Assembly (NCBI GenBank): GCA_014803415.1
Contig: JAAVBZ010000030.1
Span: 47,418-90,068, forward strand
DNA: 42,651 nt
Origin: Lachnospiraceae bacterium
GTDB lineage: Bacteria > Bacillota > Clostridia > Lachnospirales > Lachnospiraceae
Direction of reading: 5' to 3'
Part shown: positions 1 through 42,651 of the stretch, piece after piece
Layout of the letters: the number at the start of each line of letters is the position of its first letter
Numbering within the stretch: the first letter of the stretch is position 1
The notes under the pieces: model-generated
Seen by the model: the letters and a program-made list of their open reading frames with translations, nothing else
What the model was told of the DNA's origin: nothing
Databases searched by the model: none
Position numbers and translations under genes: made by a program

Positions 1-273
1 GCCCTTCAAAAAGGCATGAACTATGTTAACAGCCATTCACCCGAAGAAATTGCAAAAGTAATTGCTCCCCAGTTCGAGGAAACGCCGGTAGAGACCATTA
101 CCACCATTGTTACAAGATATTATGAACAGGATACCTGGAAAAATAACCTGATTTTCGAAGAAGATGCTTTTACCCTTCTTCAGAATATTCTGGAAGAGGC
201 GGGAGAACTTCCCGAAAGAGTTCCTTATGCCGACCTGGTCACTACAGAATTTGCCAAAAAGGCAGCTGAATAA
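1..273 (+). CDS. C-terminal fragment of an NMT1/THI5-like ABC transporter substrate-binding protein
   Basis: The frame is open from the first base of the window, so the 5' part of the gene lies outside; the ATG at 16 is internal. The last 90 residues (starting ALQKGMNYVN, with EEIAK, a YYEQDTWK segment and ending YADLVTTEFAKKAAE) have the helical C-terminal pattern of periplasmic-type binding proteins of the NMT1/SsuA family. These deliver sulfonates, aromatic compounds or thiamine-pyrimidine precursors to an ABC permease. The ligand cannot be told from this fragment. It is followed closely by a strong hairpin terminator, so it is the last gene of its operon. The family assignment rests on remembered sequence pattern only. 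Confidence 0.7.
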   Translation, partial: ALQKGMNYVNSHSPEEIAKVIAPQFEETPVETITTIVTRYYEQDTWKNNLIFEEDAFTLLQNILEEAGELPERVPYADLVTTEFAKKAAE

Positions 274-300
274 AAACCTGCGCTGCAAAGCACACCAACA

Positions 301-336
301 AAAAGACTCACGATTTCTTCTCTCGTGAGTCTTTTT
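301..336. terminator. bidirectional intrinsic terminator
   Basis: A 13-bp perfect stem (AAAAGACTCACGA / TCGTGAGTCTTTT) with a short loop has an A-run on the left and a T-run on the right. It sits between two converging units and can end the binding-protein gene on the plus strand and the sigma-factor operon on the minus strand. Confidence 0.85.
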
Positions 337-352
337 ACTAAGAACCATTCCT

Positions 353-700
353 TTATATCCAAATCCAATTCTGTGTTTCATATATCCAGTTCATTAACGC
401 CATGAACATTGAAAAAAATGTAAGAGCGATCATTAAAAGTATGGCTGCCGTATCATAAACTATCTTATTCTGTTCCACAACTTTTCCCTGTTCATCAATG
501 ATACTGTAAGAGCGCTGTCTGCTCCCTGCCAGCACTTCAATTCCAAGCATGATCAAGATGACCGGCCAAAAACGATAGATCAAAAAATAGTCAAATGCCG
601 GAAAAATCAAATGGGCAAGAAACAAGATCCCTGTCAATATTAGAATGATTCCGAATGTGACAGTGCCTACTCGTCTCACTTTAATTGTCTGTTTTTCCAT
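353..700 (-). CDS. small membrane protein, last gene of the ECF sigma operon
   Basis: This 115-residue protein has two hydrophobic helices near the N-terminus (about residues 13-31 and 38-59) and one near the C-terminus (about 83-107). A polar loop between them includes SRQRSYSIIDEQGKVVEQ. The pattern resembles the LiaF/DUF5668-type N-terminal membrane region, but I cannot assign a family firmly. The start is supported by AGGAGGG eight bases upstream. It follows the 196-residue membrane protein by only 2 bases and closes a four-gene operon headed by a sigma factor. A role in envelope stress sensing or anti-sigma function is inferred from this position only. Confidence 0.7.
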   Translation of the reverse strand: MEKQTIKVRRVGTVTFGIILILTGILFLAHLIFPAFDYFLIYRFWPVILIMLGIEVLAGSRQRSYSIIDEQGKVVEQNKIVYDTAAILLMIALTFFSMFMALMNWIYETQNWIWI

Positions 701-702
701 AT

Positions 703-1293
703 CTATTCCCTCCTGTCTGCCATGCCGTCTTCCTTTTCCTTACCGTATTTTTCTTCAGCATCCTGATGTGTTTCAAGCCTAGCCAGCTGCTCTTTTCTGC
801 CGGATATCATTTTTATACCGATCAGAATGATGATGACCGCCACAAAGATCCTGGGAGTATAATCTCCTACTGTGCGCATCATTTCCCACAGGAATCTGGG
901 CAAATATCTGTATGCAATATCCGTAAAAGTATTCCACAGCAAAAATACACCGGCCACAATAAGTCCTGCCGCCACCCACTTATCATACTTTTTCAGAAAG
1001 TCCTTTCCCCCTGTAAGGGTATCTATACCAAACAAATAATCGTCTTCGACAGCATTAAATTCTTCATCACCCAGACTGGCAAGATGATTGGCATGGAAAA
1101 AACCATAAGCCCATACTACAAAGGAAAGTGCTCCAAAGATTCCCAGCCTTAAGCATGACGGAATAATCACTGCCAGGAAAAATATTCCCATAAGACTTAA
1201 TCCCATTTTCATAAATCCCATATACATTTCGCCTGCTCCCGGCAGAAACGAAAAGCAAAAAGTTAAAAATCTGCTCTTTTTCTTAGTTTTCAT
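703..1293 (-). CDS. multi-pass membrane protein of the ECF sigma operon
   Basis: The 196-residue protein starts MKTKKKSRFLTF and has an N-terminal pair of hydrophobic segments (LPGAGEMYMGFMKMG, then a long helix) resembling the TM2-type small membrane domain, in which a PGAG-like turn lies between helices. Two further helices lie at about residues 105-125 and 142-162, with a charged KEDGMADRRE tail. GGAGGAG precedes the ATG. The gene overlaps the end of the upstream anti-sigma candidate by 11 bases, which implies translational coupling. The function is unknown; being in one operon with a sigma factor suggests a partner or target of the envelope response. Confidence 0.65.
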   Translation of the reverse strand: MKTKKKSRFLTFCFSFLPGAGEMYMGFMKMGLSLMGIFFLAVIIPSCLRLGIFGALSFVVWAYGFFHANHLASLGDEEFNAVEDDYLFGIDTLTGGKDFLKKYDKWVAAGLIVAGVFLLWNTFTDIAYRYLPRFLWEMMRTVGDYTPRIFVAVIIILIGIKMISGRKEQLARLETHQDAEEKYGKEKEDGMADRRE

Positions 1294-1726
1294 TCTGTTC
1301 TCCTCCTAAATCTCCATTGAATAAATCATCAATTTTACCAAACAGCTCATTAAAAGCTGCATCTGCTTCTCTTATTTTCTGGTTCATACGCTCGTTTACC
1401 CGTTCATCAAAACTCACTCTTTCACGCGTTTCTTCGGAAATACTCCATTTCTTTTCCTGTACCTGCGCCCTGCTGATATTGCTGCCATTGCCGGATGGAA
1501 TCAGAAATACCAGAAGGACAGCGGCCGCCATGCCTACCACCATTTTAAGAGTATACATGAGAAAGGATACCGGCTGTGAACTTTTACTCCCTGCCTCTTC
1601 CTGCCGTACCTGCATTCTGGCCGCTAAAAGAATTTCCTCTTTTAGATGAGCGGGAGCATACAGCTCCTGCTGTTCCAATTCCTCAATCAAACTGTTTAAT
1701 TCTTCATCCGTAGGGTATTTGTTCAT
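1283..1726 (-). CDS. probable membrane-bound anti-sigma factor
   Basis: The 147-residue protein has an acidic cytoplasmic-type N-terminus (DEELNSLIEELEQQELYAPAHLKEEI), one membrane helix at about residues 56-77, and a charged outer region rich in Glu/Arg (SISEETRERVSFDERVNERMNQKI). The start codon overlaps the stop of the upstream ECF sigma gene (ATGA arrangement), the classic layout for a sigma/anti-sigma pair. There is no zinc-binding anti-sigma HxxxCxxC motif, so it would be an unclassified anti-sigma. The assignment is inferred from topology and gene order rather than family recognition. Confidence 0.6.
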   Translation of the reverse strand: MNKYPTDEELNSLIEELEQQELYAPAHLKEEILLAARMQVRQEEAGSKSSQPVSFLMYTLKMVVGMAAAVLLVFLIPSGNGSNISRAQVQEKKWSISEETRERVSFDERVNERMNQKIREADAAFNELFGKIDDLFNGDLGGEQNEN

Positions 1727-2238
1727 GCCGTTCCCTCCCTTCCATATATCTTCCTTAACATATCCCGTGCACGGTAAATTTGGGTCTGTATTGTTTTAAG
1801 GTTCGCATTTCTCTTTTTTGCGATCTGCACAGCGCTCATTTCTTTCAGGTAATAATCTTTTGCGATCTCATCATAAGGCGGCTTTAAACTTTCACAGCTT
1901 ACTTTAAGTCCTCTCTTTATTTCCTCCTCCATACAAAGCTCCTCCGGGCTTCCTCTTTTTTCTGTAATGCCTTCAAAGAAATCGTCCTCGGTAGGAACTC
2001 CTTTATGTCCCGCGCTTCTGACATAATCGATACTTTTGTTGGTTGCGATCCTGCATATCCAGGCTTTTTCATTTCCCCCATCAAATGTATCATACTTTTG
2101 AAATACAGAAAGAAAAGTTTCCTGGGTAAGATCCTCTGCAATGAAATAATCCCCGGTAATCTTGTAACAGATGGAAAAAACAAGTTTCTCATATAGATCA
2201 ATAAGTTCGGAAAGCCGGCTTTCCGAGCACTTTGACAT
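1723..2238 (-). CDS. ECF-type RNA polymerase sigma factor (sigma-70 family)
   Basis: The protein has region 2 (GDYFIAEDLTQETFLSVFQKYDTF, then WICRIATNKSIDYVRS) and region 4 (EIAKDYYLKEMSAVQIAKKRNANLKTIQTQIYRARDMLRK), the standard ECF arrangement with a helix-turn-helix for the -35 element. The start is ambiguous. The ATG at 2238 gives 171 residues beginning MSKCSESRLSE and fits the family; in-frame GTG codons upstream extend the frame to 2265, and the purine-rich AGAGGTGGGG is at 2260-2269. It heads a four-gene operon with overlapping junctions. The 150 bases upstream are AT-rich and contain the near-palindrome ATACCTTAAGTAT at 2311-2323. I could not define a convincing ECF promoter. Confidence 0.88.
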   Translation of the reverse strand: MSKCSESRLSELIDLYEKLVFSICYKITGDYFIAEDLTQETFLSVFQKYDTFDGGNEKAWICRIATNKSIDYVRSAGHKGVPTEDDFFEGITEKRGSPEELCMEEEIKRGLKVSCESLKPPYDEIAKDYYLKEMSAVQIAKKRNANLKTIQTQIYRARDMLRKIYGREGTA

Positions 2239-2386
2239 CACTATCACATTGCCTATTTTCCCCACCTCTCTTTCTGTTTTTTGATTGCTTTCAATAACTA
2301 TAACGCATAAATACCTTAAGTATCTTCAAAAAATTTAAATTTTTATAAAACTTTCTGTTTGGCATCGTATTATCTCCATATATAGT

Positions 2387-2414
2387 AAAAATCCGGCGTT
2401 TCCGCCGGATTTTA
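2387..2414 (-). terminator. intrinsic terminator of the DUF1836 gene
   Basis: An 11-bp stem (AAAATCCGGCG / CGCCGGATTTT) with a TTTC loop lies five bases after the stop of the minus-strand gene at 2419. Read on the minus strand the hairpin is followed by a T-run. It separates that gene from the sigma operon. Confidence 0.8.
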
Positions 2415-2418
2415 TATT

Positions 2419-3054
2419 CTATTTTTTGTCTTTGCCACTTTCTTTTGATGCTGCATTTCCAAAAGTATCCACCATCTTTTCAATCAGAAGCTTCTTTATA
2501 TATACATCAAAGCTCAAAAGTCCGATAAAGGAAAACAATTGTAAAAACTCCTGCTCCTCCTTAGGTACATCCATAAATGTACTTCTGGTGGTTTCAAATT
2601 TCTCCAGAATATCCTTTTTCAGATTATCCACCTGGGTTTTCTCAAGGCTGAAGATCTCCTCATAAATATCGCCCAAGTTCAAACCTTCCCGAGCCTGAAA
2701 ATACTTTTCCGAAATGGGTCCTAATAATGTCTGAATATCATTGATGGACAAAATGTTTTTATAATAGTAAATAAATATAAGCATAAGCACATGCTCTTTG
2801 CTGTATTTCTTTTTTACGGGCGGAGGCAGCAGATCATTCTTAGCATAATTATTGATCATGGTTTTGGTCAGGATCTTGTCCGTATCTGCATTTCTTACCG
2901 TACTTTTCAGCTTGCTCTCCATAAAGGTAGTGACCTGATCCATATATAAATCAATATTCGGAATATCCTCCAGTGCAATATGCTGCACCCTGCCCAGACT
3001 TTCCATAATGCTGTTCAGTAAATCATCTTTATCTATTGTCATTCTCTCACTCAC
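2419..3054 (-). CDS. DUF1836 domain-containing protein
   Basis: This 211-residue protein carries the DUF1836 pattern: TKTMINNYAKNDLLPPPVKKKYSKEHVLMLIFIYYYKNILSI at about residues 63-105. This resembles a MerR-like winged-helix segment followed by a helical dimer-type region (INDIQTLLGPI). The biochemical role of the family is not established; DNA binding is inferred. The start used is a GTG with AAAGG four bases upstream; an in-frame ATG four codons later (3042) is an alternative. It is transcribed divergently from yerC, and each gene has its own promoter in the 180-base gap. Confidence 0.75.
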   Translation of the reverse strand: MSERMTIDKDDLLNSIMESLGRVQHIALEDIPNIDLYMDQVTTFMESKLKSTVRNADTDKILTKTMINNYAKNDLLPPPVKKKYSKEHVLMLIFIYYYKNILSINDIQTLLGPISEKYFQAREGLNLGDIYEEIFSLEKTQVDNLKKDILEKFETTRSTFMDVPKEEQEFLQLFSFIGLLSFDVYIKKLLIEKMVDTFGNAASKESGKDKK

Positions 3055-3090
3055 TCTGCCTTTCAGATAATCTTTTCACACCTACTCTAT

Positions 3091-3119
3091 AGTATATAGT
3101 ATTCAAAACTACATGACAA
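3091..3119 (-). promoter_or_regulatory. sigma-A promoter of the DUF1836 gene
   Basis: On the minus strand TTGTCA, a 17-base spacer and TATACT are visible about 40 bases before the GTG start. Confidence 0.6.
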
Positions 3120-3158
3120 GTGTTTATATTTCTTTTTTGCAAATTGTTCCTTAATTCC

Positions 3159-3187
3159 TTTACTTTGAAATTTTAGTATGATAAAAT
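3159..3187 (+). promoter_or_regulatory. probable promoter of yerC
   Basis: TTTACT (3159-3164), a 17-base spacer and TAAAAT (3182-3187) lie about 45 bases before the ATG. The -35 element is weak, but it is the same as that seen before the cold-shock gene. Confidence 0.45.
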
Positions 3188-3232
3188 TCTACTGTATGAA
3201 AAATAAGGGCTTAGAGGAGGCTTGCCGTTAAA

Positions 3233-3523
3233 ATGAACAAAAAAATTCACACCGATGCAGTAGAACAGCTGTTCGAAGCCATATTAAGTCTTGAAAATAA
3301 AGAAGAATGCTATAATTTCTTCGAAGATCTCTGTACTATCAATGAACTGCTCTCCCTGTCACAGCGATATGAAGTTGCCGCCATGCTTAAAAATAAGCAG
3401 ACTTATCTGGAAATTGCAGATAAAACAGGTGCTTCCACTGCTACCATCAGCCGTGTAAATCGCTCTTTAAACTATGGCAACGATGGGTATGAACTGGTGT
3501 TTGACCGTTTAAACAAACAATAG
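3233..3523 (+). CDS. yerC: YerC/YecD-family TrpR-like DNA-binding protein
   Basis: The 96-residue protein has the all-helical TrpR-related fold seen in the YerC family: LFEAILSLENKEECYNFFEDLCTINELLSLSQRYEVAAML, then a helix-turn-helix (TYLEIADKTGASTATISRVNRSLNYGNDGY) at about residues 56-86. It lacks a tryptophan biosynthetic context, as is usual for this family in Firmicutes, where its ligand is unknown. AGAGGAGG at 3213-3220 lies 12 bases before the ATG, somewhat far but unmistakable. It is a single-gene unit ending in a bidirectional terminator. Confidence 0.88.
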   Translation: MNKKIHTDAVEQLFEAILSLENKEECYNFFEDLCTINELLSLSQRYEVAAMLKNKQTYLEIADKTGASTATISRVNRSLNYGNDGYELVFDRLNKQ

Positions 3524-3573
3524 AAAGCACGCTTAACAGACTTTCTCCTGTCATGAATAAATAAGAACATTTT

Positions 3574-3603
3574 AAAAGGGAATGGCATTCGTCATTCCCT
3601 TTT
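3574..3603. terminator. bidirectional intrinsic terminator
   Basis: A perfect 11-bp stem (AAAAGGGAATG / CATTCCCTTTT) with an 8-base loop sits between the converging yerC and LytM-like genes, with A- and T-runs on the two sides. Confidence 0.85.
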
Positions 3604-3615
3604 ATCTTTTGACCT

Positions 3616-4326
3616 TTATCCATTGATCTCGATCAACTGCATAGGATCGATATACTGATCATCCTTCATGATCTGATAACCTAAAATCTGATTATCTTCA
3701 CCGATAGAAAATAAAATATATCCCTTGCCAAGTTCCTCTCCCGGTTTCACAAGAGAACTGCCATTATTCCGATATACGGAACAATATCCATTTCCGTGAT
3801 CGATCACGATCCTGGTCCCATATTCCGAATCTGCATCTACGCTGAGTACAGTACCCGTCCCTGTGGTAATGACATTCACTCCCTGGGAGGCCGTAAAGAT
3901 CAGCATAGGATCACCTTCCTTCGTTACATCCATAGTTGCAGAACCACTGAGCGGAAATCCTTTGGGAAGCGCATTTTCTACAGTTTCCTGTGAAATGGCT
4001 TCCTCATTGGCCGCCTTCTTACTGACTGTCTCACTTAAAACAGTCACTTTGCTTGTCAATGATTCATTTTCCACTGTTAATGCTTCATTTTCATCTGTCA
4101 GGTTATTAATGGTAATTATCTGATCTACAATCTGACTTTTTGCATCTTTAAGAGTAATCGCATCATAAATCAATCTGCAGATACCTGATACAATGATCAG
4201 AAACAGAACAACCGCCGCTATTTCTACAACGGCCGAGCTGATATGATGCTGTTTCATAGCGCCTCTTTCGTCTTCGGTCACAATCAGCAATGCGAACTTG
4301 CCTCTTCTTTTACTTTGCTGCTCCAT
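3616..4326 (-). CDS. membrane protein with coiled coil and degenerate LytM/M23-like domain
   Basis: The 236-residue protein has a short basic cytoplasmic segment, a membrane helix (about 31-52), a coiled-coil stretch (IVDQIITINNLTDENEALTVENESLTSKVTVL, about 64-100) and a C-terminal domain with the LytM core fold signature (VITTGTGTVLSVDADSEYGTRIVIDHGNGYCSVYRNNG, then VKPGEELGKG). The usual zinc ligands are missing: the HxxxD segment is replaced by MDVTKEGDP, the YxH motif reads VYRNN, and the final HxH reads GYQI. It is therefore likely a non-enzymatic scaffold or activator, as known for SpoIIQ- and EnvC-like LytM proteins. A near-perfect GGAGGTGAT site precedes the ATG. Confidence 0.72.
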   Translation of the reverse strand: MEQQSKRRGKFALLIVTEDERGAMKQHHISSAVVEIAAVVLFLIIVSGICRLIYDAITLKDAKSQIVDQIITINNLTDENEALTVENESLTSKVTVLSETVSKKAANEEAISQETVENALPKGFPLSGSATMDVTKEGDPMLIFTASQGVNVITTGTGTVLSVDADSEYGTRIVIDHGNGYCSVYRNNGSSLVKPGEELGKGYILFSIGEDNQILGYQIMKDDQYIDPMQLIEING

Positions 4327-4365
4327 AAGCCAGGTATCACCTCCGCTTTATTCATAATTTGGAAT

Positions 4366-4394
4366 ATTGTACCATAGATGTCAAAATTGCACAA
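4366..4394 (-). promoter_or_regulatory. promoter of the LytM-like gene
   Basis: On the minus strand TTGTGC, a 17-base spacer and TACAAT are visible about 40 bases before the start. Confidence 0.5.
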
Positions 4395-4454
4395 CTTTTA
4401 AAACTGCAGGCCCAGGGGACTGTTACTAAATGTTTGGAAAAATAATGAATTTTC

Positions 4455-4483
4455 TTTACTTTTACCAGGGACTGTGCTATTCT
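4455..4483 (+). promoter_or_regulatory. promoter of the cold-shock gene
   Basis: TTTACT, a 17-base spacer and TATTCT (4478-4483), with TG two bases before the -10. The predicted transcript has a leader of about 55 bases ending in a T-rich tract and GGAGG. Confidence 0.55.
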
Positions 4484-4545
4484 GAATGTAATGCAGCAAA
4501 CGCTGCCAAACTTATATTTTTTTATTTTTTTTGGAGGTATCTACA

Positions 4546-4746
4546 ATGAACAAAGGTACAGTTAAGTGGTTCAACAACCAAAAGGGATACGGTTTCATCT
4601 CTGATGAATCAGGCAATGACGTATTCGTACACTACTCAGGATTAAATATGGAAGGTTTCAAGTCTCTTGAAGAAGGCGCTTCCGTAGAGTTCGATGTAGT
4701 TAATGGAGAAAAAGGACCTCAGGCCGTAAACGTAACCAAGTTATAA
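4546..4746 (+). CDS. cold-shock protein (CspA family, single CSD)
   Basis: The 66-residue protein is a single S1-like OB fold with RNP1 KGYGFI and RNP2 DVFVHY. It begins [12 protein letters not shown] and ends [10 protein letters not shown], the standard CspA/CspB length. It binds single-stranded RNA or DNA and acts as an RNA chaperone in the cytoplasm. The ATG at 4546 is chosen over the TTG at 4531 because GGAGG at 4533-4537 lies inside that longer frame. It is a single-gene transcription unit with its own promoter and terminator. Confidence 0.95.
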
Positions 4747-4864
4747 TTACAGGTAATCTATGACCGGATTATAACGCTTTAATTCAGTAACACGATGTGC
4801 CTGTTCTTAAATATAAATGTTTCATTTTATTTAGAATTTGCTATTGTTTTAAGGAATTAAGAAG

Positions 4865-4897
4865 AAAAACCCCCACAGTGATCTGTAGGGGTTTTTT
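4865..4897. terminator. bidirectional intrinsic terminator
   Basis: AAAAACCCC and ACAG pair with CTGT and GGGGTTTTT around a TGAT loop, with one internal mismatch. It sits between the converging csp and hisA-like genes. Confidence 0.8.
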
Positions 4898-4921
4898 CTT
4901 TGGCTGCTATTTGTATTCTGT

Positions 4922-5701
4922 TCACTGATCTTCCATAAATTTAAGCACTTCTTCAAAATTCATGTCGCCGCCAAACAGATCCAATGAACTTCCTATCGTA
5001 ACGTCTACTCTGTTATTACCAAGTTTTTTTACTTTTTCCAGATCCGCAAAAGAATGCACGCCGCCTGCATAAGTAACAGGAATCCTGCATTCTCTGCCAA
5101 GAAGCGCTGCTACTTCTTCTTCAATTCCCTGTGACTTGCCTTCCACATCAACTGCATGGACGAGAAATTCATCACAATAGGATGAAAGCTCTGCAATTGA
5201 CTCCTTATTCAAGGCAACAGTCGTATATTTCTGCCATCTGTCGGTCACAATATAATAAACATCATTTTTTTTGCGGCAGCTTAAATCCAGAACCAGATGC
5301 TTCTTTGAAACAGTTTTTACCATTTCTTTTAATCTTTCATAATGCAGTTTACCATCCTTAAAAACATAGGAGGTCACGATCACATGGCTGGCACCTGCAT
5401 TAAGATATTCTACCGCATTATCCGGCGTAATACCGCCGCCTGCCATAAGTCCGCCGGGATACTCCTTCAGTGCCAGGAGAGCCTGCTTTTTAGTCTCTTC
5501 ATAAAATTCACTTGAAGCAGGATTTAATAATATAATATGCCCGCCTTTCAAACCTTTATCCCGATATAGTCCTGCAAAAAAAGCAGCTGTCTGCTTTGAG
5601 ACAAAGTTTTCCTTGGCTCTGTTTCCCTCATCAAAAAGGCTTCCGCCAACTATTTGCTTTACCTTTCCGTTATGAATATCTATGCAGGGTCTGAAGTTCA
5701 T
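4922..5701 (-). CDS. eukaryotic-type HisA (ProFAR isomerase)
   Basis: The 259-residue TIM-barrel protein starts MNFRPCIDIHNGKVKQIVGG, with the catalytic first-strand Asp, and has GGHIILLNPAS, GGLMAGGGI (first phosphate site), LVLDLSCRKK (second acid region), VHAVDVEGKSQGIEEE, and VTYAGGVHS with IGSSLDLFGG (phosphate site). These spacings match the HIS6/HisA-euk subfamily rather than normal bacterial HisA. The expected reaction is the Amadori isomerisation of ProFAR to PRFAR in histidine synthesis. No other his gene is in the window. ATG 5701 is preferred over GTG 5710 because GAGAGG lies eight bases before it. It is a monocistronic unit with its own promoter. Confidence 0.85.
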   Translation of the reverse strand: MNFRPCIDIHNGKVKQIVGGSLFDEGNRAKENFVSKQTAAFFAGLYRDKGLKGGHIILLNPASSEFYEETKKQALLALKEYPGGLMAGGGITPDNAVEYLNAGASHVIVTSYVFKDGKLHYERLKEMVKTVSKKHLVLDLSCRKKNDVYYIVTDRWQKYTTVALNKESIAELSSYCDEFLVHAVDVEGKSQGIEEEVAALLGRECRIPVTYAGGVHSFADLEKVKKLGNNRVDVTIGSSLDLFGGDMNFEEVLKFMEDQ

Positions 5702-5762
5702 CCGATCCACCTCTCAAATTAATTAAATTTACCTTGATTTTCAAAGATTTACCTACCCGAAT

Positions 5763-5791
5763 ATTTTAACGCAAGGTGCACATAATAGCAA
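5763..5791 (-). promoter_or_regulatory. probable promoter of the hisA-like gene
   Basis: On the minus strand TTGCTA, a 17-base spacer and TAAAAT lie about 60 bases before the ATG. Confidence 0.5.
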
Positions 5792-5839
5792 CAGAACTGA
5801 TATTTCTCAGTTCATTTATCAGAAAATAAGGAGGCTATT

Positions 5840-6295
5840 ATGAAAAATATGAAAAAATGTTTAACGGTAGCTGTCATTCTTATGATGGTTCTCGCTTTTA
5901 CTGCATGCGGCAAAAGTAACAATGATAAAAATAATAACGACATGGCAGGAAACACTGCGACTACCGAAAATAACACAGGTACTGGCACAGACAATGGAAC
6001 AGGCAGCAACACAACAACCGGTACTGACACAGGCAATAACACTCTGAATGACGCTACGGCAGGCAATGGAAATGGAGACGGAGATTCTCTTCTTGAAGAT
6101 GCAGGAGATGCAGTGGGGAACGTAGTAGATGATGTGGCTGACGGTATTGCTGACGGCGTAAATGATGTAGCCGACGGCGTATCCGACATCACAAACGATG
6201 TTATGGGCGGTGAAAGAGACAATAATAACGCCAACACAAATAGTACTAATAACGACACCGGAAATGATACCAAAACAACTACTGCAAAAAAGTAG
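5840..6295 (+). CDS. low-complexity secreted lipoprotein
   Basis: The 151-residue protein has a typical lipoprotein signal (MKNMKKCLTVAVILMMVL, lipobox AFTAC with Cys at about residue 23). The mature part is almost entirely Asn/Thr/Gly/Asp. In the middle, about residues 85-122, an alternating acidic amphipathic repeat (DDVADGIADGVNDVADGVSD) could form a helix. AAGGAGG at 5828-5834 precedes the ATG. It would be anchored to the outer face of the membrane and could act as a flexible spacer or a cation-binding surface. No enzymatic domain is visible and no function is assigned. Confidence 0.75.
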   Translation: MKNMKKCLTVAVILMMVLAFTACGKSNNDKNNNDMAGNTATTENNTGTGTDNGTGSNTTTGTDTGNNTLNDATAGNGNGDGDSLLEDAGDAVGNVVDDVADGIADGVNDVADGVSDITNDVMGGERDNNNANTNSTNNDTGNDTKTTTAKK

Positions 6296-6301
6296 TATCG
6301 T

Positions 6302-6333
6302 AAAAGAGCTGCCAAACAGGCAGCTCTTTATTT
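6302..6333 (+). terminator. intrinsic terminator of the lipoprotein gene
   Basis: AAGAGCTGCC / GGCAGCTCTT stem around AAACA, then TTATTTCTT. It lies just after the stop and before the converging fbp gene. Confidence 0.8.
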
Positions 6334-6340
6334 CTTGTTA

Positions 6341-8302
6341 TTACTTTTCAATAATGGTGCCGTTCTGGTAAGCTTCCAGCAAATGTTCCAGCTGCTTTAT
6401 GGATTCCTGCAGTTCATGTCCGATGTCCGTATCGGCCACCAGTATCCTTTCATAAGCGTTTTCTACAATGGTAGTATCTGAAAAGATATCTGATTCCCGC
6501 AAAATAGCGGCCTGAGTAGACTCAAAAGGCTCATGGGCGACAAGACGCATACCATGTGAGTTTGCGATCAGAGTATATCCGGCAATCCCCGTTTTACCCT
6601 GATATGCCTTTGAAAAACCTCCGTCAATGATCAGAAGCTTTCCGCCGCACTTAATCGGTGATTCACCCTTTTTCAGCTCCACCGGAACATGACCGTTGAT
6701 GATATGGGATTTCTCTGTATTCAGCCCAAATTCCATCAAAATCTTATTGATAATAGCTTCATTATCTATAAGTGAATAATAACAGTTCTTATTTTCCTTA
6801 TGGGTTTCCTTCTCACTCAGGAAATATCGTTCAAAGGTAGCCATCTTATCTTTACCGAATACCGGTGAATTAGAGCCTGCCCAGATATACCAGAGAATAT
6901 CCTGCGCTTTTCTCATTCCGGCGGGATCGTTTTGGGCATAATAGCCTTTTCTGGCATAATTATCCAAAACATCATACAGTTCCTTTCCTTTATATCTTCT
7001 GCCGTCTATATTGGCCGATTTAAAGTTTCCTTCCTCATCCATTGGAACACAGCCATGATATAAAAGATTGGAATTATGAACTTTGTAAAGGCCGCCGTTG
7101 GAATATAGAAATCTTACATGCTTCTGCAGCTTTTCACATTTTATAAATGCCTGCCGTAATCTTGCCATTACCTGCTCTTCTTCCGGCGTCAGGTTATAAG
7201 GATCTGCCGGATCCACTGTAGGGAATTCCACATCCGACATAGCATAATCCTGGCCTCCTATGCGAACTGTTTTCTTTTCATAATCAATCTTATCAAGAAG
7301 TAATCTGTCATCCATTTCAAATTCGGGATGCTTTTTGATGACCTGTCCTTCCAGTTTGAACTGTATAATGGCAATTGCTTTATGAATTTTCATATCAAGG
7401 CTCAGATCCTTGGTATCATAATCCGTATTATACTTGATGGCAAAGGTATCACAGCTCACATCCTGGTATCTTTCCATTGCAAATGTAGCAAGGGGTATCA
7501 GATTAATTCCATAACCATCCTCCAGGGTATCCAGACTTCCGTATCTGGCTGCGATCCTCAGCACTGTTGCAATACACGGCAGATGGCCGCAGGCTGCTCC
7601 CATCCATACAATATCATGATTTCCCCATTGAATATCCACCGAATGATACTTCATCAATGTATCCATAATGATATGGGGACCGGGGCCTCTGTCATAAATA
7701 TCCCCCACAATATGAAGATGATCCACAACAAGCCGCTGTATCAGGTTACTGAGAGCAATGATAAAATCAGGCGCTCTCCCGATTCTGATAATGGTATGAA
7801 TGATTTCATTATAATACCCTTCCTTGTCGGACACCTCCGCTTTCTCCGTGATCAACTCTTCAATAATATAAGCAAAATCCTTCGGAAGCGCTTTGCGTAC
7901 TTTGGATCTGGTATACTTGGAAGCAACCGTTTTTGTTACCTGCACCAATCGGTGAAGCGTGATCTTATACCAGTCCTCAATATTCTCTTCCTCCTGCATT
8001 ACAATATCCAGTTTTTCCTGGGGATAATAGATCAATGTAGCCAGAGATTTTTTATCTTTATTACTCAAAGTATTCCCAAAGACCTCACCTATTTTACGTC
8101 TGATCGCTCCTGAACCATTTTTAAGTACATGGTTGAACTGTTCATATTCTCCATGAATATCCGTTAGAAAATGCTCAGTTCCTTTCGGCAGATTCAAAAT
8201 AGATTGAAGATTTATGATCTCTGTAGAAGCTGCCGCAATATTAGGATATTGATGAGCAATACTTTTCAAATATTTTAATTCCAAGTCATTCATTTCATTC
8301 AT
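6341..8302 (-). CDS. fbp: class III fructose-1,6-bisphosphatase
   Basis: The 653-residue protein matches the Firmicutes-specific FBPase class III (FBPase_2) in full length. It has GTEHFLTDIHGEYEQFNHVL near residue 40, GDIYDRGPGPHIIMD near 197 and WGNHDIVWMGAACG near 223, the metallophosphatase-type D-H, GD and GNHD motifs, then NGHVPVELKKGESP and GGFSKAYQGKTGIAGYTL near the end. It converts fructose-1,6-bisphosphate to fructose-6-phosphate in gluconeogenesis. AAGGA six bases before the ATG supports the start. It begins 31 bases after dapB with no visible terminator, so it may share the lysine-controlled transcript, although a weak internal promoter cannot be excluded. Confidence 0.95.
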   Translation of the reverse strand: MNEMNDLELKYLKSIAHQYPNIAAASTEIINLQSILNLPKGTEHFLTDIHGEYEQFNHVLKNGSGAIRRKIGEVFGNTLSNKDKKSLATLIYYPQEKLDIVMQEEENIEDWYKITLHRLVQVTKTVASKYTRSKVRKALPKDFAYIIEELITEKAEVSDKEGYYNEIIHTIIRIGRAPDFIIALSNLIQRLVVDHLHIVGDIYDRGPGPHIIMDTLMKYHSVDIQWGNHDIVWMGAACGHLPCIATVLRIAARYGSLDTLEDGYGINLIPLATFAMERYQDVSCDTFAIKYNTDYDTKDLSLDMKIHKAIAIIQFKLEGQVIKKHPEFEMDDRLLLDKIDYEKKTVRIGGQDYAMSDVEFPTVDPADPYNLTPEEEQVMARLRQAFIKCEKLQKHVRFLYSNGGLYKVHNSNLLYHGCVPMDEEGNFKSANIDGRRYKGKELYDVLDNYARKGYYAQNDPAGMRKAQDILWYIWAGSNSPVFGKDKMATFERYFLSEKETHKENKNCYYSLIDNEAIINKILMEFGLNTEKSHIINGHVPVELKKGESPIKCGGKLLIIDGGFSKAYQGKTGIAGYTLIANSHGMRLVAHEPFESTQAAILRESDIFSDTTIVENAYERILVADTDIGHELQESIKQLEHLLEAYQNGTIIEK

Positions 8303-8333
8303 GTGAAGTCCTTTCTGTCAGCTTGTCAAGGCT

Positions 8334-9095
8334 TTATATATTACCGATCACGTCACTCATATCATAAAGACCGGCCGGCTGCCCTTTTAAGAATTTAGCG
8401 GCCTGTACCGCACCTTTGCCGAATACAGCCTTGGAATAAGCAGCATGAGAAAAGGTTATGACTTCATCCGTTCCGGCAAAGATCACATCATGCTCACCTA
8501 CGATCGTACCCCCTCTTACTGCTGCATATCCGATCTCCTTTTTCGGACGTTTTTCCCTTCTTGTACTTCTGTCAAATACATATTCATATTCATTGTCAAG
8601 GACTTCATTGATGGAGTCTCCAAGGGCCAGTGCCGTACCGCTGGGTGCATCCAGTTTTAAGTTGTGATGCTTTTCCACGATCTCAATGTCAAACCCTGCA
8701 GGAGACAGGACTGCTGCAGCTTCCTTTAAGAGCTTAAGCAGCATGTTGATCCCGAGAGACATATTGGCAGATTTTAAAATTGCCACCTTCGCAGAAGCTT
8801 CTTTTACCTTCCCAATCTGTTCATCGGAAAGGCCTGTGGTACAAAGTACGCATGGAACCTGCTTTTCCACGCAGTATTCAAGAAGATCATCTATTGCTTT
8901 GGCGGTACTGAAATCAATAATAACATCCGCTTTTATATTACATTCTTTTATATTACTAAATACGGGAAAAGGATTCTTTCCTTCATCAAAAACGTCTACG
9001 CCTGCCGCTAAGGTAATGTCCTTATCCTCACTGATGATACCGGCGATCATGCGTCCCATTTTCCCGTTACATCCATGCATGATTACATTCGTCAT
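8334..9095 (-). CDS. dapB: 4-hydroxy-tetrahydrodipicolinate reductase
   Basis: The 253-residue protein has the NAD(P)H-binding motif MHGCNGKMGRM at residues 6-16, VIIDFST at about 58-64, and the substrate/catalytic segment EKHHNLKLDAPSGTA at 141-155, which contains the catalytic His-His and Lys. It reduces the DapA product to tetrahydrodipicolinate in the lysine/diaminopimelate pathway. It follows dapA by 19 bases in the same operon, under the lysine riboswitch. Confidence 0.96.
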   Translation of the reverse strand: MTNVIMHGCNGKMGRMIAGIISEDKDITLAAGVDVFDEGKNPFPVFSNIKECNIKADVIIDFSTAKAIDDLLEYCVEKQVPCVLCTTGLSDEQIGKVKEASAKVAILKSANMSLGINMLLKLLKEAAAVLSPAGFDIEIVEKHHNLKLDAPSGTALALGDSINEVLDNEYEYVFDRSTRREKRPKKEIGYAAVRGGTIVGEHDVIFAGTDEVITFSHAAYSKAVFGKGAVQAAKFLKGQPAGLYDMSDVIGNI

Positions 9096-9114
9096 GTTCT
9101 CTTCCCTTCTATCT

Positions 9115-9999
9115 TTACAAAATGCCGTATTCTTTCATAGCTTTTTCAAGTTTAGCCGCATTTTCTTCTTCCATTTCAGACAGTGGCATACGAAGAGGAC
9201 CTGCCTCTTTACCCATAAGATTCAGCGCCTTCTTGACAGGAATAGGATTTACTTCACAAAACAGAGCATTGCAAAGAGGTATTGCTCTGAACTGCTCGGC
9301 AGCGCTGCCTTCAATATCGCCTGCAAAAAATTTCGCGCATATATCATGTGTCTGCCTGGGAGCCACATTGGAAAGTACGGAAATAACGCCTTTTCCACCC
9401 AGTGCAAGAAGAGGGACGATCTGATCGTCATTTCCGGAATAGAGATCCACCTTACCTCCGGCAATTGACATCAGTTTAACGATCTGTCCGATATTTCCGC
9501 TGGCTTCCTTGACACCCACAATATTCTCTACATCTGTACAGAGCCTTACCACTGTTTCCGGTGCGATATTGCATCCGGTTCGGCTGGGTACATTATAAAG
9601 GATACAGGGAATCTTTACGGAATCAGCTATTGTCTTATAATGCTGATAAAGTCCGTTCTGGGTAGCCTTATTATAATAAGGAGAAACTAAAAGCAGTGCA
9701 TCAGCACCGTATTTTTCTGCTTCTGTAGACAGATAAACTGCTGTTTCCGTGCAGTTGGAACCGGTCCCTGCTACGACGGGGATCCTGCCAGCAACCTTCT
9801 CCACACAGTATTTAATAACATCAAGATGTTCCTCATGTGTTAAAGTGGAAGATTCTCCCGTTGTTCCGCATACGATAATGGCATCCGTTCCTTCAGCGAT
9901 CTGGAATTCGATTAATTCTGCAAATTTTTCATAATTCACTTCTCCGTTTGCCTTAAATGGTGTGACAATTGCAACACCTGCTCCTGTAAATACAGCCAT
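9115..9999 (-). CDS. dapA: 4-hydroxy-tetrahydrodipicolinate synthase
   Basis: The 294-residue class I aldolase-like TIM barrel has GTTGES at 45-50, YNVPSRTG from Tyr135, and the Schiff-base Lys164 in VGVKEASGN. It condenses pyruvate with aspartate semialdehyde, the entry step to diaminopimelate and lysine. AAGGAGG lies just before the ATG. It is the first gene of dapA-dapB(-fbp), downstream of a lysine riboswitch with an expression-platform terminator, so its transcription should fall when lysine is abundant. Confidence 0.97.
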   Translation of the reverse strand: MAVFTGAGVAIVTPFKANGEVNYEKFAELIEFQIAEGTDAIIVCGTTGESSTLTHEEHLDVIKYCVEKVAGRIPVVAGTGSNCTETAVYLSTEAEKYGADALLLVSPYYNKATQNGLYQHYKTIADSVKIPCILYNVPSRTGCNIAPETVVRLCTDVENIVGVKEASGNIGQIVKLMSIAGGKVDLYSGNDDQIVPLLALGGKGVISVLSNVAPRQTHDICAKFFAGDIEGSAAEQFRAIPLCNALFCEVNPIPVKKALNLMGKEAGPLRMPLSEMEEENAAKLEKAMKEYGIL

Positions 10000-10032
10000 A
10001 CTGTTTTCCTCCTTAATTCTTGGGGTTTACGC

Positions 10033-10062
10033 AAAAAACCGGTATACAAACGCATACCGATC
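10033..10062 (-). terminator. expression-platform terminator of the lysine riboswitch
   Basis: On the minus strand ATCGGTAT pairs with ATACCGG around GCGTTTGT, followed by a run of six T. It lies between the riboswitch aptamer and the dapA ribosome binding site, as expected for transcription attenuation. Confidence 0.85.
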
Positions 10063-10078
10063 TACCTCCTGTCTCATC

Positions 10079-10246
10079 GGATAGCGCCCCATCATAACTT
10101 GATGACAGTCATACAGCTCTTAACTGTATGCCCAAGGATCTGTCTGCAGTGTAAGCAGATCCTTTCGGCGTTTTTTCCTTTCATTTTTCTTCCTATGTGC
10201 CTGCCACATCCAAAAAACTACTCATAAAACACGCAACCTCTATCTC
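10079..10246 (-). promoter_or_regulatory. lysine riboswitch (L-box) controlling dapA
   Basis: Read on the minus strand the region starts GATAGAGGTTGCG and GAGTAG, continues with the junction CGCCGAAAGG and a 10-bp hairpin, then ACTGTCA and TGGGGCGCTATCC. These are the conserved lysine-aptamer elements in the right order, and the first GATAG pairs with the final CTATC to close helix P1. A terminator follows. Bound lysine should stabilise the aptamer and favour termination before dapA. Confidence 0.92.
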
Positions 10247-10271
10247 GTTTATTTAATTTATCGTTATACAA

Positions 10272-10300
10272 ATCATAGCACCTTGCATGAGCGCTGTCAA
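10272..10300 (-). promoter_or_regulatory. strong sigma-A promoter of dapA, flanked by an inverted repeat
   Basis: On the minus strand TTGACA, a 17-base spacer and TATGAT are visible, near consensus, and the predicted start is about 20 bases before the riboswitch. A perfect 10-bp inverted repeat (AATCATAGCA at 10271-10280, TGCTATGATT at 10309-10318) overlaps the -10 and flanks the -35. Confidence 0.85.
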
Positions 10301-10336
10301 TGCATAGATGCTATGATTAAATGCCTAAAACATTGC

Positions 10337-10364
10337 AAAAACTGCTGCCGGTGCCTTACCAGCA
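10337..10364 (-). terminator. intrinsic terminator overlapping the end of the corrinoid adenosyltransferase gene
   Basis: On the minus strand TGCTG-GT pairs with ACC-GG-CAGCA (two-base bulge), followed by TTTTT. The left arm lies within the last codons of the gene. Confidence 0.55.
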
Positions 10365-10853
10365 CTTGAATTTCAACATTTCTATTTTGGATACTTCATC
10401 TGCCAGCATGCAGATCTCATCATTTAATGAAATACCGGTCATAATAATGTCTGTTTCACTATCTCTTGTTTCCAAAATATTTTTCAGATCTTCCACAGTA
10501 ATGATCTTATTGTCGATCAGTCCCAGAACTTCATCCAGTATCAGCAGATCGCATTCACCTGTTGCCAGAACCTTTTTTGCAAAATTCAGACCGTTTTTAA
10601 TATTAATGATTTCATCCGTCTTCTTTTCTTCCGAAAGTTCATCAAAATTTTCATCACTTTTTTCAAAACGGAAAATTTTGATCTCCGGCTCCAGTCTTTG
10701 GATAAATTCAGAATCTTTAACGCCTTTTCCTTTTAAAAACTGGATAATAAATACATTTTCACCTGCTGCAGCAGATAAAATTGCCTGTCCCAGTGCCGCC
10801 GGTGATTTCCCGTGTCCGTCACCGCTGTATATATGTATCAGCCCTTGTTTCAT
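10356..10853 (-). CDS. corrinoid adenosyltransferase, CobO/BtuR (CobA) family
   Basis: The 165-residue protein has the family's P-loop variant GDGHGKS at residues 11-17, a FIIQFLKGKG strand, the Walker B LLILDEV and a C-terminal TDIIMTG strand. The family transfers the adenosyl group of ATP to cob(I)alamin or cobyrinic acid diamide, giving adenosylcobalamin forms. It is slightly shorter than the usual 170-200 residues. There are no other cobalamin genes nearby, so salvage is more likely than de novo synthesis. The start is supported by AGGGGG four bases upstream. The unit has its own promoter just after the SSB gene's stop and its own terminator. Confidence 0.85.
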   Translation of the reverse strand: MKQGLIHIYSGDGHGKSPAALGQAILSAAAGENVFIIQFLKGKGVKDSEFIQRLEPEIKIFRFEKSDENFDELSEEKKTDEIINIKNGLNFAKKVLATGECDLLILDEVLGLIDNKIITVEDLKNILETRDSETDIIMTGISLNDEICMLADEVSKIEMLKFKCW

Positions 10854-10891
10854 AGTACCCCCTGTATGCGTTGTGTAATTTACTTGCGCTC

Positions 10892-10920
10892 ATAATAGCA
10901 TAGAAGTACCAAAAAATCAA
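10892..10920 (-). promoter_or_regulatory. probable promoter of the corrinoid adenosyltransferase gene
   Basis: On the minus strand TTGATT, a 17-base spacer and TATTAT lie about 40 bases before the ATG and directly after the stop of the SSB-like gene. Confidence 0.5.
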
Positions 10921-10922
10921 TA

Positions 10923-11576
10923 TCAGGCACGAAGCGGGCTGTCGATCATATTTTCAAGAAGCTCCAGTTTGCTTACGGATACTTCATAAGCCACTCTCTT
11001 TTCTACCTGGTCTTCTGAGAGCTTTTTCATATATTCTCTGCTCTGAATCCTTCCCCAGATCTCGCATCTGGTTCCCACGTGAAAATTATTGGCATATCTG
11101 GCATTTCTTCCCCAACAGATACAGGGAATATAATCACTTTTTCCATATGGTCTGTTGACTGCCAGCAAAAGATCTGCAATTTCCCTGCCAAGAGGGGTTT
11201 TCCTGTATATAGGCTCCTTGCAGATATACCCATCCAGATAAATCTGATTGGTCTTCGTACTTTCCTCAATTTCATCCACAAATTCAATTTCCCTTGCAAA
11301 TACGGAAAGCACCAGTTTATTCTTCCTTTCTTCATGTCTGTTATAGGAACGGAACTGTCCTGTAACCATGATATTCAATCCTTTGTAATCTGCTCCCACA
11401 TCGATCAGACGGTCCGATACCATTATTGGAATGATATCATTGGAATCACTGAGTCTTTTTACTTTTACATCTACCATGTAAAAGCCTTCACCAAATATTT
11501 CATGGCTGAATGAAAAATAACTCACTACCTCACCCATGATTACCACCTGGTTATTTTCAATTACCTTATCTGTCAT
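10923..11576 (-). CDS. SSB-like protein with two OB folds
   Basis: The 217-residue protein appears to hold two single-stranded-DNA-binding OB folds. The first (about 8-105) contains VVIMGEVVSYFSFSHEIFGEGFYMVDVKVKR and IMVTGQFRSYNR. The second (about 110-205) reads NQIYLDGYICKEPIYRKTPLGREIADLLLAVNRPYGKSDYIPCICWGRNARYA, the classic SSB core with a CW motif. There is no acidic C-terminal tip for partner binding (it ends MIDSPLRA), unlike the replicative SSB. It is therefore a clostridial SSB paralogue of unknown special role. GAAGGGAG precedes the ATG, and the gene is divergent from typA. Confidence 0.75.
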   Translation of the reverse strand: MTDKVIENNQVVIMGEVVSYFSFSHEIFGEGFYMVDVKVKRLSDSNDIIPIMVSDRLIDVGADYKGLNIMVTGQFRSYNRHEERKNKLVLSVFAREIEFVDEIEESTKTNQIYLDGYICKEPIYRKTPLGREIADLLLAVNRPYGKSDYIPCICWGRNARYANNFHVGTRCEIWGRIQSREYMKKLSEDQVEKRVAYEVSVSKLELLENMIDSPLRA

Positions 11577-11690
11577 TGCTGTTCTCCCTTCTTACACCTT
11601 AAGAATTTTTTCCTTGTATATATTAAATATATATGATTTCCTGCCTAAAGAAGAACCTTCATCCATCGCGTAAATTCGACATTCAGACAC

Positions 11691-11720
11691 TTTACAATCC
11701 ACTTACAATAGTGATATACT
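11691..11720 (+). promoter_or_regulatory. promoter of typA
   Basis: TTTACA (11691-11696), an 18-base spacer and TATACT (11715-11720) lie 48 bases before the ATG. Confidence 0.65.
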
Positions 11721-11767
11721 ACTACGCGGATAAACAGCAGGTCAAGCAAGAATGGAAGGTTTATATT

Positions 11768-13615
11768 ATGAAACAGAAACGAGAAGATGTAAGAAATATT
11801 GCTATCATAGCTCATGTCGACCATGGTAAGACCACTCTGGTAGATGAGCTTTTAAAACAAAGCGGTGTATTCCGTGAAAATCAGGATATTGCAGAACGTG
11901 TTATGGATTCCGGCGATATTGAGCGGGAACGGGGCATAACAATTTTGTCAAAAAATACTGCCGTAAATTTTAAAAATACCAAGATCAACATTATAGATAC
12001 CCCCGGTCATGCCGATTTCGGCGGCGAAGTAGAACGTGTTCTTAAAATGGTAAACGGCGTGATCCTTGTGGTGGATGCTTTTGAGGGCGCCATGCCCCAG
12101 ACTAAATTCGTGCTGCGCAAAGCCCTGGAATTAAAGCTTCCCGTCATTGTCTGCATCAATAAGATAGACAGACCGGAAGCCCGGCCGGCCGAAGTGATCG
12201 ATGAAGTACTTGAACTTTTCATCGATCTGGAAGCAAGTGAAGAACAGCTTGACTGTCCTTTTGTATTTGCCTCGGCCAAGACCGGTACCGCTTCCCTTGA
12301 TATGGATACTCCCGGCATCAACATGGTCCCTCTGTTCGAGACCATCCTTGATTATATTCCTGCTCCGGAAGGGGATCCCGACGCAGGCACTCAGGTTCTG
12401 ATCAGTACCATCGATTACAATGAATATGTGGGACGCATCGGCGTTGGGAAAGTGGATAACGGTTCCGTTAAAGTAAATCAGGAAGTGATCATAGTAAATC
12501 ATCACGAACCTGACAAGCAGAAAAAAGTCAAGATCAGCAAACTCTATGAGTTTGACGGCTTAAATAAAGTAGAAGTTACCGAAGCCGGTATTGGTTCCAT
12601 CGTTGCTATTTCCGGAATATCCGATATTCATATCGGTGATACTCTCTGCTCTTTGGACAACCCTGAGCCGATTCCTTTCCAGAAAATTTCGGAGCCCACC
12701 ATTGCCATGCACTTTATTGTCAATGATTCTCCTCTTGCCGGTCAGGAAGGAAAATATGTGACCAGCCGTCATATACGTGACAGACTGTTCCGCGAATTAA
12801 ATACAGATGTTTCCCTGCGTGTAGAAGAAACAGATACTACAGAAGCATTCAAAGTATCGGGCAGAGGCGAACTTCATCTGTCCGTGCTGATTGAAAATAT
12901 GCGCCGTGAAGGTTATGAATTTGCCGTCAGCAAAGCAGAGGTACTTTACAGAGAAGATGAAAAAGGTAAAAGACTGGAGCCAATGGAATTATGCTACATC
13001 GATGTCCCTGAAGAATTTTCCGGTTCCATCATTGAAAAACTCAGCCAGCGTAAAGGCGAGCTTCGGAATATGGGGGCTGCCCAGGGCGGCTATACCCGTC
13101 TTGAGTTCTCTATTCCTTCCAGAGGACTTATCGGATACCGGGGCGAATTCCTGACAGATACCAAGGGCAACGGCATCATGAACAGCATTTTTGACGGATA
13201 TGCTCCCTACAAAGGTGATATCCAATATCGTAAACAGGGATCTCTTATTGCATTTGAAGCGGGAGAAGCGATTACCTACGGTCTGTTCAATGCCCAGGAA
13301 CGGGGCACTCTCTTTATCAGTCCCGGTGAAAAAGTCTATTCCGGTATGGTAGTAGGTCAGAACGGCCGTGGAGAAGATATTGAATTGAATGTCTGCAAGA
13401 AGAAACAGCTGACTAACACCCGTTCTTCCAGCGCCGATGAAACGCTCAGACTGACGCCGCCCAAGATCTTAAGTCTTGAACAGGCGCTTGATTTTATTGA
13501 TACTGATGAACTTTTGGAAGTTACCCCCAAGTCACTGCGTATCAGGAAAAAGATCCTTGATCCTACTATGAGGAAGAGAGCGGCTATGAGAGCTGCGTCT
13601 CTTGCGCAGAATTAA
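11768..13615 (+). CDS. typA: ribosome-associated GTPase TypA/BipA
   Basis: The 615-residue translational GTPase has G1 AHVDHGKT at 15-22, RERGITIL (switch I), G3 DTPGHADF, G4 NKID, an EF-Tu domain II, two EF-G-like domains and the BipA-specific C-terminal domain (QLTNTRSSSADETLRLTPP). It acts on ribosome assembly and stress adaptation. The ATG at 11768 is chosen because the promoter and the AAGG-type site lie just upstream; the longer in-frame extension back to 11633 would contain the promoter. It is a single-gene unit. Confidence 0.96.
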   Translation: MKQKREDVRNIAIIAHVDHGKTTLVDELLKQSGVFRENQDIAERVMDSGDIERERGITILSKNTAVNFKNTKINIIDTPGHADFGGEVERVLKMVNGVILVVDAFEGAMPQTKFVLRKALELKLPVIVCINKIDRPEARPAEVIDEVLELFIDLEASEEQLDCPFVFASAKTGTASLDMDTPGINMVPLFETILDYIPAPEGDPDAGTQVLISTIDYNEYVGRIGVGKVDNGSVKVNQEVIIVNHHEPDKQKKVKISKLYEFDGLNKVEVTEAGIGSIVAISGISDIHIGDTLCSLDNPEPIPFQKISEPTIAMHFIVNDSPLAGQEGKYVTSRHIRDRLFRELNTDVSLRVEETDTTEAFKVSGRGELHLSVLIENMRREGYEFAVSKAEVLYREDEKGKRLEPMELCYIDVPEEFSGSIIEKLSQRKGELRNMGAAQGGYTRLEFSIPSRGLIGYRGEFLTDTKGNGIMNSIFDGYAPYKGDIQYRKQGSLIAFEAGEAITYGLFNAQERGTLFISPGEKVYSGMVVGQNGRGEDIELNVCKKKQLTNTRSSSADETLRLTPPKILSLEQALDFIDTDELLEVTPKSLRIRKKILDPTMRKRAAMRAASLAQN

Positions 13616-13700
13616 ATTTAGATTTAGTTTGTTGGCAACGTACGCGGCAGTCAAAAATAGTTTCTAAGCAGGAATTATTTTTTGACTGCCGCTGTCATTG

Positions 13701-13755
13701 AAAAAGCAAAAAAACCAAGCGTAATTCTTCGGAAAGAATTACGCTTGTTATTTTT
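13701..13755. terminator. bidirectional terminator between typA and mgtE
   Basis: A 13-bp perfect stem (AAGCGTAATTCTT / AAGAATTACGCTT) with a CGGA loop has an A-rich left flank and a T-rich right flank. Another inverted repeat (GCGGCAGTC at 13644-13652, GACTGCCGC at 13684-13692) with a longer loop lies just upstream, after typA. Confidence 0.85.
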
Positions 13756-15109
13756 ATAAATGTAGTATACTTGTGGCTATTTGAAAATAGATGAGGAGGG
13801 ATAAAGCGTCTACTATTGTGGTAATAAAGGGGCTGGCCATTACTGCGGGATCGAAACCTATCTTCCTGGCAAGCATAGGCAGCATGCATCCGACAATCTT
13901 GGCGATAAAGACCGCTGCTACAAGAGTCAGGCAGACTACAAGCGCTACCGTGATCTCCAGTTTATCAAATACTAATAGTTTGATAAAATTAGCTGCCGCC
14001 AGAGTCAGACCGCAAAGCGCCGCTACCCTTGCTTCCTTCCAGATCACTTTAAAAATATCGGAAAATTCAATTTCATCCAGTGAAAGCCCGCGGATAATCG
14101 TTACACTGGCCTGTCCTCCCGCATTTCCACCGGTATCCATCAGCATGGGAATATAGGCCGTCAATATAACGCATACGCTCAAAGCATCTTCAAAAGATGT
14201 AATAATACGCCCTGTAAAAGTTGCTGAGATCATCAACAGAAGAAGCCAGGGTATCCTCTTCTTCCAAGTTTCGATAACGCCTGTTCTCATATATGGTTTA
14301 TCAGTAGGAACGATAGCCGCCATCTTTTCAATGTCTTCGGTAGCCTCTTCCTGAAGAATATCCACGATATCATCGACTGTAATGATACCTACCAGACGAT
14401 TTTCATTGTCTACTACCGGCATGGCCGTGAAGTCATATTTCTGGAACTGTCTGGCAACCTCTTCCTGATCCATCATGGTATTAATATAGATCACATTTTC
14501 ATGCATGATATCTTCAATAACGGCATCCGGAGGGCTGATCAGCAGATACCTGAGGGCTACAGTTCCTACCAGAGTCCTTTTGGCATCCAGTACATAACAG
14601 ATATTGATGGTTTCACTGTCCACTCCCACCTGCCGGATACGGGCAATGGCATCTTCCACTGTCATGCTTTCCTTTAAATCTACATACTCCACCGTCATAA
14701 TACTTCCGGCGGAATCCTCCGGATAACGAAGAAGATGGTTGATATCTCTTCTTGTTTCCGCATTTGCATTGGCCAGAAGCTTCTTAACTATATTAGCCGG
14801 CATTTCCTCCAAAAGGTCAGTTGCATCATCTGCCATCAGATTGTTGATAATGTTGGCAGCCTCCTTGTCAGACATGCTGACAATGATAAACTGCTGGTTA
14901 TCCACCTCAAGATAAGAGAATACATCTGCAGCCATACTCTTGGGCAGGATCCTGAAGATTTTAAGCAGCTCTTCCTCTTCCATCTCTTCCATGATCGCTG
15001 CCACATCGGCAGTATTCATTTCTGCTACCTTCTGGCGGAGTCTGGTATATTGCTTGGTCTCCAGTAATTCTCTGATCACATTTACTTCCAAATCCTTGTT
15101 CTCTTCCAT
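13754..15109 (-). CDS. mgtE: magnesium transporter MgtE
   Basis: The 451-residue protein has the full MgtE layout: an N-terminal superhelical domain (about 1-125), two CBS domains (about 130-190 and 195-255, with DAIARIRQVG and FTAMPVVDNENRLVGIITVDDI), a connecting helix and five membrane helices (about 285-450). The last part contains the pore signature PMLMDTGGNAGGQASV. It forms a dimeric Mg2+ channel closed by cytoplasmic Mg2+. AAAGGAG lies just before the ATG. The leader has no recognisable M-box but does contain a short ORF that overlaps the mgtE start (separate entry). Confidence 0.95.
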   Translation of the reverse strand: MEENKDLEVNVIRELLETKQYTRLRQKVAEMNTADVAAIMEEMEEEELLKIFRILPKSMAADVFSYLEVDNQQFIIVSMSDKEAANIINNLMADDATDLLEEMPANIVKKLLANANAETRRDINHLLRYPEDSAGSIMTVEYVDLKESMTVEDAIARIRQVGVDSETINICYVLDAKRTLVGTVALRYLLISPPDAVIEDIMHENVIYINTMMDQEEVARQFQKYDFTAMPVVDNENRLVGIITVDDIVDILQEEATEDIEKMAAIVPTDKPYMRTGVIETWKKRIPWLLLLMISATFTGRIITSFEDALSVCVILTAYIPMLMDTGGNAGGQASVTIIRGLSLDEIEFSDIFKVIWKEARVAALCGLTLAAANFIKLLVFDKLEITVALVVCLTLVAAVFIAKIVGCMLPMLARKIGFDPAVMASPFITTIVDALSLLIYFQIATSILHL

Positions 15110-15192
15110 AGCAAATCTCCTTTATATGTGATTTTTATGCTCCGCTCATGAGGAGGAATATCAGTACTGCCTGACTTTGTACTATTCTTCAT
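15082..15192 (-). CDS. 36-codon upstream ORF overlapping the mgtE start (possible leader peptide)
   Basis: An ATG at 15192 is preceded by AAAGGTGGTGG with a five-base gap, one of the strongest ribosome sites in this part of the window. The frame encodes 36 residues beginning MKNSTKSGSTDIPPHERSI, with a Pro-Pro pair and a basic C-terminus (LLWKRTRIWK). It runs through the mgtE ribosome site and stops 28 bases inside mgtE in another frame. A CCTCCT tract inside it (15151-15156 on the plus strand as AGGAGG) can pair with the AGGAG site of mgtE. Translation of this ORF could therefore gate mgtE. The peptide has no recognised family. Confidence 0.5.
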   Translation of the reverse strand: MKNSTKSGSTDIPPHERSIKITYKGDLLWKRTRIWK

Positions 15193-15258
15193 AAAAACCA
15201 CCACCTTTCGAAATTTGCTTGATTTTTCGGCATCGAATTTTATTTTCTGACAATCCTT

Positions 15259-15287
15259 ACTTTAGACTATCGCTGTTTTTTTGTCAA
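15259..15287 (-). promoter_or_regulatory. promoter of the mgtE transcript
   Basis: On the minus strand TTGACA, a 17-base spacer and TAAAGT give a leader of about 140 bases before mgtE. Confidence 0.7.
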
Positions 15288-15304
15288 TGGATTTTGCCTT
15301 TAGC

Positions 15305-15958
15305 CTATACGTTCTTTTCCATATAATATTCCTTCTTTAAAATCTCTGTAACCGCTCTTGCACTGGTACATTCTGTCAGATCTTTCAGAAGTCTGTCTAT
15401 CCCTTCCTCGGGCACCCTTATGATAAGTTCTACCCTGTCCGTATACCTGGAATCCAGGGTAGGGATTCCTTTATTTCCCAGAAGATACTGAATCTTCCCC
15501 AGATCCGTATAATCCGTTTTAACGGAAATTTCTGCTCCGTAACGCATAGTGGCTGATCTGGCATTTTCAATTCCTGCTTTTGCCGCCTCAGTATATGCCC
15601 TTACAAGTCCTCCGGTTCCAAGCAGGGTGCCCCCAAAGTACCTGGTCACCACCACTATGGTATTGGTAAGTTCTTTAGAAAGAAGCACTTCCAGAATGGG
15701 CCTTCCAGCCGTTCCGCTGGGTTCTCCGTCATCACTGCTCCTTACCAGTTCCCTGTTCCTTCCTATTATGAAAGCAGAACAATGATGTCTGGCATCATAA
15801 TGCTTCTTTCTGATGGATTCTAAAAATGCCGCTGCCTCCTCTTCACTGCCTGCCGGAGCTGCATTTGCTATAAAGCGGGATTTTTTTTCCACGATCTCTC
15901 CCATACCCGGCTGATACACTATATTATAAGGAAGAAATTCTTGTTTTTTTTCGTTCAC
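15305..15958 (-). CDS. YigZ/IMPACT-family protein
   Basis: The 217-residue protein has the IMPACT domain: EKKSRFIANAAP, YDARHHCSAFIIG, SSDDGEPSGTAGRPILEVL, TNTIVVVTRYFGGTLLGTGGLVRAYTEAAK. It ends with the C-terminal DUF1949-type ferredoxin-like half (TDYTDLGKIQYLLGNKGI). The family (E. coli YigZ, eukaryotic IMPACT) is linked to translation regulation; its biochemical activity in bacteria is not settled. A GTG at 15958 is chosen because it gives the usual family length; the frame is open to a TTG at 16048. The gene ends just upstream of the mgtE promoter. Confidence 0.88.
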   Translation of the reverse strand: MNEKKQEFLPYNIVYQPGMGEIVEKKSRFIANAAPAGSEEEAAAFLESIRKKHYDARHHCSAFIIGRNRELVRSSDDGEPSGTAGRPILEVLLSKELTNTIVVVTRYFGGTLLGTGGLVRAYTEAAKAGIENARSATMRYGAEISVKTDYTDLGKIQYLLGNKGIPTLDSRYTDRVELIIRVPEEGIDRLLKDLTECTSARAVTEILKKEYYMEKNV

Positions 15959-16071
15959 CCTGACTTCACCGACCTTGATTTCCGTTAATTTTTCCGTCAC
16001 AGAAAGTTTACCACAGAAGGGAATAAAAGTGTATCTATTTGTGAACAATTCTTAATAAAGTATAAAAAACC

Positions 16072-16100
16072 TTTATTTCAGGTTCACATTTTGGTATACT
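16072..16100 (+). promoter_or_regulatory. extended -10 promoter of the PBP gene
   Basis: TTTATT, a 17-base spacer and TATACT with a TG extension (TGGTATACT) lie about 50 bases before the ATG. Confidence 0.55.
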
Positions 16101-16149
16101 CTATTTGTTGTAAAATTGTTTGCTTTGAATTTAATATGGAGGCATATAC

Positions 16150-18885
16150 ATGAACTATAGTAAAAAAGGGATTAAAGCCAAGCAAAAATCCCTTCATGCT
16201 ACATCCACTAAATGGGGCAAAAAGTTTCTTCTGGCTATATTAAATCTGGCTCTGCTTGCCGTTCTTGCAATCGGCATTATGGGAGCCAGCATGGGAATCG
16301 GTATTTTTAAAGGCGTTATCGATACATCGCCCAGTATTGTAAATATTGATGTAACCCCTACCGGTTTTTCAACCTTTGTTTATGATATTGAGGGTAATCA
16401 GATCGGTAAACTGATCGCAGAAGATTCCAATCGTATCCCGGTTGGGCAGGATATGATCCCCGAAAATCTGGCACATGCTTTTGTAGCCATTGAAGATGCC
16501 CGTTTCTACGAACATAACGGTATTGATATCAAAGGTATTTTCCGTGCTGCTTATGTGGGTATTTCCAACGGTTTTCACTTTACGGAAGGTGCCAGTACTA
16601 TTACCCAGCAGCTCCTTAAGAATAACGTTTTTACCGGGTGGACACATGAAGAAGGTTTCACCGAGAAATTAAAGCGTAAGATCCAGGAGCAGTATCTTGC
16701 CATTGAACTGAGCAAGACCATGTCCAAAGATGATGTTCTATTAAACTATATGAATACCATCAATCTGGGACAGAATACTTTAGGGGTGCAGGCAGCATCG
16801 CAGCGCTATTTTAACAAGTCAGTCAATACCCTGACTCTTTCAGAGTGTGCCGTAATTGCAGGTATTACTCAAAATCCCTCCAGATACAATCCCATCTCCC
16901 ATCCTGATGAGAATGCTAAAAGGCGGAAAAAAGTACTTGGTGATATGCTTGAACAGGGTTGGATCACGGAGGCAGAATATGAAGAAGCCATGGCCGACGA
17001 TGTCTATTCCCGCATTCAGACCGTCAATGCAGAAGTAGAAGAAGATACGATCAATACATACTTCGTAGACGCGTTAACTGATGATATTATGGCGGATCTT
17101 CTGGCCACCGGCTACTATACGGAAACTCAGGCCTATACTCTGCTTTACAGCGGCGGGCTTAAGATTTATGCAACACAGGATCCTCATATCCAGGCAATCT
17201 GCGATGAGGTATTTGCCAATGAAGAAAATTATCCGGAGGGTACCAGATGGCAGCTGAGTTATGAACTGACTATTCAGCAGGCCAACGGAGATTTTAAAAA
17301 CTTCAGCACCGAAATGTATAAAGCCTATTTTAAAGAATTGAATTCTTCCTTTAATCTTCTTTATAACAGTCAGGAAGATGCTTATGCGGCTATTGAGGAA
17401 TATAAGGCGGCTGTCATGGCCGAAGGAGATGAAGTTTATGGTGAGAAGATTTCCTTAACTCCCCAGCCTCAGGTCTCTATTGTCATTGAAGACCAAAGAA
17501 CCGGATATGTGGTAGCCATGGTAGGCGGCCGCGGCGTCAAGGAAGGAAGTCGTACCCTGAACCGCGCTACCGATACGAAACGTCAGCCCGGATCCACTTT
17601 TAAGATCGTAGCTGTTTATGCTCCCGCTCTTGACAGTGCAGGGCTTACACTCGCAAATATCCAGAATGATGCCCCTTTTAATTACGCAGACGGACGTCCT
17701 GTTAATAACTGGTGGGGTGATGAATACAGAGGACTTCAATCCCTGCGTGAAGGTATTAAGCAGTCCATGAATATTGTGGCGGTTAAGACACTGACTCAGA
17801 TCACGCCTCAGCTGGGATTTGACTATCTGAAAAATTTTGGATTTACCACTCTTGTTGACAGAGCAGAGATCACCGTTGCCGGTGAAACCAAGATATACTC
17901 CGATATTCAGCAGCCTCTAGCTCTCGGCGGTCTGACATATGGCGTTACTACGGAAGAATTAAACGCTTCTTATGCAACTATTGCAAACGGCGGCACATAT
18001 ATTAAACCAAAACTCTATACGAAAGTACTTGATCATGACGGTAATGTGATTCTCGATAATACACTTCCTCAGTCAAGACAGGTCATTAAAGAAACCACTG
18101 CATGGCTTTTAACAGACGCCATGGAAGATGTGGTAACCTCCGGTACAGGTACTGCTGTTAATTTTGGCAACATGGCAATTGCCGGTAAGACCGGTACTAC
18201 TTCCGATTACAATGACGTATGGTTTGCCGGCTATACTCCCTATTACACTGCAACAGTATGGACCGGTTATGACAATAATACCAAACTCAGAAAAGATAAC
18301 GGTGAACGTAATCTTGCCAAGAAACTCTGGCGCGCCACTATGTCCAAAATACATGAAGATCTGCCGAGCCAGACCTTCCCGGTACCCAGCGGACTTGTTA
18401 CCACCACGGTCTGTTCACAGTCCGGCAAGCTTCCAATTCCCGGCATATGTGACGGAACGCTTCGTTCAGAATACTTTGCAGAAGGCACTGTTCCTACTGA
18501 AAGCTGTAATGTACACTATCAAGGCATGGTATGTCCTTACAGTAATTTGCCGGCTTCTGAACCCTGTCCTTTCCAGGTTCCCGGTGTTCTGACTATGACT
18601 CCGCCAGAGGATGCTTCTCTCCAGCAAGGCTCCGGAACGCTTCCTACAGAGGCCATTCCCCAAGAGGTCACCAATGAAGACGGCACCGTTTCTACTATTA
18701 CGGTACCTCAGGCACCTTCCAATGCATGTATTCACACTTATGAATACATGTCCCAGCCTGAAATCGAAGCAATCATTGCTCAGCAGCGCGCTGAAATGGC
18801 AGCCGCAGGCACTGCTCCACAGGAACAGCCAACTCCGCCGGAAGGTGGAGAAGCACCTGCCCCTGAGGCTCCTCCTGCTGAATAA
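16150..18885 (+). CDS. class A penicillin-binding protein (PBP1a-like)
   Basis: The 911-residue bifunctional murein synthase has a basic N-terminus and one membrane helix (about 26-52). The GT51 glycosyltransferase contains AIEDARFYEHNGID (catalytic Glu115) and GASTITQQLLKN. The transpeptidase has its serine motif STFK at 482-485, SMN at 539-541 and KTGT at 680-683. A flexible tail follows (about 755-911), rich in Pro/Glu, with a TVSTITVP segment and an EQPTPPEGGEAP-type end. It polymerises and crosslinks peptidoglycan at the outer membrane face. TGGAGG seven bases before the ATG fixes the start. It is monocistronic, with a terminator after the stop. Confidence 0.95.
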   Translation: MNYSKKGIKAKQKSLHATSTKWGKKFLLAILNLALLAVLAIGIMGASMGIGIFKGVIDTSPSIVNIDVTPTGFSTFVYDIEGNQIGKLIAEDSNRIPVGQDMIPENLAHAFVAIEDARFYEHNGIDIKGIFRAAYVGISNGFHFTEGASTITQQLLKNNVFTGWTHEEGFTEKLKRKIQEQYLAIELSKTMSKDDVLLNYMNTINLGQNTLGVQAASQRYFNKSVNTLTLSECAVIAGITQNPSRYNPISHPDENAKRRKKVLGDMLEQGWITEAEYEEAMADDVYSRIQTVNAEVEEDTINTYFVDALTDDIMADLLATGYYTETQAYTLLYSGGLKIYATQDPHIQAICDEVFANEENYPEGTRWQLSYELTIQQANGDFKNFSTEMYKAYFKELNSSFNLLYNSQEDAYAAIEEYKAAVMAEGDEVYGEKISLTPQPQVSIVIEDQRTGYVVAMVGGRGVKEGSRTLNRATDTKRQPGSTFKIVAVYAPALDSAGLTLANIQNDAPFNYADGRPVNNWWGDEYRGLQSLREGIKQSMNIVAVKTLTQITPQLGFDYLKNFGFTTLVDRAEITVAGETKIYSDIQQPLALGGLTYGVTTEELNASYATIANGGTYIKPKLYTKVLDHDGNVILDNTLPQSRQVIKETTAWLLTDAMEDVVTSGTGTAVNFGNMAIAGKTGTTSDYNDVWFAGYTPYYTATVWTGYDNNTKLRKDNGERNLAKKLWRATMSKIHEDLPSQTFPVPSGLVTTTVCSQSGKLPIPGICDGTLRSEYFAEGTVPTESCNVHYQGMVCPYSNLPASEPCPFQVPGVLTMTPPEDASLQQGSGTLPTEAIPQEVTNEDGTVSTITVPQAPSNACIHTYEYMSQPEIEAIIAQQRAEMAAAGTAPQEQPTPPEGGEAPAPEAPPAE

Positions 18886-18893
18886 TGTATCAC

Positions 18894-18986
18894 CTCAGCC
18901 GCACTTCGTGCGGCTGAGCCGCTGTAAGCGGCGTAGAAAAAAGCCTTACCGTCCGTGTGCTTGCACATGGACAGTAAGGCTTTTTT
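18894..18986. terminator. hairpin cluster with bidirectional terminator after the PBP gene
   Basis: An 11-bp hairpin (CTCAGCCGCAC / GTGCGGCTGAG) is followed by CCGC/GCGG and then by a long, nearly perfect hairpin. In the last one GCCTTAC-GTCC pairs with GGAC-GTAAGGC, and it is flanked by six A on the left and six T on the right (18937-18986). The last element should end the PBP transcript and the converging chemoreceptor transcript. Confidence 0.85.
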
Positions 18987-18988
18987 CA

Positions 18989-19092
18989 GAGGTGATAACG
19001 AGAAAACAGCAAAGCTGTTTTCGAGTCTGGTGAGGTGATAACATGTCTACTGAAGCGCTAACGAGAAAACAGCAAAGCTGTTTTCGAGTCTG
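18989..19092. repeat. two copies of a hairpin-forming repeat
   Basis: The 30-base unit GAGAAAACAGC-AAA-GCTGTTTTCGAGTCTG is present twice, without mismatch, at 19000-19029 and 19063-19092. Four preceding bases also match, so the shared block is 34 bases (18996-19029 and 19059-19092). Each unit forms a 9-bp hairpin. Both copies are preceded by GAGGTGATAAC (18989-18999 and 19032-19042); the second carries a 20-base insertion between the two parts. Together they fill the gap between the PBP terminator and the chemoreceptor stop. They look like a small intergenic repeat element. Confidence 0.7.
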
Positions 19093-19109
19093 CATGCAAC
19101 TGCATTCCT

Positions 19110-20759
19110 CTAAGGTTTCAGTTGGAAACGGCTGGTCTGATCCTGTAAAAGCCGTACCTGTTCAAACAATTCTGTACTCACTGTTGCCGACTCCTGGCTG
19201 CTTGTGGAGTTTGTCTCTACCACTGCTGAAATCTGAGAAAGCCCCTCTGTCACCTGTGAAATGGCTACGGCTTCTGCCTGCACTGCCTCTGTAATCACAC
19301 TGATCGACTCATTGGACTCCTGCACCAGCTTAAGAGTCTTCTGTAATGTTTCAGACACCCGCTCTACAATCTGATTGCCCCTCTCGGCGGCACGAACAGA
19401 ATTCCCGATCAGCTCCCTGGTTGCCTGTGCTGCTTCATTTGAACGGGCGGCAAGATTACGAACTTCACTTGAAACCACCGTAAAGCCTCTTCCTGCTTCA
19501 CCTGCTCTGGATGCTTCCACCGCCGCATTTAGCGAAAGAAGATTTGTCTTGAACGCAATGTCCTCAATAGTGGTAATAATTCTTCCTATTTCTTTGGAAG
19601 CATCACTGATATCTGCCATAGCCGCAACAAGCTGCTCCATCTCCCGGCTGCTTAAGCTAACCTGTTCTCTGGTAAGCTGCGCACTTTCTTTCACATTAGC
19701 TGCAGTTTCAATATTCTGCTTTGCACTACTGGAAAGTTCGTCTAAAGTAGCATACAATTCTTCCACAGCTGCTGCCTGGTCAATCGCACCCTGGGCTAGC
19801 AGCTGGGCACCGCCGGAAAGATGCTCCGCATGCCCAAACACACAATTCTCTGCCTGATTTATATTGGCAATGGCCTCCGAAAGAGAAACCGTAAAGCTTT
19901 CTACCGACTTCTCAATAGAATAAAAATCCCCTATAAAAGGAACAGAGCAAACCACATTAAAATCACCTGTTGAAAGCTGGTGCATCATGTGGTTAATTTC
20001 CTCCACGTACCGATGTATCTGTTCCATGGATTCTTTAAGCGTCCTCGCCAGGTCACCGATCTCATCATCCACGTTATAATCTAAATCCAGCTTTAAATGC
20101 CCTTGCTTTAAAGGATGGGTTTTTTCCGTGATCATAAGAATCGGTTTTACCACATGCCTCAGCACATACAACACAAGGCTTATAAGACAGAACAGTGCTA
20201 AACCAAGGCCTATGATAGATGTGGCGTGCATGATCACCAGCGTAATCTGCATACTGCTCTGGCTCTCCTCCCTAAGCACACCGCCGCGTTCCACTACCTC
20301 GTCCAAAAGTCCTACTAAAGTCACAAGATTGCTCTGAATCGTTTCCTGATAATAATTCTGAGCCTGCTCTGCATCTGTTTCCAGCAAATCCAGCGTATAG
20401 ACAGCTGATCGATGCAGCTCTTCGTGGAGCGGCTGTAACCGGGCACGCAGATTTAAAATTTCTTCATCATCGGTCCCCGCCTCGCCATAGATCCATTGCC
20501 CCAGCACACAGCCGGTAGGGTCCGTACTCCCGGTAAATTCCGTGCCTGCATACAAAGCATTACTCAAATTAGCAGCCCATTTATAATGTGCCACTTCTGC
20601 TTTCTGCGCCCGGTCTAATACAGCGTTTACTCCAATGTTCATTTTTTCCGAACGCTCGATATTCAGGATGTTTATGGTCATCATCACACTAAACAGCAAT
20701 ACAGAAGCAAGTGCCGCCGCTACACGGATCCCAACCATTTTGTTTACACTTTTCCTCAT
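19110..20759 (-). CDS. methyl-accepting chemotaxis protein with extracytoplasmic CZB-like domain
   Basis: The 549-residue receptor has a first membrane helix at about 12-33, an outer four-helix domain, a second helix at about 172-198, a HAMP region, and a cytoplasmic signalling domain whose hairpin tip reads [25 protein letters not shown]. The outer domain carries His58, then CVLGQWIYG with Cys84, and LHEELH with His112 and His116. This spacing matches the chemoreceptor zinc-binding (CZB) domain, so zinc or a zinc-reactive oxidant is a plausible ligand. There is no CheB/CheR pentapeptide. No che or flagellar genes are nearby. It ends at the shared terminator with the PBP gene. Confidence 0.92.
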
Positions 20760-20803
20760 AATCCCATTCCCTTCTTTCCGTTTTGATCACTTTATAATAC
20801 TAA

Positions 20804-20870
20804 TCCGGCTTTACTTTCACAGGAAATCACTATCACAATTGTGGTTATCCTGCATAAAAGTAAAGCCGGA
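20804..20870. repeat. long inverted repeat in the chemoreceptor 5' leader
   Basis: A perfect 14-bp inverted repeat (TCCGGCTTTACTTT / AAAGTAAAGCCGGA) encloses 39 bases that continue to pair (AGGA with TCCT, and the self-complementary CACAATTGTG in the centre). If the promoter at 20912-20940 is right, it lies inside the transcribed leader. There is no T-run after it, so it is not a simple terminator. Confidence 0.7.
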
Positions 20871-20911
20871 ATGGTTACAAGAGTCTATATTTTTGATATC
20901 ATTATGAAGGC

Positions 20912-20940
20912 ATTGTAGCATACCCCCAATACCTTTGCAA
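20912..20940 (-). promoter_or_regulatory. promoter of the chemoreceptor gene
   Basis: On the minus strand TTGCAA, a 17-base spacer and TACAAT are visible. The predicted leader is about 145 bases and includes the inverted repeat at 20804-20870. It is a housekeeping-type promoter, with no sign of a flagellar sigma site. Confidence 0.65.
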
Positions 20941-21049
20941 CTATTATTATCAAACATTCACAGGTAAGATTTTACATTTCGTTACAGTTCACACGTCTCC
21001 CTGACAGGCGAGGGTTTCATGCCCGCATGGGAATCCCCGCTAACACTCA

Positions 21050-22402
21050 TCATATCAGCTTTTTTTGGCTCCATTTATCCGACAGATATCTGACAAATGA
21101 AATCAGAAAATTCGTTGTCCAGCCAATAGGAACAGCAATCCATACTGCCTGTACACCGATGATTCCGGCCATGCCAAAGGAAAAAGCAACCCTTATCCCT
21201 AAATTGATCAGGTTTGCCAGCGTAAACACTACTACATCTCCCGCCCCTCGCAGCACGCCGTCAGTAATCGCTTTCAGACCGATACAGATAAAGAAAAAGG
21301 CAATAAAGGAAAGATAGCCATTCCCCGTATCATAGGCTGCCTGATCACTGCCGCTTTCCAAAAAGGCATTTACAATATTGCTGTGGAATAAAGTAAGTAC
21401 GATACAGATAAAAGCTGCAAATCCGGCCACAATGCCCAATCCTGCAAGATATCCTTTTTTTACGCGGTCTGGCCTGCCTGCTCCAAGATTCTGTGCCGTA
21501 AAGGTAGAGACTGCATTTCCTGTTGCTATCATAGGAACGATACAGATAGATTCTATTCGCATTCCTGCTGTATACCCTGCCAGTACAGAAGAGCCAAACC
21601 CATTCACTACAGACTGTACCAGCAGCATGCCGATAGAAACAATCGACTGCTGAAGCATAGAAGGGATTGCTACTTTGATCATGTTACCCAGCATGGAAAA
21701 ATCATAAAACCCTGATCCTTCCTCTTCGCTATCCCCCACTGCATAAGCTTTCAACGTCCTTAACAACAGGCAAAAAGAGAGCACTGCCGACAGTCCCTGG
21801 GCAAATACTGTAGCAATGGCAACGCCGGCCACACCCATATAAAACACTCTGACCATCACAAGATCCATTACAATATTCAGCAAAGATGAAAAAATAAGCA
21901 AGTATAGAGGAGTCCTGGAATTTCCAAGAGCATTAAAAACTGAGGATAAAATATTATACATAAATAAAAAGGGAAGACCCAAAAAGTAGATCCTTAAATA
22001 CAAGACCGCATCAGACAGAATATTGTCAGGCGTATTTAATCCTTTCAATATGGCGTGGTTCAAAAGCAAGCCGATCAGACTTAAAATAATACTTAACGTT
22101 AAAAAGCTGATCAGCGCTGTGCTGATGGAGGTCTTCATTTTCTGATAATTCCCGGCTCCAAGATACTGGGATGTGATTACCGAAGCACCGATACCACCGC
22201 CAATTGCAATCATAATAAATACGGTAGTCAGTGAATAAGATGCCCCGACAGCCGCCAGCGCTTCTTCTCCCACGAACTGACCTACAATAATGGAATCTAC
22301 CGTATTATACAGCTGCTGAAATAAATTTCCGAAAATTATAGGAAGCGCAAAGAAAAATAATGCTTTGCCCGGCTGATCCGTGATCATGTTATACTTTTTC
22401 AT
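21050..22402 (-). CDS. MATE-family multidrug/metabolite exporter
   Basis: The 450-residue protein has twelve predicted membrane helices in two homologous halves and the MATE signatures FALPIIFGNLFQQLYNTVDSIIVGQFVGEEALAAVGA, an NALGNSRTP loop, and TAGMRIESICIVPMIATGNAVSTFTAQNLGAG. It is of the NorM/DinF-like clostridial type and exchanges cations for organic substrates. It starts 19 bases after a papain-like gene and is likely in one operon with it. Downstream of its stop there is an imperfect GC-rich hairpin (about 21007-21040) without a T-run. Confidence 0.92.
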   Translation of the reverse strand: MKKYNMITDQPGKALFFFALPIIFGNLFQQLYNTVDSIIVGQFVGEEALAAVGASYSLTTVFIMIAIGGGIGASVITSQYLGAGNYQKMKTSISTALISFLTLSIILSLIGLLLNHAILKGLNTPDNILSDAVLYLRIYFLGLPFLFMYNILSSVFNALGNSRTPLYLLIFSSLLNIVMDLVMVRVFYMGVAGVAIATVFAQGLSAVLSFCLLLRTLKAYAVGDSEEEGSGFYDFSMLGNMIKVAIPSMLQQSIVSIGMLLVQSVVNGFGSSVLAGYTAGMRIESICIVPMIATGNAVSTFTAQNLGAGRPDRVKKGYLAGLGIVAGFAAFICIVLTLFHSNIVNAFLESGSDQAAYDTGNGYLSFIAFFFICIGLKAITDGVLRGAGDVVVFTLANLINLGIRVAFSFGMAGIIGVQAVWIAVPIGWTTNFLISFVRYLSDKWSQKKLI

Positions 22403-22421
22403 ATTATCCCTGCTTTCTGCT

Positions 22422-23132
22422 TTATCTGATATAAAGAATATTTCCTAATATTGTTCCCATAAAATGGGTATGTATCAAAGTATCATATTCATTCTTATTA
22501 ATATAATATTTTTTCCCCCAGGAAGAAACCTCATAATATGGCACTGTCTGTTCATAAACGATTCCGGTTATCATTACATAATGGCCATTTGTAAAGGCAG
22601 CTCTTGTAAGATCCGGCGCCTTATAGAGCCATAATCCGTCCGCCTTATCCTTTTTTAACAGCATCATTGGTATACAAAGGATCACAGGAATATCTCTGTT
22701 TAACATTTCCTCTATCCTTTCACCTGTCTTTTTCCCGGAAAAGCCCCACATTGCCCGTAGTTTCCAGCCTTCGCGGCGGGCAATCCTGTTAAATCCAAAA
22801 AGCAGTTTCAGAAAGCTGACTCCGCCCCTAAAAGGAATTCCTCCCAGAAATGAATAAATGCTGTTGAAATAATCAATATATTCATCTTCTTCCAGGGCTC
22901 TGTTCAAATAAGGCTCACATTCAGCAATACAAAAACTTGGACCTTTACTTCCGAGATAAAGCAGAAGATCACCAAATGCCACTACCCCGCATCCGCTTGA
23001 TTTCTTTTTCTTATCCTCCTTTGCAGCCCTAGCAGTATCAAAGAAACCCTGATCCCCTCCAAAAGTCAGAATATTGCTGTTTTTCCTTTTTACTTGTATA
23101 TAATCTTTTTTAATACCTGTCCTTCTTTCCAC
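22422..23132 (-). CDS. papain-like (C39-type fold) protein of unknown function
   Basis: This 236-residue protein has the order of motifs expected for a C39/papain-fold cysteine peptidase: SSGCGVVAFGD with Cys48 at a helix start, NGHYVMITGI with His184, and YYEVSSWGKKYYI about 18 residues later. Between them lies a strand IPVILCIPM at about 148-156. No signal peptide or membrane helix is seen, so it acts in the cytoplasm unless exported by another route. The start is GTG with AAAGGAG six bases upstream. It precedes a MATE exporter by 19 bases. Enzymatic activity and substrate are not known; it could also be a non-catalytic relative. Confidence 0.6.
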   Translation of the reverse strand: MERRTGIKKDYIQVKRKNSNILTFGGDQGFFDTARAAKEDKKKKSSGCGVVAFGDLLLYLGSKGPSFCIAECEPYLNRALEEDEYIDYFNSIYSFLGGIPFRGGVSFLKLLFGFNRIARREGWKLRAMWGFSGKKTGERIEEMLNRDIPVILCIPMMLLKKDKADGLWLYKAPDLTRAAFTNGHYVMITGIVYEQTVPYYEVSSWGKKYYINKNEYDTLIHTHFMGTILGNILYIR

Positions 23133-23162
23133 TATGCGCTCCTTTTATGACTCATCTTCCCC

Positions 23163-23191
23163 ATTATACTATTCCCGCTTTTTAATTTCCA
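23163..23191 (-). promoter_or_regulatory. probable promoter of the papain-like/MATE operon
   Basis: On the minus strand TGGAAA, a 17-base spacer and TATAAT lie about 30 bases before the GTG start. Confidence 0.5.
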
Positions 23192-23250
23192 TCTGTCTTT
23201 TTTATTAATATGTTTTTTATGAATTATTCTTTAAGATTCTATTAAGATGA

Positions 23251-23279
23251 TTGAAAACCCAGTTTTTGGTTGATAATAT
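23251..23279 (+). promoter_or_regulatory. promoter of the MBOAT/SGNH operon
   Basis: TTGAAA (23251-23256), a 17-base spacer and TAATAT (23274-23279). The start of transcription should be near 23286, leaving a leader of nearly 200 bases. Confidence 0.7.
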
Positions 23280-23285
23280 AAGTAT

Positions 23286-23482
23286 AGAATGAAAGCGGAT
23301 TTTATGAAGATGGGCTTCATAAAAAATGTCACTTTCCCAGCCGCAAGGTCAAAGCTTTTAAAGCGGGAACATACCGCAGGTACTACCCGCTGTGAAGAGA
23401 AATGTGAAAGATGGCAGAACATAGAGACTGTTAATATGTGATGACGCTGTCATTGCGTCTTTACTGTTTCAGGAGGTATCCA
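23286..23482 (+). promoter_or_regulatory. long leader of unknown class before the MBOAT gene
   Basis: The leader can fold into a CC-GCAA-GG tetraloop hairpin near 23341, then GCGGG / CCCGC enclosing TACC-GCA-GGTA, then two mutually exclusive hairpins near the end: ATGAC/GTCAT at 23441-23453 or GACGC/GCGTC at 23443-23459. The second is followed by TTTACTGTTT just before AGGAGG. An open frame of 50 codons (ATG 23289 to TGA 23441) also covers most of it but has no ribosome binding site. I could not match it to a riboswitch class I know. Confidence 0.4.
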
Positions 23483-24871
23483 TTGTTTACTTCACCATAT
23501 TATATCCCTTTCCTGGCAGTTTCAGTAATACTGTACTTTTTAATGCCCGGAAAATACCGCGCAGTTCTACTGCTTATGCTGAGTTATCTGTTTTGCGCTG
23601 CATTAAATATCAATTCCTTATGGGTATTGATATTAGTCAGCCTGTTTACCTATTTTGCCGCACGCTGGATCAGCAAAACAGATCCTGTTAAAAATAAGGC
23701 CAAAAGAAAAATTTCAGCCGTATTGTCCGTTTTGGTCTGTGTTTCTATTTTGGCCGCCTATAAATTTCTTACACATTTTCAAGTTTCGATTCCTATTGGA
23801 CTATCCTTTTATCTGTTTCAGGCCATCGGGTATCTTGTGGATGTTTATAAAGGAAACTACTCTGCCCGAATCAGTTTTGTAAACTATGGATTGTACCTGG
23901 CCTTTTTCCCCAAGTTTATCAGCGGTCCTATTGAGCACGAACACACTTTTATGGATCAACTGCAAAATCTTGATAAAGTCAGATTCTGGAATCGGGGAAG
24001 GCTTTCTACTGCAGCTGCGTATATGCTTTCCGGCTATTTCATGAAGATGGTAATTGCTGACCGGCTGGCAATTATTGTGACAAGGCTCTTTGATGCTCCT
24101 GTAAGTTATGACAGCTTCTGGCTGGTCCTTGGCGCTCTTTTTTATACTATCCAGATCTACTGTGACTTTGCCGGCTACTCCTTTATTGCCATTGGCAGTT
24201 CCAGATTGTTTGGAATCGACCTTTCCATCAACTTTTTTGCTCCGTATTATTCCGAGAACATTACAGAATTCTGGCGAAGATGGCATATTTCTCTAAGCAC
24301 CTGGCTTCGGGATTATCTTTATATTCCACTGGGTGGGAACAGAAAAGGGCTTTTCAGAAAATGCTTATATACTATGATCGTTTTTGCCGTATGCGGAATC
24401 TGGCATGGCGTGGGATTCTCTTTCCTGGTCTGGGGACTGCTGCATGGTATCTATTCTGTTTTGGATACTCTTTTTAGAACTAATAAAATAAAAATACCTT
24501 TCGGACGTGTTATTACATTTCTCGAGGTTTCCTTTGCATGGATTTTCTTTAAGGCATCCAGCCTTAGATCCGCTCTTTCCTATATATGGAATATGCTCAC
24601 AAGCGGATTTCGCTTCTCTGAATATTCGGTCATACTGGATAATCTGAATATAGGTGAAATCGAAATCGCAATTATCATGATCAGTATTCTTCTTATGACA
24701 GTATCGGATATGATCAGTTACCGGAAAAATGAGCCTTTTCCCGAGCTTATCCAGCATTTACCCGCCTCCGGCCGGTATTTGGTTTTCTATATGCTTATTA
24801 TCCTGCTATTTATCTTTGGAATTTATGGCCCCGAATATCATTCAGAACAATTTATTTATATGCAATTTTGA
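23483..24871 (+). CDS. membrane-bound O-acyltransferase (MBOAT, AlgI/DltB-like)
   Basis: The 462-residue protein has about ten membrane helices, and the MBOAT signatures WRRWHISLSTWLRDYLYIPLGG (His268) and GIWHGVGFSFLVWGLLHG with the catalytic-type His308. The family moves an acyl group, usually acetyl, across the membrane for transfer to a surface polymer. The TTG at 23483 is chosen as start: AGGAGG lies six bases before it and MFTSPYYIPF matches the family's N-terminus, whereas the longer frame from 23438 runs through the ribosome site. The gene is followed 18 bases later by an SGNH-fold partner, the standard pairing for O-acylation of exopolysaccharide, peptidoglycan or teichoic acid. Confidence 0.9.
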   Translation: MFTSPYYIPFLAVSVILYFLMPGKYRAVLLLMLSYLFCAALNINSLWVLILVSLFTYFAARWISKTDPVKNKAKRKISAVLSVLVCVSILAAYKFLTHFQVSIPIGLSFYLFQAIGYLVDVYKGNYSARISFVNYGLYLAFFPKFISGPIEHEHTFMDQLQNLDKVRFWNRGRLSTAAAYMLSGYFMKMVIADRLAIIVTRLFDAPVSYDSFWLVLGALFYTIQIYCDFAGYSFIAIGSSRLFGIDLSINFFAPYYSENITEFWRRWHISLSTWLRDYLYIPLGGNRKGLFRKCLYTMIVFAVCGIWHGVGFSFLVWGLLHGIYSVLDTLFRTNKIKIPFGRVITFLEVSFAWIFFKASSLRSALSYIWNMLTSGFRFSEYSVILDNLNIGEIEIAIIMISILLMTVSDMISYRKNEPFPELIQHLPASGRYLVFYMLIILLFIFGIYGPEYHSEQFIYMQF

Positions 24872-24889
24872 TGTAGAGGGAGATATATT

Positions 24890-25906
24890 ATGAAAAAAAC
24901 AGTTACGCGTATTGCATTTATTCTCTTACTCATTTTTACCTTTTATATTATTTCAACTGTCCTCAAATTGAAATCACTCCATGGCATTGCCCAAAAGGAC
25001 TGCTTTTACTGGCAGCCGGAAAATTCCATAGATGTGGTCATGATGGGATCAAGTCACATACATTGTAATATTAACAATGCGCTTTTGTGGGAAAAATATG
25101 GAATTGCATCTTATGACTACAGCGGAGCAGAACAGCCCCTTTGGATGACCTACTATTATTTAAGAGAAATATACAGCTACCAGGATCCCGAAATAATTGT
25201 TCTGGATCTGTACTCACCTGCCCGTTTCAAAGAAGATTATCAGTATACCTGGATCTCTGAAAATATTTACGGTATGCGCTTTTCCTCAAACAAACTTCAA
25301 ATGCTCCTGGTCAGTGTAGAACCCGGCAAAATACTGAATTATTTTCCTTCCTATCGAATCTATCACAATAGATACGATGAACTGAACAAGGATGATTTCA
25401 ATCATTTTTTCTGGGACAGCGATCATATGGAAAATTTCAAAGGTTATACCCCTTATCTGAAGCAGGAACCACAGATCCGCCCGGAAATTACAGAAAAACG
25501 AAAGGACGGTCTTACTGAAAAATCCCTGAAATACCTGATGAAGATCATTGATTACACGAAAGAAAAAGATACTACACTTATTCTGATCGCTGCTCCTTAT
25601 ATCACTACAAACGAAGATGCCAGAACCTTCAATCAAATAAAAGAAATAGCAAGTGAATATGACATCACATTTATAAATTTCAATGATTATTACGATGAAA
25701 TAGGACTGGATTTTGATACAGATTTTAATGACGATTCCCATTTAAACTACTGGGGAAGCTGCAAATTTACCGAGTACTTTGGCGACTTTCTCTCTTCTTA
25801 TTTGGTTCTTCCCGACCACAGAGGGCAGAAAGACTATGAATCCTGGGATGAATGTGTGCAATCTATTAAAAACTATGTCAATAACTACGTTAAAAATGCA
25901 AATTGA
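24890..25906 (+). CDS. SGNH-fold (DltD/AlgJ-like) acyl transfer partner, membrane-anchored
   Basis: The 338-residue protein has an N-terminal signal-anchor helix (about 6-26), then an extracytoplasmic domain with VVMMGSSHIHCN (block I, Ser55), IIVLDLYSP, a TLILIAAPY strand and the catalytic DxxH as NDDSHLNYWG (Asp281, His284). This is the layout of the SGNH partners of MBOAT proteins, such as DltD, AlgJ/AlgX and PatB, which place the acyl group on the polymer. The gene is co-transcribed with the MBOAT gene. Which polymer is modified cannot be told, as no glycan synthesis genes adjoin. Confidence 0.85.
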   Translation: MKKTVTRIAFILLLIFTFYIISTVLKLKSLHGIAQKDCFYWQPENSIDVVMMGSSHIHCNINNALLWEKYGIASYDYSGAEQPLWMTYYYLREIYSYQDPEIIVLDLYSPARFKEDYQYTWISENIYGMRFSSNKLQMLLVSVEPGKILNYFPSYRIYHNRYDELNKDDFNHFFWDSDHMENFKGYTPYLKQEPQIRPEITEKRKDGLTEKSLKYLMKIIDYTKEKDTTLILIAAPYITTNEDARTFNQIKEIASEYDITFINFNDYYDEIGLDFDTDFNDDSHLNYWGSCKFTEYFGDFLSSYLVLPDHRGQKDYESWDECVQSIKNYVNNYVKNAN

Positions 25907-25907
25907 G

Positions 25908-25937
25908 TTGACAAACTATTTTTCACCATGCTATAAT
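25908..25937 (+). promoter_or_regulatory. promoter of the tRNA-Thr gene
   Basis: TTGACA (25908-25913), an 18-base spacer and TATAAT (25932-25937), both perfect hexamers, begin two bases after the stop of the SGNH gene. Confidence 0.85.
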
Positions 25938-25964
25938 ATATTGCGTTGGTGCTAAGCATCACAG

Positions 25965-26037
25965 GCTGCTGTGGCTCAGTCGGTAGAGCGTCGCATTGGT
26001 AGTGCGGAGGTCACGGGTCCGATTCCCGTCAGCAGCT
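25965..26037 (+). tRNA. tRNA-Thr (anticodon GGT)
   Basis: A complete cloverleaf is visible: acceptor GCTGCTG/CAGCAGC, D-arm GCTC-AGTCGGTA-GAGC, anticodon arm TCGCA-TTGGTAG-TGCGG, variable loop AGGTC, and T-arm ACGGG-TCCGATT-CCCGT. The anticodon at positions 34-36 is GGT, which reads ACC. CCA is not encoded. A T-run follows directly. It is a lone tRNA with its own strong promoter. Confidence 0.95.
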
Positions 26038-26096
26038 TTTTGTAATCCTTGATTTTTCTGGTTTTAAGACTTCATAAAAGTGTAACCTATCAACGA

Positions 26097-26128
26097 GTCA
26101 ATCAAACCCATGTTTGGTTGGCTTTTTT
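26097..26128 (+). terminator. intrinsic terminator downstream of the tRNA
   Basis: GTCAATCAAAC pairs with GTTTGGTTGGC (two G-T wobbles) around CCAT, followed by six T. Confidence 0.75.
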
Positions 26129-26142
26129 CTGATCATCCTGTT

Positions 26143-26787
26143 CTAATATTCTTTCCCGCTAAAAATTTTGACTGTCACCAAAAAGGATAAGCAAAACGCT
26201 GCATAAGAAAATACAATCAAGAGAGCTGCTCCGGTCAGCATCGTGACAATTCCCGGTTCCAATAAATCATTGATCACAGTGACGATCCCCAGATCGATCC
26301 CTACCGCACTCAGCAGGGAGATCACTAAAAACACTTCGCTTCTTTCTTCACCGCCCAGGTAAAATAAAGGGAAAAACACTGCTCCCAGAAAAAAACTGAT
26401 ACTGATCCCCAGCGCAAACATGGTAAGAATATCAATATGATAATCAAACAGACTGCCATGAAACACCCAGGATAAAGCTACTCCGATTCCTGCAAAAACA
26501 GCTCCTATCAGCAGCCAGATCATCTGGTTTATAAAGTAACTTTTTACAATATCTGCACGCCTTACCGGCAGAGTCAGCTTGTATTTTCCCCATTTGGAAG
26601 TAAACTCATTTTTAACTACGGCAACTGCATTAACAGAAAATCCCACTATCCCTATCATTACATAGCTGATGAGAAAAGACTGGCTGCCCAGAAAAACAGC
26701 AAATATTCCCAATAGTAACATAAAACCGGAGAATATCTTTGCATTTGCACATACCGTATAGAAATTATTTCTTAGTAGTCCTTTCAT
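26143..26787 (-). CDS. ABC-2 type permease
   Basis: The 214-residue protein has six membrane helices and the small ABC-2 permease pattern seen next to YtrA/YtrB-type genes (MKGLLRNNFYTVCANAKIF, then NEFTSKWGKYKLTLPVRRADIVKSYF). The cytoplasmic loop with LPVRR probably contacts the ATPase. Its start overlaps the ATPase stop by four bases. With the ATPase it forms an export or membrane-stress ABC system; the substrate is unknown, though YtrA-controlled systems often answer to cell-wall antibiotics. Confidence 0.82.
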   Translation of the reverse strand: MKGLLRNNFYTVCANAKIFSGFMLLLGIFAVFLGSQSFLISYVMIGIVGFSVNAVAVVKNEFTSKWGKYKLTLPVRRADIVKSYFINQMIWLLIGAVFAGIGVALSWVFHGSLFDYHIDILTMFALGISISFFLGAVFFPLFYLGGEERSEVFLVISLLSAVGIDLGIVTVINDLLEPGIVTMLTGAALLIVFSYAAFCLSFLVTVKIFSGKEY

Positions 26788-27650
26788 ACCCGTTCCCCCT
26801 TTACTAATAATAACATGATCTCATCAACTGACACATGATCTGCCACAACGCCTTTATATTTTCGCTGTGCTTCTTTTCCATTTGCAACCAATACATCAAT
26901 CTGAAGATCACGTTTCCGGTATGCCAGAATATCACTGGGGTCTAATGTCTGAAATTGACTTTCCCTGCAGCGCAAAACAGCATAATTGTATACAAGATCA
27001 TCTTTTGAGGCAGTCATAATAACTTTTCCCTCGTGGATAAAGGTTATGTGATCAGCTATTTTTTCCAGATCGCTTGTTATATGGGAAGACAGCAAAATTG
27101 AATGATCTTCCTCCTGTACAAATTCCAGAAGCACATCCAGCATGTCATCCCGCATAACAGGGTCCAGGCCGCTTGTAGCCTCATCTAAAATCAATAACTT
27201 GGGATCATGTGATAGTGCTGCTGCAATAGCCAGTTTCATGGTCATTCCCCGGGAGTAGCTTTTTATTTTTTGCCTTGCAGGTAAATGGAAATCCTCCAAA
27301 TATTTTTGAAATAATGCATTATTCCAGTTTGTATATAGCTCCTGCATAATTTTTGATAATTGTTCAGCGGTCAAATAAGAAGGAAAATTATCTCCGTCAT
27401 AGACAACACCTATCTTTTCCCGCATATCCGTATCACTATCCGACATTTCTTTCCCAAACAGCTTTATGATTCCACTGTCCTTTGCAACCGTATTCAGAAT
27501 ACAGCCGATAGTTGTTGTCTTTCCGGCGCCGTTTTCTCCTACAAATCCCATGATAGACCCATATGGCACCGAAAATGATACTTTATCCAGCATAAAGCCT
27601 GACTTGGGAAATGTTTTAGAAACCTGATCTAATTCCAAAATGTTCTCCAT
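26784..27650 (-). CDS. ABC transporter ATP-binding protein
   Basis: The 288-residue ATPase has Walker A GENGAGKTT (about 38-46), a signature degenerated to YSRGMTMKL, Walker B LLILDEATSGLDP and the switch histidine in LLSSHITS. After about residue 215 a C-terminal extension (YNYAVLRCRESQFQTLDPSDILAYRKRDLQIDVLV) resembles that of YtrB-like exporters. It energises the adjacent ABC-2 permease and lies one base after the GntR regulator. Confidence 0.92.
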   Translation of the reverse strand: MENILELDQVSKTFPKSGFMLDKVSFSVPYGSIMGFVGENGAGKTTTIGCILNTVAKDSGIIKLFGKEMSDSDTDMREKIGVVYDGDNFPSYLTAEQLSKIMQELYTNWNNALFQKYLEDFHLPARQKIKSYSRGMTMKLAIAAALSHDPKLLILDEATSGLDPVMRDDMLDVLLEFVQEEDHSILLSSHITSDLEKIADHITFIHEGKVIMTASKDDLVYNYAVLRCRESQFQTLDPSDILAYRKRDLQIDVLVANGKEAQRKYKGVVADHVSVDEIMLLLVKGERV

Positions 27651-27651
27651 A

Positions 27652-28029
27652 TTATTCTTCCTCCTGATAAAATAACGCTAACAATTCTGTCAATTTCTCG
27701 AGAGAGATGTTGTTTATTCGCCCAATTTCGGCCGCCGCCTGTAAATGCTCCTCCGCTATACGCTGCTGCTCCTCCTGATAGAATTCCTTATTCCGGGCTG
27801 CCACAAAACTTCCCCGTCCGACTGTTGTTTCAATAAATCCGTCTCTTTGCAGATCTTCATAAGCCTTTTGAACGGTAATAACACTTACATGAATGGATCT
27901 TGCAAGAGCACGCATCGACGGGATAGCTTCACCGGACTGTAATTCACCGCTCATTATCATTGCTTTGATCTGCGATGTGATCTGTTCGTAGATCGGTTTA
28001 TTGACATTGTTACTGATAATGATCTCCAT
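27652..28029 (-). CDS. GntR-family regulator, YtrA subfamily
   Basis: The 125-residue protein has a winged helix-turn-helix (PIYEQITSQIKAMIMSGELQSGEAIPSMRALARSIHVSVITVQKAYEDLQRDGFIETTVGRGSFVA) and only a short helical C-terminus, the YtrA pattern. The ATG at 28029 follows AGAGG by eight bases; the longer frame to 28074 would run through the operator. It heads the regulator-ATPase-permease operon and probably represses it by binding the GTAC-rich palindrome in its promoter. Confidence 0.9.
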   Translation of the reverse strand: MEIIISNNVNKPIYEQITSQIKAMIMSGELQSGEAIPSMRALARSIHVSVITVQKAYEDLQRDGFIETTVGRGSFVAARNKEFYQEEQQRIAEEHLQAAAEIGRINNISLEKLTELLALFYQEEE

Positions 28030-28053
28030 GGCTATTACCTCTGCTTGTAAATT

Positions 28054-28100
28054 GTACTTATTGTACAAGTACATTATAGCAAATTTAATATTTTAGTCAA
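28054..28100 (-). promoter_or_regulatory. promoter and probable YtrA-type operator
   Basis: On the minus strand TTGACT (28095-28100), a 16-base spacer and TATAAT (28073-28078) are followed at once by the inverted repeat GTACTT-GTACAAT-AAGTAC (28054-28072). The repeat would cover the transcription start, the usual place for autorepression. Confidence 0.75.
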
Positions 28101-28103
28101 CCA

Positions 28104-28146
28104 CAAAAAAGCTATCCTTCCCTGCTTTTCTCTTGGGAAGGATAGC
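28104..28146 (-). terminator. intrinsic terminator of the GH13 gene
   Basis: A perfect 12-bp stem GCTATCCTTCCC / GGGAAGGATAGC with a 12-base loop; on the minus strand it is followed by a run of T. Confidence 0.85.
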
Positions 28147-28164
28147 TCTATATAATTATAAATT

Positions 28165-29841
28165 TTAAATATGCAGAACCACAGCCTCGTAAGCTCTTAG
28201 GCTTATCTCTTTGTCTGCCGTCACATCTTCATAATTGGAGATCCAGATATCTCCTTTCACAAATTCATCGGGTATTTCCATTTTACGTACTTTATCACTG
28301 AAATTGCAGAGGACTAACAGCTGCTCATCCCCATAATTTCTTGCATACATGAAAATGTCTTCATCTTCCGGTAAAAGCAGTTCGAACTTGCCATACACAA
28401 TAATAGGATTTTTCTTTCTCAGTTCGATCAGCTTCCGGTAGTAGTGAAATACGGAATCTTCTCTTCCAAGCTGCTCCTTTGCATTGATCCTGGTATAATT
28501 GGGATTTACCTTGATCCAGGGCGTCCCTGTCGTGAATCCGGCATTCTTACCCTCATCCCACTGCATGGGAGTTCTGGCATTGTCCCTGCTCTTATATCTG
28601 AGATACTTCATCATATCATCAGGAGCAATAATATTGTTCTCCGTAAATTCATGATAGGCATTGATACTTTCAATATCCCTGAACTCGTCTATGGATTCAA
28701 AGGGTACATTGGTCATGCCAAGTTCTTCCCCCTGATAAATATATGGAGTTCCTTTCATCATATGAAGACAGGTCGCCAGCATCTTGGCTGACAGTTCTCT
28801 GTATTCGGAAGAATCATTACCAAAACGCGAGACTACTCTTGGCTGATCGTGATTATTCCAGTAAAGGCTGTTCCATGCCTTGCCCTCCAGATAAGTCTGC
28901 CATCTGTTAAATACTGCCTTTAAGTCCGGCAGATAAATCTTTTTCAAATTCCACTTGGAATGCTCTCCACCATCCAGATCATTTTGTTCAAACTGAAATA
29001 CCATATTCAGTTCGCTCTCATCATCTGCAGCATACTTCTCCGCTTCCTGCACCGTTACTCCCGCAGTCTCTCCCACTGTAATGGTATCATATTTGGAAAG
29101 TACTTCTCGACGCATTTCCTTTAGATAATCATGAACATGCGGCCCGTTAATGACATAGGGGCTAAAATCACCGAAAAGTGCACCTTTCTCCTTAGGCCCA
29201 TCCGGGAGCCCCGGTACCTTGGATATCATACTGATCACATCCATTCGGAAACCGTCAACGCCTTTTTCCAGCCACCATGCCATCATGTTAAAGACTTCTT
29301 TACGAACTGTTTCATTATCCCAGTTTAAGTCCGGCTGCTTTTCGGAAAAAAGATGAAGATAGTACATATCTGTAGCTTTATCATATTTCCATGCACTGCC
29401 GCTAAAGCAGGAACCCCAGTTATTAGGCTCTTTCCCATCCTTTGCCTCTCTCCAGATATAATAATCCCTGTATGGATTGTCTTTGGATCTGCGGCTTTCC
29501 ATAAACCATTTATGCTCATCAGAAGTATGATTGACTACCAGATCCATCATGATCCTGATTCCCCGTTCATGCGCTGCTGCCAGCATCCTGTCGAAATCCT
29601 CCATGGTTCCGAATTCCTGCATAATTGCCTGATAATCACTGATATCATAGCCATTGTCATCATTAGGAGACTGATAAACCGGCGAAAGCCAGATCACATC
29701 AATACCCAGATTTTTCAGATAATCCAGCTTTTCTATAATACCGTTAATATCTCCGATGCCGTCGCCGTCACTGTCTTTAAAGCTTCTCGGATAAATCTGA
29801 TAAACTACGCTTTCTTTCCACCATCTTTTATTTTCTTCCAA
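28165..29841 (-). CDS. GH13 alpha-glucosidase, oligo-1,6-glucosidase type
   Basis: The 558-residue cytoplasmic enzyme starts ENKRWWKESVVYQIYPRSF, with a Ca-binding type loop DSDGDGIGD at 23-31. It has the catalytic nucleophile Asp201 (GFRMDVISM), the acid Glu258 (VGETAGV) and Asp332 (NNHDQPR). The residue after the nucleophile is Val, which in this family goes with alpha-1,6 bond preference (isomaltose, panose) rather than Ala/Thr for alpha-1,4. The start is TTG, supported by GGAGGG seven bases upstream. It is monocistronic with its own promoter and terminator and no adjoining sugar transporter. Confidence 0.93.
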   Translation of the reverse strand: MEENKRWWKESVVYQIYPRSFKDSDGDGIGDINGIIEKLDYLKNLGIDVIWLSPVYQSPNDDNGYDISDYQAIMQEFGTMEDFDRMLAAAHERGIRIMMDLVVNHTSDEHKWFMESRRSKDNPYRDYYIWREAKDGKEPNNWGSCFSGSAWKYDKATDMYYLHLFSEKQPDLNWDNETVRKEVFNMMAWWLEKGVDGFRMDVISMISKVPGLPDGPKEKGALFGDFSPYVINGPHVHDYLKEMRREVLSKYDTITVGETAGVTVQEAEKYAADDESELNMVFQFEQNDLDGGEHSKWNLKKIYLPDLKAVFNRWQTYLEGKAWNSLYWNNHDQPRVVSRFGNDSSEYRELSAKMLATCLHMMKGTPYIYQGEELGMTNVPFESIDEFRDIESINAYHEFTENNIIAPDDMMKYLRYKSRDNARTPMQWDEGKNAGFTTGTPWIKVNPNYTRINAKEQLGREDSVFHYYRKLIELRKKNPIIVYGKFELLLPEDEDIFMYARNYGDEQLLVLCNFSDKVRKMEIPDEFVKGDIWISNYEDVTADKEISLRAYEAVVLHI

Positions 29842-29879
29842 TTGACTGCCCTCCGTTTCGTAAACTTTCGCGCAACATC

Positions 29880-29908
29880 ATTCTATAATTATTATCCGTA
29901 ATATGCAA
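29880..29908 (-). promoter_or_regulatory. promoter of the GH13 gene
   Basis: On the minus strand TTGCAT, a 17-base spacer and TAGAAT lie 38 bases before the TTG start, in the short gap after the TetR gene. Confidence 0.6.
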
Positions 29909-29914
29909 GCTGCT

Positions 29915-30532
29915 TTATGCCGATATCTCTTCAAATTCTTTACAAACCCCCTGACAGATCCATTTTCGCAGCTCCTCTCTTTTCTCCTTGTCAAGAAATC
30001 TTTCGTCTCTGATCATCATTCCGTAACATAAGATTTTAGAAAATAAGCTTACCGAAAGGTATGTCAGTCCTTCTTCTGAGAGAGTCTGATCATCTTTCAA
30101 TTCATCCTTCAATATCTGCTTAAGCATATCTACCGGAAACATTTCTTCTTCCACTCTTTCTTTCTCCATCACCCGCATTCTCTGGCTTATCATGGAATTA
30201 TCAGACATGATGTGGATCAAACGCAGTATGCAGTTAGCTTTGGTCATCTGCTGTTCCATCGCAAGCAGGACAAAATTAACCTTATCATTTAAATTTTTTT
30301 CTTTGCTCAGGCCCTCATATATCTGTCGGATAAACGATATGCCATTATAAAAAAGGGCCCCCGCTATCATTTCTTCTTTATCGGAGAAATACTCGTAAGC
30401 AGTACCCTTACCGATTCCCGCTCTTCCCGTGATCTCCGCTACTGTCAGACTGCTTAAATCTGCGCCTTCTTCAAACAGTTCCATCACTGCCTGATAGATT
30501 GCTTTTTCTTTAGGAGAATGCTCTCTATTCAT
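29915..30532 (-). CDS. TetR-family regulator
   Basis: The 205-residue protein has the TetR helix-turn-helix near its N-terminus (LTVAEITGRAGIGKGTAYEYFSDKEEMI, about 35-62) and a variable all-helical ligand domain. The start is ATG 30532, eight bases inside the end of the upstream RND transporter gene. AAGGAGA lies ten bases before it, so translation is coupled. It is probably the repressor of the RND operon, acting on the palindrome at 34853-34872. Confidence 0.9.
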   Translation of the reverse strand: MNREHSPKEKAIYQAVMELFEEGADLSSLTVAEITGRAGIGKGTAYEYFSDKEEMIAGALFYNGISFIRQIYEGLSKEKNLNDKVNFVLLAMEQQMTKANCILRLIHIMSDNSMISQRMRVMEKERVEEEMFPVDMLKQILKDELKDDQTLSEEGLTYLSVSLFSKILCYGMMIRDERFLDKEKREELRKWICQGVCKEFEEISA

Positions 30533-33500
30533 AGTCTTCACTCTCCTTAATTTTTTTTAAGTATGTTTTTTTCTCCGTCCCTTTTTCTCTCATAAAAATA
30601 TCATAAATACATGGGATCACCACAAGTGTTAACAGTGTACCGTAAATAAGTCCTCCTATCGTTACGATCGCCATAGGCTTTGACATATCCGCTCCCATAT
30701 CACTGCTGAATACCATAGTACTTAAGGCCAGGATCGTAGTCAAGGCTGTCATCATAACAGGACGTATCCTGGTTCTTCCTGCCGTTATAATGGCTTCTTT
30801 TTTCTCCATGCCTTTTTCACGCAGCTGATTAATATAGTCTACCAAAACGATACCGTTATTAACAATAATACCAGACAACATGACGAAACCGATCAGAGCA
30901 ATAACGCTCACTTCGCTGCCACTGATAATGAGTCCCAAAAATCCCCCCGTAAACGCCAGCGGAATAGTAAACATAATGATAAAGGGCGATAGCAATGACT
31001 GGAATTGCGCCACCATGATCAAATACATGAAAATAATTGCAAGGAGGAGCATCAGGTACACCTGTCCCATGGCATCCTTTATGGTTTCATTTTCACCGCT
31101 CATTACATAAGTATAACCACTGGGCATTTCATAACTCTTCAATTCTTCTTCCACAGCATCCGAAACAAGCCCTACATTATAGCCGTCTGCAACAGAAGCA
31201 CTGACAGCAATATATCTGGTCTGATCCACTCTGTTAACGGATTTGGGCGATTCCATATTTTCAAATGTTGCAATATCGGATAGGTTTATCTTTTCCTTGG
31301 TGCCGTCATTTTTGGTCCTGTCAAGCTCCAGATCTTTGATCAAGTCTCTTGTCAGTTCCATGTCGTTTCCATGCTTTACATAAACACTGTATTCTTTGAT
31401 CTCCGTCTCAAAGGTTGTTGCACTGGAAGCTGCCGCCAGTTTACTCTGTATCTGCTGGAAAACCTGTGCAACAGTAAGTCCATGCTCAATTGCTTTATTC
31501 CGGTCAATAATAATACGCATTTCACCAGTGGACTCTTCCAGTCCATCCGATACCTCTGCAGTTCCTTCCACGCTTTCCACAATTGCTGCAATATCTTTTG
31601 CAAGTTCCTGCATGGTATCCAGATCTCGTCCCTTTATCTGAACAGTAATACCGCTTCCTCCCAAGGCGCTCATATCCATAGTAGAGGTTTCAATCGATAC
31701 TTCCGCTTGATTTGCTTCGAGAATATCTGCAATGTTCTCTCTGATTTCGGCTGCTATTTCATTATTATCCCGCTTTTTGTCCTCGCTTAAGGATACATAA
31801 ATTGTAGTTGCATTGGTAGCCGAATTGCCGCCTCCAGACAACAGCCCCAAGGAAGAAGTGCTTGCCATAGCTCCCACATCTTCTACCTCTTCTATCTCCA
31901 TCAGTTTTTCCAGAACCTCATCCGTTACCTGACCTGTTTCACTGAGGGGCGTATCTTTCGGCATGTTCAGTGACATGCTGATCTGCGTACTGTCCATTTC
32001 CGGCATAAAGGCGGTTCCTTTAGCAAATGCAGCAAGTGTACTGACGACCAGAAGCGCCAAAACCAGAATTATAACTACAGGCTTGAATTTCAGAGCAAAT
32101 CCCAGAAATTTTTCATAAACAGTCATAAGACCGTCAAAGGTCTTGCTTTCCTTCTGCTCCTTTGCCCTGGAAAGCATACCTGCTGCCATAGCAGGCACTA
32201 CAGTCAATGCCACTATCAAGCTGGCTAACAGGGAATAAGCAATGGTAAGCCCCATGTCCACAAACAGCTGTCTGGTGATACCTTCCGTAAAAACAATCGG
32301 AAGGAATACGCATACTGTAGTAAGGGTGGAAGCCAGGATCGCACCTGCCACTTCCCCTGCTCCTTCTATTGCCGCTTCTTTAGCCGAACTGCCTTCATTT
32401 CGCAGTCTGAAAATATTTTCAATCACTACGATAGAGTTATCTACCAGCATACCTACGCCCAGAGCCAACCCTGACAGCGATATTACATTCAGTGTAACGC
32501 CGCTGAAATACATACATACGATCGCCGTGATCATACTGATGGGAATCGAACATGCTACTACTGCCGTAGGTCTCCAGTCCTTCAGGAACAGAATCAAGAT
32601 CAATACTGCGAGTACAGCTCCAAACAATACATTATTGATAATAGAATCCATAACAAGGTCAATGTAAATCCCCTGATCCATCAATGTGATCAGGATCAGA
32701 TTCTCATTTTCTGCCTTCAGTTCTTCAAATTTATCCAATATCTTGTCTGAGACATCACCAGTTGAATATCCGGTCTGTTTCTGGATTGAAACCATAATAC
32801 CGGGCGAGCCATTGACATTTGTATAGATATCGGCAGAATTATCTGTCATAAATACATCTGCCACATCTTCGAGAGTTATAACATCTACTCCATCCATTTC
32901 AGGATTCAAAAGAGGCATCTTTTTAAGTAATTCTATATCATCAGGCTTATCGCCCACTCTGATCAGATAATCAATGCCTTCCTCTGTTACATATCCGGCG
33001 GGCATGGAAAAGTTCTGCGCAGTCAAAAGAGATTTCACGGTATCCACAGTAAGAATGCCGCCCATATCAGCCTGATTGTAAGCATTTTCTCTTGCTTCCT
33101 CTAAATCCTTTTCGCCGTCTAATATCTGCTGCAGAGCATCTTTCAGCTGTTCGGCTGTATCGTTCAATTTCTCTTCGCCTTCTTTGATCTGATCCCAGCC
33201 CGCGTCCAGCTGCTTTTGTCCGGCTTCTATCTGTTCTTCTCCTGCCTCCAGCTGCTTTTCACTAGCTTCCAGCTGAGTCTCGGCAGTTTTAAGCTGCATC
33301 TCTCCAAGGCTGATAGTGGTCTGCGCATTGGCAAACTCAATGGCCGCCGTCAGGTTGCCCTTGTATAATTCGGTGAGGGCGCTGTCCAGTTTTGCGATAT
33401 TACTTTCTATTTCAGAAAGAGCGGAATTCATTTGGGCAATATAAACGTCAGCGCCTAATCCCATGGTGTTAGATTTAATACTATATTCCAAACCCTCTTT

Positions 33501-34820
33501 CAAGGCCGCTGTACTGGTCCACGTCTTTGCCAAGTTTTCCAATGGCTCAATCTGTGCATTAAAATATTCAATTTTTTCATTAACCTGATTAAGCGCATCT
33601 GCAACAGTGCTGTCACTGGTAACACTAATTCCAAGCGCAGATAGCTGATTCGCCAAGTCTCCTTCCACCACAGCGCTTTGATCCATATTTATAAGAGCTT
33701 GCTGCATTTCACTATAAGGTTCTCTGAATGGTTTTAAAGCATCAACTGCAGCACTCACATCGCTTACATCTTGGAATCCTAATGCAGCTGCCTGTTTTTC
33801 TATCTCTTCCAAACCAGCAGCAGCTTTATTATATCCTTCTACAGAAGACTCCAGCGTTTTAATATCCAGCGTAATATGCATTTTGGATGCTTCCAGATCC
33901 GCCTTAGCTGTCAGTATCTGTTTCTCGGCCTCTGCCAGCTGTTCAGTTGTTTCGGCCTTTTTATTTGCAAGTTCGGTCTTACCATCCTCCAGTTTCAATT
34001 TATTCTCATTGATTTCGGCTTTTCCGTCCTCTATCTTCTGTTTACTCTCTTCCAGTTCTTTTCTGCTGTCATCAAGCTCGGTCTGACTGTCTGCCAGCTC
34101 CTTCTTGGAATCTTCCAGTTCTGCCCTTGCATCGGCAATTTCTACCTGACCGTCATAAATCTCCTGCTTGCCGTCAGCAAGTTCCTGCTCTGCTTCTTTC
34201 AGTTCTTCATCTATAGAGCCAAAAACCTGTTTATTAATTTCATCTATCTTCTCCTGTCTGATGATAACATGCACGCTTTCTTCCAGCAGACCTGTAGCAC
34301 TGGCAGAAGCAACTCCTTCAATACTTTCCAGTTCGGGAATGATACTATTCTGGGTCAATTCACTGACTTCTGCATTTGTCATTCCCTCACAACCCACTGC
34401 GGCGATCATAACGGGAAGCATATCGGGATTCAATTTGATAATAAGAGGATTTCCTACAGAATCATCCCAATAACCTTTTATCTGATCCAGATTTTCCCTT
34501 ATTTCCAAGGAAGCAGCATTCATATCGGCCGACTGTGTAAATTCCAGAATTACCATGGAATAGTTTTCACTGGAAACAGAACTGATCCCTTCAATATTGC
34601 TGACTGTCGCCATGGAAGCCTCCACCGGTTTAGTCACGACCATTTCCACAGTCTCCGGACTGGCACCAGGATAAGTCGTCATAACAATTACATACGGCAG
34701 ACTGATACTGGGTAATAAGTCTGTAGTCATTTTTGTAAAAGAAACAACTCCAAGTACAAGTACAAGAATTACTGCCACCAGCACTGTATAAGGTTTCTTA
34801 ACACTGAATTTCCCAAGCAT
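30525..34820 (-). CDS. RND-superfamily exporter with long coiled-coil insertion
   Basis: The 1431-residue protein is an AcrB/HAE-type RND permease: [50 protein letters not shown], and [10 protein letters not shown]-type and [32 protein letters not shown] segments with the helix-4 Asp of the proton relay, plus a second similar half. It is about 400 residues longer than AcrB. The excess is a heptad-rich coiled coil in the first outer loop (about 205-330 and 505-590; units such as [25 protein letters not shown]). In a Gram-positive cell without an outer membrane this may replace the separate adaptor protein. AGAGGT precedes the ATG. It is co-transcribed with the TetR gene. Confidence 0.92.
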   Translation of the reverse strand: [1431 protein letters not shown]

Positions 34821-34852
34821 ATGAATGCACCTCTTGTTTCTACATTAATTTT

Positions 34853-34872
34853 CCGTCCGACCAGTCGGTCGG
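34853..34872. promoter_or_regulatory. TetR-type operator
   Basis: A nearly perfect 20-bp palindrome (arms CCGTCCGACC and AGTCGGTCGG, mismatching at two paired positions) starts about five bases after the predicted transcription start of the RND-tetR operon. Position and symmetry fit a TetR-family binding site. Confidence 0.75.
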
Positions 34873-34883
34873 TTCCGTTTATC

Positions 34884-34912
34884 AGTATATTTTCAAATTA
34901 TTGTATTGTCAA
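34884..34912 (-). promoter_or_regulatory. promoter of the RND-tetR operon
   Basis: On the minus strand TTGACA, a 17-base spacer and TATACT. Confidence 0.85.
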
Positions 34913-35020
34913 GAATCCGTCTTTTTTCTTTATAAATATTTTATATTTCAAGATTTTGCGGTAAAATAAATTTATTATTATCTACACAATCAAAAATGTT
35001 TCAATCCGGAGGTCTTGACA

Positions 35021-36010
35021 ATGCATAAAATGATCGTCAGTATTACGGCTGTTATCATCATACTCATTCTTTTACTGGCTTCTTACTTATGGTATAAGTG
35101 CTGCGTTCCTTCCAGCTCCAATGACGTTCTTTATGTGATGCATATATCGCGGAGCCGTCTGGTTATCATTATTCCCGGTATAATCTTTTTTTTAATTATG
35201 GATATTTTGTCCCTCATTAATTTAGATTCACAATTCTTTGTTGCTTTTGTGGTTTTCTATCTCTTTATGCTTTTAAATATATACTCCTGTACCCTCACAC
35301 TATTATGGCGGGGTATGATCAGGGAAGATTCTCTTACCACCTACACACTGTTCCTTCCTGCAAAAGAAATTAGGTTCTATGAAATAGACTTCGTGCATTA
35401 TAAAGATAACCACACCCTGGGACTGAGCGGTCAGAAAACTCTTGTAGGATACCGTGACCGTAAAAAGATATTTTCCATTGAAGAAGACGTCTACGGATTT
35501 CAGCTTCTGTGTGCACTTCTTTGTAAACGTAATAAGGTAGATTACGCTCCTGTCATGGAAAACCCTGAAACGGAAAGAACAATGCCCCATGTTCCCCTCG
35601 TGGAAGATTTTTCCGTGGCTTTAAAAACTGAAGATAAAATCCGATCATGGTTCAGCTTTCCCCTCATTCTTTTGTTTTTTTATTTTCTTTTTCAGCTGGC
35701 AGAATCCACATGGGTTTTATTTTTACAAATCGCATCTGTCTGCCTCCTGCTACTCTTTATTCAAGATTTGTTCCACGCTTTATTTTGGAAAGTTACTGTG
35801 GATTTTCATACCATATCCATCAGGAAATTCCCAGGTATGGTAAAAACTTACGAAATACGTCAGATTACTAAGGTGGATGAGCTGGAACATTTTATTGTTC
35901 TGTATGCAGGACAAAAAAAGATAGCAAAAATTGCAAAAACCGACAAAAATTTCCAGAATTTATTCGAACGGCTTTTACGGTCAGATGCTGAAATATATAG
36001 AAAAAAATAA
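35021..36010 (+). CDS. membrane protein of unknown function with two cytoplasmic PH-like segments
   Basis: The 329-residue protein has an N-terminal helix (about 5-25), two more at about 46-66 and 72-95, and another pair at about 212-248. After each membrane block comes a soluble beta-rich segment: SLTTYTLFLPAKEIRFYEIDFVHY-type at about 105-165, and VTVDFHTISIRKFPGMVKTYEIRQITKVDE at about 262-325. These resemble each other in layout and could be bacterial PH-like domains, so the gene may be an internal duplication. CGGAGG eight bases before the ATG at 35021 decides against the TTG at 35015. I do not recognise a family with confidence. Confidence 0.65.
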   Translation: MHKMIVSITAVIIILILLLASYLWYKCCVPSSSNDVLYVMHISRSRLVIIIPGIIFFLIMDILSLINLDSQFFVAFVVFYLFMLLNIYSCTLTLLWRGMIREDSLTTYTLFLPAKEIRFYEIDFVHYKDNHTLGLSGQKTLVGYRDRKKIFSIEEDVYGFQLLCALLCKRNKVDYAPVMENPETERTMPHVPLVEDFSVALKTEDKIRSWFSFPLILLFFYFLFQLAESTWVLFLQIASVCLLLLFIQDLFHALFWKVTVDFHTISIRKFPGMVKTYEIRQITKVDELEHFIVLYAGQKKIAKIAKTDKNFQNLFERLLRSDAEIYRKK

Positions 36011-36037
36011 TAGTTTCAATATAATGGTTCATTTTAT

Positions 36038-36181
36038 ATGGCTTTTCGGGCAGGAAAATCAAACAGCAAGGGATTTGTACCTTTACACCCGAAATGCCCG
36101 TCTTTACCTTGCGGGCAATATGCGGATGTGGATGGATTCAGAAGATTCTTTAGAAATCCGTTTGCATATATCTCCTCGTAA
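36038..36181 (+). CDS. possible 47-residue ORF, doubtful
   Basis: An open frame starts ATGGCTTTTCGGGCAGGAAA and encodes a basic, Cys- and Phe-containing peptide (LHPKCPSLPCGQYADVDGF, RRFFRNPFAYISS). It lies between the membrane-protein gene and the terminator of the cohesin-like gene. No ribosome binding site is visible. Other frames over the same bases are also open, which is typical of noncoding sequence. It could instead be part of a dispersed intergenic repeat. It is listed because nothing else explains this 170-base stretch. Confidence 0.2.
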   Translation: MAFRAGKSNSKGFVPLHPKCPSLPCGQYADVDGFRRFFRNPFAYISS

Positions 36182-36212
36182 AAAATGGCTATGCGTTTCC
36201 ACATAGCCATTT
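36179..36212 (-). terminator. intrinsic terminator of the M60/cohesin-like operon
   Basis: AAATGGCTATG pairs with CATAGCCATTT over an 8-base loop. On the minus strand it is followed by a T-run. It lies about 60 bases after the stop of the cohesin-like gene. Confidence 0.75.
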
Positions 36213-36269
36213 GTGTAGTAACTCCATTAGAGTTGCTAGCACTTTTAGCAGTCCACTTTACGGTAGGAC

Positions 36270-37517
36270 TCACTTTAATATTGATTTCTTCTGCACACCC
36301 TTTTTCCTCACCGGTTTTCTTCTTCTCCGGCGTTTTTTCCTTACAGGTTTCCTCTTTCTCCGGCGTCTTTTTTTCTTCTTTTTCTTCTTGGCGCCTACAG
36401 GCAGATATCCTATCCATTTCATGATCAGAAGGATCATGCCCCCTGCTATAATGATCACACCAGCCGAAATTGCACTAATGATAAGGATCCGTCTTCTTCT
36501 TTCACTTTTTCCGTTATCTACCGCACCGCCATTTTTCTGATCCAGCATAATTTCTTCCTGACCATCTTCCAAGGCAGCGCCTTCTCCCAGAATCTTTCCT
36601 GCATTTCCATCATTATTATCTCCTGATAACCCATCTGAAAAGCTGTCGAATTGATCCCCGTCTGAAGCTTTGCTGTCTCCCTTTGATATAAGAATACTTG
36701 CAGGACCATTTTTCGGTGAGATCACAGATACCTTCCCTTTCGCTTTAGTACGCCCGGTAATATCTGTATCTGCACCATTCTTCCCGGCAATTGCAGCCGC
36801 TGCCCCTGTACTTAAATTATGCAGCAATGTTTCTGCCTTGTCCTTCTTAATGACAGAGGCGTCAATCTTCTGGGCACTGGCCGGATCATTGGTAAAACGT
36901 GTCGTCTCATCATATAGCCCCTGATCCCGGTTACTGCCTCCCAAGCTGCCGGCCGCTGAATTTCCCCCGCTGCTGTTTCCTGCTCCTTGCGAGCCAGTGC
37001 CAGGAGTCAATGTACCATTACCAACCTGTATGCTCACAGGCTCAACTTCTCCTTCTATTACCGGCGTCTTATCACCGTAAGAACCGTTAGCAGTCTGAAA
37101 AGAATTTTTACAATAGCTGACATCTGCCGAAAGGCTCCGCCCCGGATCCGTCGGCTGCACCTGAACATTCCCAAGGTTCAGCTTTTCCTCACTGAACAGA
37201 CTTTTGGATGAAGCTACATAGATATCAAGCCTTCCGCTATCCTTGTTATATACAAAGCCATGCTCCGTTCCGCCAAGCTCCGGGGCAAACTGAAACCCTA
37301 CTGTTACCTGCTCCGGATCATCGGTCTTAACTTCCAAAGATATAGATACTGTGGTAATTTTTTCTTCTGTTGCATTACTCATTTCAAGTGATACAGATAC
37401 CTGATTTCCGTCCTGCCCAAGCACTACCATGTCCTGCCCCGCTGCATTTACCCGCAGCGGAGCAGACAAACCTATTATCACTAATCCCAGATATATCTTA
37501 CTCTGAATCCGTTTCAC
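36270..37517 (-). CDS. secreted cohesin-like, membrane-anchored protein with polybasic cytoplasmic tail
   Basis: The 415-residue protein has a signal peptide (MKRIQSKIYLGLVIIGLSAP, cleavage likely after VNA at about 25). A beta-rich domain at about 28-155 (VVLGQDGNQVSVSLEMSN, VTVGFQFAPELGG, GRLDIYVASSKSLFSEEKLNLGNVQVQ) resembles a cohesin. A Gly/Ser-rich linker follows (about 160-190), then an Asp/Gly/Asn-rich stalk. A single membrane helix lies at about 344-368. The last 40 residues are almost only Lys and Arg with a repeated KPVRKK. There is no LPXTG motif. The start is GTG with AGGTG seven bases upstream. The gene lies 61 bases after a dockerin-bearing M60 peptidase, so it may be that enzyme's surface receptor. 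The cohesin call is by pattern only. Confidence 0.65.
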   Translation of the reverse strand: MKRIQSKIYLGLVIIGLSAPLRVNAAGQDMVVLGQDGNQVSVSLEMSNATEEKITTVSISLEVKTDDPEQVTVGFQFAPELGGTEHGFVYNKDSGRLDIYVASSKSLFSEEKLNLGNVQVQPTDPGRSLSADVSYCKNSFQTANGSYGDKTPVIEGEVEPVSIQVGNGTLTPGTGSQGAGNSSGGNSAAGSLGGSNRDQGLYDETTRFTNDPASAQKIDASVIKKDKAETLLHNLSTGAAAAIAGKNGADTDITGRTKAKGKVSVISPKNGPASILISKGDSKASDGDQFDSFSDGLSGDNNDGNAGKILGEGAALEDGQEEIMLDQKNGGAVDNGKSERRRRILIISAISAGVIIIAGGMILLIMKWIGYLPVGAKKKKKKKRRRRKRKPVRKKRRRRRKPVRKKGVQKKSILK

Positions 37518-37578
37518 AATCTATCACCTGCCATTATATGCTTGTCCGATCTGTTTCATAATATAGTAAATATACAAT

Positions 37579-40500
37579 TTATTTGTCATCCACTATACTC
37601 TTCAAAGTAATCCGTTCCAGCACATCCGGTATCTGCAGCGGCATGGTATCACTTACAAGCCTTTGTCCTTCATTCGTTAATGCATTGTCTACACGATATA
37701 ACTGCGCGCGCACAGCTTTGCCTTTCAGGCCGCTGGGTATCCGGTCAGGCTCGATCCAATAGATCCAAATGCCGTCGCTTACTTCGCCAAGCATTCCATT
37801 CTCAGGCACATTTGCCAGAATGATCTGCTCTGACCTTAATACATTTTCTTCGTCCACGCCTCCTACAATATTTCCCTCTTCATCATAGAGGATCACCACG
37901 TTGTAAGCCGGATTTCCCTTATAGCTTCCGGTAAAGACAATAGAATCCTTGGGAATGCTCTTCCCTTCTTCATAGATATAGTCCTCACTTAAGATGCCTA
38001 CTGCCCCATGGGTATCGCTTTCTCTTACGCCAAAGGAAATACTGTCCCCGGAAGGTCCCAGCAGATCCACTTCCGCAATGCACATTTTCGTCTGCCCCTT
38101 TGCCCTTAACCTGACATAAGCGGCGTCATAGGTGCATACCCACGGATCTTTATCTGCATTTTCAAAATACACAGTCTGGCTTCCTGTCTTCTGTTCAAAA
38201 TTTCCAGTCTTTACCGTTGTCCAGCTATTGCCATCCACACTGACCTCAATGGTATACGCGCCAACTGGCGAACCTGATCTCACTGTATATTTCAAACCGC
38301 ATACTTCCAGTACCTGGTTCATTCCGATCAGGATTTCCGCATCGCCGCCCGTTGTCAGACCTTCATAGTCCCCCTTATAATCATTGTCTATTACCTTATA
38401 AACGGCTGAAACCTTTTCAGGGGCACAAGGCTCTTCTTCTATTGCTTCCCCAGTCCCATCGCTGGCAGAAAACATGTTGGTAGATACTGTCCACATTGAT
38501 TTATCCTGACTGCCGTCATGGGATATCCTTACGTCCCCTATCTTCCGGCTATTGGAACGATAACCGAACTGATCCACTGCTGTGACCTCGTAGGTCATCA
38601 CCCTGTTATTGACTGTTGCTACATGATCCACATAAGTGGTTCTTGTAGAAAATCCAATAACCTGGCGCACCGGCACTCCATTTTCATATTGATATCTGGC
38701 AATCTCATATCCTAAAACCACATCCGGATCAGCTGTGTCCTGAATAGAGATTGTCACTTCATTAGGTATCTTGCTGCTCACCTGCACGGTACTTCCTGCG
38801 CTGATCACATCTCTTCCCTTTACAGAGCCTGCTGTACCATGTTCGATTTCATATACTCTCGCATCATCCGTCAGATAATACAGCGCACGCTCTTCCTTAT
38901 CAAACTGCTTCGCATAACTGAGCGTTTCTGCATCCGGCACCAGTCCCCAACGCATGAAAAACTCTGTCAAGTCTTTTTCTGCTGCTGCACAGGCAAGACG
39001 CATGATATTCTGATCACTGCCGCCGTTTAATTGCAGATTTCCTTTTGCCTGGGCAGGATTTCTGCTGTAAGAATCTACCCGCGCGTAGAACAGGTTCGCC
39101 TGCTGCTGTTCATAAGTATCATAAGTCTTATAATTGTAATCCCTGTCATAAGCAAGATGAAGCTGCCAATACATAGCAAGATGGGTAAATACATCAGAAG
39201 GTTTTCCCACCGTATTCGAGGTTACTTTTTGATAAACCTTATCATAACTAAAGCGCACTGTGCTGTTGCTGTCCTCAGACTTCGTCAACTGTGCGAAATA
39301 ATTGTTGGTAACCTCTGCTATTGCATAGCTTCCCTGATTAATGTTATGTCCGATCTCATGGCTGATTCCCCAGCCGAAATAGCTTCCGCTTATATATTTT
39401 CCATTGGCATCTGCCTGTACCGGCACTGCTGATGCTAACCCTGGCACAGAGCCCCATTCAATTCCTATATGATTTCCTGCTGCATACATAAATGCGCCCG
39501 CAAACATCCTCATATAGCGGATATTCAAATGCTGTGCAGGAAGCCGGTCTGTTGCCGGCGTTGATGCATCATTACCAAGTCCTTTGTGCTGATAAAACAG
39601 CTTCATCATATCTTCCATTGCCTGTAAGGACTGTTCCAGCCTGTCTGCACGTTCCTGTGTACTGCCCTTTCCAAGACCTGCAAGGATCTGCTGTGCCGAT
39701 ACGGACAGCATCATTTGATCCAGCATGATATCCGTAGCGCCAAGGATACAGTTTTCTTTCTCATAACTACGGTTTACTTTATTTCCATTCCCCGTGCTTT
39801 CATGCAGTGCTTTATGCTGATCCTCCAAAGATGCCACATGCTCTTCCAATTCCTTTACATAAGATACAATGCGCTCCTTCCTTTGTCCGGGATCCGTAAT
39901 GCCATAAAGATTCAATACAGGTTCCTTCGCTCCGCCGCTTACCCGTACTGCATATCTGTCATTCTCATTCTTTCCGGTATATTGAACATAAAGGGCGCCG
40001 CCGCCTTCACAGGTAAGACTTTGGATGGAAGGAATTGTGATCTCATTACGCCCCACCTTCAGTGTGGCAATCTCCGTTGCAAATGCGCTTGCTTCCGCAT
40101 GATATTGAGTTGCAATCAACTTCAGAGCCGAATCTGATCCTGTCTTTAATTGATCATGCCCTACATATACCACGATCTGTTCCCCCTCATATGCCGTAAT
40201 ACCAAGGGGCTGCCATGCATTCAATCCGCTAAATCCCAAGTGTCCGTCTTTTGCCGCGGTGATCCTGGCATTGATCTCTACCACTTCCTGAAAATCTGAT
40301 GACAAAAGTCCTCTGGCATTGTCCAATTCCTTCTGAAGCATCGTCCTTTCCGGATGATATTCTCCACTTTTTGCATCTTTCGTGTCCAGACGTTTTTGCA
40401 GTTCGGCAATGACTGCCTCCGTCACATCTCCCTTAAGAGATGTATGAAGATCATCGGCATATAAAGCAAGAATATCATTTTCCAAACTGTCATAATAATA

Positions 40501-42651
40501 GAAATTCACCTCGGAAATAATAATTTCACGCTGGTTGTTTCCTCTTGTAAATCCCAGCCTTACCTTATTTGCCTTGATCGGCTGTGCCATCTTGATCAAA
40601 TAATATTTCCGTCCGTTTACATCTGTCCGCTGCAATAAAGATACATTCTGCGCCGCAGTTCCGTCAGGGTGCTCCTTGTCATAATAATAAACGTATACAC
40701 CGCTGTACCATCCAATATCCTCCGTTTCTGCAAAAGCAATATAATTCATTTCATAATAATCGTCCAGCGTAAACAACAAACCTTTATCCGGCGAAGGATA
40801 ACTCGCCCCATCATCCCAGTCCAAAATCTGATAATGGGATACTGCATCCTTATCCACCGTCCCAAGGGCGCTCTTTTTATCCGAATCCAAAGAACTGGAT
40901 ACCATAGAACCCCTTCCGTGGGTCACGCTTACGATATGAGCGCTTACCTTCCCTTTTCCATTGGACTCATTGATCAGCTTGTAGTTAGGCATTTCCGCCG
41001 GCTTGATCGTGATCGTCCGGGCTTCCGAATGAATGGAAGGATTACTTTCTCCCAGCTCATTCACACCGGTCACATAGATCTCATACCTTGTTTCATCCTT
41101 CAGATTTGTAATGGTATGCCTGTTTTGATCTACACCTGTGATTTTACTGTAAGTACTTTCTCCATCCGCCTTATAATAAATGTTGTAGGAATCCGTGTCC
41201 TCCATATTCTTCCATGTCAACTTGATACGGCAGTAGCCTCCCACTGCTTTCAGATTATCCGGCGCATCAGGCTTACCTGAAATAACGGGGCTTACCGATA
41301 CACTGCCTGAATAGCCGCTGGTCCATGTTCCGTTTACAGACTGTACCCTGACTTCATAAACATTACCGTTTTTCAGCCTTCCTCCCATAAAGGATTTCAC
41401 TTCCAGTTGGTTAGAAGCTACTCGCCTGGTTTCCGTCTGCCCATTATAGCTGATTTCCACCTCATATCCGGTCACATTTCGCTGCTGATTCCAAGTCACC
41501 CGGAAGGACTTATTCCCTCCTGTCGTGCTCAGCCCATCAGGTATATTCATATCAGGTGCAGGAATCCTGTTATCCATGTCATTTAAAAATTCCACCTTGG
41601 AAATCTCTGCCAGGTTTCCGCCAAATTTCATTCCGGTGATCGTCAGAGTGATCTTCTTTACAGCAGTCTGCCCTCCCAGATCGATGATCAGCGAACCGCT
41701 TTGTCCTTCATCCCCCACAGATGACATACGGCTTACTGACACTACTTTTCCATCTTCAATCACATAATCAGGCAGCTTCCCGCCGTCTTCTGTTATCACA
41801 GTCAGCGTTCCGCTTTCAATGCCATTTTCCCCCATGGAAATAGTGATCTGCTCCATCTCCTGTGCCGACTGGCCGTCACTTTCCAAGTTAAAGCCGATCT
41901 CCACCGGAAAATCCTCTGAGATGTTCCCGCCTTTGCTCTTTAAGGTTATCTTTTCATTATTATCTTTCAATAAATTCTCCGGATTTCCCTCAATGTCTGT
42001 GGTACTTGTATTGACATTTACCTGCACTGCATCAGGTGAAACTCTGCTATATAGGGACGCTGTGGTATCTGCATTATCATTCAGCCTCGCTTTACTATTG
42101 ACATAATATTGCAGATCCACAAGGTCAGTCTGCCCATCCTTATTCAAATCCGTAGGATTATGATCCGGGTTCCCTTTCAGCACGCCATCTGTCCCCTGGC
42201 TGATTGCCTGCATGATCGCATCCTTGTCCATATCATCCAGCACGCCATCCCTGTTTACATCTCCGATCAGCATAGCACCCGGATGCGGCGCATTTTCCGT
42301 ATACTCAATACCAGCCAATTCCACAAAGCCGGTATAGATCTCCGCCGTCTTAATATCGCCGGAAACTTCAATATCCTGCTCATAGGCAAGAAAGCCAAAC
42401 CCGGAATTATCCGTTTCCGCCTCGGTTATCGTCAAATGATATTTTCCTGCTTCTAATTTATCAAACAATGTAATATGCTTCTGTGAGTCGCTTCCAAGGA
42501 TCACTTCTTTGCTGCCCTCATCTGCCAGTGTCACTCTCAGTTTGATCTTTTGATCTTTGCTGATCGGGAGCGCATTCATCAGGATTATCTCAACGCCGCC
42601 GGTGACTGTGGATAAAACTTGCCGGTCATTCCAGCTTTCGTCATCTGCCGG
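37579..42651 (-). CDS. large secreted M60-like metallopeptidase with dockerin, FN3 and discoidin-like domains (5' end outside window)
   Basis: The frame stays open to the window edge (the ATG at 42579 is internal; it is preceded by 24 in-frame codons ending GGVEIIL), so at least 1690 residues are visible. Numbered from that ATG: a dockerin at about 103-165 with two Ca loops (DVNRDGVLDDMD, DLNKDGQTDLVD); a discoidin-like domain (230-335); two FN3 domains (342-430, 433-524); a second discoidin-like domain (540-690); the M60 peptidase (about 785-1240) with HEIGH at 1074-1078 and the gluzincin Glu1089 in AIAEVTNN; a further FN3-like region; and a C-terminal F5/8C-like domain (about 1375-1510). 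The M60 family cleaves O-glycosylated proteins such as mucins. There is no membrane anchor at the C-terminus. Confidence 0.9.
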   Translation of the reverse strand, partial: PADDESWNDRQVLSTVTGGVEIILMNALPISKDQKIKLRVTLADEGSKEVILGSDSQKHITLFDKLEAGKYHLTITEAETDNSGFGFLAYEQDIEVSGDIKTAEIYTGFVELAGIEYTENAPHPGAMLIGDVNRDGVLDDMDKDAIMQAISQGTDGVLKGNPDHNPTDLNKDGQTDLVDLQYYVNSKARLNDNADTTASLYSRVSPDAVQVNVNTSTTDIEGNPENLLKDNNEKITLKSKGGNISEDFPVEIGFNLESDGQSAQEMEQITISMGENGIESGTLTVITEDGGKLPDYVIEDGKVVSVSRMSSVGDEGQSGSLIIDLGGQTAVKKITLTITGMKFGGNLAEISKVEFLNDMDNRIPAPDMNIPDGLSTTGGNKSFRVTWNQQRNVTGYEVEISYNGQTETRRVASNQLEVKSFMGGRLKNGNVYEVRVQSVNGTWTSGYSGSVSVSPVISGKPDAPDNLKAVGGYCRIKLTWKNMEDTDSYNIYYKADGESTYSKITGVDQNRHTITNLKDETRYEIYVTGVNELGESNPSIHSEARTITIKPAEMPNYKLINESNGKGKVSAHIVSVTHGRGSMVSSSLDSDKKSALGTVDKDAVSHYQILDWDDGASYPSPDKGLLFTLDDYYEMNYIAFAETEDIGWYSGVYVYYYDKEHPDGTAAQNVSLLQRTDVNGRKYYLIKMAQPIKANKVRLGFTRGNNQREIIISEVNFYYYDSLENDILALYADDLHTSLKGDVTEAVIAELQKRLDTKDAKSGEYHPERTMLQKELDNARGLLSSDFQEVVEINARITAAKDGHLGFSGLNAWQPLGITAYEGEQIVVYVGHDQLKTGSDSALKLIATQYHAEASAFATEIATLKVGRNEITIPSIQSLTCEGGGALYVQYTGKNENDRYAVRVSGGAKEPVLNLYGITDPGQRKERIVSYVKELEEHVASLEDQHKALHESTGNGNKVNRSYEKENCILGATDIMLDQMMLSVSAQQILAGLGKGSTQERADRLEQSLQAMEDMMKLFYQHKGLGNDASTPATDRLPAQHLNIRYMRMFAGAFMYAAGNHIGIEWGSVPGLASAVPVQADANGKYISGSYFGWGISHEIGHNINQGSYAIAEVTNNYFAQLTKSEDSNSTVRFSYDKVYQKVTSNTVGKPSDVFTHLAMYWQLHLAYDRDYNYKTYDTYEQQQANLFYARVDSYSRNPAQAKGNLQLNGGSDQNIMRLACAAAEKDLTEFFMRWGLVPDAETLSYAKQFDKEERALYYLTDDARVYEIEHGTAGSVKGRDVISAGSTVQVSSKIPNEVTISIQDTADPDVVLGYEIARYQYENGVPVRQVIGFSTRTTYVDHVATVNNRVMTYEVTAVDQFGYRSNSRKIGDVRISHDGSQDKSMWTVSTNMFSASDGTGEAIEEEPCAPEKVSAVYKVIDNDYKGDYEGLTTGGDAEILIGMNQVLEVCGLKYTVRSGSPVGAYTIEVSVDGNSWTTVKTGNFEQKTGSQTVYFENADKDPWVCTYDAAYVRLRAKGQTKMCIAEVDLLGPSGDSISFGVRESDTHGAVGILSEDYIYEEGKSIPKDSIVFTGSYKGNPAYNVVILYDEEGNIVGGVDEENVLRSEQIILANVPENGMLGEVSDGIWIYWIEPDRIPSGLKGKAVRAQLYRVDNALTNEGQRLVSDTMPLQIPDVLERITLKSIVDDK

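Follow-up and report, generated by a model that had tools for sequence, protein, structure and literature searches.

The gene directly behind a large M60-like peptidase gene of a Lachnospiraceae bacterium encodes a protein that is most probably the dedicated cell-surface receptor of this peptidase, in a one-to-one arrangement that needs no scaffoldin. The proposal builds on the domains of both proteins, two modelled folds, gene order, linkage across genomes, the absence of an anchor from the peptidase and the variety of anchors on its partners. Both genes lie in a stretch of 42,651 nucleotides (the window, positions 47418-90068 of its contig; Table 1).

Table 1 Features of the peptidase and anchor genes, in window positions
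Feature	Position	Strand	Basis or remark
M60-like peptidase gene, window part (1690 aa)	37579..42651	-	open at window edge; Pfam Peptidase_M60 8.1e-13
X-module (Ig-like), N-terminal neighbour of dockerin	42316..42612	-	
Dockerin, two calcium-loop repeats	42097..42279	-	sequence and comparison with solved dockerins
Dockerin loops DVNRDGVLDDMD and DLNKDGQTDLVD	42226-42261 and 42115-42150	-	sequence
Fibronectin type III region, two stretches (span approximate)	41002..41556	-	Pfam/sequence
Zincin motif of M60 domain, HEIGHNINQGSYAIAE (HEIGH + Glu)	39313..39360	-	sequence
F5/8 type C (CBM32-like) domain (span approximate)	38047..38436	-	Pfam/sequence
Cohesin-bearing anchor gene, 415 aa, GTG start	36270..37517	-	61 bases behind M60 stop codon
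Signal peptide of anchor (approximate)	37440..37517	-	sequence; hydropathy
Cohesin domain, protein residues ~29-165	37023..37433	-	pLDDT 90.4, pTM 0.85; PDB cohesins
Gly/Ser/Asn-rich spacer; short motifs GLYDETTRFTNDPASAQ and VSVISPKNGPASILIS also in relatives	36489..37022	-	by eye
Membrane helix of anchor	36420..36488	-	hydropathy 2.55 over 19 residues
Lys/Arg-rich C-terminal tail of anchor	36273..36389	-	30 K/R in last 53 residues
Inverted repeat behind anchor gene, possible terminator	36183..36212	-	by eye; absent from the scan's list

The peptidase and its X-module–dockerin

An earlier note on the window had described these two genes, with dockerin loops and HEIGH plus Glu in the first and a signal peptide and membrane helix in the second; all are present in the sequence, in that place and order, the anchor's signal as a signal-like stretch. 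The anchor also has a basic tail. The PF13402 domain scores 49 bits against a Pfam cut-off of 25.8, and HExxH is kept in 51/52 M60 loci. With the bases beyond the window edge added, the complete protein has 1823 residues (L002, 1997-7468, minus strand) and begins with a signal peptide. The note had taken the peptidase to lack an anchor of its own, and our check of the formerly missing N-terminus agrees: none was seen in the complete protein. A membrane-helix-like stretch past residue 200 occurs in none of the 52 M60 loci. The substrate is presumably a mucin-type glycoprotein.

The signal of the window peptidase reads I-A-x-C-I-L-P-V-R-A, unread residues included. In nine relatives compared, the signal ends in LPV(R/Q)A (seven) or FPV(R/Q)A (two), a pattern that points to signal peptidase I. 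An anchor of lipoprotein type at I-A-x-C was considered too and has little in its favour: relatives that keep the Cys mostly have T before it, and two carry W in its place. One relative's signal (L044, LISC) would fit a lipobox. Judged by these motifs, the peptidase is unlikely to be a lipoprotein.

The N-terminus was modelled as an X-module–dockerin (XDoc) dyad (pTM 0.80), in which the Ig-like X-module and the dockerin form one unit, as in type II X-dockerins. The dockerin has both calcium-loop-helix repeats and is matched by solved dockerins at 9.3e-9 and weaker. It stays below the curated Pfam cut-off (PF00404, 18.3 bits versus 22.9); 46/48 family members match this model at E <= 1, and a match over the cut-off was found in 11/37 genus genomes, two of these in other proteins. 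Loop residues are conserved across 50 distinct sequences, the match of L125 beginning inside the first loop, and a dockerin is found on the peptidase in all 51 loci with the N-terminus in hand. In VIA-align, the eight best rows for the XDoc model are type II X-dockerins, whose alignments start no later than residue 17 and run to 184; plain Foldseek gave no X-dockerin among the best 50 matches and no E below 0.001. We take 2o4e, 3kcp_A and 4fl4_I to be structures holding a cohesin or an X-dockerin. On the modelled structure, the dockerin is a real one and part of an X-module–dockerin dyad.

A predicted cohesin in the anchor protein

The cohesin-type fold that the note had proposed for the anchor protein was borne out by structure prediction: the modelled domain is a nine-strand cohesin jelly roll, and the top 42 rows of the structure comparison are all cohesins. 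Foldseek matches include the cohesin structures 2vo8 and 2jh2 as well as collagen-binding adhesins, the best of these at rank 12. Residues ~29-165 are modelled with confidence as a cohesin. DSSP of this model places no helix between E71-77 and E87-97, where type II cohesins are described with strands 6 and 7 separated by a crowning helix (PMC5141474).

Sequence searches give a different picture for the family. The window protein matches no Pfam family at E <= 1, the genome has no match to Pfam Cohesin (PF00963) at E <= 10, and for 50 family members Pfam Cohesin is absent among the best 25 of 26 families. Searching PDB sequences with the cohesin returned nothing credible; three matches at E 0.26 to 0.94 were taken as chance. 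A promoter and terminator scan was too unspecific for use.

Linkage of the two genes across genomes

A profile of the new cohesin family matches the genome of the window once; in 397 Lachnospiraceae genomes it finds the family in 35, at 36 places. Each of the 36 lies directly behind, or is fused to, an M60 gene of the window type, and no cohesin apart from an M60 was found in these genomes; in the M60 search of the family, the best two candidates per genome at most were scored in most rows, so that M60s without the cohesin could escape. The matches in G002 and G054 are confined to query 333-520, the fn3 region, and do not enter the M60 count. Conservation of the pair throughout the family makes the pairing more than chance. 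Two further genomes carry a divergent M60 (L126, L127) with dockerin and a secreted neighbour, and the cohesin profile does not match these neighbours at E <= 1. Class-wide, the cohesin occurs in 3 of 391 genomes, that of the window and two of other families (L151, fused; L152, neighbour), so the cohesin is rarer in other families than in Lachnospiraceae, although how many of the 391 genomes come from other families is not listed. The upstream gene was rejected as a member of the unit: it is TetR-like (named by eye) in 9/16 genus loci, with other genes or none elsewhere.

Alignment A1 holds 50 of the 51 cohesins, one duplicate being left out, and alignment A3 has 48 rows, the window and 47 others, leaving out L123 (long dockerin), duplicates and truncated loci. 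A tree of 51 rows was built without L042, which duplicates L013, and without L033, which lacks the M60 core. In a mirror-tree analysis the dockerin–cohesin signal was not specific (40/46 loci after near-copies were dropped): the partial r was 0.35, next to 0.36 for the X-module, 0.30 for F5/8, 0.28 for FN3 and 0.18 for the C-terminal part.

The note had suggested that the anchor might hold other dockerin enzymes as well. This part found no footing in this organism, the peptidase's dockerin being the only Pfam Dockerin_1 match in the genome at E <= 10. Of the 16 pair-bearing genomes of the genus, 14 gave no dockerin match at E <= 0.1 other than that of the M60, while G232 gave one in a GH31-like protein and G234 a weak one (E 0.023). 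Neither the set of dockerin enzymes nor the multi-cohesin scaffoldin that mark a cellulosome or mucinolysome was found in the window's genome by the Pfam and cohesin profile searches, the anchor having one cohesin.

Attachment of the cohesin proteins

Behind the cohesin, partners carry a membrane helix, a sortase-like signal, choline-binding repeats or, when fused to the peptidase, a second dockerin; in another family the device is CWB2. The sortase-like class is defined by xTGD, which we take to be a sortase motif. Some attachment device is present in 43 of 51 partners, including three fused ones with a C-terminal dockerin; the other eight have FN3, Big_2 or nothing. Choline-binding repeats and fusion each have a single origin on the tree, so changes of anchor are fewer than the classes suggest. 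One partner has a FIVAR domain, which we associate with Clostridium perfringens cohesin/dockerin enzymes.

Two of the fused proteins (L039, L106) hold the N-terminal dockerin and the cohesin in one chain; for the third (G158), a dockerin match lies on the contig that carries its M60 N-terminus. With both modules in one chain, tethering cannot be the sole use in these three proteins.

A proposed scaffoldin-free receptor and its alternatives

We propose that the peptidase is secreted without an anchor and that its N-terminal XDoc would bind the anchor protein's one cohesin, with calcium held in the two dockerin loops during binding. The cohesin would stand off the membrane on the flexible spacer, so that a single enzyme that cuts glycoproteins stays on the cell with no scaffoldin involved. 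We infer the XDoc–cohesin binding, its calcium dependence and the orientation. That these two genes recur as neighbours across the family, with anchors that can be exchanged, suggests simple surface holding of one enzyme, and linkage in 397 genomes together with the varied anchors argues, at the level of sequence, for the role of surface holder that the note had assigned to the anchor protein. More tentatively, and with rather less than even confidence, this Pfam-unseen cohesin family tied to a single enzyme may constitute a separate class of docking in Lachnospiraceae that does without scaffoldins. XDoc and cohesin would be its constant core and the anchors would be exchanged, and in many-dockerin lineages the receptor would have been fused into the enzyme with the pair kept, thus serving as internal latch as well as tether.

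These fused proteins invite another reading, in which cohesin and N-terminal dockerin close as a clasp to shape M60 molecules or to link them, in cis if fused and in trans elsewhere, with surface attachment secondary. Both modules persist in one chain, and the genomes of fused proteins have 25 to 39 dockerin matches, which would let the C-terminal dockerin serve as the anchor; the eight partners without a known anchor also fit. The attachment devices of the other 43 speak against a clasp, which we consider unlikely. Many-dockerin genomes could point to a general receptor that also holds other dockerin enzymes, since 19 to 39 matches occur in five of the 35 pair-bearing genomes searched (G291, G157, G098, G256, G158). 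This is very improbable, however, given the lone dockerin of the window's genome, the 14 of 16 genus genomes without one outside the M60, and a cohesin never found apart from M60 in the 397 family genomes.

That the domain is no dockerin receptor at all is about as hard to credit. Many beta-sandwich adhesins and carbohydrate-binding modules share the fold, Foldseek matches it to collagen-binding adhesins as well and no cohesin sequence match was found, so the domain might bind glycan, substrate or propeptide, or aid folding; yet cohesins lead the structure comparison, and all 51 loci with a complete N-terminus encode a dockerin in the linked gene.

A dedicated receptor would offer a possible answer to how anchorless M60 glycoproteases stay on the cells of gut Clostridia. 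Cohesins and dockerins apparently work here outside scaffoldins, one to one, where the Pfam cohesin model finds nothing, and a small natural cohesin–X-dockerin pair is available for testing.

Comparison with known systems

We found no earlier description of an M60–cohesin pair in the literature searched, subscription papers lying mostly outside its reach. The peptidase shares its zincin motif, FN3 and F5/8 (CBM32) neighbours and secretion with the M60-like/PF13402 peptidases, whose domain was defined in 2012 (Nakjang et al. 2012, PMC3267712). A dockerin is given there for 2 of 415 M60-like proteins, 'cohesin' has no occurrence in the main text, and '?-anchor' marks Clostridium and Bacillus proteins of one figure, which may not belong to the present subfamily.

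Single cohesins and dockerin partners on host-glycan enzymes are also known from the X82 cohesin/dockerin enzymes of C. perfringens, matched here by 2vo8 and 2jh2. All five cohesin proteins of C. perfringens are described with a glycoside hydrolase domain (PMC12997984), whereas the cohesin protein here has no enzyme domain. The Limousia mucinolysome, described in 2026 in the same paper, likewise assembles on host mucin through cohesins and dockerins, and it includes dockerin peptidases as well as a cohesin protein anchored to the wall. It has multi-cohesin scaffoldins and, in strain ET540, 21 dockerin CAZymes, in contrast to the one such cohesin and one dockerin match here; the survey in that paper, as described, is based on Pfam models, which miss the cohesin found here.

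Closest to the XDoc model by VIA-align are the type II cohesin–X-dockerin structures of cellulosomes (C. thermocellum ScaA/CipA and CipB with ScaF and ScaC2; A. cellulolyticus), in which an X-module–dockerin dyad attaches to the cohesin of a cell-surface protein, as is predicted here. The type II cohesin is described with its crowning helix at strands 6-7 (PMC5141474), which our model lacks. In the cellulosomal type II systems the XDoc is C-terminal on a scaffoldin or structural protein, whereas here it sits on the enzyme itself, near the N-terminus.

Predicted fold of the anchor and export of the protease

The anchor, the product of the gene directly behind that of the M60-like peptidase (M60), matched no Pfam family at E ≤ 1, and PDB sequences gave no match with a credible E value. 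A structure model of its cohesin, built from an alignment of 50 relatives from the fetched loci, reached a pLDDT of 90.4. Cohesin modules or chains holding one made up 45 of the best 50 Foldseek rows and 46 of the best 50 VIA-align rows (rows 1–42 without exception), with C. perfringens 2vo8 and 2jh2 among the structures matched; Foldseek TM-scores were modest, mostly 0.5–0.6. The predicted fold thus agrees with the cohesin-like domain proposed in the earlier note. The remainder of the anchor comprises a spacer, then a membrane helix, and last a tail in which 30 of 53 residues are Lys/Arg. The other loci of the genus share this tail, whose charge far exceeds what a stop-transfer signal should require.

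Sequence past the window edge completes the M60 to 1,823 aa. The recovered N-terminus includes a signal peptide and no anchor was seen in the complete protein, in line with the claim that the protease has none of its own.

Coordinates of features
Feature	Location	Strand	Remarks
Anchor gene	36270-37517	-	415 aa; 61 bases behind the M60 gene
M60-like peptidase gene	37579 to beyond window edge	-	
Basic C-terminal tail of anchor	36273-36389		
RND/MMPL-like transporter	29915-34820		1,431 aa; long coiled insert; adjoins TetR-like gene; named by eye
TetR-like regulator gene	7458-8066 of the extended window locus (L002)		By eye; overlaps M60 start
GH31-like protein	580-4671 of L150 (G232:C23)		GH31 and cohesin named by eye

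Linkage of the two genes

The anchor gene occurs in 16 of 37 genus genomes and M60 in the same 16, each with one match to our cohesin profile. The window (G000:C30:47418-90068) comes from a genome grouped in this genus together with G201, which encodes a cohesin protein (L042) identical to that of Parablautia muri (L013). The profile and M60 searches each covered 397 family genomes, and handles and totals agreed between the two. The profile matched 35 genomes at 36 places, and comparison of all 36 coordinates with the M60 matches placed every one directly behind or inside an M60. The M60 query matched 39 genomes; the remaining four comprise two with the fn3 region only (G002, G054) and two with divergent M60s of 33–34% identity (G278, G179). 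In the latter two, the secreted protein encoded next to M60 gave no profile match at E ≤ 1; its N-terminus resembles a cohesin by eye only.

Of 53 loci read, one of them a duplicate, 51 show a dockerin; the other two, L033 and L036, are truncated at contig ends. Both frames lie on one strand, overlapping or ≤242 bases apart, in all 47 unfused loci with a measured gap. The gene upstream of M60 is not conserved across loci, so the unit is the two genes. TetR-like genes, named by eye, lie upstream of M60 in 9 of 16 genus loci, the window's own included.

Dockerin repeat 2 is mostly kept (D-L-V/A/L-D-L-Q-Y-F/Y), with more variation at the corresponding positions of repeat 1, which suggests a single binding face. 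The second repeat dominates in the solved CipB complex, according to the available text of PMC5141474.

One M60 paralogue (L124, G316:C35) carries HVIGH instead of HEIGH and, judged by this motif, is probably inactive; its dockerin and neighbouring cohesin gene are still there, and a further copy in that genome, L102, keeps HEIGH. The L150 protein joins a GH31-like part, a dockerin match and, following these, a cohesin-like stretch in one chain, and a dockerin frame of similar size lies on G235:C13.

Attachment devices behind the cohesin

Part behind the cohesin in the 51 loci with a cohesin-profile match, one a duplicate
Class	Loci	Remarks
Membrane helix	22/51	
Sortase-like (tentative)	9/51	xTGD-type motif (L104: LTED), then helix and basic end
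Choline-binding repeats	9/51	L123 below Pfam's cut-off
Fused to M60 with C-terminal dockerin	3/51	
Other	8/51	

The sortase-like class is assigned tentatively, from the xTGD-type motif taken as a possible sortase signal. On the M60 tree (51 rows), 10 class changes are needed where five is the minimum possible; the choline-binding loci fall together on one side of a branch, and so do the fused ones. Outside the family, one genome (L152) encodes a cohesin-profile protein with CWB2 (1.5e-49), preceded by a frame matching the C-terminal part of M60 (4.8e-38). Three anchors show a FIVAR domain behind the cohesin: L053, by a match of 4.8e-5 that stays under Pfam's cut-off, and L035 and L054, where it was recognised by eye. 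No membrane-helix-like stretch occurs after residue 200 in any of the 52 M60 proteins. A receptor role of the cohesin protein predicts such a pattern, with several unrelated anchors on one cohesin but not a single one on the protease.

In the fused forms (L036, L039, L106), the M60 chain includes the cohesin and a second, C-terminal dockerin, read by eye and in L039 also matched by Pfam; L106 has two Dockerin_1 stretches. The N-terminal dockerin is still present in L039 and L106, and the contig holding the M60 N-terminus of G158 (L036) has a dockerin match. Their genomes hold 25 (L036, G158), 28 (L039, G098) and 39 (L106, G256) dockerin matches. These forms seem to dock to another system in place of the anchor, and as the inner dockerin–cohesin pair is retained, it may have an additional function, for example as a latch. 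A fusion of the cohesin behind an M60-like part also occurs in one genome from a different family of the same taxonomic order (L151, 1.3e-63).

Proposed mechanism and known systems

The most economical mechanism is a dedicated receptor: M60 would be exported free, its X-dockerin would bind the receptor's cohesin, and the receptor would keep it at the envelope. A mirror-tree test gave no support past shared descent.

This would work like the surface-attachment branch of cellulosomes, except that here the enzyme itself would bind the anchor directly. The system is not a cellulosome: the window's own genome yields a single match of this cohesin family, a single dockerin match and nothing for Pfam's cohesin model. 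Other dockerin enzymes, considered in the earlier note, find no support in this genome. The model lacks a helix between strand 6 and strand 7, and by this feature, the sole one checked, the predicted domain is not a type II cohesin. In the available text of the 2012 M60 paper (PMC3267712), a dockerin is counted in 2 of 415 proteins, and one figure labels Clostridium and Bacillus proteins '?-anchor'. The Limousia mucinolysome study, in its available text, searched by Pfam models and describes R. gnavus as being without dockerins and cohesins (PMC12997984). Biologically, the system stands nearest to this mucinolysome and to the C. perfringens enzyme pairs.
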